NCBI GenBank assembly: GCA_913041895.1
Contig: CAJWKQ010000003.1
Location: 1-48,254, forward strand
DNA: 48,254 bases
Direction of reading: 5' to 3'
DNA from: an uncultured Verrucomicrobiales bacterium
GTDB lineage: Bacteria; Verrucomicrobiota; Verrucomicrobiia; Limisphaerales; UBA1100
In this document: piece by piece, positions 1 through 48,254 of the stretch
Layout of the letters: every line of letters begins with the position of its first letter
How positions within the stretch are numbered: the stretch's first letter is position 1
Program-made: the position numbers and the translations under genes
Notes under the pieces: model-generated
Told to the model about the DNA's origin: nothing
Database searches by the model: none
Seen by the model: only the letters and a program-made list of their open reading frames with translations

Positions 1-132
1 CACATTATGCTCTATGCGGATGGTCATGCCGCTGAATTTGTATTTCCCCCAACAGACAAGATGCTGAAATGGATAGTTCCTCCTCCTCATGGAAATATGC
101 CTGAACCAGACCCTGATTATATCTGGTGGTAA
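1..132 (+). CDS. C-terminal fragment of a pseudopilin/prepilin-type (DUF1559-like, H-X9-DG) protein, truncated by window start
   Basis: Frame 1 is open from base 1: HIMLYADGHAAEFVFPPTDKMLKWIVPPPHGNMPEPDPDYIWW*. The '..YADGHA..F' ending is typical of PVC prepilin-like proteins. Confidence 0.55.
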   Translation, partial: HIMLYADGHAAEFVFPPTDKMLKWIVPPPHGNMPEPDPDYIWW

Positions 133-179
133 GATATATTTTTCTATCCATTCTATAGTTTTCTATTTTATTATGCAGC

Positions 180-1700
180 ATGCTCTCCAAGGTTCATGCT
201 GCGGCTCTCTATGGCGTTGAATCCGTACCCGTTGAGGTAGAAGTTCATGTGGGGCCCGGAGAAGAGCGTATTGTCATCGTGGGATTACCCGATGCGGCAG
301 TTCGCGAATCAATTGAACGGGTTTCCACGGCTCTGACTAATTCCGGGTTTGGCCTCCCTCCCGGTAAAACAACAATCAATCTTGCCCCAGCCGATTTACG
401 TAAGGAGGGTCCCAGTTTCGATCTGGCCATTGCACTCGCTTGGTTGATGGCAAGTGAACAGGTAATCAATGATCGAGCTGATGAATTTTTACTGATTGGA
501 GAACTAGCACTCACCGGAAAAGTGCGAAAGATAAAAGGGGTTCTACCCATTGCCCTCACCGCACGATCCGAAGGGCACCGAGGGCTGTTAGTTCCAGCAG
601 GGAATGCAGCCGAAGCAGCGGTGGTAGAAGGGCTTGAAGTAATTCCTTTGCAATCACTTCGTGAAGCGGCCGATTTTTTGAGCGGGAGTTCGCCCATTAC
701 ACCGACACGAATTAATCCCAAGACATTGTTTGAACAATCGGCGAAGACGAGTGAAGATTTATGCGAGGTAAAGGGACAGGAAACAGTGAAACGCGCTCTA
801 GAAATCTCAGCTGCCGGCGGACATAACCTTATCCTGATTGGCCCTCCCGGAACCGGCAAAAGCATGCTAGCTAAAAGGCTCCGTTCCATTCTGCCACCTC
901 TCACTCTTGATGAGTCACTCGAAACAACCCGAATACATAGCGTAGCCGGGCTGCTAGAACCCAATCAGGCACTCGTTACTCAAAGACCATTTCGGTCCCC
1001 ACACCATACTGCCAGTGATGCAGGCTTGCTTGGAGGTAATGTCCGGCCCTCGCCGGGAGAAATTTCGCTTTCGCATCACGGAGTATTATTTCTGGATGAG
1101 TTGCCTGAATTTCGACGTAGCGTACTCGAAACAATGCGCCAGCCATTGGAAGATGGACGCGTCACTATTAGCCGTGCGGCAGGCACCATGACTTTCCCTT
1201 CAGAATTCATGCTGGTAGCAGCAATGAATCCTACCCCGGATGGGAAAACTCCAAGTGAAAGCAACTCGACCCCTCGTGAGATTCAAAATTATCTGGGGCG
1301 CATTTCTGGCCCATTACTTGACCGAATTGATTTACACGTGGAGGTTCCACCGGTTGAATTTAGGGAAATGAATTCCGCAAACGGTGGAGAAACCAGTGCG
1401 GTTATTCGCGAACGCGTTTTGAAGGCACGTCGCATTCAGAATCTCCGATGGAATGGCTCACCGACTTGCAATGCCCGAATGCAGCCACGTGATTTACAAG
1501 CATGGTGTGCTATGGATGACACAACGCAGGACTTACTACGAAGAGCCATGGAAGAACTAGAACTTAGTGCCAGAGCCTATGATCGGATATTAAAAGTGTC
1601 GCGAACGATTGCTGACTTGGCCGATTCTCAAACCCTTACAACGGAGCATGTCTCCGAAGCTATTCAATATCGGACTCTAGATCGGCAAATTTGGACCTAA
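180..1700 (+). CDS. comM: YifB/ComM-family Mg chelatase-like AAA+ ATPase
   Basis: 506 aa; N-terminal 'VEVEVHVGPGEERIVIVGLPDAAVRESIERV', Walker A 'LIGPPGTGKSML', 'GVLFLDELPEF', C-terminal 'LSARAYDRILKVSRTIADL'. Confidence 0.95.
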   Translation: MLSKVHAAALYGVESVPVEVEVHVGPGEERIVIVGLPDAAVRESIERVSTALTNSGFGLPPGKTTINLAPADLRKEGPSFDLAIALAWLMASEQVINDRADEFLLIGELALTGKVRKIKGVLPIALTARSEGHRGLLVPAGNAAEAAVVEGLEVIPLQSLREAADFLSGSSPITPTRINPKTLFEQSAKTSEDLCEVKGQETVKRALEISAAGGHNLILIGPPGTGKSMLAKRLRSILPPLTLDESLETTRIHSVAGLLEPNQALVTQRPFRSPHHTASDAGLLGGNVRPSPGEISLSHHGVLFLDELPEFRRSVLETMRQPLEDGRVTISRAAGTMTFPSEFMLVAAMNPTPDGKTPSESNSTPREIQNYLGRISGPLLDRIDLHVEVPPVEFREMNSANGGETSAVIRERVLKARRIQNLRWNGSPTCNARMQPRDLQAWCAMDDTTQDLLRRAMEELELSARAYDRILKVSRTIADLADSQTLTTEHVSEAIQYRTLDRQIWT

Positions 1701-1846
1701 CCATCGATTCAATCAATTTTCTTCCGCCGATTATCGATTGGCCAAGATGAAGTCCTTTACCCTATTCTTTAGCTCGACAAAGGATACAATGATGTTCCTC
1801 TAAAACACCGAGTTTAAGTAAACAAAATACCAGACGCCCCGAATCG

Positions 1847-2431
1847 ATGGATTGCCAATTAACCAAACCGAATGAGCCTGAGAAATACGAGCCAAGCGAA
1901 GGAGACATAGTTTTTCAGGCTTTGCCTCTTGAAGATGATTTAATTCAGGCGATTGAAGGCGTTACAGAATCAAACTACTCACATGTGGGGGTACTGCTCA
2001 AGCGTGATAGAGAATGGACTGTGATTGAAGCTAGCCGCCCTGGTGTGATTTACACACCATTTGATGAATGGAAGGTCAAGGGACGGGACGGGCGCTGGGC
2101 AGCTTATCGCCTCAAGGCAGCATATCAGCGCCATATTTCACAATTTTTGAGAGACCTACAGCAACATATAGGCAAGCCATATGATTTCAAATATGAACTC
2201 ACTGAAGACAAGCTATACTGTTCAGAATTGGTCTATCATGCCTGGAAGAGTTCCACAGGACGGGAGATGGGTGAACTCAAGAAAGTAGGCGAGTTAAACT
2301 GGAAACCATACAGGGAGATAATCGAGAAATATAATGAGGCACCGGTACCTGTAGAGCGGCAAGTGATCAGCCCGATTGAACTTTCAAAAGCAGATCAGTT
2401 GGAGAAGATTTACGACCACGGACTAGACTAA
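1847..2431 (+). CDS. YiiX/YebB-like permuted NlpC/P60 (papain-like) cysteine hydrolase
   Basis: 194 aa; 'GDIVFQ', 'SNYSHVGVLL' (His) and 'KLYCSELVYHAW' (Cys) motifs in YiiX-like order; no obvious signal peptide. Confidence 0.8.
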   Translation: MDCQLTKPNEPEKYEPSEGDIVFQALPLEDDLIQAIEGVTESNYSHVGVLLKRDREWTVIEASRPGVIYTPFDEWKVKGRDGRWAAYRLKAAYQRHISQFLRDLQQHIGKPYDFKYELTEDKLYCSELVYHAWKSSTGREMGELKKVGELNWKPYREIIEKYNEAPVPVERQVISPIELSKADQLEKIYDHGLD

Positions 2432-3804
2432 TGAATAATAAAACAACAGGAAGAGCCATCGTCACTTTCGCACGCGGCTGGCAAACGCTGGTTGCCGTCC
2501 GCAGCCTAGGACGCCGCGGCGTAGAAGTAATCACGGGCGATCAATACTCTATGACACCCGGATCTCTTTCCAAGTACAGTACTGGTAAATTCAAATATCC
2601 AGACCCCGAGAAGGACCCCTCAGGTTTTCTTGATGCACTGGAAAAGGTAGTAATCGAAAACAAGCCAGAAGATGGTCGGCCATACGTATTGTTACCCATT
2701 CACAAAGAGAGCTATCTTATCGCCAAATACCGTGAACGATTTGAACAGCACATTGCACTGGCACTGCCGGGCATTGAGCAGATCATGCAGGTTCACAATA
2801 AGGGCACACTGGCTGCGTATGCACAGAAGACAGGCCTACCGATGCCGTGTACATGGATTCCTGAAACAGTCGATGCATTCCACAAAAAACTCCAAGAAAT
2901 GACGGTGCCCGCGTTTGTAAAAATCCGCGAGTCATCATCTGGGGTGGGCATTGACAAGGTGAACACGCACGAAGAACTGGAACATACATTCCTAAAATTT
3001 ATCGACCAATTTGACCTGAAATCTGGTGATCTACCGATTATCCAGTCTCTCGTGCCCGGCGATGATTATTGTGTCACCACCCTGTTTAATCGCGGCAAGC
3101 TCGAGGCGTGCATGACCTATCGCAACCTTCGGACATATCCTGTGAAAACCGGCCCGGGGGCATTGAGAGAAACAGTGGAAGCGCCCGCGATGGAAAAAAT
3201 CGCCGGCGAGGTGCTGGGACCATTGGATTGGCATGGCGTGGCTGAGCTGGATTTTCGTTGGGATGGTAATGCCGAATCACCGCCGCACCTCATTGAGGTC
3301 AACCCTCGTTTTTGGGGCGGTCTCATTCAAGCGGTTGAATCCGGCTGGGATTACCCGTGGCTCGTCTTTCAGCTCGCCGCTACCAGCACGGTGGACCTTG
3401 ACACTGAACGTCGCACTGACGTGAAAACTGAAATACCCATGCTCGCCTTCCTGTCCACACTCAATGAGCTTTCCCATAGCGAAGCGGGACATGCTGCACT
3501 GAAAGACGGCTGGGAAAGCGCGAAGGACGAATTTCACGATGGCTCGAAGAGAGCTGGACTCAAGGCTTTACTAAAGGGATTAAAAACCGGTCTGGACCCC
3601 AAGGCCCGTCTAGCAGAAGCCCGGCGCGTGCTTGGCGACCACAAGCATAATGTGTATGACATACTTTCCAAGGAAGATCCCGGCCCTGCACTAGGCATCT
3701 TTTTTCCGCTCGCCGTTTTCCTCAAGCACGGCAAGGTCAACATTGACCTGATCACTGGTGAAGGAGCCCCCAGCGATGATGACAAAACCGACGGCAAACC
3801 CTGA
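2431..3804 (+). CDS. ATP-grasp domain protein (carboxylate-amine ligase-like)
   Basis: 457 aa; 'VKIRESSSGVGI', 'HGVAELDFRWDG...PHLIEVNPRFWGGL' ATP-grasp signature; start overlaps upstream stop (TAATG). Confidence 0.85.
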   Translation: MNNKTTGRAIVTFARGWQTLVAVRSLGRRGVEVITGDQYSMTPGSLSKYSTGKFKYPDPEKDPSGFLDALEKVVIENKPEDGRPYVLLPIHKESYLIAKYRERFEQHIALALPGIEQIMQVHNKGTLAAYAQKTGLPMPCTWIPETVDAFHKKLQEMTVPAFVKIRESSSGVGIDKVNTHEELEHTFLKFIDQFDLKSGDLPIIQSLVPGDDYCVTTLFNRGKLEACMTYRNLRTYPVKTGPGALRETVEAPAMEKIAGEVLGPLDWHGVAELDFRWDGNAESPPHLIEVNPRFWGGLIQAVESGWDYPWLVFQLAATSTVDLDTERRTDVKTEIPMLAFLSTLNELSHSEAGHAALKDGWESAKDEFHDGSKRAGLKALLKGLKTGLDPKARLAEARRVLGDHKHNVYDILSKEDPGPALGIFFPLAVFLKHGKVNIDLITGEGAPSDDDKTDGKP

Positions 3805-4621
3805 AATCTTACCTAAAACGACTCGGTGCTGGCCACGCCGACTGGTCCTTTCCACCTGTTTATTGTTTATGGCCTATTTCCTGGGCTACCGCGTCCTTGT
3901 TCCCATGGGAGTGGACAGTTGGATGCAATACCGCTTGCCTGCTAATGCACCGCGGATCGCCTTTTCGCCCAACGACACTTGGCTGGAAGAACTAGGTGCG
4001 AATGAAGCATACAAGATTGCACTCGCCCGAGCAGGCGGGCGGCTAGTGGAAATACAGCCCAGCGACACTAGCGCAAATCCACAGCGCATCGCCACATGGT
4101 TGGAGCAAAACAAAATCTCCGGCGTGCTGCTCGCTGGTGGAGGAGACGTGGACCCGCGTCTTTATGGCGGCGACCCATCACAAGCCTCCTCTGTTAACCG
4201 CGCACGCGATGACTTTGAAATAGCGCTCATCAAAGTAGCCGAGGACAAACAGCTACCAATTCTAGGCATCTGCCGTGGCTGCCAAATACTCAATGTCGCC
4301 CATAACGGCACACTACAAAAACTGAAGGACGATCGCCATTTCAGTATTTCTGGACACGCAGCCGACCTGTCCAAAGGCAGTCGACTTGCCCAAATCATGG
4401 ACAGCACACACCTTGAGCATGTGGGCAGCTACCATCAACAGGCAGCCCAAGAGCTAGGTAACAACCTGCGTGTGAGCGCCATTGGCCCCGATGGGATCAT
4501 CGAAGCCATTGAGAGCACCGGCCCGGGGTGGGTGGTGGCGGTACAATGGCATCCCGAATTGGAAATAAGTGACCCCAAACAGGAAGCGCTATTACGCGCA
4601 TTCGTCCGGGCAGCTAAGTGA
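3776..4621 (+). CDS. Class I glutamine amidotransferase / gamma-glutamyl hydrolase-like (peptidase C26), membrane-anchored
   Basis: ORF open from GTG 3758; ATG at 3776/3779 plausible. 'GVLLAGGGDVDPRLYGG', 'ILGICRGCQILN', 'VAVQWHPELE'; N-terminal hydrophobic helix. Overlaps the ATP-grasp ORF. Confidence 0.88.
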   Translation: MMTKPTANPEILPKTTRCWPRRLVLSTCLLFMAYFLGYRVLVPMGVDSWMQYRLPANAPRIAFSPNDTWLEELGANEAYKIALARAGGRLVEIQPSDTSANPQRIATWLEQNKISGVLLAGGGDVDPRLYGGDPSQASSVNRARDDFEIALIKVAEDKQLPILGICRGCQILNVAHNGTLQKLKDDRHFSISGHAADLSKGSRLAQIMDSTHLEHVGSYHQQAAQELGNNLRVSAIGPDGIIEAIESTGPGWVVAVQWHPELEISDPKQEALLRAFVRAAK

Positions 4622-4628
4622 TGTGATC

Positions 4629-5729
4629 TTATAACGTCAGTGGAGAGCACTGCACCCCGTGAGCCTCAGCAACTGCCGAACAAGTTACTAGACCATTAAT
4701 TACGTTAATGCCCCCTTCAAGCTCGGGCTTGGCTCCACATGCACCAGCGAGACCACGATCAGCAATAAGCTCCACATATGGAAAAGTAACATTTGTGAGT
4801 GCTTGAGTAGCAGTCCGAGCATAGGCACCTGGCATATTGGCCACACAATAATGTGTGACTCCTTCTTCCACATATACCGGATCATGATGGGTCGTGGGCC
4901 GACTGGTCTCGGCACATCCCCCTTGATCAATGGCGATATCGACTAAGACACTCCCCGGGCGCATGACTTGGAGCATCTGACGAGTAATAAGCCGGGGTGC
5001 CTTGGCCCCAGGCACAAGTACTGCCCCAATAAGCAGATCTACACGCGGAAGCAGCTCCATCAGATGTGCCTGATCTGAGTAGAGTGTATGTGCCGAATGC
5101 AAGGTGATGTCCAGAAAGCGCATGCGCTCGACATCCACCTCCAAAATGGTGACGTCCGCCCCTAGACCTGTAGCCATGCGGGCAGCATTAACTCCACTGA
5201 CACCTCCCCCTAAAACCACCACCTTACCAGGTAAAACACCAGGCACGCCACCCAGCAAAATCCCACTCCCTCGGTGATGTTTTGCCAAATAGTAGCCACC
5301 AACGATAACAGACATACGACCAGCAATTTCACTCATCGGCTCCAATAAAGGTAACCTCCCTTGAACCTCAATGGTCTCGTAAGCTATAGCTGTACACTGC
5401 CGATCAATCAAAGATTGGGTTAACTGCGGGGAAGGGGCCAGATGGAGATAGGTGAATAGTATTTGGCCCGATTTCAACATTTGAACTTCCTCAGACTGTG
5501 GTTCTTTTACTTTCACAATGAGTTCGGCCTCAGCGAAGATGTCATCGGGATTTTCAAACAACACAGCCCCGGCATCCGAATAGTCTGCATCCGGGTAACC
5601 ACTCCCCTTTCCAGCACCAACTTCCACAATAACTCGGTGGCCACGCTGGGAAAGCTGGTATGCAGCAGAGGGTAAAAGACCAACACGATGCTCATCAGCC
5701 TTAACTTCTCGAGGTACTCCAATTATCAT
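4629..5729 (-). CDS. ald: Alanine dehydrogenase
   Basis: 366 aa; '[23 protein letters not shown]', '[27 protein letters not shown]', '[16 protein letters not shown]'. Confidence 0.96.
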
Positions 5730-5768
5730 ACGCCTGTACTAGGGGTTTAAAGAGTTACATTAAATCCT

Positions 5769-6749
5769 CTATCCTTCAAGAGGCGCGTGCGCAGGTTTCT
5801 GCCCTTGTGCGTCACACTCAGCTTCCACCTCCGCACACAGCCGAGACACCGTAAACCAACGCATCAGCCACCAGCACCCCAATGCCAGAATGATTCCGGC
5901 AACTAGATCTACCCCGTAGTGGTAACGAAGATAGACGGTTGAAATCCACAGACCAATAGTAGGTGCCAATACCCACCAGAAATGATTGCGCCGGTATTGG
6001 AAGTCAAACATAAGCAAGTAGAGTGATGCAGCCATATGAATACTGGGAAACACATCCACCCCATTGGAGCGCTGAACAATAAAGGCACCTCCCACATCAG
6101 TAAGCCATCCTCCCTGACGCTGACCCAATTGATCAAATGGCCCAACTGCCGGCATGAGAATATACCCCACGTATCCCAAGGCATAAATCAATCCAAACCC
6201 CACGACGGCGTACCGAAACCTCTTGAGATCAGTTATTAGATAATAAAGGAGTCCTCCCACTATGTAATAGAAGAAAAAGAAATAACACGCCATTAACAGG
6301 TCGCTTGTCCAATTAGGCAAATTCAAGGTCATCAGTTTGGAAGGAAAATCACCCAACAAGAGAACATCCCAGCGTTTTAGAATTGTATCCTGCTGCCAAA
6401 TCAGGGACTCCAATCCCTCCGGGTTGTACATCATTGGTACGGCAGTGCTTAATGAAAAATAACACAGCCCACTAATGGTCAGTGTTAACAGCATCCTGCA
6501 ACGCCAGCGGACAGGAGAAGGCCTTAATTGGCACCATCCAATAACCCACAGGAGTGAAAGTAGGTAAAGCAAGAACAGGATGGAATTGGGTTGATCAAAT
6601 CCTGCCGCGAAGCCCACTCGCAAACAAGCGGCCCCTGCAAACAACATGAGTACCATTTCATGGGGCAGCACATGCCAACGATCAGGGAATTTGATCGATC
6701 CCTGCAAAAGCTCTTCCCACTGCCTTCGATTTCCCGGTGTTGAGGACAT
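5769..6749 (-). CDS. PAP2-superfamily (AUR1/IPC synthase-like) integral membrane phosphatase/transferase
   Basis: 326 aa, multiple TM segments; 'FPSIHMAASLYL' and 'YLRYHYGVDLVAG' PAP2 motifs. Confidence 0.85.
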   Translation of the reverse strand: MSSTPGNRRQWEELLQGSIKFPDRWHVLPHEMVLMLFAGAACLRVGFAAGFDQPNSILFLLYLLSLLWVIGWCQLRPSPVRWRCRMLLTLTISGLCYFSLSTAVPMMYNPEGLESLIWQQDTILKRWDVLLLGDFPSKLMTLNLPNWTSDLLMACYFFFFYYIVGGLLYYLITDLKRFRYAVVGFGLIYALGYVGYILMPAVGPFDQLGQRQGGWLTDVGGAFIVQRSNGVDVFPSIHMAASLYLLMFDFQYRRNHFWWVLAPTIGLWISTVYLRYHYGVDLVAGIILALGCWWLMRWFTVSRLCAEVEAECDAQGQKPAHAPLEG

Positions 6750-6828
6750 TACACAACTAATTTGGGCAACGCGCTATAGGGATTATTATAGAAACACACA
6801 ACCCGTTGTAACTCAAGATCAACTCTGC

Positions 6829-7542
6829 TTATTTTACTCCAGCCAAGCGCTCTTCCCAAATTTGATAGAGCCGCGTTGTAGCCACAACATCCCTGACACA
6901 GTAATCCGCAATCTCTTGGAATCGACCAGCCTGCATCAAATCATTTATATCCATGCCGGTTACTCCCTCAGCCTTTGGAGAAGGGATTCCAAAGGCCTTA
7001 CAGTAAAAGTCTAGATTAAAACGCCGGGCAGCCCCTCCCCAACCTCCAACATTATAAAAAGTAAGCTGATCGGCTAAATCACAATGAGGTTGAGTCTGAA
7101 AGCGATACCCAAGCCAATCCTTTCGAGTCACGGGCACATCGAGAACTGCTGAACGCAAGTACAGAAAAGGCACATCAAAGCCACGACCATTAAAAGTACA
7201 AATCCTATCATACTTCGCCGCCAGTTCCCAGAACCGCACAAGTAACTCTGATTCATCCATGCAAGGAAGATACTCAATAGGATCAGTTGGCCCCTCTTCA
7301 AAATCATCTGCCAGATAGAGCACTTTCCCCCGCCCACTTTCAGAATTAATCATGCAAATACAGACACACTGAGCCGTAAACGGCCAAAGGTTAAACTGAC
7401 CTGTAATTTCCTCCCTTTTACGTTCTTTTTCAGCCTGATCCAAAAGATTCTCAGCAGGTCGATAAAGGTACTCTATCTGCGCATCATCTAGATCTTCTTT
7501 AGGGAGAGCCGAAGTTTCGATATCAAACACCAAACAGGACAT
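6829..7542 (-). CDS. Predicted 3'-5' exonuclease / RNase H-fold (DEDD) nuclease
   Basis: 237 aa; 'LVFDIETSA', 'TFNGRGFDVPFLYLRS', 'DYCVRDVVATTRLY' match DEDD exonuclease motifs. Confidence 0.85.
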   Translation of the reverse strand: MSCLVFDIETSALPKEDLDDAQIEYLYRPAENLLDQAEKERKREEITGQFNLWPFTAQCVCICMINSESGRGKVLYLADDFEEGPTDPIEYLPCMDESELLVRFWELAAKYDRICTFNGRGFDVPFLYLRSAVLDVPVTRKDWLGYRFQTQPHCDLADQLTFYNVGGWGGAARRFNLDFYCKAFGIPSPKAEGVTGMDINDLMQAGRFQEIADYCVRDVVATTRLYQIWEERLAGVK

Positions 7543-7586
7543 GCCTTACGTTGGGCTTTCAGCCCTGAAAATCAACGCGGAAACAC

Positions 7587-7614
7587 AAAAAAAGCGGCGG
7601 GTAACCCCGCCGCC
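7587..7614 (-). terminator. Rho-independent terminator downstream of the histone H1-like gene
   Basis: On the minus strand: GCGGCGGGGTTACCCGCCGCTTTTTTT, a GC-rich stem followed by a T tract. Confidence 0.85.
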
Positions 7615-7644
7615 GTGTGGAAATAGTCTGAACTAAAAAGGAGA

Positions 7645-7974
7645 CTACTTCTTCTTGGCTTTTTTCTTAGCAGCCTTCTTCTTAGCAGGCTTCTTCTTAG
7701 CAGCCTTCTTCTTCTTAGCAGGCTTCTTCTTAGCAGCCTTCTTCTTCTTAGCTGGCTTCTTCTTAGCAGCTTTTTTCTTCTTAGCAGGCTTCTTCTTAGC
7801 AGCCTTCTTCTTCTTAGCAGCCTTCTTCTTCTTAGCAGGCTTCTTCTTAGCAGCCTTCTTTTTCTTTGCCGGCTTACGCTTAGCAGGCTTCTTCTTAGCA
7901 GCCTTACGCTTAGCAGGTTTCTTCTTAGCTGCCTTGCGCTTGGCAGGTTTCTTCTTAGCTTTTTTCTTGGCCAT
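7645..7974 (-). CDS. Histone H1-like, Lys/Ala/Pro-rich DNA-binding protein (AAKKKPAKKK repeats)
   Basis: 109 aa from ATG at 7974: MAKKKAKKKPAKRKAAKKK...AKKK; only M/A/K/P/R residues. Has its own downstream terminator and upstream hairpin. The listed ORF starts further upstream at 8088. Confidence 0.85.
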   Translation of the reverse strand: MAKKKAKKKPAKRKAAKKKPAKRKAAKKKPAKRKPAKKKKAAKKKPAKKKKAAKKKKAAKKKPAKKKKAAKKKPAKKKKAAKKKPAKKKKAAKKKPAKKKAAKKKAKKK

Positions 7975-7993
7975 AGAAGTGTACACCTCCTTC

Positions 7994-8037
7994 TTAGGGT
8001 TATCGTCGGATCGCACGTATGCGATTCGCCCAACCCT
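7994..8037 (-). promoter_or_regulatory. Imperfect dyad / structured leader or operator upstream of the histone-like gene
   Basis: TAGGGTT-ATCGTCGG-ATCGCA-CGTA-TGCGAT-TCGCCC-AACCCTA: outer 7-bp and inner 6-bp arms are perfect inverted repeats, 19 nt upstream of the ATG at 7974. Confidence 0.5.
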
Positions 8038-8161
8038 ATACACTAATTTAGTAGTGTTTGCATAGTTTTTTTTTAAGCTCTTTAACAAAAATGTTCACAC
8101 GTTCTACACAGTGAAATATTTTCTCTTCGCGATTTTTTTTTTTCACGATAGCTTTTTGAAG

Positions 8162-10702
8162 ATGACCAAACCCAAAAAGCAAACACCTATGATGGCGCAA
8201 TACCATCGCCTCAAAGGAGAATTGCCAAAGGACACTTTACTGTTTTTTAGATTGGGAGATTTTTATGAACTGTTTTTCGACGACGCAAATAGAGGCGCAG
8301 ATATATTAAACATTACATTAACCAAACGCGGCAGTACTCCCATGTGTGGAATCCCATTTCACGCAGCGAATAATTACATTGGAAAGCTCCTGCAAGCTGG
8401 CTGCAAGGTAGCCTTGTGCGAACAAACCGAAGAAGCAGTACCTGGAAAACTGGTGAATCGAGAAGTCAAACAAATCCTCAGCCCAGGCACCCATTTTGAA
8501 GAGCAAATCCTCAATGCGGAGCGGAATAATTACTTGGCTGCCATTTGTCGTAATAAAGAAATCTACGGACTAGCACTCATCGACCTAACCACTGGTGATT
8601 TTAAGGTTACTGAAACCACATTTATCTCGGATTTAAGGTCTGAATTGGACCGACTCAAGCCGGCTGAAATAGTGCTCCCATCGGGGAATTTCCATATATC
8701 TGAAGAATTGGAAAAAGGCGGTGCATTACTTAATGAACATGAGGACTGGGTCTTTGCCAACGACTCGGCGAGCTACACGCTTCAGGATCATTTCGGAGTA
8801 AAATCTCTAGATGGATTCGGACTCAAAGATCGATATTCTGCCATTGGTGCAGCGGGAGGAGCCCTGCATTATCTGGCCAATACCTTAAGACGTGACGTCA
8901 CTCACTTACGTCCGATCAAGTTTTACCAAAAAACTGATTTCCTAACAATTGATGGAACCTCACTTCGCAATTTGGAAATCCTTGAGCCACTCACTCGTGA
9001 TGCACCAAATGCGGCCTGCCTATATAATTCAGTCAATCGCACCAACACCCCTATGGGAGCCCGACGTCTCCGTGATTGGCTGACACAACCGCTTGCGGAA
9101 GCTACCCAAATCCACGCGAGGCAACGGGCAGTTCAAATCTGGACAGAGGATGGTGCACGCTTGGAGCTCTTTGAAAAACATTTGCGCGAAGTACGTGATC
9201 TAGAACGCACCATTACCCGGCTTTCAGTAGGGACCGGCAATGCTCGAGACCTGCAAAATTTGCGACTGGCCATAGAACAGTTTTCTGCACTGCGCACGTT
9301 AATCGATGAATCCTTGGAGCATTCAAACGCATTAGAGCTCAATGACAGTGAGGAAACCCCGCTACTAACACAGCTCGCCGAACAACTTCAGCAACTACCT
9401 GAAGTGGTTGGACTTATTGCGCAATCCATCATTGATGATCCCCCGCTTACATTACGTGAAGGAGGCATTATCCGAGACGGTTTTAACACTTCACTGGACC
9501 AATTGCGTAGCGGAGCAAGCGAAGGCAAAGAATGGATCGCCCAATTACAACAACGTGAAATCGAAAAAACGGAAATCCCCTCTCTTAAAGTGCGTTTTAA
9601 CAATGTTTTCGGTTATTTTATCGAAATCACCAAAACCCATCTGGATAAGGTACCGGCCCATTACATTCGCAAACAAACCATCGCTAATGGAGAACGATAT
9701 ATCACAGATGAACTGAAGCAGATGGAAGACAAGGTTCTCGGAGCGCAGGAACGCAGCGTGAAGCTCGAGTACGAATTGTATCTAGAAGTCCGGGAAGAGG
9801 TGCTGAAACACCTACGCTCCATCCAACAGGCCGCTGATTCGTTGGCTCAACTTGATGTATTGGCAGGATTTGCTCAAACCGCTCGGCTACATAATTACTG
9901 TTGTCCGGTCGTTGGGCAAAAAAGCCAACTTGAAATCAAAGACGGCCGCCATCCGGTTCTCGAGCAGACAATTCTGGATGAACGGTTTGTGCCCAATCAT
10001 TCGGATTTAGGCACCGACAAACAGATTGCATTAATCACGGGACCCAATATGGCTGGTAAAAGTACCTACATTCGTCAAGTCGCGTTAATTGCTCTATTGG
10101 CCCATACCGGAAGTTTTGTGCCAGCATCCGAAGCGAGGATAGATCTACTGGACCGCATCTTCACAAGAATCGGTGCCAGTGACAATCTATCCCGTGGCCA
10201 ATCCACTTTTATGGTGGAAATGAGTGAGACAGCCAATATCCTTCACCATGCCTCTCCCAAAAGTCTTGTTATACTTGATGAAATTGGCCGCGGCACCAGC
10301 ACTTTTGATGGGCTGAGCCTGGCGTGGTCAATTGTTGAGCATATCCATCAACAACTCGGCGCCAAAACACTATTTGCCACACACTATCATGAGCTGACCG
10401 AATTATCTCAGCGCCTTAAACGGGTTTTCAATTTGAATGTCGCGGTAAAAGAATACAATGACCAGATCGTTTTCCTCCGGCAAATCATGGATGGCGCCGC
10501 TGATCAAAGCTACGGGATCCAGGTAGCGAGATTGGCCGGTGTGCCGCAAACTGTTCTGGATAGAGCAAAAGAAATCCTCATTAACTTGGAGGAAACAGAC
10601 CTGACAGCCGCTGGAGGCCGAAAGGACGGTGTAAATCCAAGAGCAGAGCGAAAAAAATTGCGGGACCTTACCCCTTCACCACAGCTTGATCTATTCAGCT
10701 AA
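8162..10702 (+). CDS. mutS: DNA mismatch repair protein MutS
   Basis: From ATG 8162: 'MTKPKKQTPMMAQYHRLKGELPKDTLLFFRLGDFYELFFDDA', 'ITGPNMAGKSTYIRQVALI', 'SLVILDEIGRGTSTFDGLSLAW', 'TLFATHYHEL'. Confidence 0.98.
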   Translation: MTKPKKQTPMMAQYHRLKGELPKDTLLFFRLGDFYELFFDDANRGADILNITLTKRGSTPMCGIPFHAANNYIGKLLQAGCKVALCEQTEEAVPGKLVNREVKQILSPGTHFEEQILNAERNNYLAAICRNKEIYGLALIDLTTGDFKVTETTFISDLRSELDRLKPAEIVLPSGNFHISEELEKGGALLNEHEDWVFANDSASYTLQDHFGVKSLDGFGLKDRYSAIGAAGGALHYLANTLRRDVTHLRPIKFYQKTDFLTIDGTSLRNLEILEPLTRDAPNAACLYNSVNRTNTPMGARRLRDWLTQPLAEATQIHARQRAVQIWTEDGARLELFEKHLREVRDLERTITRLSVGTGNARDLQNLRLAIEQFSALRTLIDESLEHSNALELNDSEETPLLTQLAEQLQQLPEVVGLIAQSIIDDPPLTLREGGIIRDGFNTSLDQLRSGASEGKEWIAQLQQREIEKTEIPSLKVRFNNVFGYFIEITKTHLDKVPAHYIRKQTIANGERYITDELKQMEDKVLGAQERSVKLEYELYLEVREEVLKHLRSIQQAADSLAQLDVLAGFAQTARLHNYCCPVVGQKSQLEIKDGRHPVLEQTILDERFVPNHSDLGTDKQIALITGPNMAGKSTYIRQVALIALLAHTGSFVPASEARIDLLDRIFTRIGASDNLSRGQSTFMVEMSETANILHHASPKSLVILDEIGRGTSTFDGLSLAWSIVEHIHQQLGAKTLFATHYHELTELSQRLKRVFNLNVAVKEYNDQIVFLRQIMDGAADQSYGIQVARLAGVPQTVLDRAKEILINLEETDLTAAGGRKDGVNPRAERKKLRDLTPSPQLDLFS

Positions 10703-11120
10703 TCCTGATTGCTCTCAACAGAGTCGCTTGCCCACAATGAGGACACTGTACTTCGGTTCCCTCACTTTCAATGGGATACTCAATTGAATTCTGGCAGTGA
10801 TTGCAGGGTGTTTTGAGGTAAACTACATGGGACTGCGCTAGCTCCGGATTGGGTTCAGTGTGTTGAGGATCTGAAGGCGGGGGTGCCGTCTCTGTTGTGG
10901 GGGGGCAAGCACTAGCTTGCTGCAGCTCCTCTTTCTTTTTTGGCTTACTTGTAAAAAGCCAAATTGCAAATGAAACCAAAATGCTGAGGATGACTTTCAT
11001 ACCGCCTGTGCTGTCCAAGCCAGTCTTTGAGCGGGCGCTGTTATCAACCCCAAGATACCATATTATATACCCAACGATGAATATAACTACAACTATCCCA
11101 ACATATCTACGTACCAGCAC
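10695..11120 (-). CDS. Hypothetical membrane protein with C-terminal zinc ribbon
   Basis: 141 aa; two N-terminal hydrophobic segments; 'PCNHCQNSIEYPIESEGTEVQCPHCGQ' (CxxC...CxxC). Confidence 0.65.
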   Translation of the reverse strand: MLVRRYVGIVVVIFIVGYIIWYLGVDNSARSKTGLDSTGGMKVILSILVSFAIWLFTSKPKKKEELQQASACPPTTETAPPPSDPQHTEPNPELAQSHVVYLKTPCNHCQNSIEYPIESEGTEVQCPHCGQATLLRAIRIS

Positions 11121-11207
11121 AGTAAACCCATTAATTGAATATTCGTTATTATTGTCAAGGGCGCTTGCAACTAAAATAGCTGCAGCTAACTGAAGTTGGA
11201 TCGTTAA

Positions 11208-11888
11208 CTAATCCTCTTTGGGAACTGTCTTGTAAAGAATCATCACCCCGAAATCAGAACCCTTTTTTTCATCAGCTGTATAATTAACAGGGTGCACTCC
11301 CACCAGATTTTCTTCTTCGAGGCTGCTCAAAAATTTGGATACTACATCATCAAACGTATCCTTCTTATCGGCCACACAGTCGCTATGCAAAATGGTTTTT
11401 ACCGAAAGTTTGTGTAAGCCCGCCGCCTCGCGCTCCAGCGTGGCGGTGGAACCGCCGCCAAACCCAACCACAATTTCATCCTCAGCTTTCGCTGGCGATG
11501 AGGAGGTTTCACTTGCGGGAGCCTCTTGCTTCGGCGTTTCAGGTGACGGCGCAGTGGGTTCTGCTGCAGGATTTGTCTCTGGCGGTGGAGTCGGCTTGGC
11601 CGCTGGATTGGCTTGCGGCGGTGGGGCGGGTGCTGCGCCAGACGGACTGGGAGCTGGCTGTGGTTCGGGAGAGGGACTCGTTGCCGCTGCTGCCTTAATT
11701 GCTGCAGCCTCTTCATTGGAAGGAAACTCTATCTCTTGGGCACAGGAAGTCTGAGGACAAGCATATTTTCCCCCCATCTGATCGTTGATTTGACCCAGCT
11801 GCTGCTCATCCAAAGACAGTCCGTTAGAGCAATGCGGACAGGCGATAACGAAAAACCCATCAGCAAAAGTAACATTTTGACTCTTCAT
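11208..11888 (-). CDS. Hypothetical protein: N-terminal Cys-rich (zinc-ribbon-like) segment, Pro/Ala-rich linker, conserved-looking C-terminus
   Basis: 226 aa; 'FFVIACPHCSNGLSLDEQQLGQINDQMGGKYACPQTSCAQEIEFPS' then an APSPEPQPAP-rich linker. Confidence 0.7.
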   Translation of the reverse strand: MKSQNVTFADGFFVIACPHCSNGLSLDEQQLGQINDQMGGKYACPQTSCAQEIEFPSNEEAAAIKAAAATSPSPEPQPAPSPSGAAPAPPPQANPAAKPTPPPETNPAAEPTAPSPETPKQEAPASETSSSPAKAEDEIVVGFGGGSTATLEREAAGLHKLSVKTILHSDCVADKKDTFDDVVSKFLSSLEEENLVGVHPVNYTADEKKGSDFGVMILYKTVPKED

Positions 11889-11959
11889 CTTCGATGCCGG
11901 ATCGACCTAAATTCTGCGGGTAAACTTACAACATCCAAGAACAGTCAGCCAGTTCAAAC

Positions 11960-13222
11960 CTAGTTCTGCTTTACCCTTTTGATCTTGGCTCCCAGCTTTC
12001 CCAACTTTGTATCGAGATTTTCATAGCCTCGATCCAAATGGTAGATGCGGTTTACTTGTGTTGTCCCCTCAGCCACCATGCCAGCAATCACCAGTGCTGC
12101 ACTCGCTCGTAAATCACTGGCCATAACTTCCGCACCCGAAAGCTTCTGTACCCCGTGCACAATAGCACTAGGTCCCTCAATGGAAATCTCAGCTCCAAGT
12201 CGCTCCATTTCCTGAACATGAGTAAAGCGACTTTCAAATATACGTTCGGTAATTATGCTGATTCCCGGTGTTTGGGTCATAAATGCCATCATCTGGGCCT
12301 GTACATCAGTAGGAAAACCCGGGTGTGGCAAGGTGGTTACATGCACGCTGTGCAATCCCCGACCTCTCTTGAAAGTCAGTTTTCCCTTCGACTGATCAAC
12401 CTTTACTCCGGATTCACGCAGCTTTTCTATTACCGCTTTCATGTGATCCTGTCTGGCGCCCTTAAGGGTTACCTCGCCATTGGTAGCGACACCGGCAATA
12501 GCATAGGTTGCTGCTTCAATCCGATCAGGTATAACTTCGTGTTCGGCACCACCCAACTCCTTCACCCCCGTAATGGTGAGCGTAGGGGAGCCTAACCCAT
12601 TAATCTGCGCACCAATATTGTTAAGAAACTTCCCCAAATCCACTACCTCAGGTTCACAAGCTGCATGTTCAATGACCGTAATACCTTCAGCCAAAGTGGC
12701 AGCCATCATTGCATTGGCCGTTCCGAGTACTGTTGGTCCGGCGCGACCCCCCAAAAACATTTCACCACCAGATAACTTTTTCGCCTTGGCGAGAATATAA
12801 CCCTTATCAATGTTAACCTTTGCTCCCAGTGCTTCCATCGCTTTTCGATGCAAATCCACCGGCCTTGTGCCGATAACACAGCCTCCCGGCATAGACACAG
12901 TCGCTTCTCCAAGTCGCGCGAGTAATGGCCCTAGCACACAAAGAGAGCCGCGCATTTTTCTGACCAAATCGTAATCGGCGAAATCGCGCACCTTCTGTGC
13001 CTGCACGGTGACTGTGTCCCCTTTGATTTTAGTTGTAGCTCCCAGACTTTCAAGAATCTGGCACATGGTCTTGACGTCGGCTAAATCGGGCACATTACGA
13101 ATGATGCAAGGCTCACGTGTAAGAAGTGTTGCAGCTAAAATTGGTAACACTGCATTTTTGGCTCCACTAATTTGCACCTCTCCGTTGAGCGGGGTGCCGC
13201 CTTTGATCTCAAGACTGTCCAC
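11960..13222 (-). CDS. murA: UDP-N-acetylglucosamine 1-carboxyvinyltransferase
   Basis: 420 aa; 'GGTPLNGEVQISGAKNAVLPILAATLLT', 'PGGCVIGTRPVDLH', 'LPHPGFPTDVQAQMMAFM', 'DLRASAALVIAGMVAEGTT'. Confidence 0.97.
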   Translation of the reverse strand: MDSLEIKGGTPLNGEVQISGAKNAVLPILAATLLTREPCIIRNVPDLADVKTMCQILESLGATTKIKGDTVTVQAQKVRDFADYDLVRKMRGSLCVLGPLLARLGEATVSMPGGCVIGTRPVDLHRKAMEALGAKVNIDKGYILAKAKKLSGGEMFLGGRAGPTVLGTANAMMAATLAEGITVIEHAACEPEVVDLGKFLNNIGAQINGLGSPTLTITGVKELGGAEHEVIPDRIEAATYAIAGVATNGEVTLKGARQDHMKAVIEKLRESGVKVDQSKGKLTFKRGRGLHSVHVTTLPHPGFPTDVQAQMMAFMTQTPGISIITERIFESRFTHVQEMERLGAEISIEGPSAIVHGVQKLSGAEVMASDLRASAALVIAGMVAEGTTQVNRIYHLDRGYENLDTKLGKLGAKIKRVKQN

Positions 13223-13252
13223 AGGGGGGTAAAATCCTCAGGTCGTGATTGT

Positions 13253-14113
13253 TCACGAATTGTCTGGAGAGGCAACCACGATCCTTTCCACGTTATTCAG
13301 ATCGGGCACAATGCTTAAAACACGTCCTCCATACTTAATGATCAAGTCGGAAACCTCTGGAGTCTGTCCATCACCCACCTCCAACATCATTCGTCCTTGG
13401 GAATTCAAATGTGGCATATAATTCAGGATCAGAAAACGGTAATAGTCTAACCCATCTTGTCCTCCATCCAATGCAAGACGCGGGTCATGTTCGCGAACCT
13501 CCTCCTGTAATGTGTCGATATCGCAAGTCGGAATGTAGGGCGGGTTGGACACAATTAAATCAAATGCTTCTTCGATCGGGCAACCCTCACGCATATCAGC
13601 CTCATGAAAAATAATACGCTCACTTAATCCATTTCGATTGGCATTAACCTGCGCCAGTTTTAAAGCCTCCTTTGAAATATCCAGTGCGTGCACCGCCCCT
13701 TTAGGTGATTGTGCTGCAATCGCGATAGCCAAGCACCCGCTACCCGTGCCGATATCCAGAATGACGGGTGACTCCCTCATTTTGGCAAATTTGCAGGCTT
13801 CCTCCGCTAAAATCTCTGTTTCTGGTCGCGGCACCAGCACGTGTTTATTCACAACAAGTTCCAACCCACAAAACTCCACCGAACCGATAAGATGCTGGAG
13901 AGGAATCCGCTGTGCTCGTTGTGTCACCAGTTGATTCCATTGCGAGTGCTGCTCAACAGTTAGTGTGGAACCTTGCTTCAATCCCAACTCTGGCCGATTA
14001 CATCCTAACACATGGGCCATGAGCCATTGAGCATTTACTGCGGCACTTTCGACACCCGAATCCTCTAAAATCATCACTGCTTTATGTAATGCCTCGGCGA
14101 CTCTCACCGGCAA
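13253..14113 (-). CDS. prmC: Peptide chain release factor N5-glutamine methyltransferase
   Basis: 286 aa; 'HVLVPRPETEILAEEA', 'ILDIGTGSGCLAIAIA', 'FDLIVSNPPYIP'. Confidence 0.95.
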   Translation of the reverse strand: MPVRVAEALHKAVMILEDSGVESAAVNAQWLMAHVLGCNRPELGLKQGSTLTVEQHSQWNQLVTQRAQRIPLQHLIGSVEFCGLELVVNKHVLVPRPETEILAEEACKFAKMRESPVILDIGTGSGCLAIAIAAQSPKGAVHALDISKEALKLAQVNANRNGLSERIIFHEADMREGCPIEEAFDLIVSNPPYIPTCDIDTLQEEVREHDPRLALDGGQDGLDYYRFLILNYMPHLNSQGRMMLEVGDGQTPEVSDLIIKYGGRVLSIVPDLNNVERIVVASPDNS

Positions 14114-14208
14114 AGCTTGCGAGCTGAGTAGGATTTCGTGAAGCCAAAACCGCCTAACCTTGCAGCTTGAAACTTGAATAATTGGCTGATGTTATTTAGG
14201 GTTACGCC

Positions 14209-14934
14209 ATGAGGAGTATGATTGCATCCCCCTTGGTGATCGCCACCTTCTGCCTGCACTTGCTTGATATAAAAGCACAGGAAAATCCGCCCATACTCAA
14301 CACTCCAAAACCTGCTACTATTCCACCAAAGAAACCTGCGCCTGAAAAAGAGGCTCCTAAAACGCCCACCCCATCAAGAACCGGCGCAGGCAATCAGTAT
14401 TTTATCGAAAAGCTTCAAAAACTAAATGGAGATATGGAGCAATTGATGGGTGCCTATAATTTGCAAATTCGCAAAATGGAGGCTCTGGAAGCCCAAGTCA
14501 AAAATCTTCAAACGGCCAACGAAAATTTGAAGCGGGAAAACGCCCTGCGCTTTGCCAGTAATAAAGATATTGAGGAATTGGCCTCCAAGCTCATGAAGTT
14601 GGACAACAACCTACGCAATGACCTCAAACTTACCAACCAGCAAATTGATGAGATCCTGAAAACGGTTCAAAAAATTGCCAACAGCCCCGCTCCCACGCCA
14701 CCGCCAACCCGCAGCAATCCAGCTCCTGCCAACTTTCAGGCTAGAGAACACGTCGTGCAATCAGGCGAATTTTTGAGCACGATTCTTTCGGCCTACAACA
14801 CCGCTTTCAAGGAAGAGGGGCTCAAGGGGCGCGTCTCTCAAAGTCAGGTACTCAAGGCCAACCCCGGAATGAAAGCCGACCGGCTATTCGTCGGCCAGAA
14901 GTTGCTCATTCCGTTACCTGGCGAAATCAAATAA
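14209..14934 (+). CDS. Secreted/periplasmic coiled-coil protein with C-terminal LysM-like domain
   Basis: 241 aa; hydrophobic N-terminus, Pro-rich then coiled-coil region, C-terminal 'REHVVQSGEFLSTILSAYN...VLKANPGMKADRLFVGQKLLIPLP'. Confidence 0.7.
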   Translation: MRSMIASPLVIATFCLHLLDIKAQENPPILNTPKPATIPPKKPAPEKEAPKTPTPSRTGAGNQYFIEKLQKLNGDMEQLMGAYNLQIRKMEALEAQVKNLQTANENLKRENALRFASNKDIEELASKLMKLDNNLRNDLKLTNQQIDEILKTVQKIANSPAPTPPPTRSNPAPANFQAREHVVQSGEFLSTILSAYNTAFKEEGLKGRVSQSQVLKANPGMKADRLFVGQKLLIPLPGEIK

Positions 14935-15540
14935 GTGAAACAGCTGCGCCGCATTCATCTTTATCTGGGTTGTTTTGTTACGCCGCTCTTGGCGATGTAT
15001 CTATTTTCCGGTTTTTATTTCATCCTAAACCCCGCACGCCAAAAAGACGAAGGAGAAGCCCAAAGCATCATGCAAAAACTTTGGTGGGTGCATACTGATC
15101 AGCATTGGGCTCGAGGGGTAAGCGAAGTTGACCCTTTGGCAGAAAACCAACCTAAGACCGTTAATGACTGGGAGTACGATACCACTTTTTTCAAATGGCT
15201 CGTTTATCTGGTCGTTATTTTTTCCCTAGTCACCATGATTATGGGGCTGATCTTGGCCATTCGTTCAGCCAAAGATAAAAAGCCGGCGGTCGGGGCTGTC
15301 GTTGCAGGAATCGTTATCCCCGCCGTAATTTTAATCGCGGGACAAAAAAATGTGCAAAAGCCCAACCCATTCCATCCAGATAATGCTGGAGGCGGGCCCG
15401 CCGGACCAGGAGGGTTAGCCCCGCCAGGCAGTAATATTAACTCGGATAGTCCTGGACTTTCCCCCCTGCCGTCCGGACCCCTTCCTGGTAACAATGAAAA
15501 CGAACCTTCACTGCTTCCTCCCGGGCAAAAAGAGGATTAG
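14935..15540 (+). CDS. PepSY-associated-TM-like small membrane protein with Pro/Gly-rich tail
   Basis: GTG start immediately after the upstream stop; 'MKQLRRIHLYLGCFVTPLLAMYLFSGFYFI', three predicted TM segments. Confidence 0.6.
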   Translation: MKQLRRIHLYLGCFVTPLLAMYLFSGFYFILNPARQKDEGEAQSIMQKLWWVHTDQHWARGVSEVDPLAENQPKTVNDWEYDTTFFKWLVYLVVIFSLVTMIMGLILAIRSAKDKKPAVGAVVAGIVIPAVILIAGQKNVQKPNPFHPDNAGGGPAGPGGLAPPGSNINSDSPGLSPLPSGPLPGNNENEPSLLPPGQKED

Positions 15541-16653
15541 TTAGACCAATTCACCGGCTACCTGATTGACCCCTTTAACGAGTGCCTGCCAATCCTCAGC
15601 AGTCGTCTCCCATCCACTACTAAAACGCACCACTCTATCGGCATCTTCTTTCGCAACGCCCATCGCTGTGAGAACATGGCTGGGTGTTTCCTTTCCGCTA
15701 GAACAGGCACTGCCGGTTGATACGGCAAAGCCGGCTTTATCCAGCTTTACCACCCAGCGTGCCTGACAATCTCCCGGAAGCAACGCACTTACCGTGTTCC
15801 AAAGCCTCCCTTGACCTTTACCCAGAACTTCCGCGCCAATGAGGCTCATTACAAAGGCATTCCGCCAAGCCTCTTTTTCCTGAGTAATGCCGGAAGTCAA
15901 CTGATGTTCTCGTTCCCTCAAGGCCGCCATCATGGACAGTACTCCCGCTACATTCTCCGTTCCTGCCCGCCTACCTTCTTCCTGTGCTCCTCCCACCAGT
16001 TGTGAATATACAGCACCTCTAGAAGGGCACTTCAAAAAGCCTACACCTTGAGGACCCCCGAATTTATGTGCGCATCCACTAACAAAATCACAGTCGCCTA
16101 ACCCCTTGGCTGGAAGTTTCCCTACCCACTGTGCCGCATCGCAAAAAAAAGGAATCTGATATTCTGAACAGAGCTGTTGCACCTCTGTCCACGGCTGCAA
16201 TACACCTGTTTCGTTATTGGCCGCCATCACGGCGATCAAGCCGGGTTTTTCTTTGGTTAGTCTTTCCTTTAAAACATCCACATCTAAAACGCCCGTATTA
16301 TTGACCCGAAGCGTTTTATAACGGTTGGGGAAATGGGTGCGGGTTGCCTCAATCACGCAAGGATGCTCAATGGCCGAAATCCAGACTTCCTCATCCCCTT
16401 CCAAAGCTTGGGCGCAATGATGAAGCACCAGATTATTGGATTCAGTTGCCCCGGATGTCCAAACGATATCCAAAGGGCTGCACCCTAAAAATCCAGCCAA
16501 TTGATCGCGCGCATCTGCCATTGCGCGCTCTGCTCTTGCGCCCATTCGGTGAGGACTAGAAGGATTACCCACATACCGGTCAATGGCATCCACCCAAGCA
16601 TCCTTGGCCGATGCACACAAAGGAGTGGTCGCATTATGATCAAAGTAGAGCAT
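15541..16653 (-). CDS. Cysteine desulfurase (NifS/IscS family)
   Basis: From ATG at 16653: 'MLYFDHNATTPLCASA', 'NPSSPHRMGARAERAM', 'AHKFGGPQGVGFL', 'STGSACSSGKETPSHVL'. Confidence 0.95.
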   Translation of the reverse strand: MLYFDHNATTPLCASAKDAWVDAIDRYVGNPSSPHRMGARAERAMADARDQLAGFLGCSPLDIVWTSGATESNNLVLHHCAQALEGDEEVWISAIEHPCVIEATRTHFPNRYKTLRVNNTGVLDVDVLKERLTKEKPGLIAVMAANNETGVLQPWTEVQQLCSEYQIPFFCDAAQWVGKLPAKGLGDCDFVSGCAHKFGGPQGVGFLKCPSRGAVYSQLVGGAQEEGRRAGTENVAGVLSMMAALREREHQLTSGITQEKEAWRNAFVMSLIGAEVLGKGQGRLWNTVSALLPGDCQARWVVKLDKAGFAVSTGSACSSGKETPSHVLTAMGVAKEDADRVVRFSSGWETTAEDWQALVKGVNQVAGELV

Positions 16654-16746
16654 GGGAGCAGAACCGAGGATACTTACCAATGCGTTGGTTTCGAGCCTTT
16701 TGTGGCTTGATTCCAAACCGCTAATCCGAAACCTTCACTTGATCAG

Positions 16747-17223
16747 ATGGCTGATGGCAAAAAAACACTCTTTTTTAAACGAACGCATTTTGCCACGCAT
16801 CTGCCATTGAATTACCATTACAGCCCCTCACATTTCTGGGCTAAGGCAAGAGACGGCGTTTTGCAAATTGGTTTCACCAAGTTTGCCACCCGCATGCTAG
16901 GTGATATGGTCGACCATGGTTTTGAAATAAAACCCGGAGCCCAAATACAACCAGGTCAGATTTTGGGTTGGGTGGAAGGTTTCAAGGCCATTAGTGATGT
17001 CTATTCTTTTACCGAAGGTCAATTCGTGGGAACCAACCCGGCGCTGCAGCAGAACATCGCTCTCATCAATAAGAAGCCCTACAACGAGGGGTGGATATAT
17101 GAAGTGAAAGGTCAGCTGGATAATAAATGCGTCGACGCAGAAGGTTACGCTGCTATTCTTAATCAAACCATCGACAAAATGCTGGAGCAGCAGCAGGCAG
17201 AAAAGGATAAGGAAATTGAATAA
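16747..17223 (+). CDS. Glycine cleavage H-like lipoyl-domain protein
   Basis: 158 aa; 'QIGFTKFATRMLGDMVDHGFEIKPGAQIQPGQILGWVEGFKAISDVYSFTEGQFVGTNPALQQNIALINKKPYNEGWIYEVK' parallels GcvH; K80 aligns with the lipoylated Lys. Confidence 0.8.
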   Translation: MADGKKTLFFKRTHFATHLPLNYHYSPSHFWAKARDGVLQIGFTKFATRMLGDMVDHGFEIKPGAQIQPGQILGWVEGFKAISDVYSFTEGQFVGTNPALQQNIALINKKPYNEGWIYEVKGQLDNKCVDAEGYAAILNQTIDKMLEQQQAEKDKEIE

Positions 17224-18325
17224 AGCCCGTTACATCATGATAGGTGGATTTCTGGGAGCGGGAAAAACCACCAGTGTCGCCGCACTTGCTCAACACCTGA
17301 GTGATCAAGGCCAGAAGGTTGGTTTGATTACCAATGATCAGGGCCGTGAATTAGTTGATACAGCTATGCTACGCTCCAAGGGATTTGCCACCGAGGAAAT
17401 TCCCGGAGGTTGTTTCTGTTGCCGATTCAATTCATTGGTTGATGCAGCCGGAAAGCTTACCGAATCGACCCGCCCGGATGTCTTTATTGCTGAACCAGTA
17501 GGTAGCTGCACTGATCTAGTAGCGACAGTCACTTATCCATTACGCCGGATTTATGGCGATGATTTTAGTATCGCCCCTTTAAGCGTGCTTGTAGACCCCA
17601 TCCGTGCATCACGCATCTTTGGCTTGGCTGAAGGCGGCCAGTTTTCTGAAAAAGTCACCTATATCTACCGTAAACAACTTGAAGAGGCAGATTTTATTGT
17701 CATCAATAAAACGGACCTTTTGGATGCTGATAAGCTCACTGCTCTTACCAATACTCTTAAAATCGAATTCCCAAAAGCTGAAGTGCTGCATGTTTCGGCC
17801 CGAAGCGGCGAAGGGCTAAAGCAATGGTTCGACCGGATTATTGACGCTGAACAAATCGCCCGCAATGTCATGGAAGTAGATTATGAGGTTTATGCTGAAG
17901 GTGAAGCATTACTCGGTTGGTTGAATGCCACCGTACAACTCAATAGCGAGGATAGTTTTGAAGCCAAGAGCGTACTGCAGCAACTGGCGGCGGATATTCA
18001 AACCCAAATGAATAAAACGGGTTCAGAAATTGCACACCTAAAAATGACCTTGAGCCCGGATACTGGCCTAGGCGGAAATGTAGCAATCATTAATCTGGTT
18101 CGAAACGACTTTGTACCGGAACTCTCGGCAGATCTGGATACTCCAATCGAAAGTGGACAACTCATTATCAACCTACGTGCTGAAGGCGATCCCGATAGCT
18201 TACGTAACGCTGTAGAAAAGGCAGTTGCCAACGTGCCAGCAGAACTCACTGCCACTTTGGATCACTTGGAGCATTTCCGCCCAGGCAAACCAGAGCCAAC
18301 ACATCGGATTACTGATTTAGCCTAA
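17216..18325 (+). CDS. CobW/G3E-family GTPase (metallochaperone-like)
   Basis: 369 aa with putative TTG start overlapping upstream stop (or ATG 17237); 'GGFLGAGKTT', 'GGCFCCRF' (CxCC), 'NKTDLLDADKL'. Confidence 0.9.
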   Translation: MNKARYIMIGGFLGAGKTTSVAALAQHLSDQGQKVGLITNDQGRELVDTAMLRSKGFATEEIPGGCFCCRFNSLVDAAGKLTESTRPDVFIAEPVGSCTDLVATVTYPLRRIYGDDFSIAPLSVLVDPIRASRIFGLAEGGQFSEKVTYIYRKQLEEADFIVINKTDLLDADKLTALTNTLKIEFPKAEVLHVSARSGEGLKQWFDRIIDAEQIARNVMEVDYEVYAEGEALLGWLNATVQLNSEDSFEAKSVLQQLAADIQTQMNKTGSEIAHLKMTLSPDTGLGGNVAIINLVRNDFVPELSADLDTPIESGQLIINLRAEGDPDSLRNAVEKAVANVPAELTATLDHLEHFRPGKPEPTHRITDLA

Positions 18326-18389
18326 ATTTAGGGCCAAGTTTTCAGTCATTGGCAAAAGGCATCAAAAGGACTATTTTTTCCGAACGTTC

Positions 18390-18785
18390 ATGCCTGAAAA
18401 GCCGCGCATTCTTTTTTGCCACTGCAACTACGCTCGAGTTGTGCCTGATGAGGTGAAGAGTAGCGTATTGGAGGGATTATGCAAATCAGGTCAGGCCTTC
18501 GATGCAGTTGCTGACTTATGCGAAATGGCTGCACGCCGTGACCCCGCACTCAAGCGCTTGGCAGCCGGGGAATCCCCGGTCAAAATTGCAGCATGCTACC
18601 CCCGTGCCGTAAAATGGCTCTTTGGAGGCTGTCAGGCTACACTAAATGGTGAGCACACTGAAGTAGTCAATATGCGCGAATTGAATGCTGAGGATGCGAC
18701 CAATACGGTGTTAAATGAAACTCTAACGCCTAACCTACCTGCCGATGGTTCGGTGGCCAAGGTGGAAGGGGAAAAGAAGATTTAA
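18390..18785 (+). CDS. Small HdrA-like Cys-containing protein
   Basis: 131 aa; 'RILFCHCNYARVVPDEV...VKIAACYPRAVKWLFGGC' resembles the HdrA pattern 'CxC...AACxPRxxxxLF'. 4-nt gap to the next gene. Confidence 0.6.
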   Translation: MPEKPRILFCHCNYARVVPDEVKSSVLEGLCKSGQAFDAVADLCEMAARRDPALKRLAAGESPVKIAACYPRAVKWLFGGCQATLNGEHTEVVNMRELNAEDATNTVLNETLTPNLPADGSVAKVEGEKKI

Positions 18786-18789
18786 ACCC

Positions 18790-19647
18790 ATGGCTATCGC
18801 AGAGGAAACCACTTTACGCATTATCCTCTATGAAGGGGAGGGGGCTGAAAAGTTGGCCGCTGATGAACGCAGTTCCACCCTGCTTGCGTTATTGGAAAAG
18901 GGCTACGCCGTCACTTGTGCCGGTGAGGGAAAGGTATCCCAAGCCGATGAAAGCTCACTTTTGGTTTTGGGACGGTTCAATAATGGAAAAGTTCCGGAAG
19001 CGGAGGATGTCAATGGTCTGGTTTCAATTCGTTTTAGAGATATTAACGGACATAACCCTGAAGAAATAACCCAACTGGTTGAAGAAGAACGCGAAAGCTC
19101 AAAAGCAGCCAAACACGGTGACTGGAAACCCTGGTTTCCAGTGATTGATTACGACCGGTGCACCAACTGCATGCAATGTCTATCCTTCTGCCTATTTGAT
19201 GTGTACGGCACGGATGATAAGCAGGAGATTCAGGTGCAGAATAATGACAACTGCAAAACCAACTGCCCGGCCTGTAGTCGCGTTTGCCCAGAAGCGGCGA
19301 TCATGTTCCCCAAATATAAAAGCGGCCCCATCAATGGCGACGTGGTGAGTGATGGAGATCTAAACCGCGAAAAGATGAAGATCGATATCTCTGCCCTCCT
19401 GGGTGGAGATGTATATCAAATGCTGCGTGACAGAAGCCAGCGTTCCAGAAGCCGTTTCTCCAAGGAACGCGATTCAGATAAGGCTCTGGGCGAACGCACC
19501 AAGTGCCTGACGAAACTGGCTGCTGAAGCAGATATTGATATCCCACTTGAAGTTTTACAGAGCCTTCCCAGCGCCGATGAAATTGCCAAGAAAGCAGAAG
19601 CTGCAAACGCCAAAGCAGAAGCTGCACTTAATGCACAGAAAAACTAA
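18790..19647 (+). CDS. 4Fe-4S ferredoxin-type protein with a novel N-terminal domain
   Basis: From ATG 18790; 'CTNCMQCLSFC' (Cx2Cx2Cx3C) and 'CKTNCPACSRVCP' (Cx3Cx2Cx3CP). N-terminal ~110 aa not recognised. Confidence 0.85.
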   Translation: MAIAEETTLRIILYEGEGAEKLAADERSSTLLALLEKGYAVTCAGEGKVSQADESSLLVLGRFNNGKVPEAEDVNGLVSIRFRDINGHNPEEITQLVEEERESSKAAKHGDWKPWFPVIDYDRCTNCMQCLSFCLFDVYGTDDKQEIQVQNNDNCKTNCPACSRVCPEAAIMFPKYKSGPINGDVVSDGDLNREKMKIDISALLGGDVYQMLRDRSQRSRSRFSKERDSDKALGERTKCLTKLAAEADIDIPLEVLQSLPSADEIAKKAEAANAKAEAALNAQKN

Positions 19648-19654
19648 TTTAATT

Positions 19655-20251
19655 ATGAAAATATTTCTCTTCCTTTTCTCTCTTGCGATTAGCTTAACGG
19701 CTGCCGATAAAGGCACTCCTCTTTTTGATGGCAAAACCCTCAAAGGCTGGACCCCTGCACCCGGCGGTAAATGGCAGGTAAAGGATGGTGCTATTGTAGG
19801 AACCAGTCCGCGCAGTGAAAGGCGGCACGGAATTTTACTCACTGATAAACAGTTCTCTGACTTTGTGGTAAAAGCAAGGTTCCGCGTACACAAGGGTGAC
19901 AGTGGATTTTATTTTAGAGCCGAAAGAGTTAAGAGTGCCGTCAGCGTGAACGGTTTTCAGGTGGAAGTGGATACTACGCAGGAGACAGGTGGACTGTATG
20001 AAACGGGCGGACGCGCCTGGGTTCATAAGCCTAATGCAAAGGTAATACAGGAACGCGGTTACAAGCAGGGAGAGTGGACCGATCTGGAACTCAGCGCCAT
20101 CGGTAAACATATAGTCGTTAAAATTAATGGCGTGGTTTCCTCTGAGTTAAAAAAGGACCCGGGCCGCAGACGCGGGCACATCGGCCTGCAACTCCACGGC
20201 GGGCAGGATATGCACGTGGAGTACAAGGATTTGGTTATCTACGAAAAGTAA
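19655..20251 (+). CDS. DUF1080 (3-keto-disaccharide hydrolase-like) secreted protein
   Basis: From ATG 19655: signal peptide 'MKIFLFLFSLAISLTAADKGTPLFDGKTLKGWTPAPGGKWQVKDGAIVG'; '..GFYFRAERV..GFQVEVD', 'HIGLQLHGG'. Confidence 0.92.
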   Translation: MKIFLFLFSLAISLTAADKGTPLFDGKTLKGWTPAPGGKWQVKDGAIVGTSPRSERRHGILLTDKQFSDFVVKARFRVHKGDSGFYFRAERVKSAVSVNGFQVEVDTTQETGGLYETGGRAWVHKPNAKVIQERGYKQGEWTDLELSAIGKHIVVKINGVVSSELKKDPGRRRGHIGLQLHGGQDMHVEYKDLVIYEK

Positions 20252-20276
20252 ATCGAACTTGGAAAGTTGCCGACTA

Positions 20277-22214
20277 TTATGACTTACCCTTGGTTAATTC
20301 AGACAAACGGTCTTCCAGTTTCTTCAGCCGAGCTTTGAATCTCTCCAAGCCTTCAGGTGTAAACCGGGCGCGCTTCATGAAATCCTTCATGCGCGCAATT
20401 TCCTGACGTAACTTTTGAATCTCCTCATTGTTCACACTGGGACGAATCGGCTTGGGTCGAACCGGTTTGTTTCCACCACCAGCTTTGCCATAAAGCATTT
20501 TGTATACTTCCTCAGCTGAGCGGCTCTGACCGGTACGTTCATTAAACCAGGGTGATCCTCCGATAAAAACACGACCCGCAGGGATTTTTTTTCCTCCCTT
20601 TACCCATTCTTCAAAGGTGGGTACTCCGGTTTGTTTATCGTGACCGGGCTTGCCCCCGCCCTTGGCAGCATCTTTATCCAAATTCTCCTGAATCCAACGA
20701 GCCCATGTCCCGCTCCCGCGACCATACCCTCCGGGTAAAGGCCTCAAATCACGAGTTTGCCTTAAGGGAGGTTGCCCCCAATGAGTCGGGAAAGGTTTTC
20801 CATTAGGTGCCCTGTAGACTTTAGTATTTTCGGGTTTGCCTCCTCCCGCCTGTAATGTAGCCAGCTCTTTTTCAAGTTCAGCCAGCTTGGCATTGTGTTT
20901 AGCAAGCTCTTCTGGAGTAAAACGTGCACGGCGCGCAAAGACTTTCATGCGCACGATTTCTTTTAACAGTTCTGCAATACGCGCCTGATTGTTTCCCGCA
21001 ACCGGTTTTGTACTGCTTGTCCCACCTTTTGCCACTGCAACAGTCACCTTAAAGGTCTTCAATGGCGGTTTCTGTTCAAAGACACGCTTATACTCCAGAA
21101 CGATCTCTGCCTTACCAGTCTTATTAGCCAAATAGCTCGCAGTTGACATGCCAGGAGCACCCAATGCCGGGCCACCGGCACGGTGAGATACCTTCCCAGA
21201 AAGACTTAGAACATCCCCTGCAGTTTTATCATTCCATGTGAAACCGGTAGTGGGGTTACCAGCCAAGCTAATCTCTATGTGTTGACCTGCCTTAACAGTA
21301 ATCGTTTTACCATTGTCACTGATAGTTAATCGGGTGACATCACCTCCATTGTTGCTAGCTGTACTAACCTTTCCTAAAGTGATACTGGAAACAACCAATC
21401 CATTGCGTGGGGCATCATCAGCAATCCGGCGATCCATGATATAACAGGAAACCAGTAGCCCCTGCTTGTCGCTACGAATGTAACGACGCTCAAATTCTTT
21501 GAGTGGTTTCTTTGCCGTTGCCAAAGCTATCTCATAAAGCTCATCCAGTGTCTTGGCTGGGGCACCCTTTTTGTTTTTGCCAAGCTGCGCGCCTTTTTCC
21601 AGATAGCTGTCTCCTTCAGGCTGGGGAGGAACTACTCCGCCAGGCCGAGGGGCAGGAACCGGGCGTCGACGGTTGAATGTGCGGTATCTCCGCTCCGTCA
21701 CTTTATTATTCTCTACAACGATAATGGTTTCATTTCCAAAGCCAACCCAGCTGGTAAAACTTACCTTATAGCTGTAATTACCTTTACTCTCGGCTTTGGC
21801 TTTTTCCCAGGCCTTGATGGCAGCCTGCACCATGGCTGTATCTTCCTTAGCCTGTTTTTTGGCTTGTTCCATAGCTTTCGCATTGGGATCAAAAACAGGC
21901 GGAGCAACTGGGCGGGGTGCCACCGGATCAACGGCAATTGGCGGAGCAGGCACCGGCTTTGCTCCCGGCTTTTTTGCGTCTTTATCCAAATTCTCCTGAA
22001 TCCAACGAGCCCATGTCCCACTACCGCGACCATAACCACCGGGAAGAACCCGGAGGTCGCGCGTTTGTCTTAAGGGGGGTTGCCCCCAATGAGCTGGAAA
22101 CTCTTTCCCGTTGGGAGCCTTGAATATCCTCTTCGGCTTGGCAGGCTCCGCACCCTGAAGATTCAGGCCAAGGGTTACAAAAAGGACACTGAGTATGAGT
22201 TTAGTTATTTTCAT
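20277..22214 (-). CDS. Secreted multidomain protein: duplicated 'HWGxPPxxQTRDxxxLPGGYG' motif, DUF6174-like region, chagasin (I42)-like domain, duplicated coiled coil
   Basis: From ATG at 22214, overlapping the upstream VIT/vWA stop. 'NPTTGFTWNDK' is chagasin-like; 'YSYKVSFTSW...NNKVTERRYRTF...TLDELYEIA' is DUF6174-like; two copies each of the PGGYG motif and of the ARFTPE coiled coil. Confidence 0.85.
   Translation of the reverse strand: MKITKLILSVLFVTLGLNLQGAEPAKPKRIFKAPNGKEFPAHWGQPPLRQTRDLRVLPGGYGRGSGTWARWIQENLDKDAKKPGAKPVPAPPIAVDPVAPRPVAPPVFDPNAKAMEQAKKQAKEDTAMVQAAIKAWEKAKAESKGNYSYKVSFTSWVGFGNETIIVVENNKVTERRYRTFNRRRPVPAPRPGGVVPPQPEGDSYLEKGAQLGKNKKGAPAKTLDELYEIALATAKKPLKEFERRYIRSDKQGLLVSCYIMDRRIADDAPRNGLVVSSITLGKVSTASNNGGDVTRLTISDNGKTITVKAGQHIEISLAGNPTTGFTWNDKTAGDVLSLSGKVSHRAGGPALGAPGMSTASYLANKTGKAEIVLEYKRVFEQKPPLKTFKVTVAVAKGGTSSTKPVAGNNQARIAELLKEIVRMKVFARRARFTPEELAKHNAKLAELEKELATLQAGGGKPENTKVYRAPNGKPFPTHWGQPPLRQTRDLRPLPGGYGRGSGTWARWIQENLDKDAAKGGGKPGHDKQTGVPTFEEWVKGGKKIPAGRVFIGGSPWFNERTGQSRSAEEVYKMLYGKAGGGNKPVRPKPIRPSVNNEEIQKLRQEIARMKDFMKRARFTPEGLERFKARLKKLEDRLSELTKGKS
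20671..20820 (-). repeat. Internal coding repeat copy 2 (PGGYG motif)
   Basis: Near-identical to 21979..22127, including 'tctttatccaaattctcctgaatccaacgagcccatgtccc' shared exactly. Confidence 0.85.
21979..22127 (-). repeat. Internal coding repeat copy 1 (PGGYG motif)
   Basis: See 20671..20820; encodes KAPNGKEFPAHWGQPPLRQTRDLRVLPGGYGRGSGTWARWIQENLDKD. Confidence 0.85.
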
Positions 22215-24546
22215 TTTTGGTTTCTTGATAAATCTCGTAATGGTTGCCATCTAGCACAAACTCCACGTGTTTGCCTAATGAAATCCACTTTAATGTATCA
22301 GGTTTTTCTGCCACCAGATTGAAGTAAGCCTTCGAGCCGAACTTAATGCGGATTTTTTTGGTTTTCTTTTTCAAGGTTTGAACTTCGGCATCTATCCAGC
22401 AGGTCCCGTTCTGATAAAAGCTTCGACCGGCCACAAAGCGGATATTCTGCTGAACCTGACCACCTCCCGCACCTGAAAAATAGCGTGTAGTTGTATCCCT
22501 TGCTCCCGGGGCCGCAAGGGCTCCTGCTGACCAGCTGTATGATGATAAGGCTTTGTATGATGAATTGGCTTGAACTAAGCTTTGCTGAGCACGGGCTGCT
22601 GCAACTGCACCAGCACCTGATTTATCCATTTTCATGGATTTGAGATTTTCTTCCAAAGCACGAACGGCACCAGCATCTCTATCGAGCCCACCCAAAAGAC
22701 GGCGGTTGACCGCCACATTATTGATCCGATCATCTTCCAAAATCAGATATGCGGTAAACGGAGTTACGATGCCATATTTCTTGGCTAGCGTAGTGACCTC
22801 TTCCTTGAGTTCCTTGTTTTCACCATGCAATCGGATTTGATCCAATAGGTATCCCACCCGCCGAGTCGCCCACAAGCGCGGGATAAAGTCATGCTTATCA
22901 GATTCAGCTTGAAACTCGACGGGGTATTCCATCTTAACCTTTTTACCGTTCACCATGCCCGCCAATAACAAATCTCCCTTACCTTTACCTGAATAGCGGC
23001 CCACAACCACCATTTGGTCTCCCTTGAAAACATCTGGAAGTGGGGCAGGATAAAACTGCTTCAAGTTGGCTTCCCATGAAACCACTACATCCGGATCAGC
23101 CAAAACGGGTTCATTGATTTTGGTATAGAACTGAGAAACCTTCACTTCGATGTCCTCAGAAGGCAGGACATACTGACTAAAGGCTCTGGTGGACTCGGTG
23201 ATCTTGTCGAGAAGATGGGTATTCACATCATTTCCAATCCCGAAACAAAAGACACGGGTCTTGCCCGCTTCATCCTTCACGTTCTGGACAATCTGTTTTT
23301 CGCCAGTAATGCCAACGGTTGGGCGGCCATCGGTTAAAAAGATTACCACAAAGGGGCGTTTGCTCTTCTTAGGCCGGAGCTTCAAGGTAGCAGCCATGGC
23401 ATCATTAATGGCCGTTCCTCCAATCGGTTTTAAGCCTCCGACAAATTTCAGGGCCTTTTCACGGCTTTTGTCAGACACTTCCTTGAGCTCAGAAAACAGA
23501 GTCTCTGCCTCAGTGGAAAAACGCACCACCTCAAACCGGTCTCCATCATTAAGGTTATGAAGGCAAAACTCCAAGGCCTTCTTGGCCTGCTCAATTTTCT
23601 TTCCAGCCATGGAGCCTGAGGTATCGAGAACAAACGCAACATCTTTCTCCACGACCTTTTCCTGCTTCACGTCAATCCCGGGTGACAACAAAAGAAGAAA
23701 GTAACCGTCCTCGTCTGGGTCAGGTCGATGGGTCAAGAGGTTCAATCCCAGCTCGGTTTTTTGCGGAGTGAAATAAATCGCGAAGTTGTTCTCGGGCAGA
23801 ACATTCTTTTCCTCATAACCAATCAACGCCTTCTTGGCACCATCGCGCTTGATCTCTACTTCATGGCTGGGTGAATAAATAGATTTGAGTGGAGTCTGGG
23901 ACTCGATCTCCATTTTCACACTTAGGGTCTTAATTGGCTTAGCTGAATACTTGCCCGTATTGAGAGGATACTTGTAACTCACCAAACCACTATCTTTCTT
24001 AAGCACCTGTTTGTAAGTCACGCGCGTGCGCTTAGTGCTGTTGGGCTCAATGGGGAAAATACGTACCTTGTAAAGATCATGCTCAGCATACTCTAATAAG
24101 GCTGGATCTTGCGCGTTACGCACGATGTCCTCATAAATCTTGCGTGCCTTCTCGGCTTTCAAAAGTTCGGCTTTCTGCATCTCACCATTGATATCCATGC
24201 GAAAATCTGTCAGCACAGCTCCCTTAGGTACTGGAAAAATAAAGTGACCCTCCAGTCGGCTTCGATTGGGGTTATAAAAGACCTGCTTAACAGTCGTCTC
24301 AGCAATCTGATCAGTTACCTTGATGCTGACCCTTTGTTCCTGCACCTCCATCGGAGCAAACCGGTACACCCGAGGACGAGGTACTGGCCATGGGCGGGGT
24401 GGATGAATTGGATGATCAATGATCGGAGGTCGGGGAGCAGGGAGAATTCTAACATCTGAAACAACGATCAAACCGCCGGCCTGCACCTGATAAAACGGGG
24501 CTAAGACGGCCAATAAAAGAAATAGAGAAGCCAGTTTCGTTTTCAT
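22201..24546 (-). CDS. Secreted VIT + vWA domain protein (inter-alpha-trypsin-inhibitor heavy-chain-like)
   Basis: 781 aa; signal peptide; VIT 'VSIKVTDQIAETTVKQVFYNPNRSRLEGHFIFPVPKGAVLTDF'; MIDAS 'AFVLDTSGSMAGKKI' and 'VIFLTDGRPTVG'. Confidence 0.92.
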   Translation of the reverse strand: MKTKLASLFLLLAVLAPFYQVQAGGLIVVSDVRILPAPRPPIIDHPIHPPRPWPVPRPRVYRFAPMEVQEQRVSIKVTDQIAETTVKQVFYNPNRSRLEGHFIFPVPKGAVLTDFRMDINGEMQKAELLKAEKARKIYEDIVRNAQDPALLEYAEHDLYKVRIFPIEPNSTKRTRVTYKQVLKKDSGLVSYKYPLNTGKYSAKPIKTLSVKMEIESQTPLKSIYSPSHEVEIKRDGAKKALIGYEEKNVLPENNFAIYFTPQKTELGLNLLTHRPDPDEDGYFLLLLSPGIDVKQEKVVEKDVAFVLDTSGSMAGKKIEQAKKALEFCLHNLNDGDRFEVVRFSTEAETLFSELKEVSDKSREKALKFVGGLKPIGGTAINDAMAATLKLRPKKSKRPFVVIFLTDGRPTVGITGEKQIVQNVKDEAGKTRVFCFGIGNDVNTHLLDKITESTRAFSQYVLPSEDIEVKVSQFYTKINEPVLADPDVVVSWEANLKQFYPAPLPDVFKGDQMVVVGRYSGKGKGDLLLAGMVNGKKVKMEYPVEFQAESDKHDFIPRLWATRRVGYLLDQIRLHGENKELKEEVTTLAKKYGIVTPFTAYLILEDDRINNVAVNRRLLGGLDRDAGAVRALEENLKSMKMDKSGAGAVAAARAQQSLVQANSSYKALSSYSWSAGALAAPGARDTTTRYFSGAGGGQVQQNIRFVAGRSFYQNGTCWIDAEVQTLKKKTKKIRIKFGSKAYFNLVAEKPDTLKWISLGKHVEFVLDGNHYEIYQETKNENN

Positions 24547-24648
24547 AATGGGTAGACGACCAGAGGATCTAAAATACTCCCATTTTCAGGTGCGTCACGC
24601 ATTTTGCGACACTTGACCCAATTGATAGGTACCTACACACTTCCGTCC

Positions 24649-25950
24649 ATGCTCAAGCACATATTTGCGGTTATAGCGATGCTGTATCTACCCCTGTCAG
24701 CCGCCGAATATAAGATCCACTCTTGGACAAAACATCATCTCACCGCACACTTCTGGGCTGAGGGCGGGCATTACGGGGATTTTAACAAGGACGGCAAAGG
24801 GGACGTGGTAGTAGGCCCCTATTGGTATGCTGGACCGGATTTTAAGCAGCGACATACCATTTATGATGATTCTCCAACCTTCGACATGATGAAGGACGGC
24901 AAAAAGGTCACAATCTCAGGCTACAAGGGACAGCTCAGCGGCACCAACGGTTACTCCAATAATTTTCTTACCTACACCTACGACTTCAATTCTGACGGCT
25001 GGAAGGACGTTCTCGTCTTTGGCTGGCCGGGCAAAGACACCACCTGGTACGAAAATCCAAAAAACAAAAAAGGCCTCTGGAAAAGCCACAACATTTTCCC
25101 CGTAAGCGATGGCGAATCTCCACGCCTAGAGGACATGGACGGGGACGGTAAGCCAGAGATCCTCGTCTTCCGCGATAAACACCTCGGCTACGGCCAAGCC
25201 GATTGGAATGATCCCACCAAGGAGTGGAAGTTCGTCAAAATTAGCACCCCAGGTAAATGGCATAAGTATACCCATGGCTATGGAGCGGGGGACGTAAATG
25301 GTGATGGCCGCAAGGATATCCTTGAGACAGCTGGCTGGTGGGAACAACCCAAAAAGGTTGATGGCACTCCATGGCGGTTTCATAAAGTTCCCTTCAGTCT
25401 CTTGCGAGGTGGCGCGCAAATGTATGCCTACGACGTAAACGGTGACGGCCGCAATGATGTTATCACCAGTTGGGATGGTCACGGCTATGGCCTTGCGTGG
25501 TATGAAAATAGAGGGACACACAAAAACGGTTCGGTGAAATTCGCAGAACATGTGATTATCAACAGCAAACCAGAACAAAATCCCTACGGAGTTAAATTTA
25601 GCCAGATCCACGCTATCGACTTAGCCGACATTAACGGTGATGGCCTACTTGATATTGTCACCGGTAAACGCTTCTGGGCTCATGGCCCGGGTAAAGACGC
25701 CGAACCAGGCGCACCAGCAGTACTTTACTGGTTTGAGCTTACCCGCAAGAACGATAACGCTGAATATATCCCGCACCAAATTGACGACAATTCTGGGGTA
25801 GGCACTCAGGTAGCTGCAGGGGATGTAAATGGCGATGGCCTTCTCGATATCGTGGTGGGCAACAAAAAAGGTGCTTTCGTCCATCTGCATTCTGTAAAAA
25901 AAGTGGGGAAAAAAGCTTGGCAGGCCGCACAACCGAAACGAGTTCACTAA
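24649..25950 (+). CDS. Secreted FG-GAP/VCBS-repeat protein
   Basis: From ATG 24649, signal peptide; repeated Asp-rich loops DFNKDGKGDV, DFNSDGWKDV, DMDGDGKPEI, DVNGDGRKDI, DVNGDGRNDV, DINGDGLLDI, DVNGDGLLDI. Confidence 0.9.
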   Translation: MLKHIFAVIAMLYLPLSAAEYKIHSWTKHHLTAHFWAEGGHYGDFNKDGKGDVVVGPYWYAGPDFKQRHTIYDDSPTFDMMKDGKKVTISGYKGQLSGTNGYSNNFLTYTYDFNSDGWKDVLVFGWPGKDTTWYENPKNKKGLWKSHNIFPVSDGESPRLEDMDGDGKPEILVFRDKHLGYGQADWNDPTKEWKFVKISTPGKWHKYTHGYGAGDVNGDGRKDILETAGWWEQPKKVDGTPWRFHKVPFSLLRGGAQMYAYDVNGDGRNDVITSWDGHGYGLAWYENRGTHKNGSVKFAEHVIINSKPEQNPYGVKFSQIHAIDLADINGDGLLDIVTGKRFWAHGPGKDAEPGAPAVLYWFELTRKNDNAEYIPHQIDDNSGVGTQVAAGDVNGDGLLDIVVGNKKGAFVHLHSVKKVGKKAWQAAQPKRVH

Positions 25951-26071
25951 GCAATAATAGCCTGTATTTCAGTGGCAAGGTAACCCTTTTTGCGTAGACA
26001 CGTCTGAATAATATAAGCAGTATCGCCCGTCCAAACAAACTCCACTGTTAGCAGAGCAGCCAAGTGATTGT

Positions 26072-27817
26072 ATGCCTACAACCAGCGCACCATTAAAGAT
26101 TCCCCGCGTTGTGCCCCAGCAAAAGCTGCGGCAGCCCAAGGAGAATATTCCTCAAACCCGGGAAGAGAGGGAATTGATCCTACGTGAGGTGCGTCATTAT
26201 GTTGCCGAACAAACACTGGTCCCCCCCGTGCCACTGGAAGACCTTAAGGTACATGCAGATAAACTCGTAGTGGCGCTGGATACCAAAGAAGTTTACCGTG
26301 ATTACATTGGCATCCTCATTAACAACGAACTTTGGCGCGAAACACTTGCAGCAGTACCTTTTGAGCGCCGACTATTAATGGTGCCCAAATGTCTGCGTGT
26401 CGAAGCCAAGTGCCCAGCACCCTTCGATGAATTCGGATTACTCTGCAAAAGCTGTGGGCTCTGTAGTATTCAAGACTTAGAGTACGAAGCAGAGAAACTA
26501 GGGTATGCCGCATTGGTCGCTGAAGGAAGTGCCATCGTGATGAGCCTCATTCAAACCGGCAAGATTGATGCGATTGTCGGTGTGGCTTGTATTCCTGTTT
26601 TGGAACGTGCCTTTCCATACATGGAAGCAGCAGCTGTACCCGGAGTAGCAATCCCGCTCCTGCAGGATGACTGCATTGATACCACCGTGGATGAGGAATG
26701 GATCTGGGATTACATACATCTAACCAGTGATGACAAAACCCGCAGACTCGATCTAAGCCAATTACATGAAGAAGTAGAGACGTGGTTCACTCCGGAATCA
26801 CTCGAAAACATCATGGGCCAAAGTGAAGGGGATACTGAAGTAATTGCCCGGCAATGGCTGGCAAGATCAGGCAAACGCTGGCGACCTTTCCTTACCTCCG
26901 CCTCTTTTCAGGCGCTTCGTGGTGATGCAGATGAGCCGATCCCAGAAGACCTCAGAAAAGTGGCTGTTGCTATTGAATGTTTCCACAAGGCCTCGCTCAT
27001 TCATGATGACATTGAGGATGAAGATACCGAACGTTACGGCGAAAAGACTTTGCATGAGGAATACGGTATTGCTGTCGCATTAAACGTGGGCGATTTACTC
27101 ATAGGGGAAGGCTACCGGTTAATTGCTGAAACATCTGTCTCGGCCGAACAGCGCGCGGCCATGCTCAAGGTCGCAGCCGAAGGCCAAAGACATCTTTGCC
27201 GCGGACAAGGTGCTGAACTCATTTGGAAACGTAATCCCGAACCCCTCAAGTCTGTCGAGGTGCTTGATATTTTCAGGCAAAAAACCGCACCTGCATTTGA
27301 AGTCGCCCTGCAACTGGGCTGCATTTACGCCGATCTGGAAAAGTATGAAGACGTATCCGAGGTTTTGGGGCAGTACAGCGAGAATCTAGGGATCGCATAT
27401 CAGATTCGCGATGACCTATCGGATTTAGGCAGTGAAGGTGAAACCAACGATTTAGCCGGTTTTCGCCCCACACTGCTATTGGCCATAGCTCACGAAAAAG
27501 CCAAAGATGAGCAAAAAGGTCAGCTGGCACGAATTTGGCGAAGGCAAATTCCTGAAGACATCACTCTCAAGGAAATTGAAGAATGGTACCGTAACCTTAA
27601 AGCCGTAAAGCGCGCTGAGGACCTGCAGCTCACCTACAAAGAAATGGCTATTCGTTCGTTGACCGATCTGGAAAATGCTAACCTTAAAGGATTATTGCGG
27701 CGCGTGATTGGAAAAATTTTCAATGATACGGTGGTTAAAGGCTGGTGCAGTGAGGTGCAGCAAGTCAGTGAACTCGATAAGGTGCGTGAACGGCAGGCTC
27801 AAAAGGTTCAAGCCTAA
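26072..27817 (+). CDS. Fusion of DUF116-like Cys domain with polyprenyl (isoprenyl) diphosphate synthase
   Basis: 581 aa; N-terminal 'CPAPFDEFGLLCKSCGLCSIQDLEYEAEKLGYAALVAEGSAIV...GKIDAIVGVACIPVLE' (DUF116-like); C-terminal 'SGKRWRPFL', 'LIHDDIEDED', 'YQIRDDLSDL' (two DDxxD). Confidence 0.85.
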   Translation: MPTTSAPLKIPRVVPQQKLRQPKENIPQTREERELILREVRHYVAEQTLVPPVPLEDLKVHADKLVVALDTKEVYRDYIGILINNELWRETLAAVPFERRLLMVPKCLRVEAKCPAPFDEFGLLCKSCGLCSIQDLEYEAEKLGYAALVAEGSAIVMSLIQTGKIDAIVGVACIPVLERAFPYMEAAAVPGVAIPLLQDDCIDTTVDEEWIWDYIHLTSDDKTRRLDLSQLHEEVETWFTPESLENIMGQSEGDTEVIARQWLARSGKRWRPFLTSASFQALRGDADEPIPEDLRKVAVAIECFHKASLIHDDIEDEDTERYGEKTLHEEYGIAVALNVGDLLIGEGYRLIAETSVSAEQRAAMLKVAAEGQRHLCRGQGAELIWKRNPEPLKSVEVLDIFRQKTAPAFEVALQLGCIYADLEKYEDVSEVLGQYSENLGIAYQIRDDLSDLGSEGETNDLAGFRPTLLLAIAHEKAKDEQKGQLARIWRRQIPEDITLKEIEEWYRNLKAVKRAEDLQLTYKEMAIRSLTDLENANLKGLLRRVIGKIFNDTVVKGWCSEVQQVSELDKVRERQAQKVQA

Positions 27818-27826
27818 CTCAATTTC

Positions 27827-28714
27827 ATGAGCCTCCGGCTGGAAATGCTGCAGGTAGCGCGTGTCGCGCCAAAAGCCCTTGAAGACGCTAGCGATTTGGT
27901 TCGGGACTTCCTTCTTTCCCAACAACATCCTGATGGCGGATTTTGTGATCGGGACGGAGAAAGTGACCTATACTATACCGTCTTTGGCCTGAATGCACTG
28001 GCCGCCTTTCAAGTAGAGCCGGAAAGGAATGCAGTGGAAAAATTCCTGCTGAAATTTGAGGAAGGAGAAGGATTGGATCTAGTCCACTTAAGTTGCCTTT
28101 GTCGCTGCTGGGGAACAATCGGCCAAAACCGTATGCCTAAGGGCCTTCGTAAGGCACTACTCAGCCGACTGGAAGCTTTTCGAAAACCCTGCGGGGGCTG
28201 GGACAATAATCCTGAGCGTGAACACGGCACGGCCTACGGCTCTTTCCTTGCCTTGGGCGCTTATCAGGATTTAGGCAAGCTCCCGCCCAAGCCACTGCGC
28301 ATATTACAAAGCCTGAAAGCCTTGGAGACACCCGATCACGCCTGGAATAATCACCCCAATCTTCCGGTAGGCTCCACCAATCCAACTGCCGGAGCAGTGG
28401 TCTTGCTAAACAACCTGCATTTACCCATTAATGATGAAGTGGGCAAATGGCTGAGGAATCAATTGCACCCTCAAGGCGGGTTTGTGGCAGTACCCGGAGC
28501 CCCTATGCCGGATTTACTAACGACAGCTACCGCACTCCATGCATTGGCTGCATTGGAAGTTCGCCTTACTGAAGAAGAAACAGAACGCTGCCTGGATTTC
28601 ATTGATACCCTTTGGGATGCCACCGGCGGTTTCCATGGCAACTGGACCGATGATTACCTTGATTGCGAATACACCTTCTATGGCCTACTTGCCTTGGGCC
28701 ATTTAAGTTTATAG
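27827..28714 (+). CDS. Prenyltransferase-beta/squalene-cyclase-repeat (alpha-alpha toroid) protein
   Basis: 295 aa; 'HPDGGFCDRDGESDLYYTVFGLNALAAF', 'KPCGGWDNN', 'HPQGGFVAVPGAPMPDLLTTATALHALAAL', 'ATGGFHGNWTDDYLDCEYTFYGLLALGHL'. Confidence 0.8.
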   Translation: MSLRLEMLQVARVAPKALEDASDLVRDFLLSQQHPDGGFCDRDGESDLYYTVFGLNALAAFQVEPERNAVEKFLLKFEEGEGLDLVHLSCLCRCWGTIGQNRMPKGLRKALLSRLEAFRKPCGGWDNNPEREHGTAYGSFLALGAYQDLGKLPPKPLRILQSLKALETPDHAWNNHPNLPVGSTNPTAGAVVLLNNLHLPINDEVGKWLRNQLHPQGGFVAVPGAPMPDLLTTATALHALAALEVRLTEEETERCLDFIDTLWDATGGFHGNWTDDYLDCEYTFYGLLALGHLSL

Positions 28715-28763
28715 TTTGAACCATTACCACAGCTGAAACAAATAAAAGTAGGCCCGCACAGCC

Positions 28764-30242
28764 TCAATCATTCTCCCTCGCCTCATAGAAGGCGTTAGCC
28801 AATAGCGTTACTAAAAGTGTAATCCCGCAACCGATGGCTGTATACCACGGCCAATGAATGACCTCCTTAAGCCCATACTTAATTGCGATCATGCTAATTA
28901 GGGATACGCCCATCCCGACCATGACCGGCACTCCTCGGCCTTGCTTTAGGGTCTGCGACAACAATACGCCGCCTAATAATCCTCCGCTAGTGAGTCCTAC
29001 CAAGCTAAAGGCCGCATCCATTACCGACTTCACCTCGCGACTGGCAAAAGCAACAACAATAAGCATGGCTCCCCAGAAAAGTGTCCAAGCGCGGCTGGTT
29101 TTTAGTTTGCTCTCATCACTCGCATCCTTTTTTGCCAAACCCAAATCCATAACTGTCACTGAGGAAAGCGCACTTAAAGCTGAACTGACTGAAGACATCG
29201 CAGCCGCAAAAATACCCACCAGTAATAATCCCTTCACCCCTACCGGAGCCTCAGCCAACATGAAGATGGGGAAGACATAATCGGTTTGTTTTTTGCCTAA
29301 TGAATTCTCAGGTATCTCTATGGGAATCGGTGTCTGCTGGTAATGAGCCCAAAGCAATACTCCCACCATTAAAAAAAGTAGCATCATGGGCAGAATCACC
29401 GCTGCGCAAAAGAGAAGGGCCTTTCGCCCATCGGCAACCGACCGACAAGCCAGCACACGCTGGGCTACCAACTGGTCAATCCCGTGAGTAAAGAGCACAA
29501 ATACACCGGCACCCAAAACACCCATCCAAATATTATACGGGGAGCCTAGGGCTAAATCTGTATTGAGCCATTCCAATTTACCACCTGCCCGCGCCAGTTC
29601 TATCGCTCCACCCCAACCTCCATCAATTAAGGTCGGAATATAGAAAAGGGCAAAGAGTCCGCCAGCCAGAAAGAGAAAGAACTGTACTGCATCAGTCCAG
29701 ACGACCGCCTTGAGCCCTCCTACGTATGTATAGATAAGTGATAAACCAACGAATAAGAGAATTGCCGGCAGCACCGGCCAATCGAGCATCAATTGCAAAG
29801 GAATGCAGGTCACAAATACTCGCACCCCAGCAGCCAACGTTCCTGCAATTAGAAAAAGAACCGCTGCCGTTTTATGAGCCCCGCTACCAAAGGCATTTCC
29901 TATAAGTGCATAAGGCGAATAAACTTCATTTCGGAAATAGAAGGGAACCATGACCACTGCCAATGCGACACGGCCAATTACATATCCAATCACCACCTGA
30001 ATAAACATCAGGTTTCCTCCATAAGCCATGGCCGGAACACCAATAAAGGTGAGCGCACTGGTTTCAGTAGCCACAATGGAGAAGGCCACCCCCCACCATG
30101 GCAAATCCCGACCGCCCAAAAAATAATCGCGGGTGGTTTTCTGGCCCTTCCCCAACCAAACCCCCAAGGCAATAATACCGGCCAGATAACTCCCAATCAC
30201 CATCCAATCGATGGAATGAAGGGAGGTGGCGGAAGCAAGCAT
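28764..30242 (-). CDS. Sodium:solute symporter (SSS family)
   Basis: 492 aa, many TM segments; 'DYFLGGRDLPWWGVAFSIVATETSALTFIGVPAMAY', 'YTYVGGLKAVVWTDAVQFF'. Confidence 0.93.
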   Translation of the reverse strand: MLASATSLHSIDWMVIGSYLAGIIALGVWLGKGQKTTRDYFLGGRDLPWWGVAFSIVATETSALTFIGVPAMAYGGNLMFIQVVIGYVIGRVALAVVMVPFYFRNEVYSPYALIGNAFGSGAHKTAAVLFLIAGTLAAGVRVFVTCIPLQLMLDWPVLPAILLFVGLSLIYTYVGGLKAVVWTDAVQFFLFLAGGLFALFYIPTLIDGGWGGAIELARAGGKLEWLNTDLALGSPYNIWMGVLGAGVFVLFTHGIDQLVAQRVLACRSVADGRKALLFCAAVILPMMLLFLMVGVLLWAHYQQTPIPIEIPENSLGKKQTDYVFPIFMLAEAPVGVKGLLLVGIFAAAMSSVSSALSALSSVTVMDLGLAKKDASDESKLKTSRAWTLFWGAMLIVVAFASREVKSVMDAAFSLVGLTSGGLLGGVLLSQTLKQGRGVPVMVGMGVSLISMIAIKYGLKEVIHWPWYTAIGCGITLLVTLLANAFYEAREND

Positions 30243-30367
30243 TTAGGCATTTTCGACCAGAAAAACAGCCTCGCAATCAAATCTCACTCACAGGATTGAG
30301 ATTGACCCTTGGCTTGTGGCAGCTATGGTTGCAAATTCCGTTTGATTAACTTGAACCAAAGTTTTTT

Positions 30368-31780
30368 ATGAGCACAAACAAGCAGACCAAATCCGGCGAA
30401 AACCGCCGGCAATTCCTGAAAAAGACCGGTACTGCCGCTGCCGCTGTTGCCGCACTGAAGGTGCCGGTGTACGGGGCCGGGCAAGCTCCCTCAGCCAATG
30501 TAAAAGGCGCTAACGAGAAAATCGTTGTGGGCTATATTGGTGTAGGTGGCCGAGGCTTTGGAGCACACGTTCGCCAAATGCGCCAAAATGCTGAGGATAA
30601 CAATATCGCACAGGCAGCGGTTTGCGATGTGTCCACTCACCGCGCTAAGAACGCCAAGAACTTCATTACCAAAAATTCAGAAGACAAGGTCGAAGCCTAT
30701 ACCGATTACCGGAAGGTAATTGAGCGTAAGGATATTGATGCCATTGTTTGCGCTACCGTAGACCACTGGCACACCAAGATCTGTATTGAGAGCATGGAAA
30801 GCGGTAAGGACATGTACGTCGAGAAGCCGATGACGCGTTATCTCGGTGAGGCTTTCGAGCTTTATGATGCCGTCAAGCGCACCAAGCGCAAAGTACAGGT
30901 GGGATCCCAGATTACCAGCTGCGGCAATTTTGCCAAGGCAGCTGAATTGATCGCTCAGGGTAAAATGGGGCCACTCGTCCTAGCTCAGGGCTCCTACATG
31001 CGCAATAACCCAAAGGGTGAATGGAACTATCGTCTACAGGACTGGGCCACCAAAGGCGACATCCAATGGACTACCGGTGGAGGCAAAATCGGTTGGCTGC
31101 GGGAAGACATGAAGCAGATTGACTTCAACGCCGACCACTACTTCCGCTGGCGCAAGTATCTTCCTTATTGTGCAGGCCTACTGGGCGACCTTGTTCCCCA
31201 TCGGCTGTTCCCGCTAATGCGCGCCACTGGCAACGCCGAGTTTCCAAGCCGCGTTGTATGCCTAGGCACCCGCAAGATTACTCCTGACCGCGATGTTAGC
31301 GATAACACCCAAGTGCTCGCTGAGTTCCCAAATGGAATGACGCTCATCGTCACCAGTTCTTCAGTCAATGAGCAAGGGCTTAACGAGACGATCCGTGGTC
31401 AATACGGCACGATGTATCTTAGCACCAATGGTTCGAGTCTTGAGTACAAACCTGAGCGTCCTTTCGCCGAAGAGTTTGACCCCGAGAGCTACACCAACCT
31501 CGAGCCTAGTGGCAACACCACCCCACAGCACCACAAAAACTGGCTGGATTGTATCCGCAGTGGCAAGGAGCCAGTGGCAGGCATCGACCTTGCCATGAAG
31601 GTTCAAGCGGTTATTTCGCTTGCCGAAATCTCCGACCGACGCGGCACCATGGCTCACTTCGATCCGAAAACCCGCAAGGTAACTGACGGAGCTGGAAACG
31701 AACTCAAGCCTTATGATTACGCCGAAGAGGCCAAGTTAAATCATGGCCCATACGGCCCGATTAAGGAAATCGGCGGCTAA
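30368..31780 (+). CDS. Tat-secreted Gfo/Idh/MocA-family oxidoreductase
   Basis: 470 aa; Tat motif 'NRRQFLKKTGTAAAAVAALKVP'; 'VVGYIGVGGRGFG', 'CATVDHWHTKICIESMESGKDMYVEKPMT'. Confidence 0.95.
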   Translation: MSTNKQTKSGENRRQFLKKTGTAAAAVAALKVPVYGAGQAPSANVKGANEKIVVGYIGVGGRGFGAHVRQMRQNAEDNNIAQAAVCDVSTHRAKNAKNFITKNSEDKVEAYTDYRKVIERKDIDAIVCATVDHWHTKICIESMESGKDMYVEKPMTRYLGEAFELYDAVKRTKRKVQVGSQITSCGNFAKAAELIAQGKMGPLVLAQGSYMRNNPKGEWNYRLQDWATKGDIQWTTGGGKIGWLREDMKQIDFNADHYFRWRKYLPYCAGLLGDLVPHRLFPLMRATGNAEFPSRVVCLGTRKITPDRDVSDNTQVLAEFPNGMTLIVTSSSVNEQGLNETIRGQYGTMYLSTNGSSLEYKPERPFAEEFDPESYTNLEPSGNTTPQHHKNWLDCIRSGKEPVAGIDLAMKVQAVISLAEISDRRGTMAHFDPKTRKVTDGAGNELKPYDYAEEAKLNHGPYGPIKEIGG

Positions 31781-31798
31781 GCCAACTAAAGAATCACC

Positions 31799-31830
31799 GG
31801 CTCCGCAGGATATCCTGCGGAGCCTTTTTT
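31799..31830 (+). terminator. Rho-independent terminator after the Gfo/Idh/MocA gene
   Basis: Perfect 26-nt palindrome GGCTCCGCAGGATATCCTGCGGAGCC followed by TTTTTT. Confidence 0.93.
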
Positions 31831-31839
31831 GTCTCATTC

Positions 31840-32703
31840 ATGAATGACACCGTAACCGTTGCCATCGAGGCCATGGCTACCCGATTTGAGGTTGCGCTGC
31901 ATGGCGCACCTGAGGCCATATTACGTGCTGCGGCGGAAGAGACGTTGGCAGAAGTTTCTCGACTTGAGGCCATGTTAAGCCTCTACCAACCCACCAGTGA
32001 AATTTCACACATCAACGCGCGAGGTGCGCACGAACCCGTCCCTGTATCGCCCGAAGTGTTTTTCCTTCTGCAAAGCTGTATTGAATTGAATGAACAAACC
32101 AAGGGAGCTTTTGATATTACTATTGCTCCACTCATGAAATGTTGGAGTTTCACGGACGAAACCGGTTCTGTGCCTACAGAAAAAGAAATCGAACAAGCCT
32201 GTGCGTTGGTTGGGATAAATCATTTAAAACTAAATACCTCTGACTGTACTGTGCGACTCAACCTTGAAGGCGTCATGCTTGATCTCGGTTCCATCGGAAA
32301 AGGTTATGCCTTGGAACAGGCGTCAAAATTATTACTTGAAAATGGATTTACCAATTTTCTCATCCACGGCGGCACCAGCACAGTGTGTGCTGCAGGCACG
32401 CAGGCAGATGGCACTCCATGGCGAATAGCCGTAGAACTTCAGGATAAACAGCACCCGCCATTACACATCGTAGATCTAGAAAACGAGTCTCTTTCTGTTT
32501 CCGGCATTGGCGGCAAGTCTTTCCTTGATGAAAAAGGTGTAGAGCAAGGTCACGTGATTGACCCGCGAACAGGCCGGCCCACTCAAGCCGCAAGCGTAGC
32601 TGCTGTTATTTGTGATTCTGCCACGCAAAGCGACGCTTGGGCGACTGCCTTGCTAGTAGAGCCAAGCCTGAAAACACCTGATGGATTGCGGGTTTTAACC
32701 TAA
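31840..32703 (+). CDS. apbE: FAD:protein FMN transferase (ApbE)
   Basis: 287 aa; 'IEAMATRFEVALHG', 'VMLDLGSIGKGYALEQ', 'FLIHGGTSTVCA', 'HVIDPRTGRPT'. Confidence 0.93.
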   Translation: MNDTVTVAIEAMATRFEVALHGAPEAILRAAAEETLAEVSRLEAMLSLYQPTSEISHINARGAHEPVPVSPEVFFLLQSCIELNEQTKGAFDITIAPLMKCWSFTDETGSVPTEKEIEQACALVGINHLKLNTSDCTVRLNLEGVMLDLGSIGKGYALEQASKLLLENGFTNFLIHGGTSTVCAAGTQADGTPWRIAVELQDKQHPPLHIVDLENESLSVSGIGGKSFLDEKGVEQGHVIDPRTGRPTQAASVAAVICDSATQSDAWATALLVEPSLKTPDGLRVLT

Positions 32704-34718
32704 AAAGGATCTTCCCGGTAGGGATCGAAAGAACTCAGCTTCCACTCATCAATCAATTTATCTGGCAACTCAGAAAGGAACCGGGAGGGTTGTTGAATCA
32801 TGTCTTCACTTCCGCCACCAGCAACAGTCCGGATCATTGGGTAAGAAATATAAAGTTCATCTTTGGCACGAGTAATGGCCACGTAAAAAAGGCGCCTTTC
32901 CTCCTCCTCTCCTTCTACTGTATCTAATGAACGATTACTTGGAAACATTCCGTCACAAAGCATCACAACAAAGACAACTTTAAACTCCAAACCTTTCGCC
33001 TGATGGATGGTGGAGAGCCGCAATTTTTCCTGATCATCTTCTCCGCGATCCTGCTCAGCCTCAACGTTGGTCAACAATGCCAATTCAGCCAAAAAAGTCT
33101 CGAGGGTCTCATACTGGCGAGCAAATACTCCCAACTGTTCGATATCATCCAATCTCTGTGGCGCCTTATCATAATTTGACTCTACATACTCTGCATAACC
33201 GGCCTCCACAATTAGCTCAATCATTTGCCCCGCATCTCCAGCTACTGGTTCTGATTGAAGCTGTGACACTGTGGCAGAAAACTGAGCCCATGCTACTTTT
33301 GCTTTTTTCGGCACCGCAGCACATTGCTGCAGTACCTCGGCCAATTGTGTCGTATCCGTATATAAAGCAAGAAATTGATCCCACAACTTAAAGGCTGTCT
33401 TCCCTCCTATTCCCGGCAACATCAGCACCAAACGTTTGAAAGCCTGCTCATCACGTGGGTTAGCCAACCATTTTAAGTACGAAGTTACATCCTTGATGTG
33501 TGCCTGCTCAAAAAATCGGATGCCGCTAGTAATGGAGAAAGGGATATTTCGACGCGTAAACTCCAACTGCAATTCCAATGCATGAAAGTGCGATCGATAA
33601 AGCACCGCCATATCGTTTAGCTCCACACCCTCTTCACGCAGTTCCAGTGCACGCTGGGCAATAAAGGCCGCCTGTTCACCAGCCTCGCCACACACTGCCA
33701 AAACCGGCTTCTCTCCCGGGCCCCTAGATGCCGCTAATTTCTTTGCGAACTGCCTCGTGTTGGCTTCGATTGCTGCATTAGCAAGATTGAGGATCTCCGG
33801 AGTACTCCGGTAGTTTGTCTCGATCTTATAAACTTTTGCATCTGGATACCTCTCAGGAAACTCGATAATGTTTTCATAATTAGCCCCACGCCAGGAATAG
33901 ATACTTTGGGAATCATCCCCCACAACCATCACGTTTTTATAACGTTCTCCCAAAAGATCAATCAGCTCCGCCTGCAATTGATTGGTATCCTGATACTCAT
34001 CAACCAATACAAACTGAAAACGTTTCTGGTATAACTCACGCACCTCTGCGTACTCCTTCAATAGCTTCAGCCAAAGCACAAGCAGATCATCAAAATCCAT
34101 CAAGCCTTGAGCACGTTTGCGCTCCGAGTAACGTTGAACCACTCCTTCAATCTGGGAGGTAAGATGTTCGAACCATGGAAACCGCTCTTCAATCACCTCT
34201 CGTAAATCAATCTGCTTATTAACCGACAAAGATCCCATATCGGCCACCACTTCAGGCTTGGGAAAACGAGTTGCTTTCACATCAATCTCCGCCTCAGCAA
34301 TACAAGCGTTGATAAGCCCCTTAGTGTCCTCCCGGTCCTGAATCGTAAAGGAACGATTGAACCCTAACTCTTCAGCATGACGACGCAGCACCCGGTGTCC
34401 AATGGAATGGAAAGTACCTCCCCATAAATCACTCATGTCATGCCCAATCAAATCGGCAACTCGTCCCATCATTTCTTTAGCAGCCTTATTGGTAAAGGTA
34501 AGGAGAAGGATTCGGTTTGCCGGCACACCTTGTTCCAGCAGATAGGCCACACGATAAGTCAGGGTACGGGTTTTGCCTGAGCCTGCCCCGGCAATCACCA
34601 GAGCTGGGCCTGGCAATGCCGTCACCGCAGAGCGTTGTGCATCATTAAGCTCTGTCTCGTAATCGATCTGTAATTTGATCGAGTCACGGTAAGGTTGGAG
34701 GACATACTCCCTTGCCAC
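32700..34718 (-). CDS. UvrD/PcrA/Rep-family DNA helicase
   Basis: 672 aa; 'LNDAQRSAVTALPGPALVIAGAGSGKTRTLTYRVAYLL', 'VLVDEYQDTNQLQ', 'LSTIHQAKGLEFKVVFVV', 'RRLFYVAITRAKDELYISYP'. Confidence 0.96.
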   Translation of the reverse strand: MAREYVLQPYRDSIKLQIDYETELNDAQRSAVTALPGPALVIAGAGSGKTRTLTYRVAYLLEQGVPANRILLLTFTNKAAKEMMGRVADLIGHDMSDLWGGTFHSIGHRVLRRHAEELGFNRSFTIQDREDTKGLINACIAEAEIDVKATRFPKPEVVADMGSLSVNKQIDLREVIEERFPWFEHLTSQIEGVVQRYSERKRAQGLMDFDDLLVLWLKLLKEYAEVRELYQKRFQFVLVDEYQDTNQLQAELIDLLGERYKNVMVVGDDSQSIYSWRGANYENIIEFPERYPDAKVYKIETNYRSTPEILNLANAAIEANTRQFAKKLAASRGPGEKPVLAVCGEAGEQAAFIAQRALELREEGVELNDMAVLYRSHFHALELQLEFTRRNIPFSITSGIRFFEQAHIKDVTSYLKWLANPRDEQAFKRLVLMLPGIGGKTAFKLWDQFLALYTDTTQLAEVLQQCAAVPKKAKVAWAQFSATVSQLQSEPVAGDAGQMIELIVEAGYAEYVESNYDKAPQRLDDIEQLGVFARQYETLETFLAELALLTNVEAEQDRGEDDQEKLRLSTIHQAKGLEFKVVFVVMLCDGMFPSNRSLDTVEGEEEERRLFYVAITRAKDELYISYPMIRTVAGGGSEDMIQQPSRFLSELPDKLIDEWKLSSFDPYREDPF

Positions 34719-34825
34719 CTCAGTACGCTATAGACTTCAAGCCAAAGGCTGAAGATTAAAAGACGTTGATAAGTTTTCGTGTCCAACTCGTTGCACTTGC
34801 GTAAATTTCAATCAGGGAGGAGATT

Positions 34826-35173
34826 GTGCGCCACCAAGGGGGTTCCAAATCAAGGGTACGTTGTCTAAGACTGGTACGTTTTGCTGATATCGAATTGCGG
34901 AATGCTACTGGTTTGGCATTAGACAACCCTTCATCAATCGACTTTTTTGACTGTCTGTCCTACTTCAAAAAGGAAAAGACTCCATTCACCGGTCGTGCAC
35001 AAGGTGTTGATCTTAGAGGGAATGTAATGGCTGAAGGATTCTTTGTGGAAGGACGACCGGAGGGGCGTTGGACGCGCTGGCATGACAATGGCTGCAAGCG
35101 AGAAGAGTTTCTGATTGCCAACGGTGAATGCTGCTATGTTCGTCACTGGGATGAAGGTGGCACCTCAATCTAG
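34826..35173 (+). CDS. Small MORN-variant (YwqK-like) repeat protein
   Basis: 115 aa, GTG start; 'VMAEGFFVEGRPEGRWTRWHDNGCKREEFLIANGE'. Confidence 0.55.
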   Translation: MRHQGGSKSRVRCLRLVRFADIELRNATGLALDNPSSIDFFDCLSYFKKEKTPFTGRAQGVDLRGNVMAEGFFVEGRPEGRWTRWHDNGCKREEFLIANGECCYVRHWDEGGTSI

Positions 35174-35221
35174 GGGCAATTATCTCGACGCTTCCAATCT
35201 CATCCGTATCCTTCGGAGCCC

Positions 35222-37039
35222 ATGGCGTACCACGGGCCAGTTAGTATAGATCCCTCCTTTAAATCCCGTAAACGGTCGACGGGTGAAATCTTAAAACGGG
35301 TATGGGTGTACCTTCTCCCTTATAAGGGCCTTGCCCTAGCAACCGTGGGCTGTGCGGTGCTCTCACTGGCCTGTGCGCTAACCTATCCTAAATTAACCGA
35401 GTACATTATTGACGGCATCATTCAAAAGGAAGGCGGGACTCAGCGCCTAAAGTGGGCGGTGCTGGCTATGGCTGGCGCATTTCTTCTTCGTGATCTTTTT
35501 AACAGTCTGCGCATCCGCATTAATAATCACTTCGAGCAAAATGTTATCTATGACATGCGTCGGGAGGTTTTTGGGAAATTGCAACGTTTACCCATTACAT
35601 ACTTTGACAAACGCTCCAGCGGAGATCTCATGACGCGTGTTGTCGAAGATATTAATAATGTAGAACGGGTTTTAATTGACGGAACAGAACAGGGCACCGT
35701 CGCTATTCTCTGCATTGGCGGCATCTGTGGAATTCTATTTTACACCAATCCATTTCTGGCCGTAGTCGCCCTATCTCCTCTGCCGTTATTGGCTCTGGGA
35801 GCCCTGTGGTACACTCTCACGGCTCACCGTCGCTACCGTCGTCAACGTGAAGCATCCAGCGCAATGAATGCAATCCTCATGGATGACTTACAAGGCATAC
35901 GTCAAATTAAAGCCTACGGCAGACAAGTACATGAGGATGAGCGCTTTGCTGACCGTGCCGAAAACTTGCGGCAGGGGAACCTAGGAATTATGCGCGCGTG
36001 GGCAAGTTATAATCCTGCCATGAGTTTTTTTGCTGCACTGGGGACTGTGCTGGTACTTTGGTTTGGCGGCAAGGCGGTGATGGCAGGGGGAATGACGCCA
36101 GGCGAACTGGTTGGGTTCCTTTTTTATCTCATGCTCTTTTATGAGCCAGTCGCCCGACTCCACGGCCTAAACCAAATGCTACAGAGTGCGCGTGCAGCTG
36201 GAGAACGGGTTTTTGACATCCTTGATCACGAAACCGAACGCGATGAGTCAGGCACCAAAGAGCTACAACAGCCGGTAAAAGGAGATGTTATCTATACGGA
36301 TATCAACTTTGAGTACGAACCTGAAAGACCGGTGCTTAAAAACATATCACTTCACGCAAAGCCCGGGGAAATGATCGCTTTGGTCGGCCCTACGGGCGCT
36401 GGAAAAAGCACCCTAGTAAGTTTGCTGCCGGCATTTTACGAATATACATCAGGTGCTGTAACCATCGATGGGCAATCGGTAGCCGACACCTCGTTAACCT
36501 CCTTGCGCCACAACATTGCCATCGTTAGCCAGGAACCCTTTCTCTTCAATGGAACTATCCGCGAAAATATTCTGTACGGACAACTTGATGCAAATGAGGA
36601 ACAAATTATCGAGGCCGCCAAAGCAGCCAATTGTCATACTTTCATTCAGGAACTGCACGATGGGTATGATTCACGTGTCGGTGAACGCGGCGTCAAACTT
36701 AGTGTGGGGGAAAAACAACGCGTTAGTATCGCGCGTGCGCTTCTGGCAGATGCTCCTATATTGATTTTGGATGAAGCCACCGCAAGTGTGGATACGGCAA
36801 CTGAACGTCTTATTCAGGAAGCACTCGTACGTCTCATGAAAAACCGGACGAGTTTTGTAATAGCCCACAGGCTCAGTACCATTCGGAAAGCAGATCAAAT
36901 TTTAGTCCTAAAAGAAGGAGCTATTGTCGAACAGGGCACCCATGAAGAACTTGTTGAAGCTGATGGGCTCTACGCAAAGTTGGCCAGAATACAAAATACA
37001 ACTTTTATTGAGGAGAGCTTTGAACGGATTGAGGCTTAA
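35222..37039 (+). CDS. ABC exporter, fused permease-ATPase (MsbA/LmrA-like)
   Basis: 605 aa; TM domain, 'ALVGPTGAGKSTLVSLLPAFYE', 'LSVGEKQRVSIARALLADAPILILDEATASVD', H-loop 'IAHRLSTIR'. Confidence 0.96.
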   Translation: MAYHGPVSIDPSFKSRKRSTGEILKRVWVYLLPYKGLALATVGCAVLSLACALTYPKLTEYIIDGIIQKEGGTQRLKWAVLAMAGAFLLRDLFNSLRIRINNHFEQNVIYDMRREVFGKLQRLPITYFDKRSSGDLMTRVVEDINNVERVLIDGTEQGTVAILCIGGICGILFYTNPFLAVVALSPLPLLALGALWYTLTAHRRYRRQREASSAMNAILMDDLQGIRQIKAYGRQVHEDERFADRAENLRQGNLGIMRAWASYNPAMSFFAALGTVLVLWFGGKAVMAGGMTPGELVGFLFYLMLFYEPVARLHGLNQMLQSARAAGERVFDILDHETERDESGTKELQQPVKGDVIYTDINFEYEPERPVLKNISLHAKPGEMIALVGPTGAGKSTLVSLLPAFYEYTSGAVTIDGQSVADTSLTSLRHNIAIVSQEPFLFNGTIRENILYGQLDANEEQIIEAAKAANCHTFIQELHDGYDSRVGERGVKLSVGEKQRVSIARALLADAPILILDEATASVDTATERLIQEALVRLMKNRTSFVIAHRLSTIRKADQILVLKEGAIVEQGTHEELVEADGLYAKLARIQNTTFIEESFERIEA

Positions 37040-39183
37040 CCGAGAACCTGCTTGCTAAGCTCAGGGTAATTTACCTTACCCGATCCCAGAACAGGAATTT
37101 CAGGCAACACTTTGATTTCACGAGGCACAGCCAAGTTCGGTAATCCGGCACCAGTAACAGCTCCGCGTACTTCCTCCACGGTAAGCTCTTCCTTGTTGGT
37201 CGCCGCAATTAGCTGCTCCCCTTTGTCTGCATCAGGTCGGGTAACAACCGCTATCGTGCAATCCTCTCCATGCTGCGGGAATGCCCCGGCCAAAGCCGCC
37301 TCGACTGCCGTCAAGCTAACCATCTCACCACTGATCTTGGCGAATCTCTTGGCACGTCCCTTAATGGTTATATAACGCTCCTCGTCGACGGTTACAATGT
37401 CACCAGTGTCATACCAGCCGTTGAGTTTTTTAAACTCAGCATTAGGTTCCGGGTTCAGATAGCCCTTCATAATATTCGGCCCCTTAACCAGCAGCTTTCC
37501 GCCTTCTTCAACTCCTTCGATTGGTTCTATCTTATAATCTATCCCTGGAAAAAGTCTTCCCACTGAACCGTCTCGATTCTCAACAATGGTATTTGTTGAA
37601 AGCACAGGACTCGTTTCAGTAGCTCCATAGCCCTCGACCAATGTAACTCCGAATTTTCGCGCCCATATTTGCCTGGTCGCTTCCTGCACCTTTTCAGCCC
37701 CACAAATGACATACCTCAAACTGGCAAAGTCAGCTGCAACCCCAAAACGAGCGTATCCATTAAGGAACGTATTGGTCGCCAACAGGATCGTGCAATCCCT
37801 ATCATAAAATGCTTCGGGTATCTGCCTATACATTAAAGGTGAAGGAAATAGATAAGCATAGCTACCTCGTAAAAGTGGTAACAGCGTTCCCGCTGTGAGG
37901 CCAAAACTGTGGAAAAGAGGAAGGCAAGTGAAGAATCTTTCACTTTCTTTAAGATCCAGTACGGACATGATTTGGCGAACATTGGCGAGCAAATTTTTGT
38001 GAGTAAGCTCCACTCCTTTTGGGGTTCCCTCGGAGCCGCTGGTAAACAGAACCACCGCTGTGTCGGCAAAAGGAGTATAATCTCCAGCCCATGGGTTAAT
38101 CTTGTGGTTTATAAACGCGCATAACTTTGAAAAGCCTGAAATCTGTTTTCCTATTTCATCCAAATAAATCACTTCAATGCCAGCTTCCTCAAGGGGCTTA
38201 ATGTCCAGTTTAGCCTTTTCCAGAAACGAGGTAGCAGTGATAACCTGCTTAATTCCAGCTAACTCAATGCATTGAAGCATCGTCGACATGGTGGAAGTGT
38301 AATTCAAAATCGCAGGCACTTTGCCAGAGGCCCACAAGCTGGTTAGTGTTGCCACATGACTGTTTACATTTGGCAAGAGAACTCCAACCCGTTCTGCCCG
38401 TTTGTCCAGCAATTGGGACCACTTGTCTGCCAAGAGATCTGTTCCAATCAATAGCTCACGATAAGTCATGGTCTTGAAGGTAGTATCTTCAAGCACAATT
38501 TGATTAGGAATCTGTTTGGCCAATTTAGCTAGAGCGGTTATGAGAGTTTGCTCACCAAACTCCATCTCCACATCAAACTGCTGACGCAGCATCCGGTCGC
38601 GAAGCCATTGATTTAACTTGGCGCGTTGATCAGCAGGCTTGCCTTCATACTCTGGTGGATCAACCGGATCATCAAAGTGCGCCGTCACTTTAGGAAACAT
38701 CTTGGTCCAACCCCCATGAGGGCTGGCCAGCACACGTCCTGCACCACGCAGGTAGCAGGTAATCACCTTTGCTTTGGTCTTTTGGATCAAAAATCCTGTA
38801 CCACCAAAAAGACGCTGCAAACACCCAGTGCGACTCATTCGGCCTTCTGCAAAAAGAATTAATTTGCCTCCCGACTCAAGATGAGCAGTCATCTTCTTGA
38901 GGGAAGCTGCCGGGTCCGCTCCAATTAATATAATCCGCGGATTACCTAAAATCCATGCATGTAATTTGCTCGTACGGGCAGGCATCTCAGAAGCGGCAAA
39001 CATCCAGTCTGGATCAACACAAAGACCTACAAAAAGCCAATCGATCCACGAAAGGTGATTGGGTATGAGTAAAACAGGCCCCTCACACTTAGCGGCTTCC
39101 TCATTAAATGCCCTAAAACGGAACCACACGCGCAAGAGCAAGCGCATGGCTTTGAGAATAAAACGGTTGGCCCAAATATTCAT
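37036..39183 (-). CDS. Aas-like bifunctional 1-acylglycerol acyltransferase / AMP-dependent acyl ligase
   Basis: 715 aa; PlsC 'NHLSWIDW' and 'FAEGRMSRTG'; AMP-ligase 'VLFTSGSEGTPKGVELTHKNLL', 'VEGYGATETSPVLS', 'GWYDTGDI'. Confidence 0.92.
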   Translation of the reverse strand: MNIWANRFILKAMRLLLRVWFRFRAFNEEAAKCEGPVLLIPNHLSWIDWLFVGLCVDPDWMFAASEMPARTSKLHAWILGNPRIILIGADPAASLKKMTAHLESGGKLILFAEGRMSRTGCLQRLFGGTGFLIQKTKAKVITCYLRGAGRVLASPHGGWTKMFPKVTAHFDDPVDPPEYEGKPADQRAKLNQWLRDRMLRQQFDVEMEFGEQTLITALAKLAKQIPNQIVLEDTTFKTMTYRELLIGTDLLADKWSQLLDKRAERVGVLLPNVNSHVATLTSLWASGKVPAILNYTSTMSTMLQCIELAGIKQVITATSFLEKAKLDIKPLEEAGIEVIYLDEIGKQISGFSKLCAFINHKINPWAGDYTPFADTAVVLFTSGSEGTPKGVELTHKNLLANVRQIMSVLDLKESERFFTCLPLFHSFGLTAGTLLPLLRGSYAYLFPSPLMYRQIPEAFYDRDCTILLATNTFLNGYARFGVAADFASLRYVICGAEKVQEATRQIWARKFGVTLVEGYGATETSPVLSTNTIVENRDGSVGRLFPGIDYKIEPIEGVEEGGKLLVKGPNIMKGYLNPEPNAEFKKLNGWYDTGDIVTVDEERYITIKGRAKRFAKISGEMVSLTAVEAALAGAFPQHGEDCTIAVVTRPDADKGEQLIAATNKEELTVEEVRGAVTGAGLPNLAVPREIKVLPEIPVLGSGKVNYPELSKQVLG

Positions 39184-39345
39184 TGTTGAGATGGATTGTA
39201 GCGAAAAGTCGAGATGAGTAAAATTGATAAAATCAATGCGATGCTAGGTGTGAAATTATGTATTATAATCTTTTATTCTAGTTGCACCCTCAACCTAATC
39301 AGCTACGCTGATGACTGCATTTTTACCCAAAAAAGGAATCACATT

Positions 39346-40539
39346 ATGGGATGGTTATCAGGACAATTAATCGACATCATTGAATGGCTGGATGATGGAC
39401 AGGACACGATGGTCTACCGCTTCGAACGCCACAATAACGAAATCAAAAACGGTGCTAAGCTCGTGGTTCGTCCCGGTCAAGCTGCCGTATTTGTGAACGA
39501 AGGAGGCACAAGTGTGGCGGATGTATTTGAGCCGGGCACCCACGAACTAACTACGGCCAATCTTCCAATCTTATCCACACTCATGGGCTGGAAGCATGGC
39601 TTTGAAAGCCCGTTTAAGGCAGAAGTATATTTCTTTAAGACCACCAAATTCACGGATCTCAAATGGGGAACGCGCGCGCCGGTGACCGTAGAGTGTGCAG
39701 GCTATGGCATGTTTGACCTTCGAGCCAATGGCACCTATGTCATGCAAATCCAAGATCCTCAAAAATTCTTGAAGGAGAAAGTGGGTACCGATGGCAATTT
39801 TCAGATCGATGAAATTTCAAACGACTTGCGCGAAGAAATCCTGATGAACGTCAGTGATCGACTTGGTGAAATGGAATTAGATCCAGGTAAGCTAACTGGC
39901 AAGATGAAGGATATTTCCGAAGAGTTGCAAGCGCCCTTACAGGAATACTTCAGCACGCTGGGACTTGAAATCACCCGCTTCCGCGTAGCCAGTATTTCCA
40001 TGCCCGATGATGTGCGTAAAGAGCTCATGGAAATGAGCCGCCTTGGGGCCAAAAAACTTGCCGGAGCCGATCCCAATGCCATGCAAAATCTCACCGCCCT
40101 GCGCGCCAGTCGCGCGATGGGTGACTTGGCCAACAACCCCGGTGCCGGGGGTGTTGCCGGGGCCGGTATGGGTATGGGCATGGGTATGATGATGGGCAAC
40201 CAAATGGGTGCCGCCGCAATGGGCGCAACGCAACCCGCAGCCGCGCAACCACAACAACAAGATGCACCTCCATTGCCCGGGGCAGCTCCTGCAGCGGGTG
40301 GCACTCGATACAAAGTAGGAATCAACAACGAACAATATGGTCCCTATGATATCGCTCGCCTTCAGTCCATGGCCAATGACGGCAGCTTCAAACCTGACAT
40401 GGTCGTCTGGGCTGCTGGTATGTCCGGTTGGACTAAAGCCGGTGAAGTCCCTGAACTGGCGGGCCTTTTCGGTGCACCACCTCTTCCAGGAGGCGATGCT
40501 CCTCCGCTACCTAGTGATGAGCCTCCCTCTTTACCTTAA
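39346..40539 (+). CDS. SPFH-domain (virion-core/YdjI-like) protein with C-terminal GYF_2-like domain
   Basis: From ATG 39346 (preceded by AAAGGA): 'MGWLSGQLIDIIEWLDDGQDTMVYRFERHNNEIKNGAKLVVRPGQAAVFVNEG'; C-terminal 'YKVGINNEQYGPYDIARLQSMANDGSFKPDMVVWAAGMSGWTKAGEVPEL'. Confidence 0.9.
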   Translation: MGWLSGQLIDIIEWLDDGQDTMVYRFERHNNEIKNGAKLVVRPGQAAVFVNEGGTSVADVFEPGTHELTTANLPILSTLMGWKHGFESPFKAEVYFFKTTKFTDLKWGTRAPVTVECAGYGMFDLRANGTYVMQIQDPQKFLKEKVGTDGNFQIDEISNDLREEILMNVSDRLGEMELDPGKLTGKMKDISEELQAPLQEYFSTLGLEITRFRVASISMPDDVRKELMEMSRLGAKKLAGADPNAMQNLTALRASRAMGDLANNPGAGGVAGAGMGMGMGMMMGNQMGAAAMGATQPAAAQPQQQDAPPLPGAAPAAGGTRYKVGINNEQYGPYDIARLQSMANDGSFKPDMVVWAAGMSGWTKAGEVPELAGLFGAPPLPGGDAPPLPSDEPPSLP

Positions 40540-40567
40540 AACAGCCTGATTTTAGGAGCTCACACCC

Positions 40568-41878
40568 TTGCAGATTACGATCAATCGCGATGGTGAAAAT
40601 CACGGACCCTACCCATTAGAAGAGGTACAAAAGCTCCTCGCCAATGGCGTGGTTCAGGAAAATGATCTGGGATATTATGAGGGAGCGGCAAACTGGATGC
40701 CATTAAGAGACATACCTGCCTTAAAAAATCCGATAGATTTGCCGCCGGTAATCGAAGATGAGGAACCACCCATTATGACTGAGCAATCAAATTCACCCGA
40801 AAAATCAGGCCCCTCCACCTTTCCGTGCAGTGGATGCGGCGGCGATCTCATTTTTAGTCCGGGAGCAGCGAAAATGGAGTGCCCATACTGCGGGGCCACA
40901 GTTGACTGTCCGGCCCCTACTGGACAGGTCTCCGAACACGATTTTGAGAGTCAGCTGAGCTCCCTTGAATCGGGAGCGGCGACCACCACTGTCACAGAAG
41001 TGAACTGTGAGGCCTGTGCAGCAACCAATCAATTGGAAGCCAACGCAACCTCTGGCGAATGTGCCTTTTGTGGAACCCCGTTTGTCCAGCAACCTCAATC
41101 GGCCAATGTAATCCAGCCTCAAGCTGTACTGCCTTTTAGCATTACACGCGAGGAGGGCATAAGACTTTTCCGTGAGTGGATCGGCAGCCTCTGGTTCGCC
41201 CCAAATAAACTCAAGCAGTTTGCACGTGATATCGAGAAACTAAAGGGCTTGTATCTGCCACATTGGACCTACGATTCTGATACTACCACCGATTACATGG
41301 GCGAACGCGGTGAGCATTACTATGAAACGGAGCATTACACAGATAGCGAGGGCAATTCGCGCACCCGCCAGGTACGAAGGACACGCTGGTATCATGCTTC
41401 AGGAAGGGTGTGGCTGAAATTCGATGACATTCTGGTCCCAGCAAGCGACACACTACCGCGCAAATATGTCGATGAGTTGGAGCCGTGGGATTTGCAGGCA
41501 CTTACCCCTTATTCAGACAGTTATTTGAGTGGGTTTCAGAGTGAAAGCTATACCACCGACTTGAGGGGTGGATTCAATATTGCCAAAGACAAGATGGCTC
41601 CGGACATCGATCAAAAAATCAGATGGGATATTGGCGGGGATGAACAACGCATCTATAGCAAGAACACTTATTATTCAGATATTACCTTCAAATATATCCT
41701 GCTGCCGGTTTGGATTAGTGCCTACCGTTTTAAGGAGATAACTTACCGATTCCTGATTAATGCCCGCACCGGCGAGGTCCAAGGCGAGCGTCCGTACAGT
41801 TGGGTGAAGATCACACTCCTGGTACTATTCATACTCGCAGTGATCGGAACTATCGTGTATTTCGCGAGCCAGAAGTGA
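40568..41878 (+). CDS. GYF_2-like domain + zinc-ribbon + C-terminal TM protein (partner of the SPFH protein)
   Basis: 436 aa, TTG start; 'ITINRDGENHGPYPLEEVQKLLANGVVQENDLGYYEGAANWMPL', 'CSGCGGDLIFSPGAAKMECPYCG', 'CEACAATNQLEANATSGECAFCG', C-terminal TM. Confidence 0.85.
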   Translation: MQITINRDGENHGPYPLEEVQKLLANGVVQENDLGYYEGAANWMPLRDIPALKNPIDLPPVIEDEEPPIMTEQSNSPEKSGPSTFPCSGCGGDLIFSPGAAKMECPYCGATVDCPAPTGQVSEHDFESQLSSLESGAATTTVTEVNCEACAATNQLEANATSGECAFCGTPFVQQPQSANVIQPQAVLPFSITREEGIRLFREWIGSLWFAPNKLKQFARDIEKLKGLYLPHWTYDSDTTTDYMGERGEHYYETEHYTDSEGNSRTRQVRRTRWYHASGRVWLKFDDILVPASDTLPRKYVDELEPWDLQALTPYSDSYLSGFQSESYTTDLRGGFNIAKDKMAPDIDQKIRWDIGGDEQRIYSKNTYYSDITFKYILLPVWISAYRFKEITYRFLINARTGEVQGERPYSWVKITLLVLFILAVIGTIVYFASQK

Positions 41879-43197
41879 GCACTGTTTCATCCGACCGACC
41901 ACTAGGATTCTGGTCCGCCACTGCAGCGGTAGTGGCGACCATGATTGGTGCCGGAATTTTCGGAGCTACCGGCGGCTTTGCCTACACACTTGAAACTGAT
42001 GCCAATGTCCTGTTGGTTTGGCTTTTCTGCGGTCTACTCGCTCTGACGGGTGCGCTTTCTCTCGGGGAGCTGGGCTCCATGTATCCGCGAAGCGGTGGCT
42101 GCTACGCCTATAACCGTCACATTTATGGAGAAACCGCCGGTTACCTCAGCGGGGTACTAAGTTGGTTTCTGGCCTTTGTTGGAGCCCTGGCATACATCAC
42201 GTTATTATTGGGATATCACATACAACAATTCGTCCCAAGCCTTCCGCCAGCGGCTTCAGCAAGTATTGCCACTATAATTTTAACTGCCATTCATTGTTTC
42301 GGGTTTCGTGAGGGAAATTGGATGAACAATGCTTTCACCATTTTTAAGATCGGAGTTATCTTGTCATTTATTGTCGCGGGTTTCTACGTGCCATCCCAAG
42401 CAGAGCTAAGTACCTCCATCGATTTCCATATCATTATTTCCAAGCCATTCGCTTCTGCCATGATTTCTGCAAGCTTTGCCTATCTAGGCTGGGAAACGGC
42501 CACTTGGATAGCGGGAGATTTGCGCGACCCACAAAAAACCCTGCATCGCTCGTTAATCGCAGGCACCGCTTTTGTTACCTCCCTCTATTTATTGCTTAAC
42601 ATCGTATTCCTTCGGGCCCAATCAGTAACTTCTATGGAGGGAGCAATCGATGGAATTGGATTGCACGCAGCTCAACGGCTATTTAGTGGTAATGTAAGTA
42701 CTTGGTTTAATTGCATGATCATCGTCGTGCTAATTTCCTCCACCAGCACCATCCTGATGGTAGGGGCCAGACTCCTCGCAACCATGGCAAAAGATGGGCA
42801 ATTGCCTCATTCTTTGACCAAAACCAACTCTCGCAAAGCTCCGACTACTGCACTTCTCATTCAGGGTGGTCTTACCATTATTTTTGTCTGGGCAGCCAGC
42901 TCTCATGGCAATGCCGATAGTGTGCTGGTTTTAATCGGCATACCGACAACCATCATTATGGCGAGTGCAGTAGCTGGCGTTATGATTCTGCGTCATCGTG
43001 AGCCAGATACTGAGAGACCATTCCACACACCTCTTTACCCGCTTCCTCCCATCTTATTTCTAGGACTATCGCTTTGGATGCTTGTATCGACATTACAATA
43101 CAAATGGCAGGCCTCTCTTGGCTCAATAGCCTTGGTTCTCGTGGTCTGGGCATTGAAGCCACTTTTGCGTTCTTCCAATCCAATCGAGGATAATTGA
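41875..43197 (+). CDS. APC-family amino acid permease
   Basis: GTG at 41875 overlaps upstream stop (GTGA); 'LGFWSATAAVVATMIGAGIFGATGGFAY', 'GSMYPRSGGCYAYNRHIYGETAGYLSGVLSWFLAFVGALAYI'. Confidence 0.93.
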   Translation: MSTVSSDRPLGFWSATAAVVATMIGAGIFGATGGFAYTLETDANVLLVWLFCGLLALTGALSLGELGSMYPRSGGCYAYNRHIYGETAGYLSGVLSWFLAFVGALAYITLLLGYHIQQFVPSLPPAASASIATIILTAIHCFGFREGNWMNNAFTIFKIGVILSFIVAGFYVPSQAELSTSIDFHIIISKPFASAMISASFAYLGWETATWIAGDLRDPQKTLHRSLIAGTAFVTSLYLLLNIVFLRAQSVTSMEGAIDGIGLHAAQRLFSGNVSTWFNCMIIVVLISSTSTILMVGARLLATMAKDGQLPHSLTKTNSRKAPTTALLIQGGLTIIFVWAASSHGNADSVLVLIGIPTTIIMASAVAGVMILRHREPDTERPFHTPLYPLPPILFLGLSLWMLVSTLQYKWQASLGSIALVLVVWALKPLLRSSNPIEDN

Positions 43198-43234
43198 ACC
43201 TGACATTTAGCTCCCATACCTTATCCTTCTCGTC

Positions 43235-45061
43235 GTGCGTCCTTATCTAGTTATCATTTTTATCAGTGTGCTATTTTCAGCAGGTGCCGTAGATTTCAAG
43301 AAGGACATTCAACCTCTATTGAAGAACAAATGTTCAAGATGCCACTCCGGTCACGAGGCCAAGGGCGATTTTTCAATTAACACACGCGATTCTTTGTTAA
43401 AAGCCGCCAAGCCCGGAGACAGTGGCAGTAGTTTACTGTTTCAGCTCATCACCTCAAAAGATCCTGAAGAGCGGATGCCTTCTAAGGGAGAAGCTCTCAC
43501 TCCAAAGCAAGTCGCAATGGTGAAAACGTGGATTGATGAGGGGATAGTCTGGCCTAAAGATTACAGTTTTGCCCAGTGGCGCAAGGCTCCGCTTGCTCCA
43601 CGCACAGTCAAACTACCCCCTGTAAAGAATGGTCTCAAGAATCCCGTTGATCGTTTGCTCCAGTCTTATTTTAACAAGAAGGGTGTGAAACAATGGAAAC
43701 TCGTAGACGACCGAATTTTTCTCAGGCGAGCTTATCTTGACCTTATCGGTCTTCTTCCAACCCCTGATCAGTACCGTTCCTTCTCAGAAGATAGGGACTC
43801 TGCCAAATATGAAAAGGTGGTGGATGCCCTTTTAGCCAATGATGAACACTACATGCAGCACTGGATTTCATTCTGGAACGATGCCTTTCGCAACAGCTAC
43901 ACCCGGCAATACCACGGCGGAAATAAATACCGCTTAACCAACTGGCTTAAAACTTCACTTAAGGCCAATAAACCTTATGACAAATTTGCTCACGAGTTAA
44001 TCAGTCCCAACTCCGGTGAACAAGCCGCTTTCATTGACGGAATAAAATGGAGGGGAACCGTTAATTCCTCACAGGTTGTGGAGATGCAGGCAGCTCAAAA
44101 CGTTGCTCAGGTTTTTCTGGGGCTAAATCTGAAGTGTGCTTCCTGTCATGATAGTTTTATCAATAGTTGGACTCTCGACCAGTCCTATGCTTTCGCCTCG
44201 GTCTTCGCCAATGCGCCCATGGAAAAACATCGCTGTGACAAGCCGACTGGCAACAAGGTATCTGCAGGATTCCTTTACCCTGAGCTTGGTAAAGTGGACC
44301 CCAAGGCCTCGCGTAAGGTTCGGTTGAAGCAGTTGGCCGATCTCATGACAAAAAAAGAAAATGGCCGATTCTCACGAGTCATCGTGAATCGATTATGGGC
44401 TTCCTTTTTCGGCAGAGGCTTGGTGGACCCTGTAGATGAAATGGATAACGAACCGTGGAGCTCCGACCTTCTCGACTGGTTGGCCCAAGATTTCGCCTCA
44501 AACGGACACGACTTAAAACGGACCATGCGATTACTAGCCACATCACAAGCCTACCGCTTAGCCTCTGTGAATCCCACTCCCAACCAGAAACCGAAAGACT
44601 ATACCTTTAAAGGGCCTCTCACAAAGCGTCTGCGTGCTGAGCAGCTACTTGACGGTCTCGAGCAGCTTGGAGAAGCGGCTTCCCCTCCTCCTAACCGCCT
44701 GGCCTTCAAGCGCCACGGCCTACGTAATCTGGATCGACTCATGCGAATCCTCGGACGCCCCAAGCGCGACCAAGTGGCAACCTCACGCGACCCTCAGCCA
44801 ACCACTTTGCAAGCATTAGAGTTAAGTAACGGCGAGATCATGCATAAAGCCGTGCAAAGGGTTGGAGCAAAATGGGCCTCAGGCAAAAGAACAACAGATC
44901 AATTAATTGAGGATCTGTTTCAAAATGCATTTCTGCGCCGGCCAACCCAGAAGGAGAAAATGCTCGCTGCAAGCTTGCTTGAAGCAAAACCGAGCAACGC
45001 TACGGTCTCAGACCTTGTCTGGGCAATTATTCTACAACCTGAATTCCAACTAATACATTGA
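43235..45061 (+). CDS. PSCyt1/DUF1549/DUF1553 c-type cytochrome-like secreted protein
   Basis: 608 aa, GTG start, signal peptide; heme motif 'CSRCH'; 'PVDRLLQSYFNKKGV', 'LRRAYLDLIGLLPTPDQ', 'VNRLWASFFGRGLVDPVDEM'. Confidence 0.93.
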   Translation: MRPYLVIIFISVLFSAGAVDFKKDIQPLLKNKCSRCHSGHEAKGDFSINTRDSLLKAAKPGDSGSSLLFQLITSKDPEERMPSKGEALTPKQVAMVKTWIDEGIVWPKDYSFAQWRKAPLAPRTVKLPPVKNGLKNPVDRLLQSYFNKKGVKQWKLVDDRIFLRRAYLDLIGLLPTPDQYRSFSEDRDSAKYEKVVDALLANDEHYMQHWISFWNDAFRNSYTRQYHGGNKYRLTNWLKTSLKANKPYDKFAHELISPNSGEQAAFIDGIKWRGTVNSSQVVEMQAAQNVAQVFLGLNLKCASCHDSFINSWTLDQSYAFASVFANAPMEKHRCDKPTGNKVSAGFLYPELGKVDPKASRKVRLKQLADLMTKKENGRFSRVIVNRLWASFFGRGLVDPVDEMDNEPWSSDLLDWLAQDFASNGHDLKRTMRLLATSQAYRLASVNPTPNQKPKDYTFKGPLTKRLRAEQLLDGLEQLGEAASPPPNRLAFKRHGLRNLDRLMRILGRPKRDQVATSRDPQPTTLQALELSNGEIMHKAVQRVGAKWASGKRTTDQLIEDLFQNAFLRRPTQKEKMLAASLLEAKPSNATVSDLVWAIILQPEFQLIH

Positions 45062-45065
45062 ATCA

Positions 45066-46490
45066 ATGAATAACAGACGCGAATTCCTCAAGACCGCCTC
45101 ATCCGCCACCCTTGCTGCCTTGGCTGCAGGTGCTCCAAATGTAACAGCTGATTCTGCGCCCCGTTCCGAGTGGCCCACTCCAAAGGCTGATTCTATCATT
45201 CTCTTATGGATGGCAGGCGGAATGGCTGCTCCTGATACCTTCGACCCGAAGCGCTACGTTCCCTTCGATGTAGGCGTCCCGCTGGAAAAAATTATCAGCA
45301 CCTTCCCTGCAATAGATACCAATGTGGATGGCATCAAAATTACGGAGGGGCTGGAAAATGTCGCAAAGGTTATGGATCGGGGCACTTTAATCAGAACCCA
45401 CAAGGTGGCTGATCTGGGGCATATTCTACATAGCCGTCATCAATACCACTGGCACACTGGCTACGAACCTCCTATCACAGTCGCTGCGCCACACATTGGC
45501 TCATGGGTTGCCAAAAGCCTCGGGCCACGCAACCCCGCTATCCCTCCTTTTATCGATGTGGGACAAGTGATGAGTGCAGGAGGGGAAACAGAAGCTCTTA
45601 AAGCCTTTCACACCGCCGGATTCCTTGGTAGCGAACATGGGCCATTCATGATTCCTAATCCAGATCTTGCAGCGAAGGCGGTCCAGCCTCCCGCAGGAAT
45701 GGATGCAGGACGTTTTAGTAACAGATACAAAGCCTTTAAAAAGCTGGCCGAAAGCTCCCCCATAGCTCGACATGGATCTTCTTACCAACGGGATTCCTTG
45801 CTTCGTTCAATGGAAAATGCGTACCGAATCCTGAATGACAAGAAAGCAGCCAGTGCCTTTGATATCTCTTTGGAGGAAAAAGATAGCTTCGCCAAATACA
45901 ACACAGGAGAATTCGGGCGCGGATGCCTATTAGCCCGGCGCTTGGTCGAGGCAGGGGCACGCTTCATAGAAGTCACCACTGGTTATTATCCCTTTAAGAA
46001 ATGGGATACTCACGAGAATGGGCATACCACGGTGCGCCAAATGAAAAGGGAAATCGATCAGCCTATCGCCCAATTGATCCTCGACCTTGAGACTCGCGGC
46101 CTGCTAGACCGAACTCTGGTTGTGTTGGCCAGCGAGTTTAGTCGTGACATGATCATTGAGGGTGTGCCAGGCAGTTCAGCTCGGGATCAGTCTCGAGCCA
46201 AGACTGACGTCCTTAAAGAAATGAAACATTATGGACAACATCGCCATTTCACTGGCTCAGGCTCTGTCCTTATGTTTGGCGGTGGCATCAAGAGAGGATT
46301 CCTGTATGGCGAAACCGCCGAGGAAAGACCTCTGCTGTCAGTGAAAAACCCGGTTACTATCCCTGATTTGCACGCAACAATATTTCATGCTCTTGGCATA
46401 CCTGCAGATCATAATTATGAAATCGAAAAGCGCCCCTTCTATCTGACTAAAGACGGTAAGGGAAAGCCCATACCAGCCCTTTTTGCCTAA
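45066..46490 (+). CDS. Tat-secreted DUF1501 protein (sulfatase-fold)
   Basis: 474 aa; 'NRREFLKTASSATLAALAAG', 'ILLWMAGGMAAPDTFDPK', 'KWDTHENGHTTVRQMKREIDQPIAQLILDLETRGLLDRTLVVLASEFSRD'. Confidence 0.93.
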   Translation: MNNRREFLKTASSATLAALAAGAPNVTADSAPRSEWPTPKADSIILLWMAGGMAAPDTFDPKRYVPFDVGVPLEKIISTFPAIDTNVDGIKITEGLENVAKVMDRGTLIRTHKVADLGHILHSRHQYHWHTGYEPPITVAAPHIGSWVAKSLGPRNPAIPPFIDVGQVMSAGGETEALKAFHTAGFLGSEHGPFMIPNPDLAAKAVQPPAGMDAGRFSNRYKAFKKLAESSPIARHGSSYQRDSLLRSMENAYRILNDKKAASAFDISLEEKDSFAKYNTGEFGRGCLLARRLVEAGARFIEVTTGYYPFKKWDTHENGHTTVRQMKREIDQPIAQLILDLETRGLLDRTLVVLASEFSRDMIIEGVPGSSARDQSRAKTDVLKEMKHYGQHRHFTGSGSVLMFGGGIKRGFLYGETAEERPLLSVKNPVTIPDLHATIFHALGIPADHNYEIEKRPFYLTKDGKGKPIPALFA

Positions 46491-46531
46491 ATCCTTGCTT
46501 AGGCTCTCCCTAGTCCTGCATTCTTCCGTCC

Positions 46532-47698
46532 ATGGAAATCACTAACGCTCGGCTAATCCTGCCTGATTCAATTGAGCGCGGATCCCTAAGCATTCGTAAC
46601 GGGCGAATCCAAAAAATTTCCAAAAGCGCCAGAGCAGCTACTAAAGCAAACGTTGAATGTATAAATCTACGGGGTGGATTCCTTGCTCCCGGCTTTGTTG
46701 ATATTCATATACATGGAGCACTTGGCCGTGACACCATGGAAGCTGACCCGGACGCTTTTCGACAGATCACCGAGTTTCACCTTAAGGGAGGCACTACTTC
46801 TCTCACCTTGACCACACTTTCTGCTTCGCAGAAAGATATCCTTAAAACGCTCAAAGCCATTAAGCCATTTCATAATAAATCCATGGGCGGATCACGCATC
46901 GTGGGTGTACATGTCGAAGGCCCGTTTATTAATAAAGTCCGTGCAGGGGCCCAGAACCCGGATTACTGCCGTAATCCAACTGCCAAAGAGTGGGGACCTA
47001 TACTAAAATACGGTAAACTTATCACTCAAATGACCCTAGCCCCTGAATTGCCGCGGGCGAATACCTTGATAAAGGCCCTGCGTAAAAACGGCTCCATTGC
47101 CAGTGGAGGACACACAGACGCAGTGGAAAAAGATTTGTTTCCAGCACTTAAATCCGGCCTAAACCAAAGCACTCACACCTTCAATGCCATGAGTGGGCTG
47201 GTTAAAAAAGGACCTTATCGCTCAGCCGGAATGCTGGAATTCGCGTTGGCTCATGATGCCATTACCTGTGAACTGATTGCCGATGGACAACACGTGCCGC
47301 CTGTCCTAATGCGCATGTTATTTAATGCTAAACCTCGTGATAAAGTCGTCATTATTACCGATGCCACCAAGGGCGCCGGGTTAAGAACAGGCACAAAATT
47401 TGAAATGTATGGTGTTGCCGCACGAGTCACTAAAACGACTGCAGAAGTCGTGGACGGACGAGGCCTGGCTGGAAGCACACTAACGATGATTCGTGCGGTA
47501 CAAACCGCTGTCGAGCAAGCCAATGTCCCGCTGGTTGATGCAGTCTATATGTCTACCCTCAATCCCGCTCGACAAATTGGAAGGGCAAAAGAATTCGGCT
47601 CGCTGAAAAAGGGGAAGAGAGCTGATCTGGTTTGGTTTGATAATAAATTCAAAGTCAAGGGTGTGTGGCTCGAAGGCAAGATGCTCCACAGAGCTTAG
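46532..47698 (+). CDS. nagA: N-acetylglucosamine-6-phosphate deacetylase
   Basis: 388 aa; 'LAPGFVDIHIHGALGRDTMEA', 'VGVHVEGPFINKVRAGAQN', 'SGGHTDA', 'STHTFNAMSGL', 'ITDATKGAG'. Confidence 0.93.
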   Translation: MEITNARLILPDSIERGSLSIRNGRIQKISKSARAATKANVECINLRGGFLAPGFVDIHIHGALGRDTMEADPDAFRQITEFHLKGGTTSLTLTTLSASQKDILKTLKAIKPFHNKSMGGSRIVGVHVEGPFINKVRAGAQNPDYCRNPTAKEWGPILKYGKLITQMTLAPELPRANTLIKALRKNGSIASGGHTDAVEKDLFPALKSGLNQSTHTFNAMSGLVKKGPYRSAGMLEFALAHDAITCELIADGQHVPPVLMRMLFNAKPRDKVVIITDATKGAGLRTGTKFEMYGVAARVTKTTAEVVDGRGLAGSTLTMIRAVQTAVEQANVPLVDAVYMSTLNPARQIGRAKEFGSLKKGKRADLVWFDNKFKVKGVWLEGKMLHRA

Positions 47699-47735
47699 CA
47701 GGCTGTTCTAAAGAAATGATGGGCAGGAAAAAGAT

Positions 47736-47812
47736 TGGCACCCCTGAGAGGATTTGAACCTCCGACCAATTGTTTAGGAAACAACTGCTCTATCCAACTG
47801 AGCTACAGGGGC
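47736..47812 (-). tRNA. tRNA-Arg (anticodon CCT), CCA encoded
   Basis: Reverse complement GCCCCTGTAGCTCAGTTGGATAGAGCAGTTGTTTCCTAAACAATTGGTCGGAGGTTCGAATCCTCTCAGGGGTGCCA folds as a cloverleaf with anticodon loop TTCCTAA. Confidence 0.95.
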
Positions 47813-48038
47813 AAGAGCATTGTGCCCCCCGAAGAGTTTGGCTGCAAGCTCCTGAACCAGACAGTTACTTAAAGGCCGTAGAAAGCGTTTGTTTATTATT
47901 GGTCACTGGTTTAATATGGTTTTATTCACTTTCTGCAATCCCTAGAAGTCAGAGTGCATATTGCACTCCCGAAAATGATGGGGTCTTGACGATTGATTCG
48001 AGTATGTTAGCCTAGAAGGCTAGCCTTTTTTACACGTT

Positions 48039-48254
48039 GTGAAACCTGTGTCTGTAGACAACGGGCGGGTGGGTTCCTCTCGTCCTTTTACCAAGTATTA
48101 TCTACTTTTAGTGGGAATAGTGGTGCTTCAGTTTACCGGAGGAGACAGCCGTACCCGGGACCGAGAACAACGCTTGAGGGAGGCGCAGGAGGCTCCGGTC
48201 AAGGTGAGCGCAAGGGAGCGTGCCCTCAACCGGCATGAGGAGGGGACCAGTCGT
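48039..48254 (+). CDS. N-terminal part of a hypothetical protein with N-terminal TM segment, truncated by window end
   Basis: GTG 48039 then open to the end: MKPVSVDNGRVGSSRPFTKYYLLLVGIVVLQFTGGDSRTRDREQRLREAQEAPVKVSARERALNRHEEGTSR. Confidence 0.5.
   Translation, partial: MKPVSVDNGRVGSSRPFTKYYLLLVGIVVLQFTGGDSRTRDREQRLREAQEAPVKVSARERALNRHEEGTSR

Follow-up and report, generated by a model that had tools for sequence, protein, structure and literature searches.

A nine-gene locus of Verrucomicrobiota joins a lipoyl carrier and Fe-S proteins to isoprenoid-type enzymes and probably makes a modified isoprenoid lipid

Organization of the locus

The window analyzed here (the whole stretch of 48,254 nucleotides, from an uncultured Verrucomicrobiales bacterium) contains four tightly packed, co-directional genes that diverge from a gene for a cysteine desulfurase. 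A first-pass annotation had described this arrangement, and its positions and spacing were confirmed. Two additional genes of the same locus lie downstream. The features are:

15541..16716, minus strand: cysteine desulfurase (NifS/IscS-like; Aminotran_5, 1.4e-48), divergent; the ninth member of the locus
16747..17223, plus strand: GcvH-like lipoyl carrier, "H" (GCV_H, 3e-22, Pfam)
17216..18325, plus strand: G3E (CobW/HypB/UreG-type) GTPase (cobW, 2.3e-25, Pfam), with a GAGKTT Walker A motif and a CFCC metal motif
18390..18785, plus strand: hdr-like protein of 131 aa, possibly HdrA-N-terminal/MvhD-like in fold, with conserved C10, C12, C44 and C69
18790..19647, plus strand: 2x[4Fe-4S] ferredoxin (Fer4 families, Pfam), with its own N-terminal domain and a C-terminal extension
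26072..27817, plus strand: DUF116–trans-polyprenyl diphosphate synthase (PPS) fusion (polyprenyl_synt, 1.1e-43; DUF116, 2.5e-34; Pfam)
27827..28714, plus strand: alpha-alpha toroid protein (Prenyltrans, 4e-14), a relative of prenyltransferase beta subunits and terpene cyclases

The cobW gene begins with a TTG codon and overlaps the stop of the H gene; 64 nt separate it from the hdr-like gene, which is followed after 4 nt by the ferredoxin gene. On the divergent strands, nifS and H are 30 nt apart. A longer ORF call for the ferredoxin, at 18745, reflects an upstream start that finds no support among relatives. Profile searches upheld the first-pass assignments of the GcvH-like protein, the CobW GTPase (whose Walker A and CxCC motifs are invariant) and the ferredoxin. 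The proposal of a self-contained redox/metal cassette limited to four genes did not survive: the four belong to a nine-gene locus that also encodes isoprenoid enzymes and a radical SAM protein, and three more of its members, nifS and the two genes at 26072-28714, are present in the window itself.

In diverged Verrucomicrobiota, the cassette forms the 5' half of this locus. The full order is nifS (divergent), then gcvH-like, cobW, hdr-like, ferredoxin, radical SAM, DUF116/PPS fusion, toroid prenyltransferase-like and squalene-cyclase-like; it is complete in L162, L164, L175, L196, L203, L210, L213 and L219, whose PPS proteins are 62-72% identical to that of the window. A scan of named genomes with the DUF116 domain yielded more than 500 relatives' loci, of which the best 80 were compared. 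Nearly all of these 80 are titled Verrucomicrobia, and Chthoniobacter flavus Ellin428 is among them. Within the same best 80 of more than 500, the H/cobW overlap has a median of 4 nt, the hdr/ferredoxin gap is 1 nt and the radical SAM/PPS gap is 22 nt; in the stretch of sequence examined around each locus, about 20 of the 80 have nifS in this divergent place. The next commonest gene family besides the nine occurs in only 9 of these best 80 loci, so that leftover synteny does not account for the order. Some MAG contigs carrying the locus (L161, L166, L185, L205, L212 and others) are titled Akkermansia muciniphila or Proteobacteria; these titles are probably wrong.

Seven of the nine genes are found in the window, the last two of them 6.4 kb downstream, beyond an insertion. 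The close marine relatives L156-L159 have DUF116/PPS directly 3' of the ferredoxin gene, whereas in the window, L153 and L154 the two are separated by 6.4-7 kb of other genes. This insertion (window 19655-25950; also in L153 and L154) encodes a 3-keto-disaccharide hydrolase, a 657-aa protein, a VIT/VWA protein and an FG-GAP protein; within the 657-aa protein, the segment HWGQPPLRQTRDLR is repeated internally. Elsewhere in the window, at 7645-8088 on the minus strand, lies a gene for a histone H1-like, low-complexity, Lys/Ala-rich protein with AAKKKPAKKK repeats.

Two genes of the nine are missing from the window. The cyclase gene is located on another contig of the same genome (C7:34300-36060). 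No radical SAM gene was found in the window's own assembly, a MAG that is 81.5% complete; five of six close relatives have it, away from the cassette. We take its absence to be a consequence of assembly incompleteness. Loss or decay in the window's clade was considered and rejected, as relatives keep intact copies elsewhere, and the in-frame stops flagged in relatives' radical SAM genes are natural gene ends. Separately, the radical SAM gene of L245/L252 (Chthoniobacter flavus) and L250 (G395) is split over two frames, by either a sequencing error or a real frameshift.

Other arrangements were also observed. In the f9 genomes, hdr-ferredoxin, cobW and DUF116/PPS lie at separate places, yet all are kept; in those f9 genomes that were checked, H and cobW are likewise apart. 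In Chthoniobacter-like loci (L168, at 11792-12387; L169, L170 and L189), a pair of small genes separates DUF116/PPS from the toroid gene; by size and order only, it resembles a toxin-antitoxin pair.

Co-occurrence across the phylum

Does the association extend beyond gene order? We examined 390 genomes of the phylum. The 131-aa hdr-like family occurs in 43 of them, representing 32 genera, and the full DUF116/PPS fusion in 64. All 43 of the hdr-like genomes also have DUF116/PPS (Fisher p 1e-41), and so does every one of the 22 genomes in which CobW was matched strongly (Fisher p 2e-19). Two groups can be told apart among the H matches: 12 genomes with E < 1e-31 and the remainder with E > 1e-19. 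These 12 genomes with cassette-type H are the same 12 that have the closest CobW proteins (p 5e-23); the three p values ignore shared ancestry and thus overstate the association. The pattern covers many families and includes genomes in which the genes are scattered. The cassette is accordingly co-conserved outside its own genome, and chance is excluded because the order is conserved in diverged genomes and the genes co-occur phylum-wide.

The complete set of nine was not seen at every locus. Many other genomes of the phylum have a fused hdr-ferredoxin gene within an isoprenoid operon, with H and CobW not nearby; likewise, many operons of other classes have hdr-ferredoxin, radical SAM, PPS, toroid and cyclase genes, with no H, CobW or nifS observed. 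Because this core occurs without them in many loci, H, cobW and nifS appear to constitute an auxiliary arm, and the lipoyl arm may be dispensable or have substitutes.

Additional genes adjoin the operon in some lineages. A gene for a PQQ/BamB-type beta-propeller lies upstream of fused hdr-ferredoxin in L042, L049, L055, L058, L059, L061, L063, L065-L067, L069 and L071, and such a propeller is found beside the operon in many members of the phylum outside Verrucomicrobiia (Pfam-checked in L055 and L144). Its position suggests an envelope-facing partner. In L144, L148 and L151 (G076, G110 and G172, all of one genus) a far longer cluster continues past the cyclase. According to Pfam searches on L144 only, this extension encodes NapG-/NapH-like Fe-S proteins, a NuoEF-like flavoprotein, two more propellers, an ABC ATPase and an FtsX permease, and then CobW, which hints at export or electron transfer in the envelope.

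The lipoyl-domain protein, the GTPase and the cysteine desulfurase

The H protein scores 79.2 bits against the GCV_H profile (cut-off 22.2, Pfam), and its predicted lipoyl lysine, Lys80 in the motif EGFKAxSD, is invariant in 35 sequences. The profile match and K80 thus place it in the GCV_H superfamily as a lipoyl-domain protein that is predicted to be lipoylated. Against the gcvH equivalog (NCBIfam), it reaches 71.9 bits, below the cut-off of 115.85. The genome encodes a canonical gcvH on contig C183 and gcvP on C91; the cassette H protein is therefore a paralogue, and its identification as canonical GcvH was rejected on both counts. No member of the LplA/LipB family was found in the window's own genome or in G395, which incomplete assemblies could explain.

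The CobW protein likewise exceeds the threshold of its family (89.7 bits, cut-off 20.7, Pfam); C66, C68 and C69 are invariant, as is Walker A, in 47 sequences. It shares the GTPase core and the CxCC motif with CobW/G3E GTPases (PF02492) but fits no characterised subfamily: its best equivalog, CobW_rel_Se, was matched with 74 of the 180 bits needed (NCBIfam). In NifS, H118, K218 and C338 are invariant. The locus was also screened as a candidate defence system, which was discarded: PADLOC gave only a weak match to the GTPase.

The hdr-like protein and the ferredoxin

The 131-aa hdr-like protein had no sequence match in Pfam, NCBIfam or the PDB. Its model is of high confidence (pLDDT 91.6), and four of its five best Foldseek matches in the PDB are chains of Hdr complexes (5odc_D, 8rvu_F, 5odh_D and 5odc_A), with probabilities of 0.75-0.92, marginal E values of 0.01-0.04 and TM scores of at most 0.47. 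The "HdrA-like" label of the first-pass annotation can therefore be retained in part: it is plausible as a resemblance of the predicted fold to HdrA/MvhD, and membership in HdrA was rejected, as the protein has 131 aa, lacks an FAD-binding domain and matches no profile. Like the methanogen HdrA N-terminal domain and MvhD (5odc A, D), which it may also resemble in fold, it has clustered cysteines, four of which are invariant or nearly so. Unlike those proteins, it is usually fused to a ferredoxin, as in many genomes, or encoded directly before one. The eight cluster cysteines of the ferredoxin are conserved in 73 sequences.

The isoprenoid and radical SAM proteins

The catalytic motifs of the downstream half are intact. 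In 114 sequences of the fusion protein, the first DDxxD motif (312-316) is invariant and the second (447-451) nearly so, which identifies it, by both motifs, as a predicted trans-polyprenyl diphosphate synthase. Long-chain polyprenyl synthases are characterized by Ala/Ser at positions -5/-4 of the first Asp-rich motif; the PPS has Ala/Ser there, and these small residues suggest a long-chain product. Bacterial long-chain trans-polyprenyl diphosphate synthases (PF00348) have the same two Asp-rich motifs but no DUF116 at the N-terminus, a domain in which seven cysteines are invariant. A model of that domain (pLDDT 80) had no significant fold match in the PDB. In the open-access literature, we found DUF116 in a single paper, as a predicted metal-binding archaeal protein, and no mention of its fusion to a PPS.

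The toroid protein most closely resembles, among PDB profiles, the beta subunits of Rab GGTase (8.9e-9) and FTase. Of the Zn ligands, the Asp is kept, the Cys is replaced by Leu231 and the His by Tyr50. It was thus rejected as a protein prenyltransferase beta subunit, and may be only a scaffold. The partner gene on C7 encodes a predicted class II (squalene-type) terpene cyclase: it has Pfam support, and D348, D350 and D351 of the DxDD motif are found in 38 of 38 sequences. Squalene-hopene cyclase and its relatives (PF13243/PF13249) share this protonation motif and the toroid repeats. However, the L055 cyclase reaches 91 bits where the hopene_cyclase model demands 431, and belongs to a separate family; the L162 cyclase, used as a query, is only 27-34% identical to a second SHC-like protein in three genomes.

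The radical SAM partner of the relatives is assigned to that superfamily by profile (Radical_SAM, 5.6e-14) and by its CX3CX2C motif (C58, C62 and C65), which is present in 71 of 71 sequences. Three later cysteines are invariant or nearly so. Its closest solved relatives include BlsE and peptide maturases (SkfB).

Proposed pathway and alternative explanations

The analysis shows which nine genes make up the set, in what order they lie, that they co-occur and that their catalytic motifs are intact. We consider it probable that this Verrucomicrobiota locus couples a redox, sulfur and metal-supply half to enzymes that make a modified isoprenoid lipid without oxygen. We infer the product class and every reaction as follows. 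The DUF116-fused synthase would build a long polyprenyl diphosphate, to be bound and cyclised by the toroid protein together with the squalene-cyclase-like class II enzyme; the radical SAM enzyme would then modify the chain or ring. Both the radical SAM enzyme and the Fe-S DUF116 domain could receive low-potential electrons from the hdr-like protein and the ferredoxin. Sulfur or dithiol reducing equivalents, for either cluster repair or insertion of sulfur into the lipid, would come from NifS and from the H-type carrier in its lipoylated form, and the CobW-type GTPase would load a metal into one of the partners. A broader proposal is more tentative, and we hold it at somewhat below even odds: that this is a phylum-wide pathway to a new class of polyprenyl-derived lipids, possibly sulfur-bearing and redox-active in the envelope, in which a lipoylated carrier and the HdrA-like/ferredoxin proteins drive radical SAM chemistry on an isoprenoid.

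The view that the first-pass annotation took, a self-contained lipoyl/Fe-S system for electron or sulfur transfer resembling sHdr-LbpA, now appears improbable. A lipoyl carrier, a putative hdr-like fold, a ferredoxin and a cysteine desulfurase do adjoin, and for LbpA systems it has been proposed that lipoate acts as the sulfur carrier of an Hdr-like complex (PMC6067878). The sHdr-LbpA loci of sulfur oxidation (PMC6067878, PMC10332631) also encode a GcvH-like lipoate-binding protein with Hdr-like Fe-S proteins. However, the present locus has no HdrB/HdrC or LplA/LipS1/LipS2 neighbors: as the annotation had noted, neither hdrB/hdrC nor LplA neighbors the cassette in the window, no hdrA/B/C set lies beside the lipoyl protein there or recurs in the best 80 of more than 500 relatives' loci, and LplA/LipS1/LipS2 is not a recurring neighbor in those 80. 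LbpA has two conserved extra cysteines, N- and C-terminal (PMC6067878). In the H alignment, cysteine occurs only at C128 (80%) and at position 87 (60%), where the window's protein has Ser; there is none at the N-terminus, and hence no LbpA pair. Membership in sHdr/LbpA was rejected on the neighbors and the missing pair. The earlier statement that the unit is unlike sHdr operons thus held. The unit, in which Fe-S proteins and a G3E GTPase accompany the lipoyl protein, is co-conserved; it is also bound, in order and occurrence, to the polyprenyl synthase, toroid protein and cyclase.

Two other explanations were considered. The radical SAM enzyme might modify a peptide or protein that the prenyl synthase and toroid protein prenylate or hold, with the Fe-S/lipoyl arm maintaining the maturase. 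The inclusion of SkfB-type maturases besides BlsE among its solved relatives, the affinity of the toroid protein to protein prenyltransferase beta subunits and the PQQ-type propellers adjoining the operon in many relatives are consistent with such a target. We regard it as unlikely: the best 80 of more than 500 relatives' loci show no recurrent gene for a short precursor, the Zn-ligand Cys and His are replaced, and a DxDD class II cyclase is hard to reconcile with a peptide. It is slightly less likely still that NifS, CobW, H, the hdr-like protein and the ferredoxin are a general Fe-S/metal cofactor assembly set that adjoins the isoprenoid genes only because DUF116 or the radical SAM protein depends on it. 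NifS, CobW and ferredoxin are typical parts of such sets, and in many loci it is H, CobW and NifS that were not seen; but even in such loci hdr-ferredoxin is a fusion within the isoprenoid operon, and gcvP and gcvH of the genome's own are present.

Implications

We found no description of the nine-gene locus in the open-access literature (subscription papers and preprints were outside the search). Each enzyme falls in a known superfamily and the locus is of an isoprenoid biosynthetic kind, with a real chance that its product class is new. The set is kept together in many Verrucomicrobiota lineages even when the genes are scattered, which points to an important product, and the presence of the locus in a named strain, Chthoniobacter flavus Ellin428, makes the pathway testable. 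If the product is a modified isoprenoid, it would be a further lipid class for a phylum that abounds in soil and in the sea, give the DUF116 family its first biochemical context and extend the role of protein-bound lipoate beyond the 2-oxoacid, glycine-cleavage and sulfur-oxidation systems.
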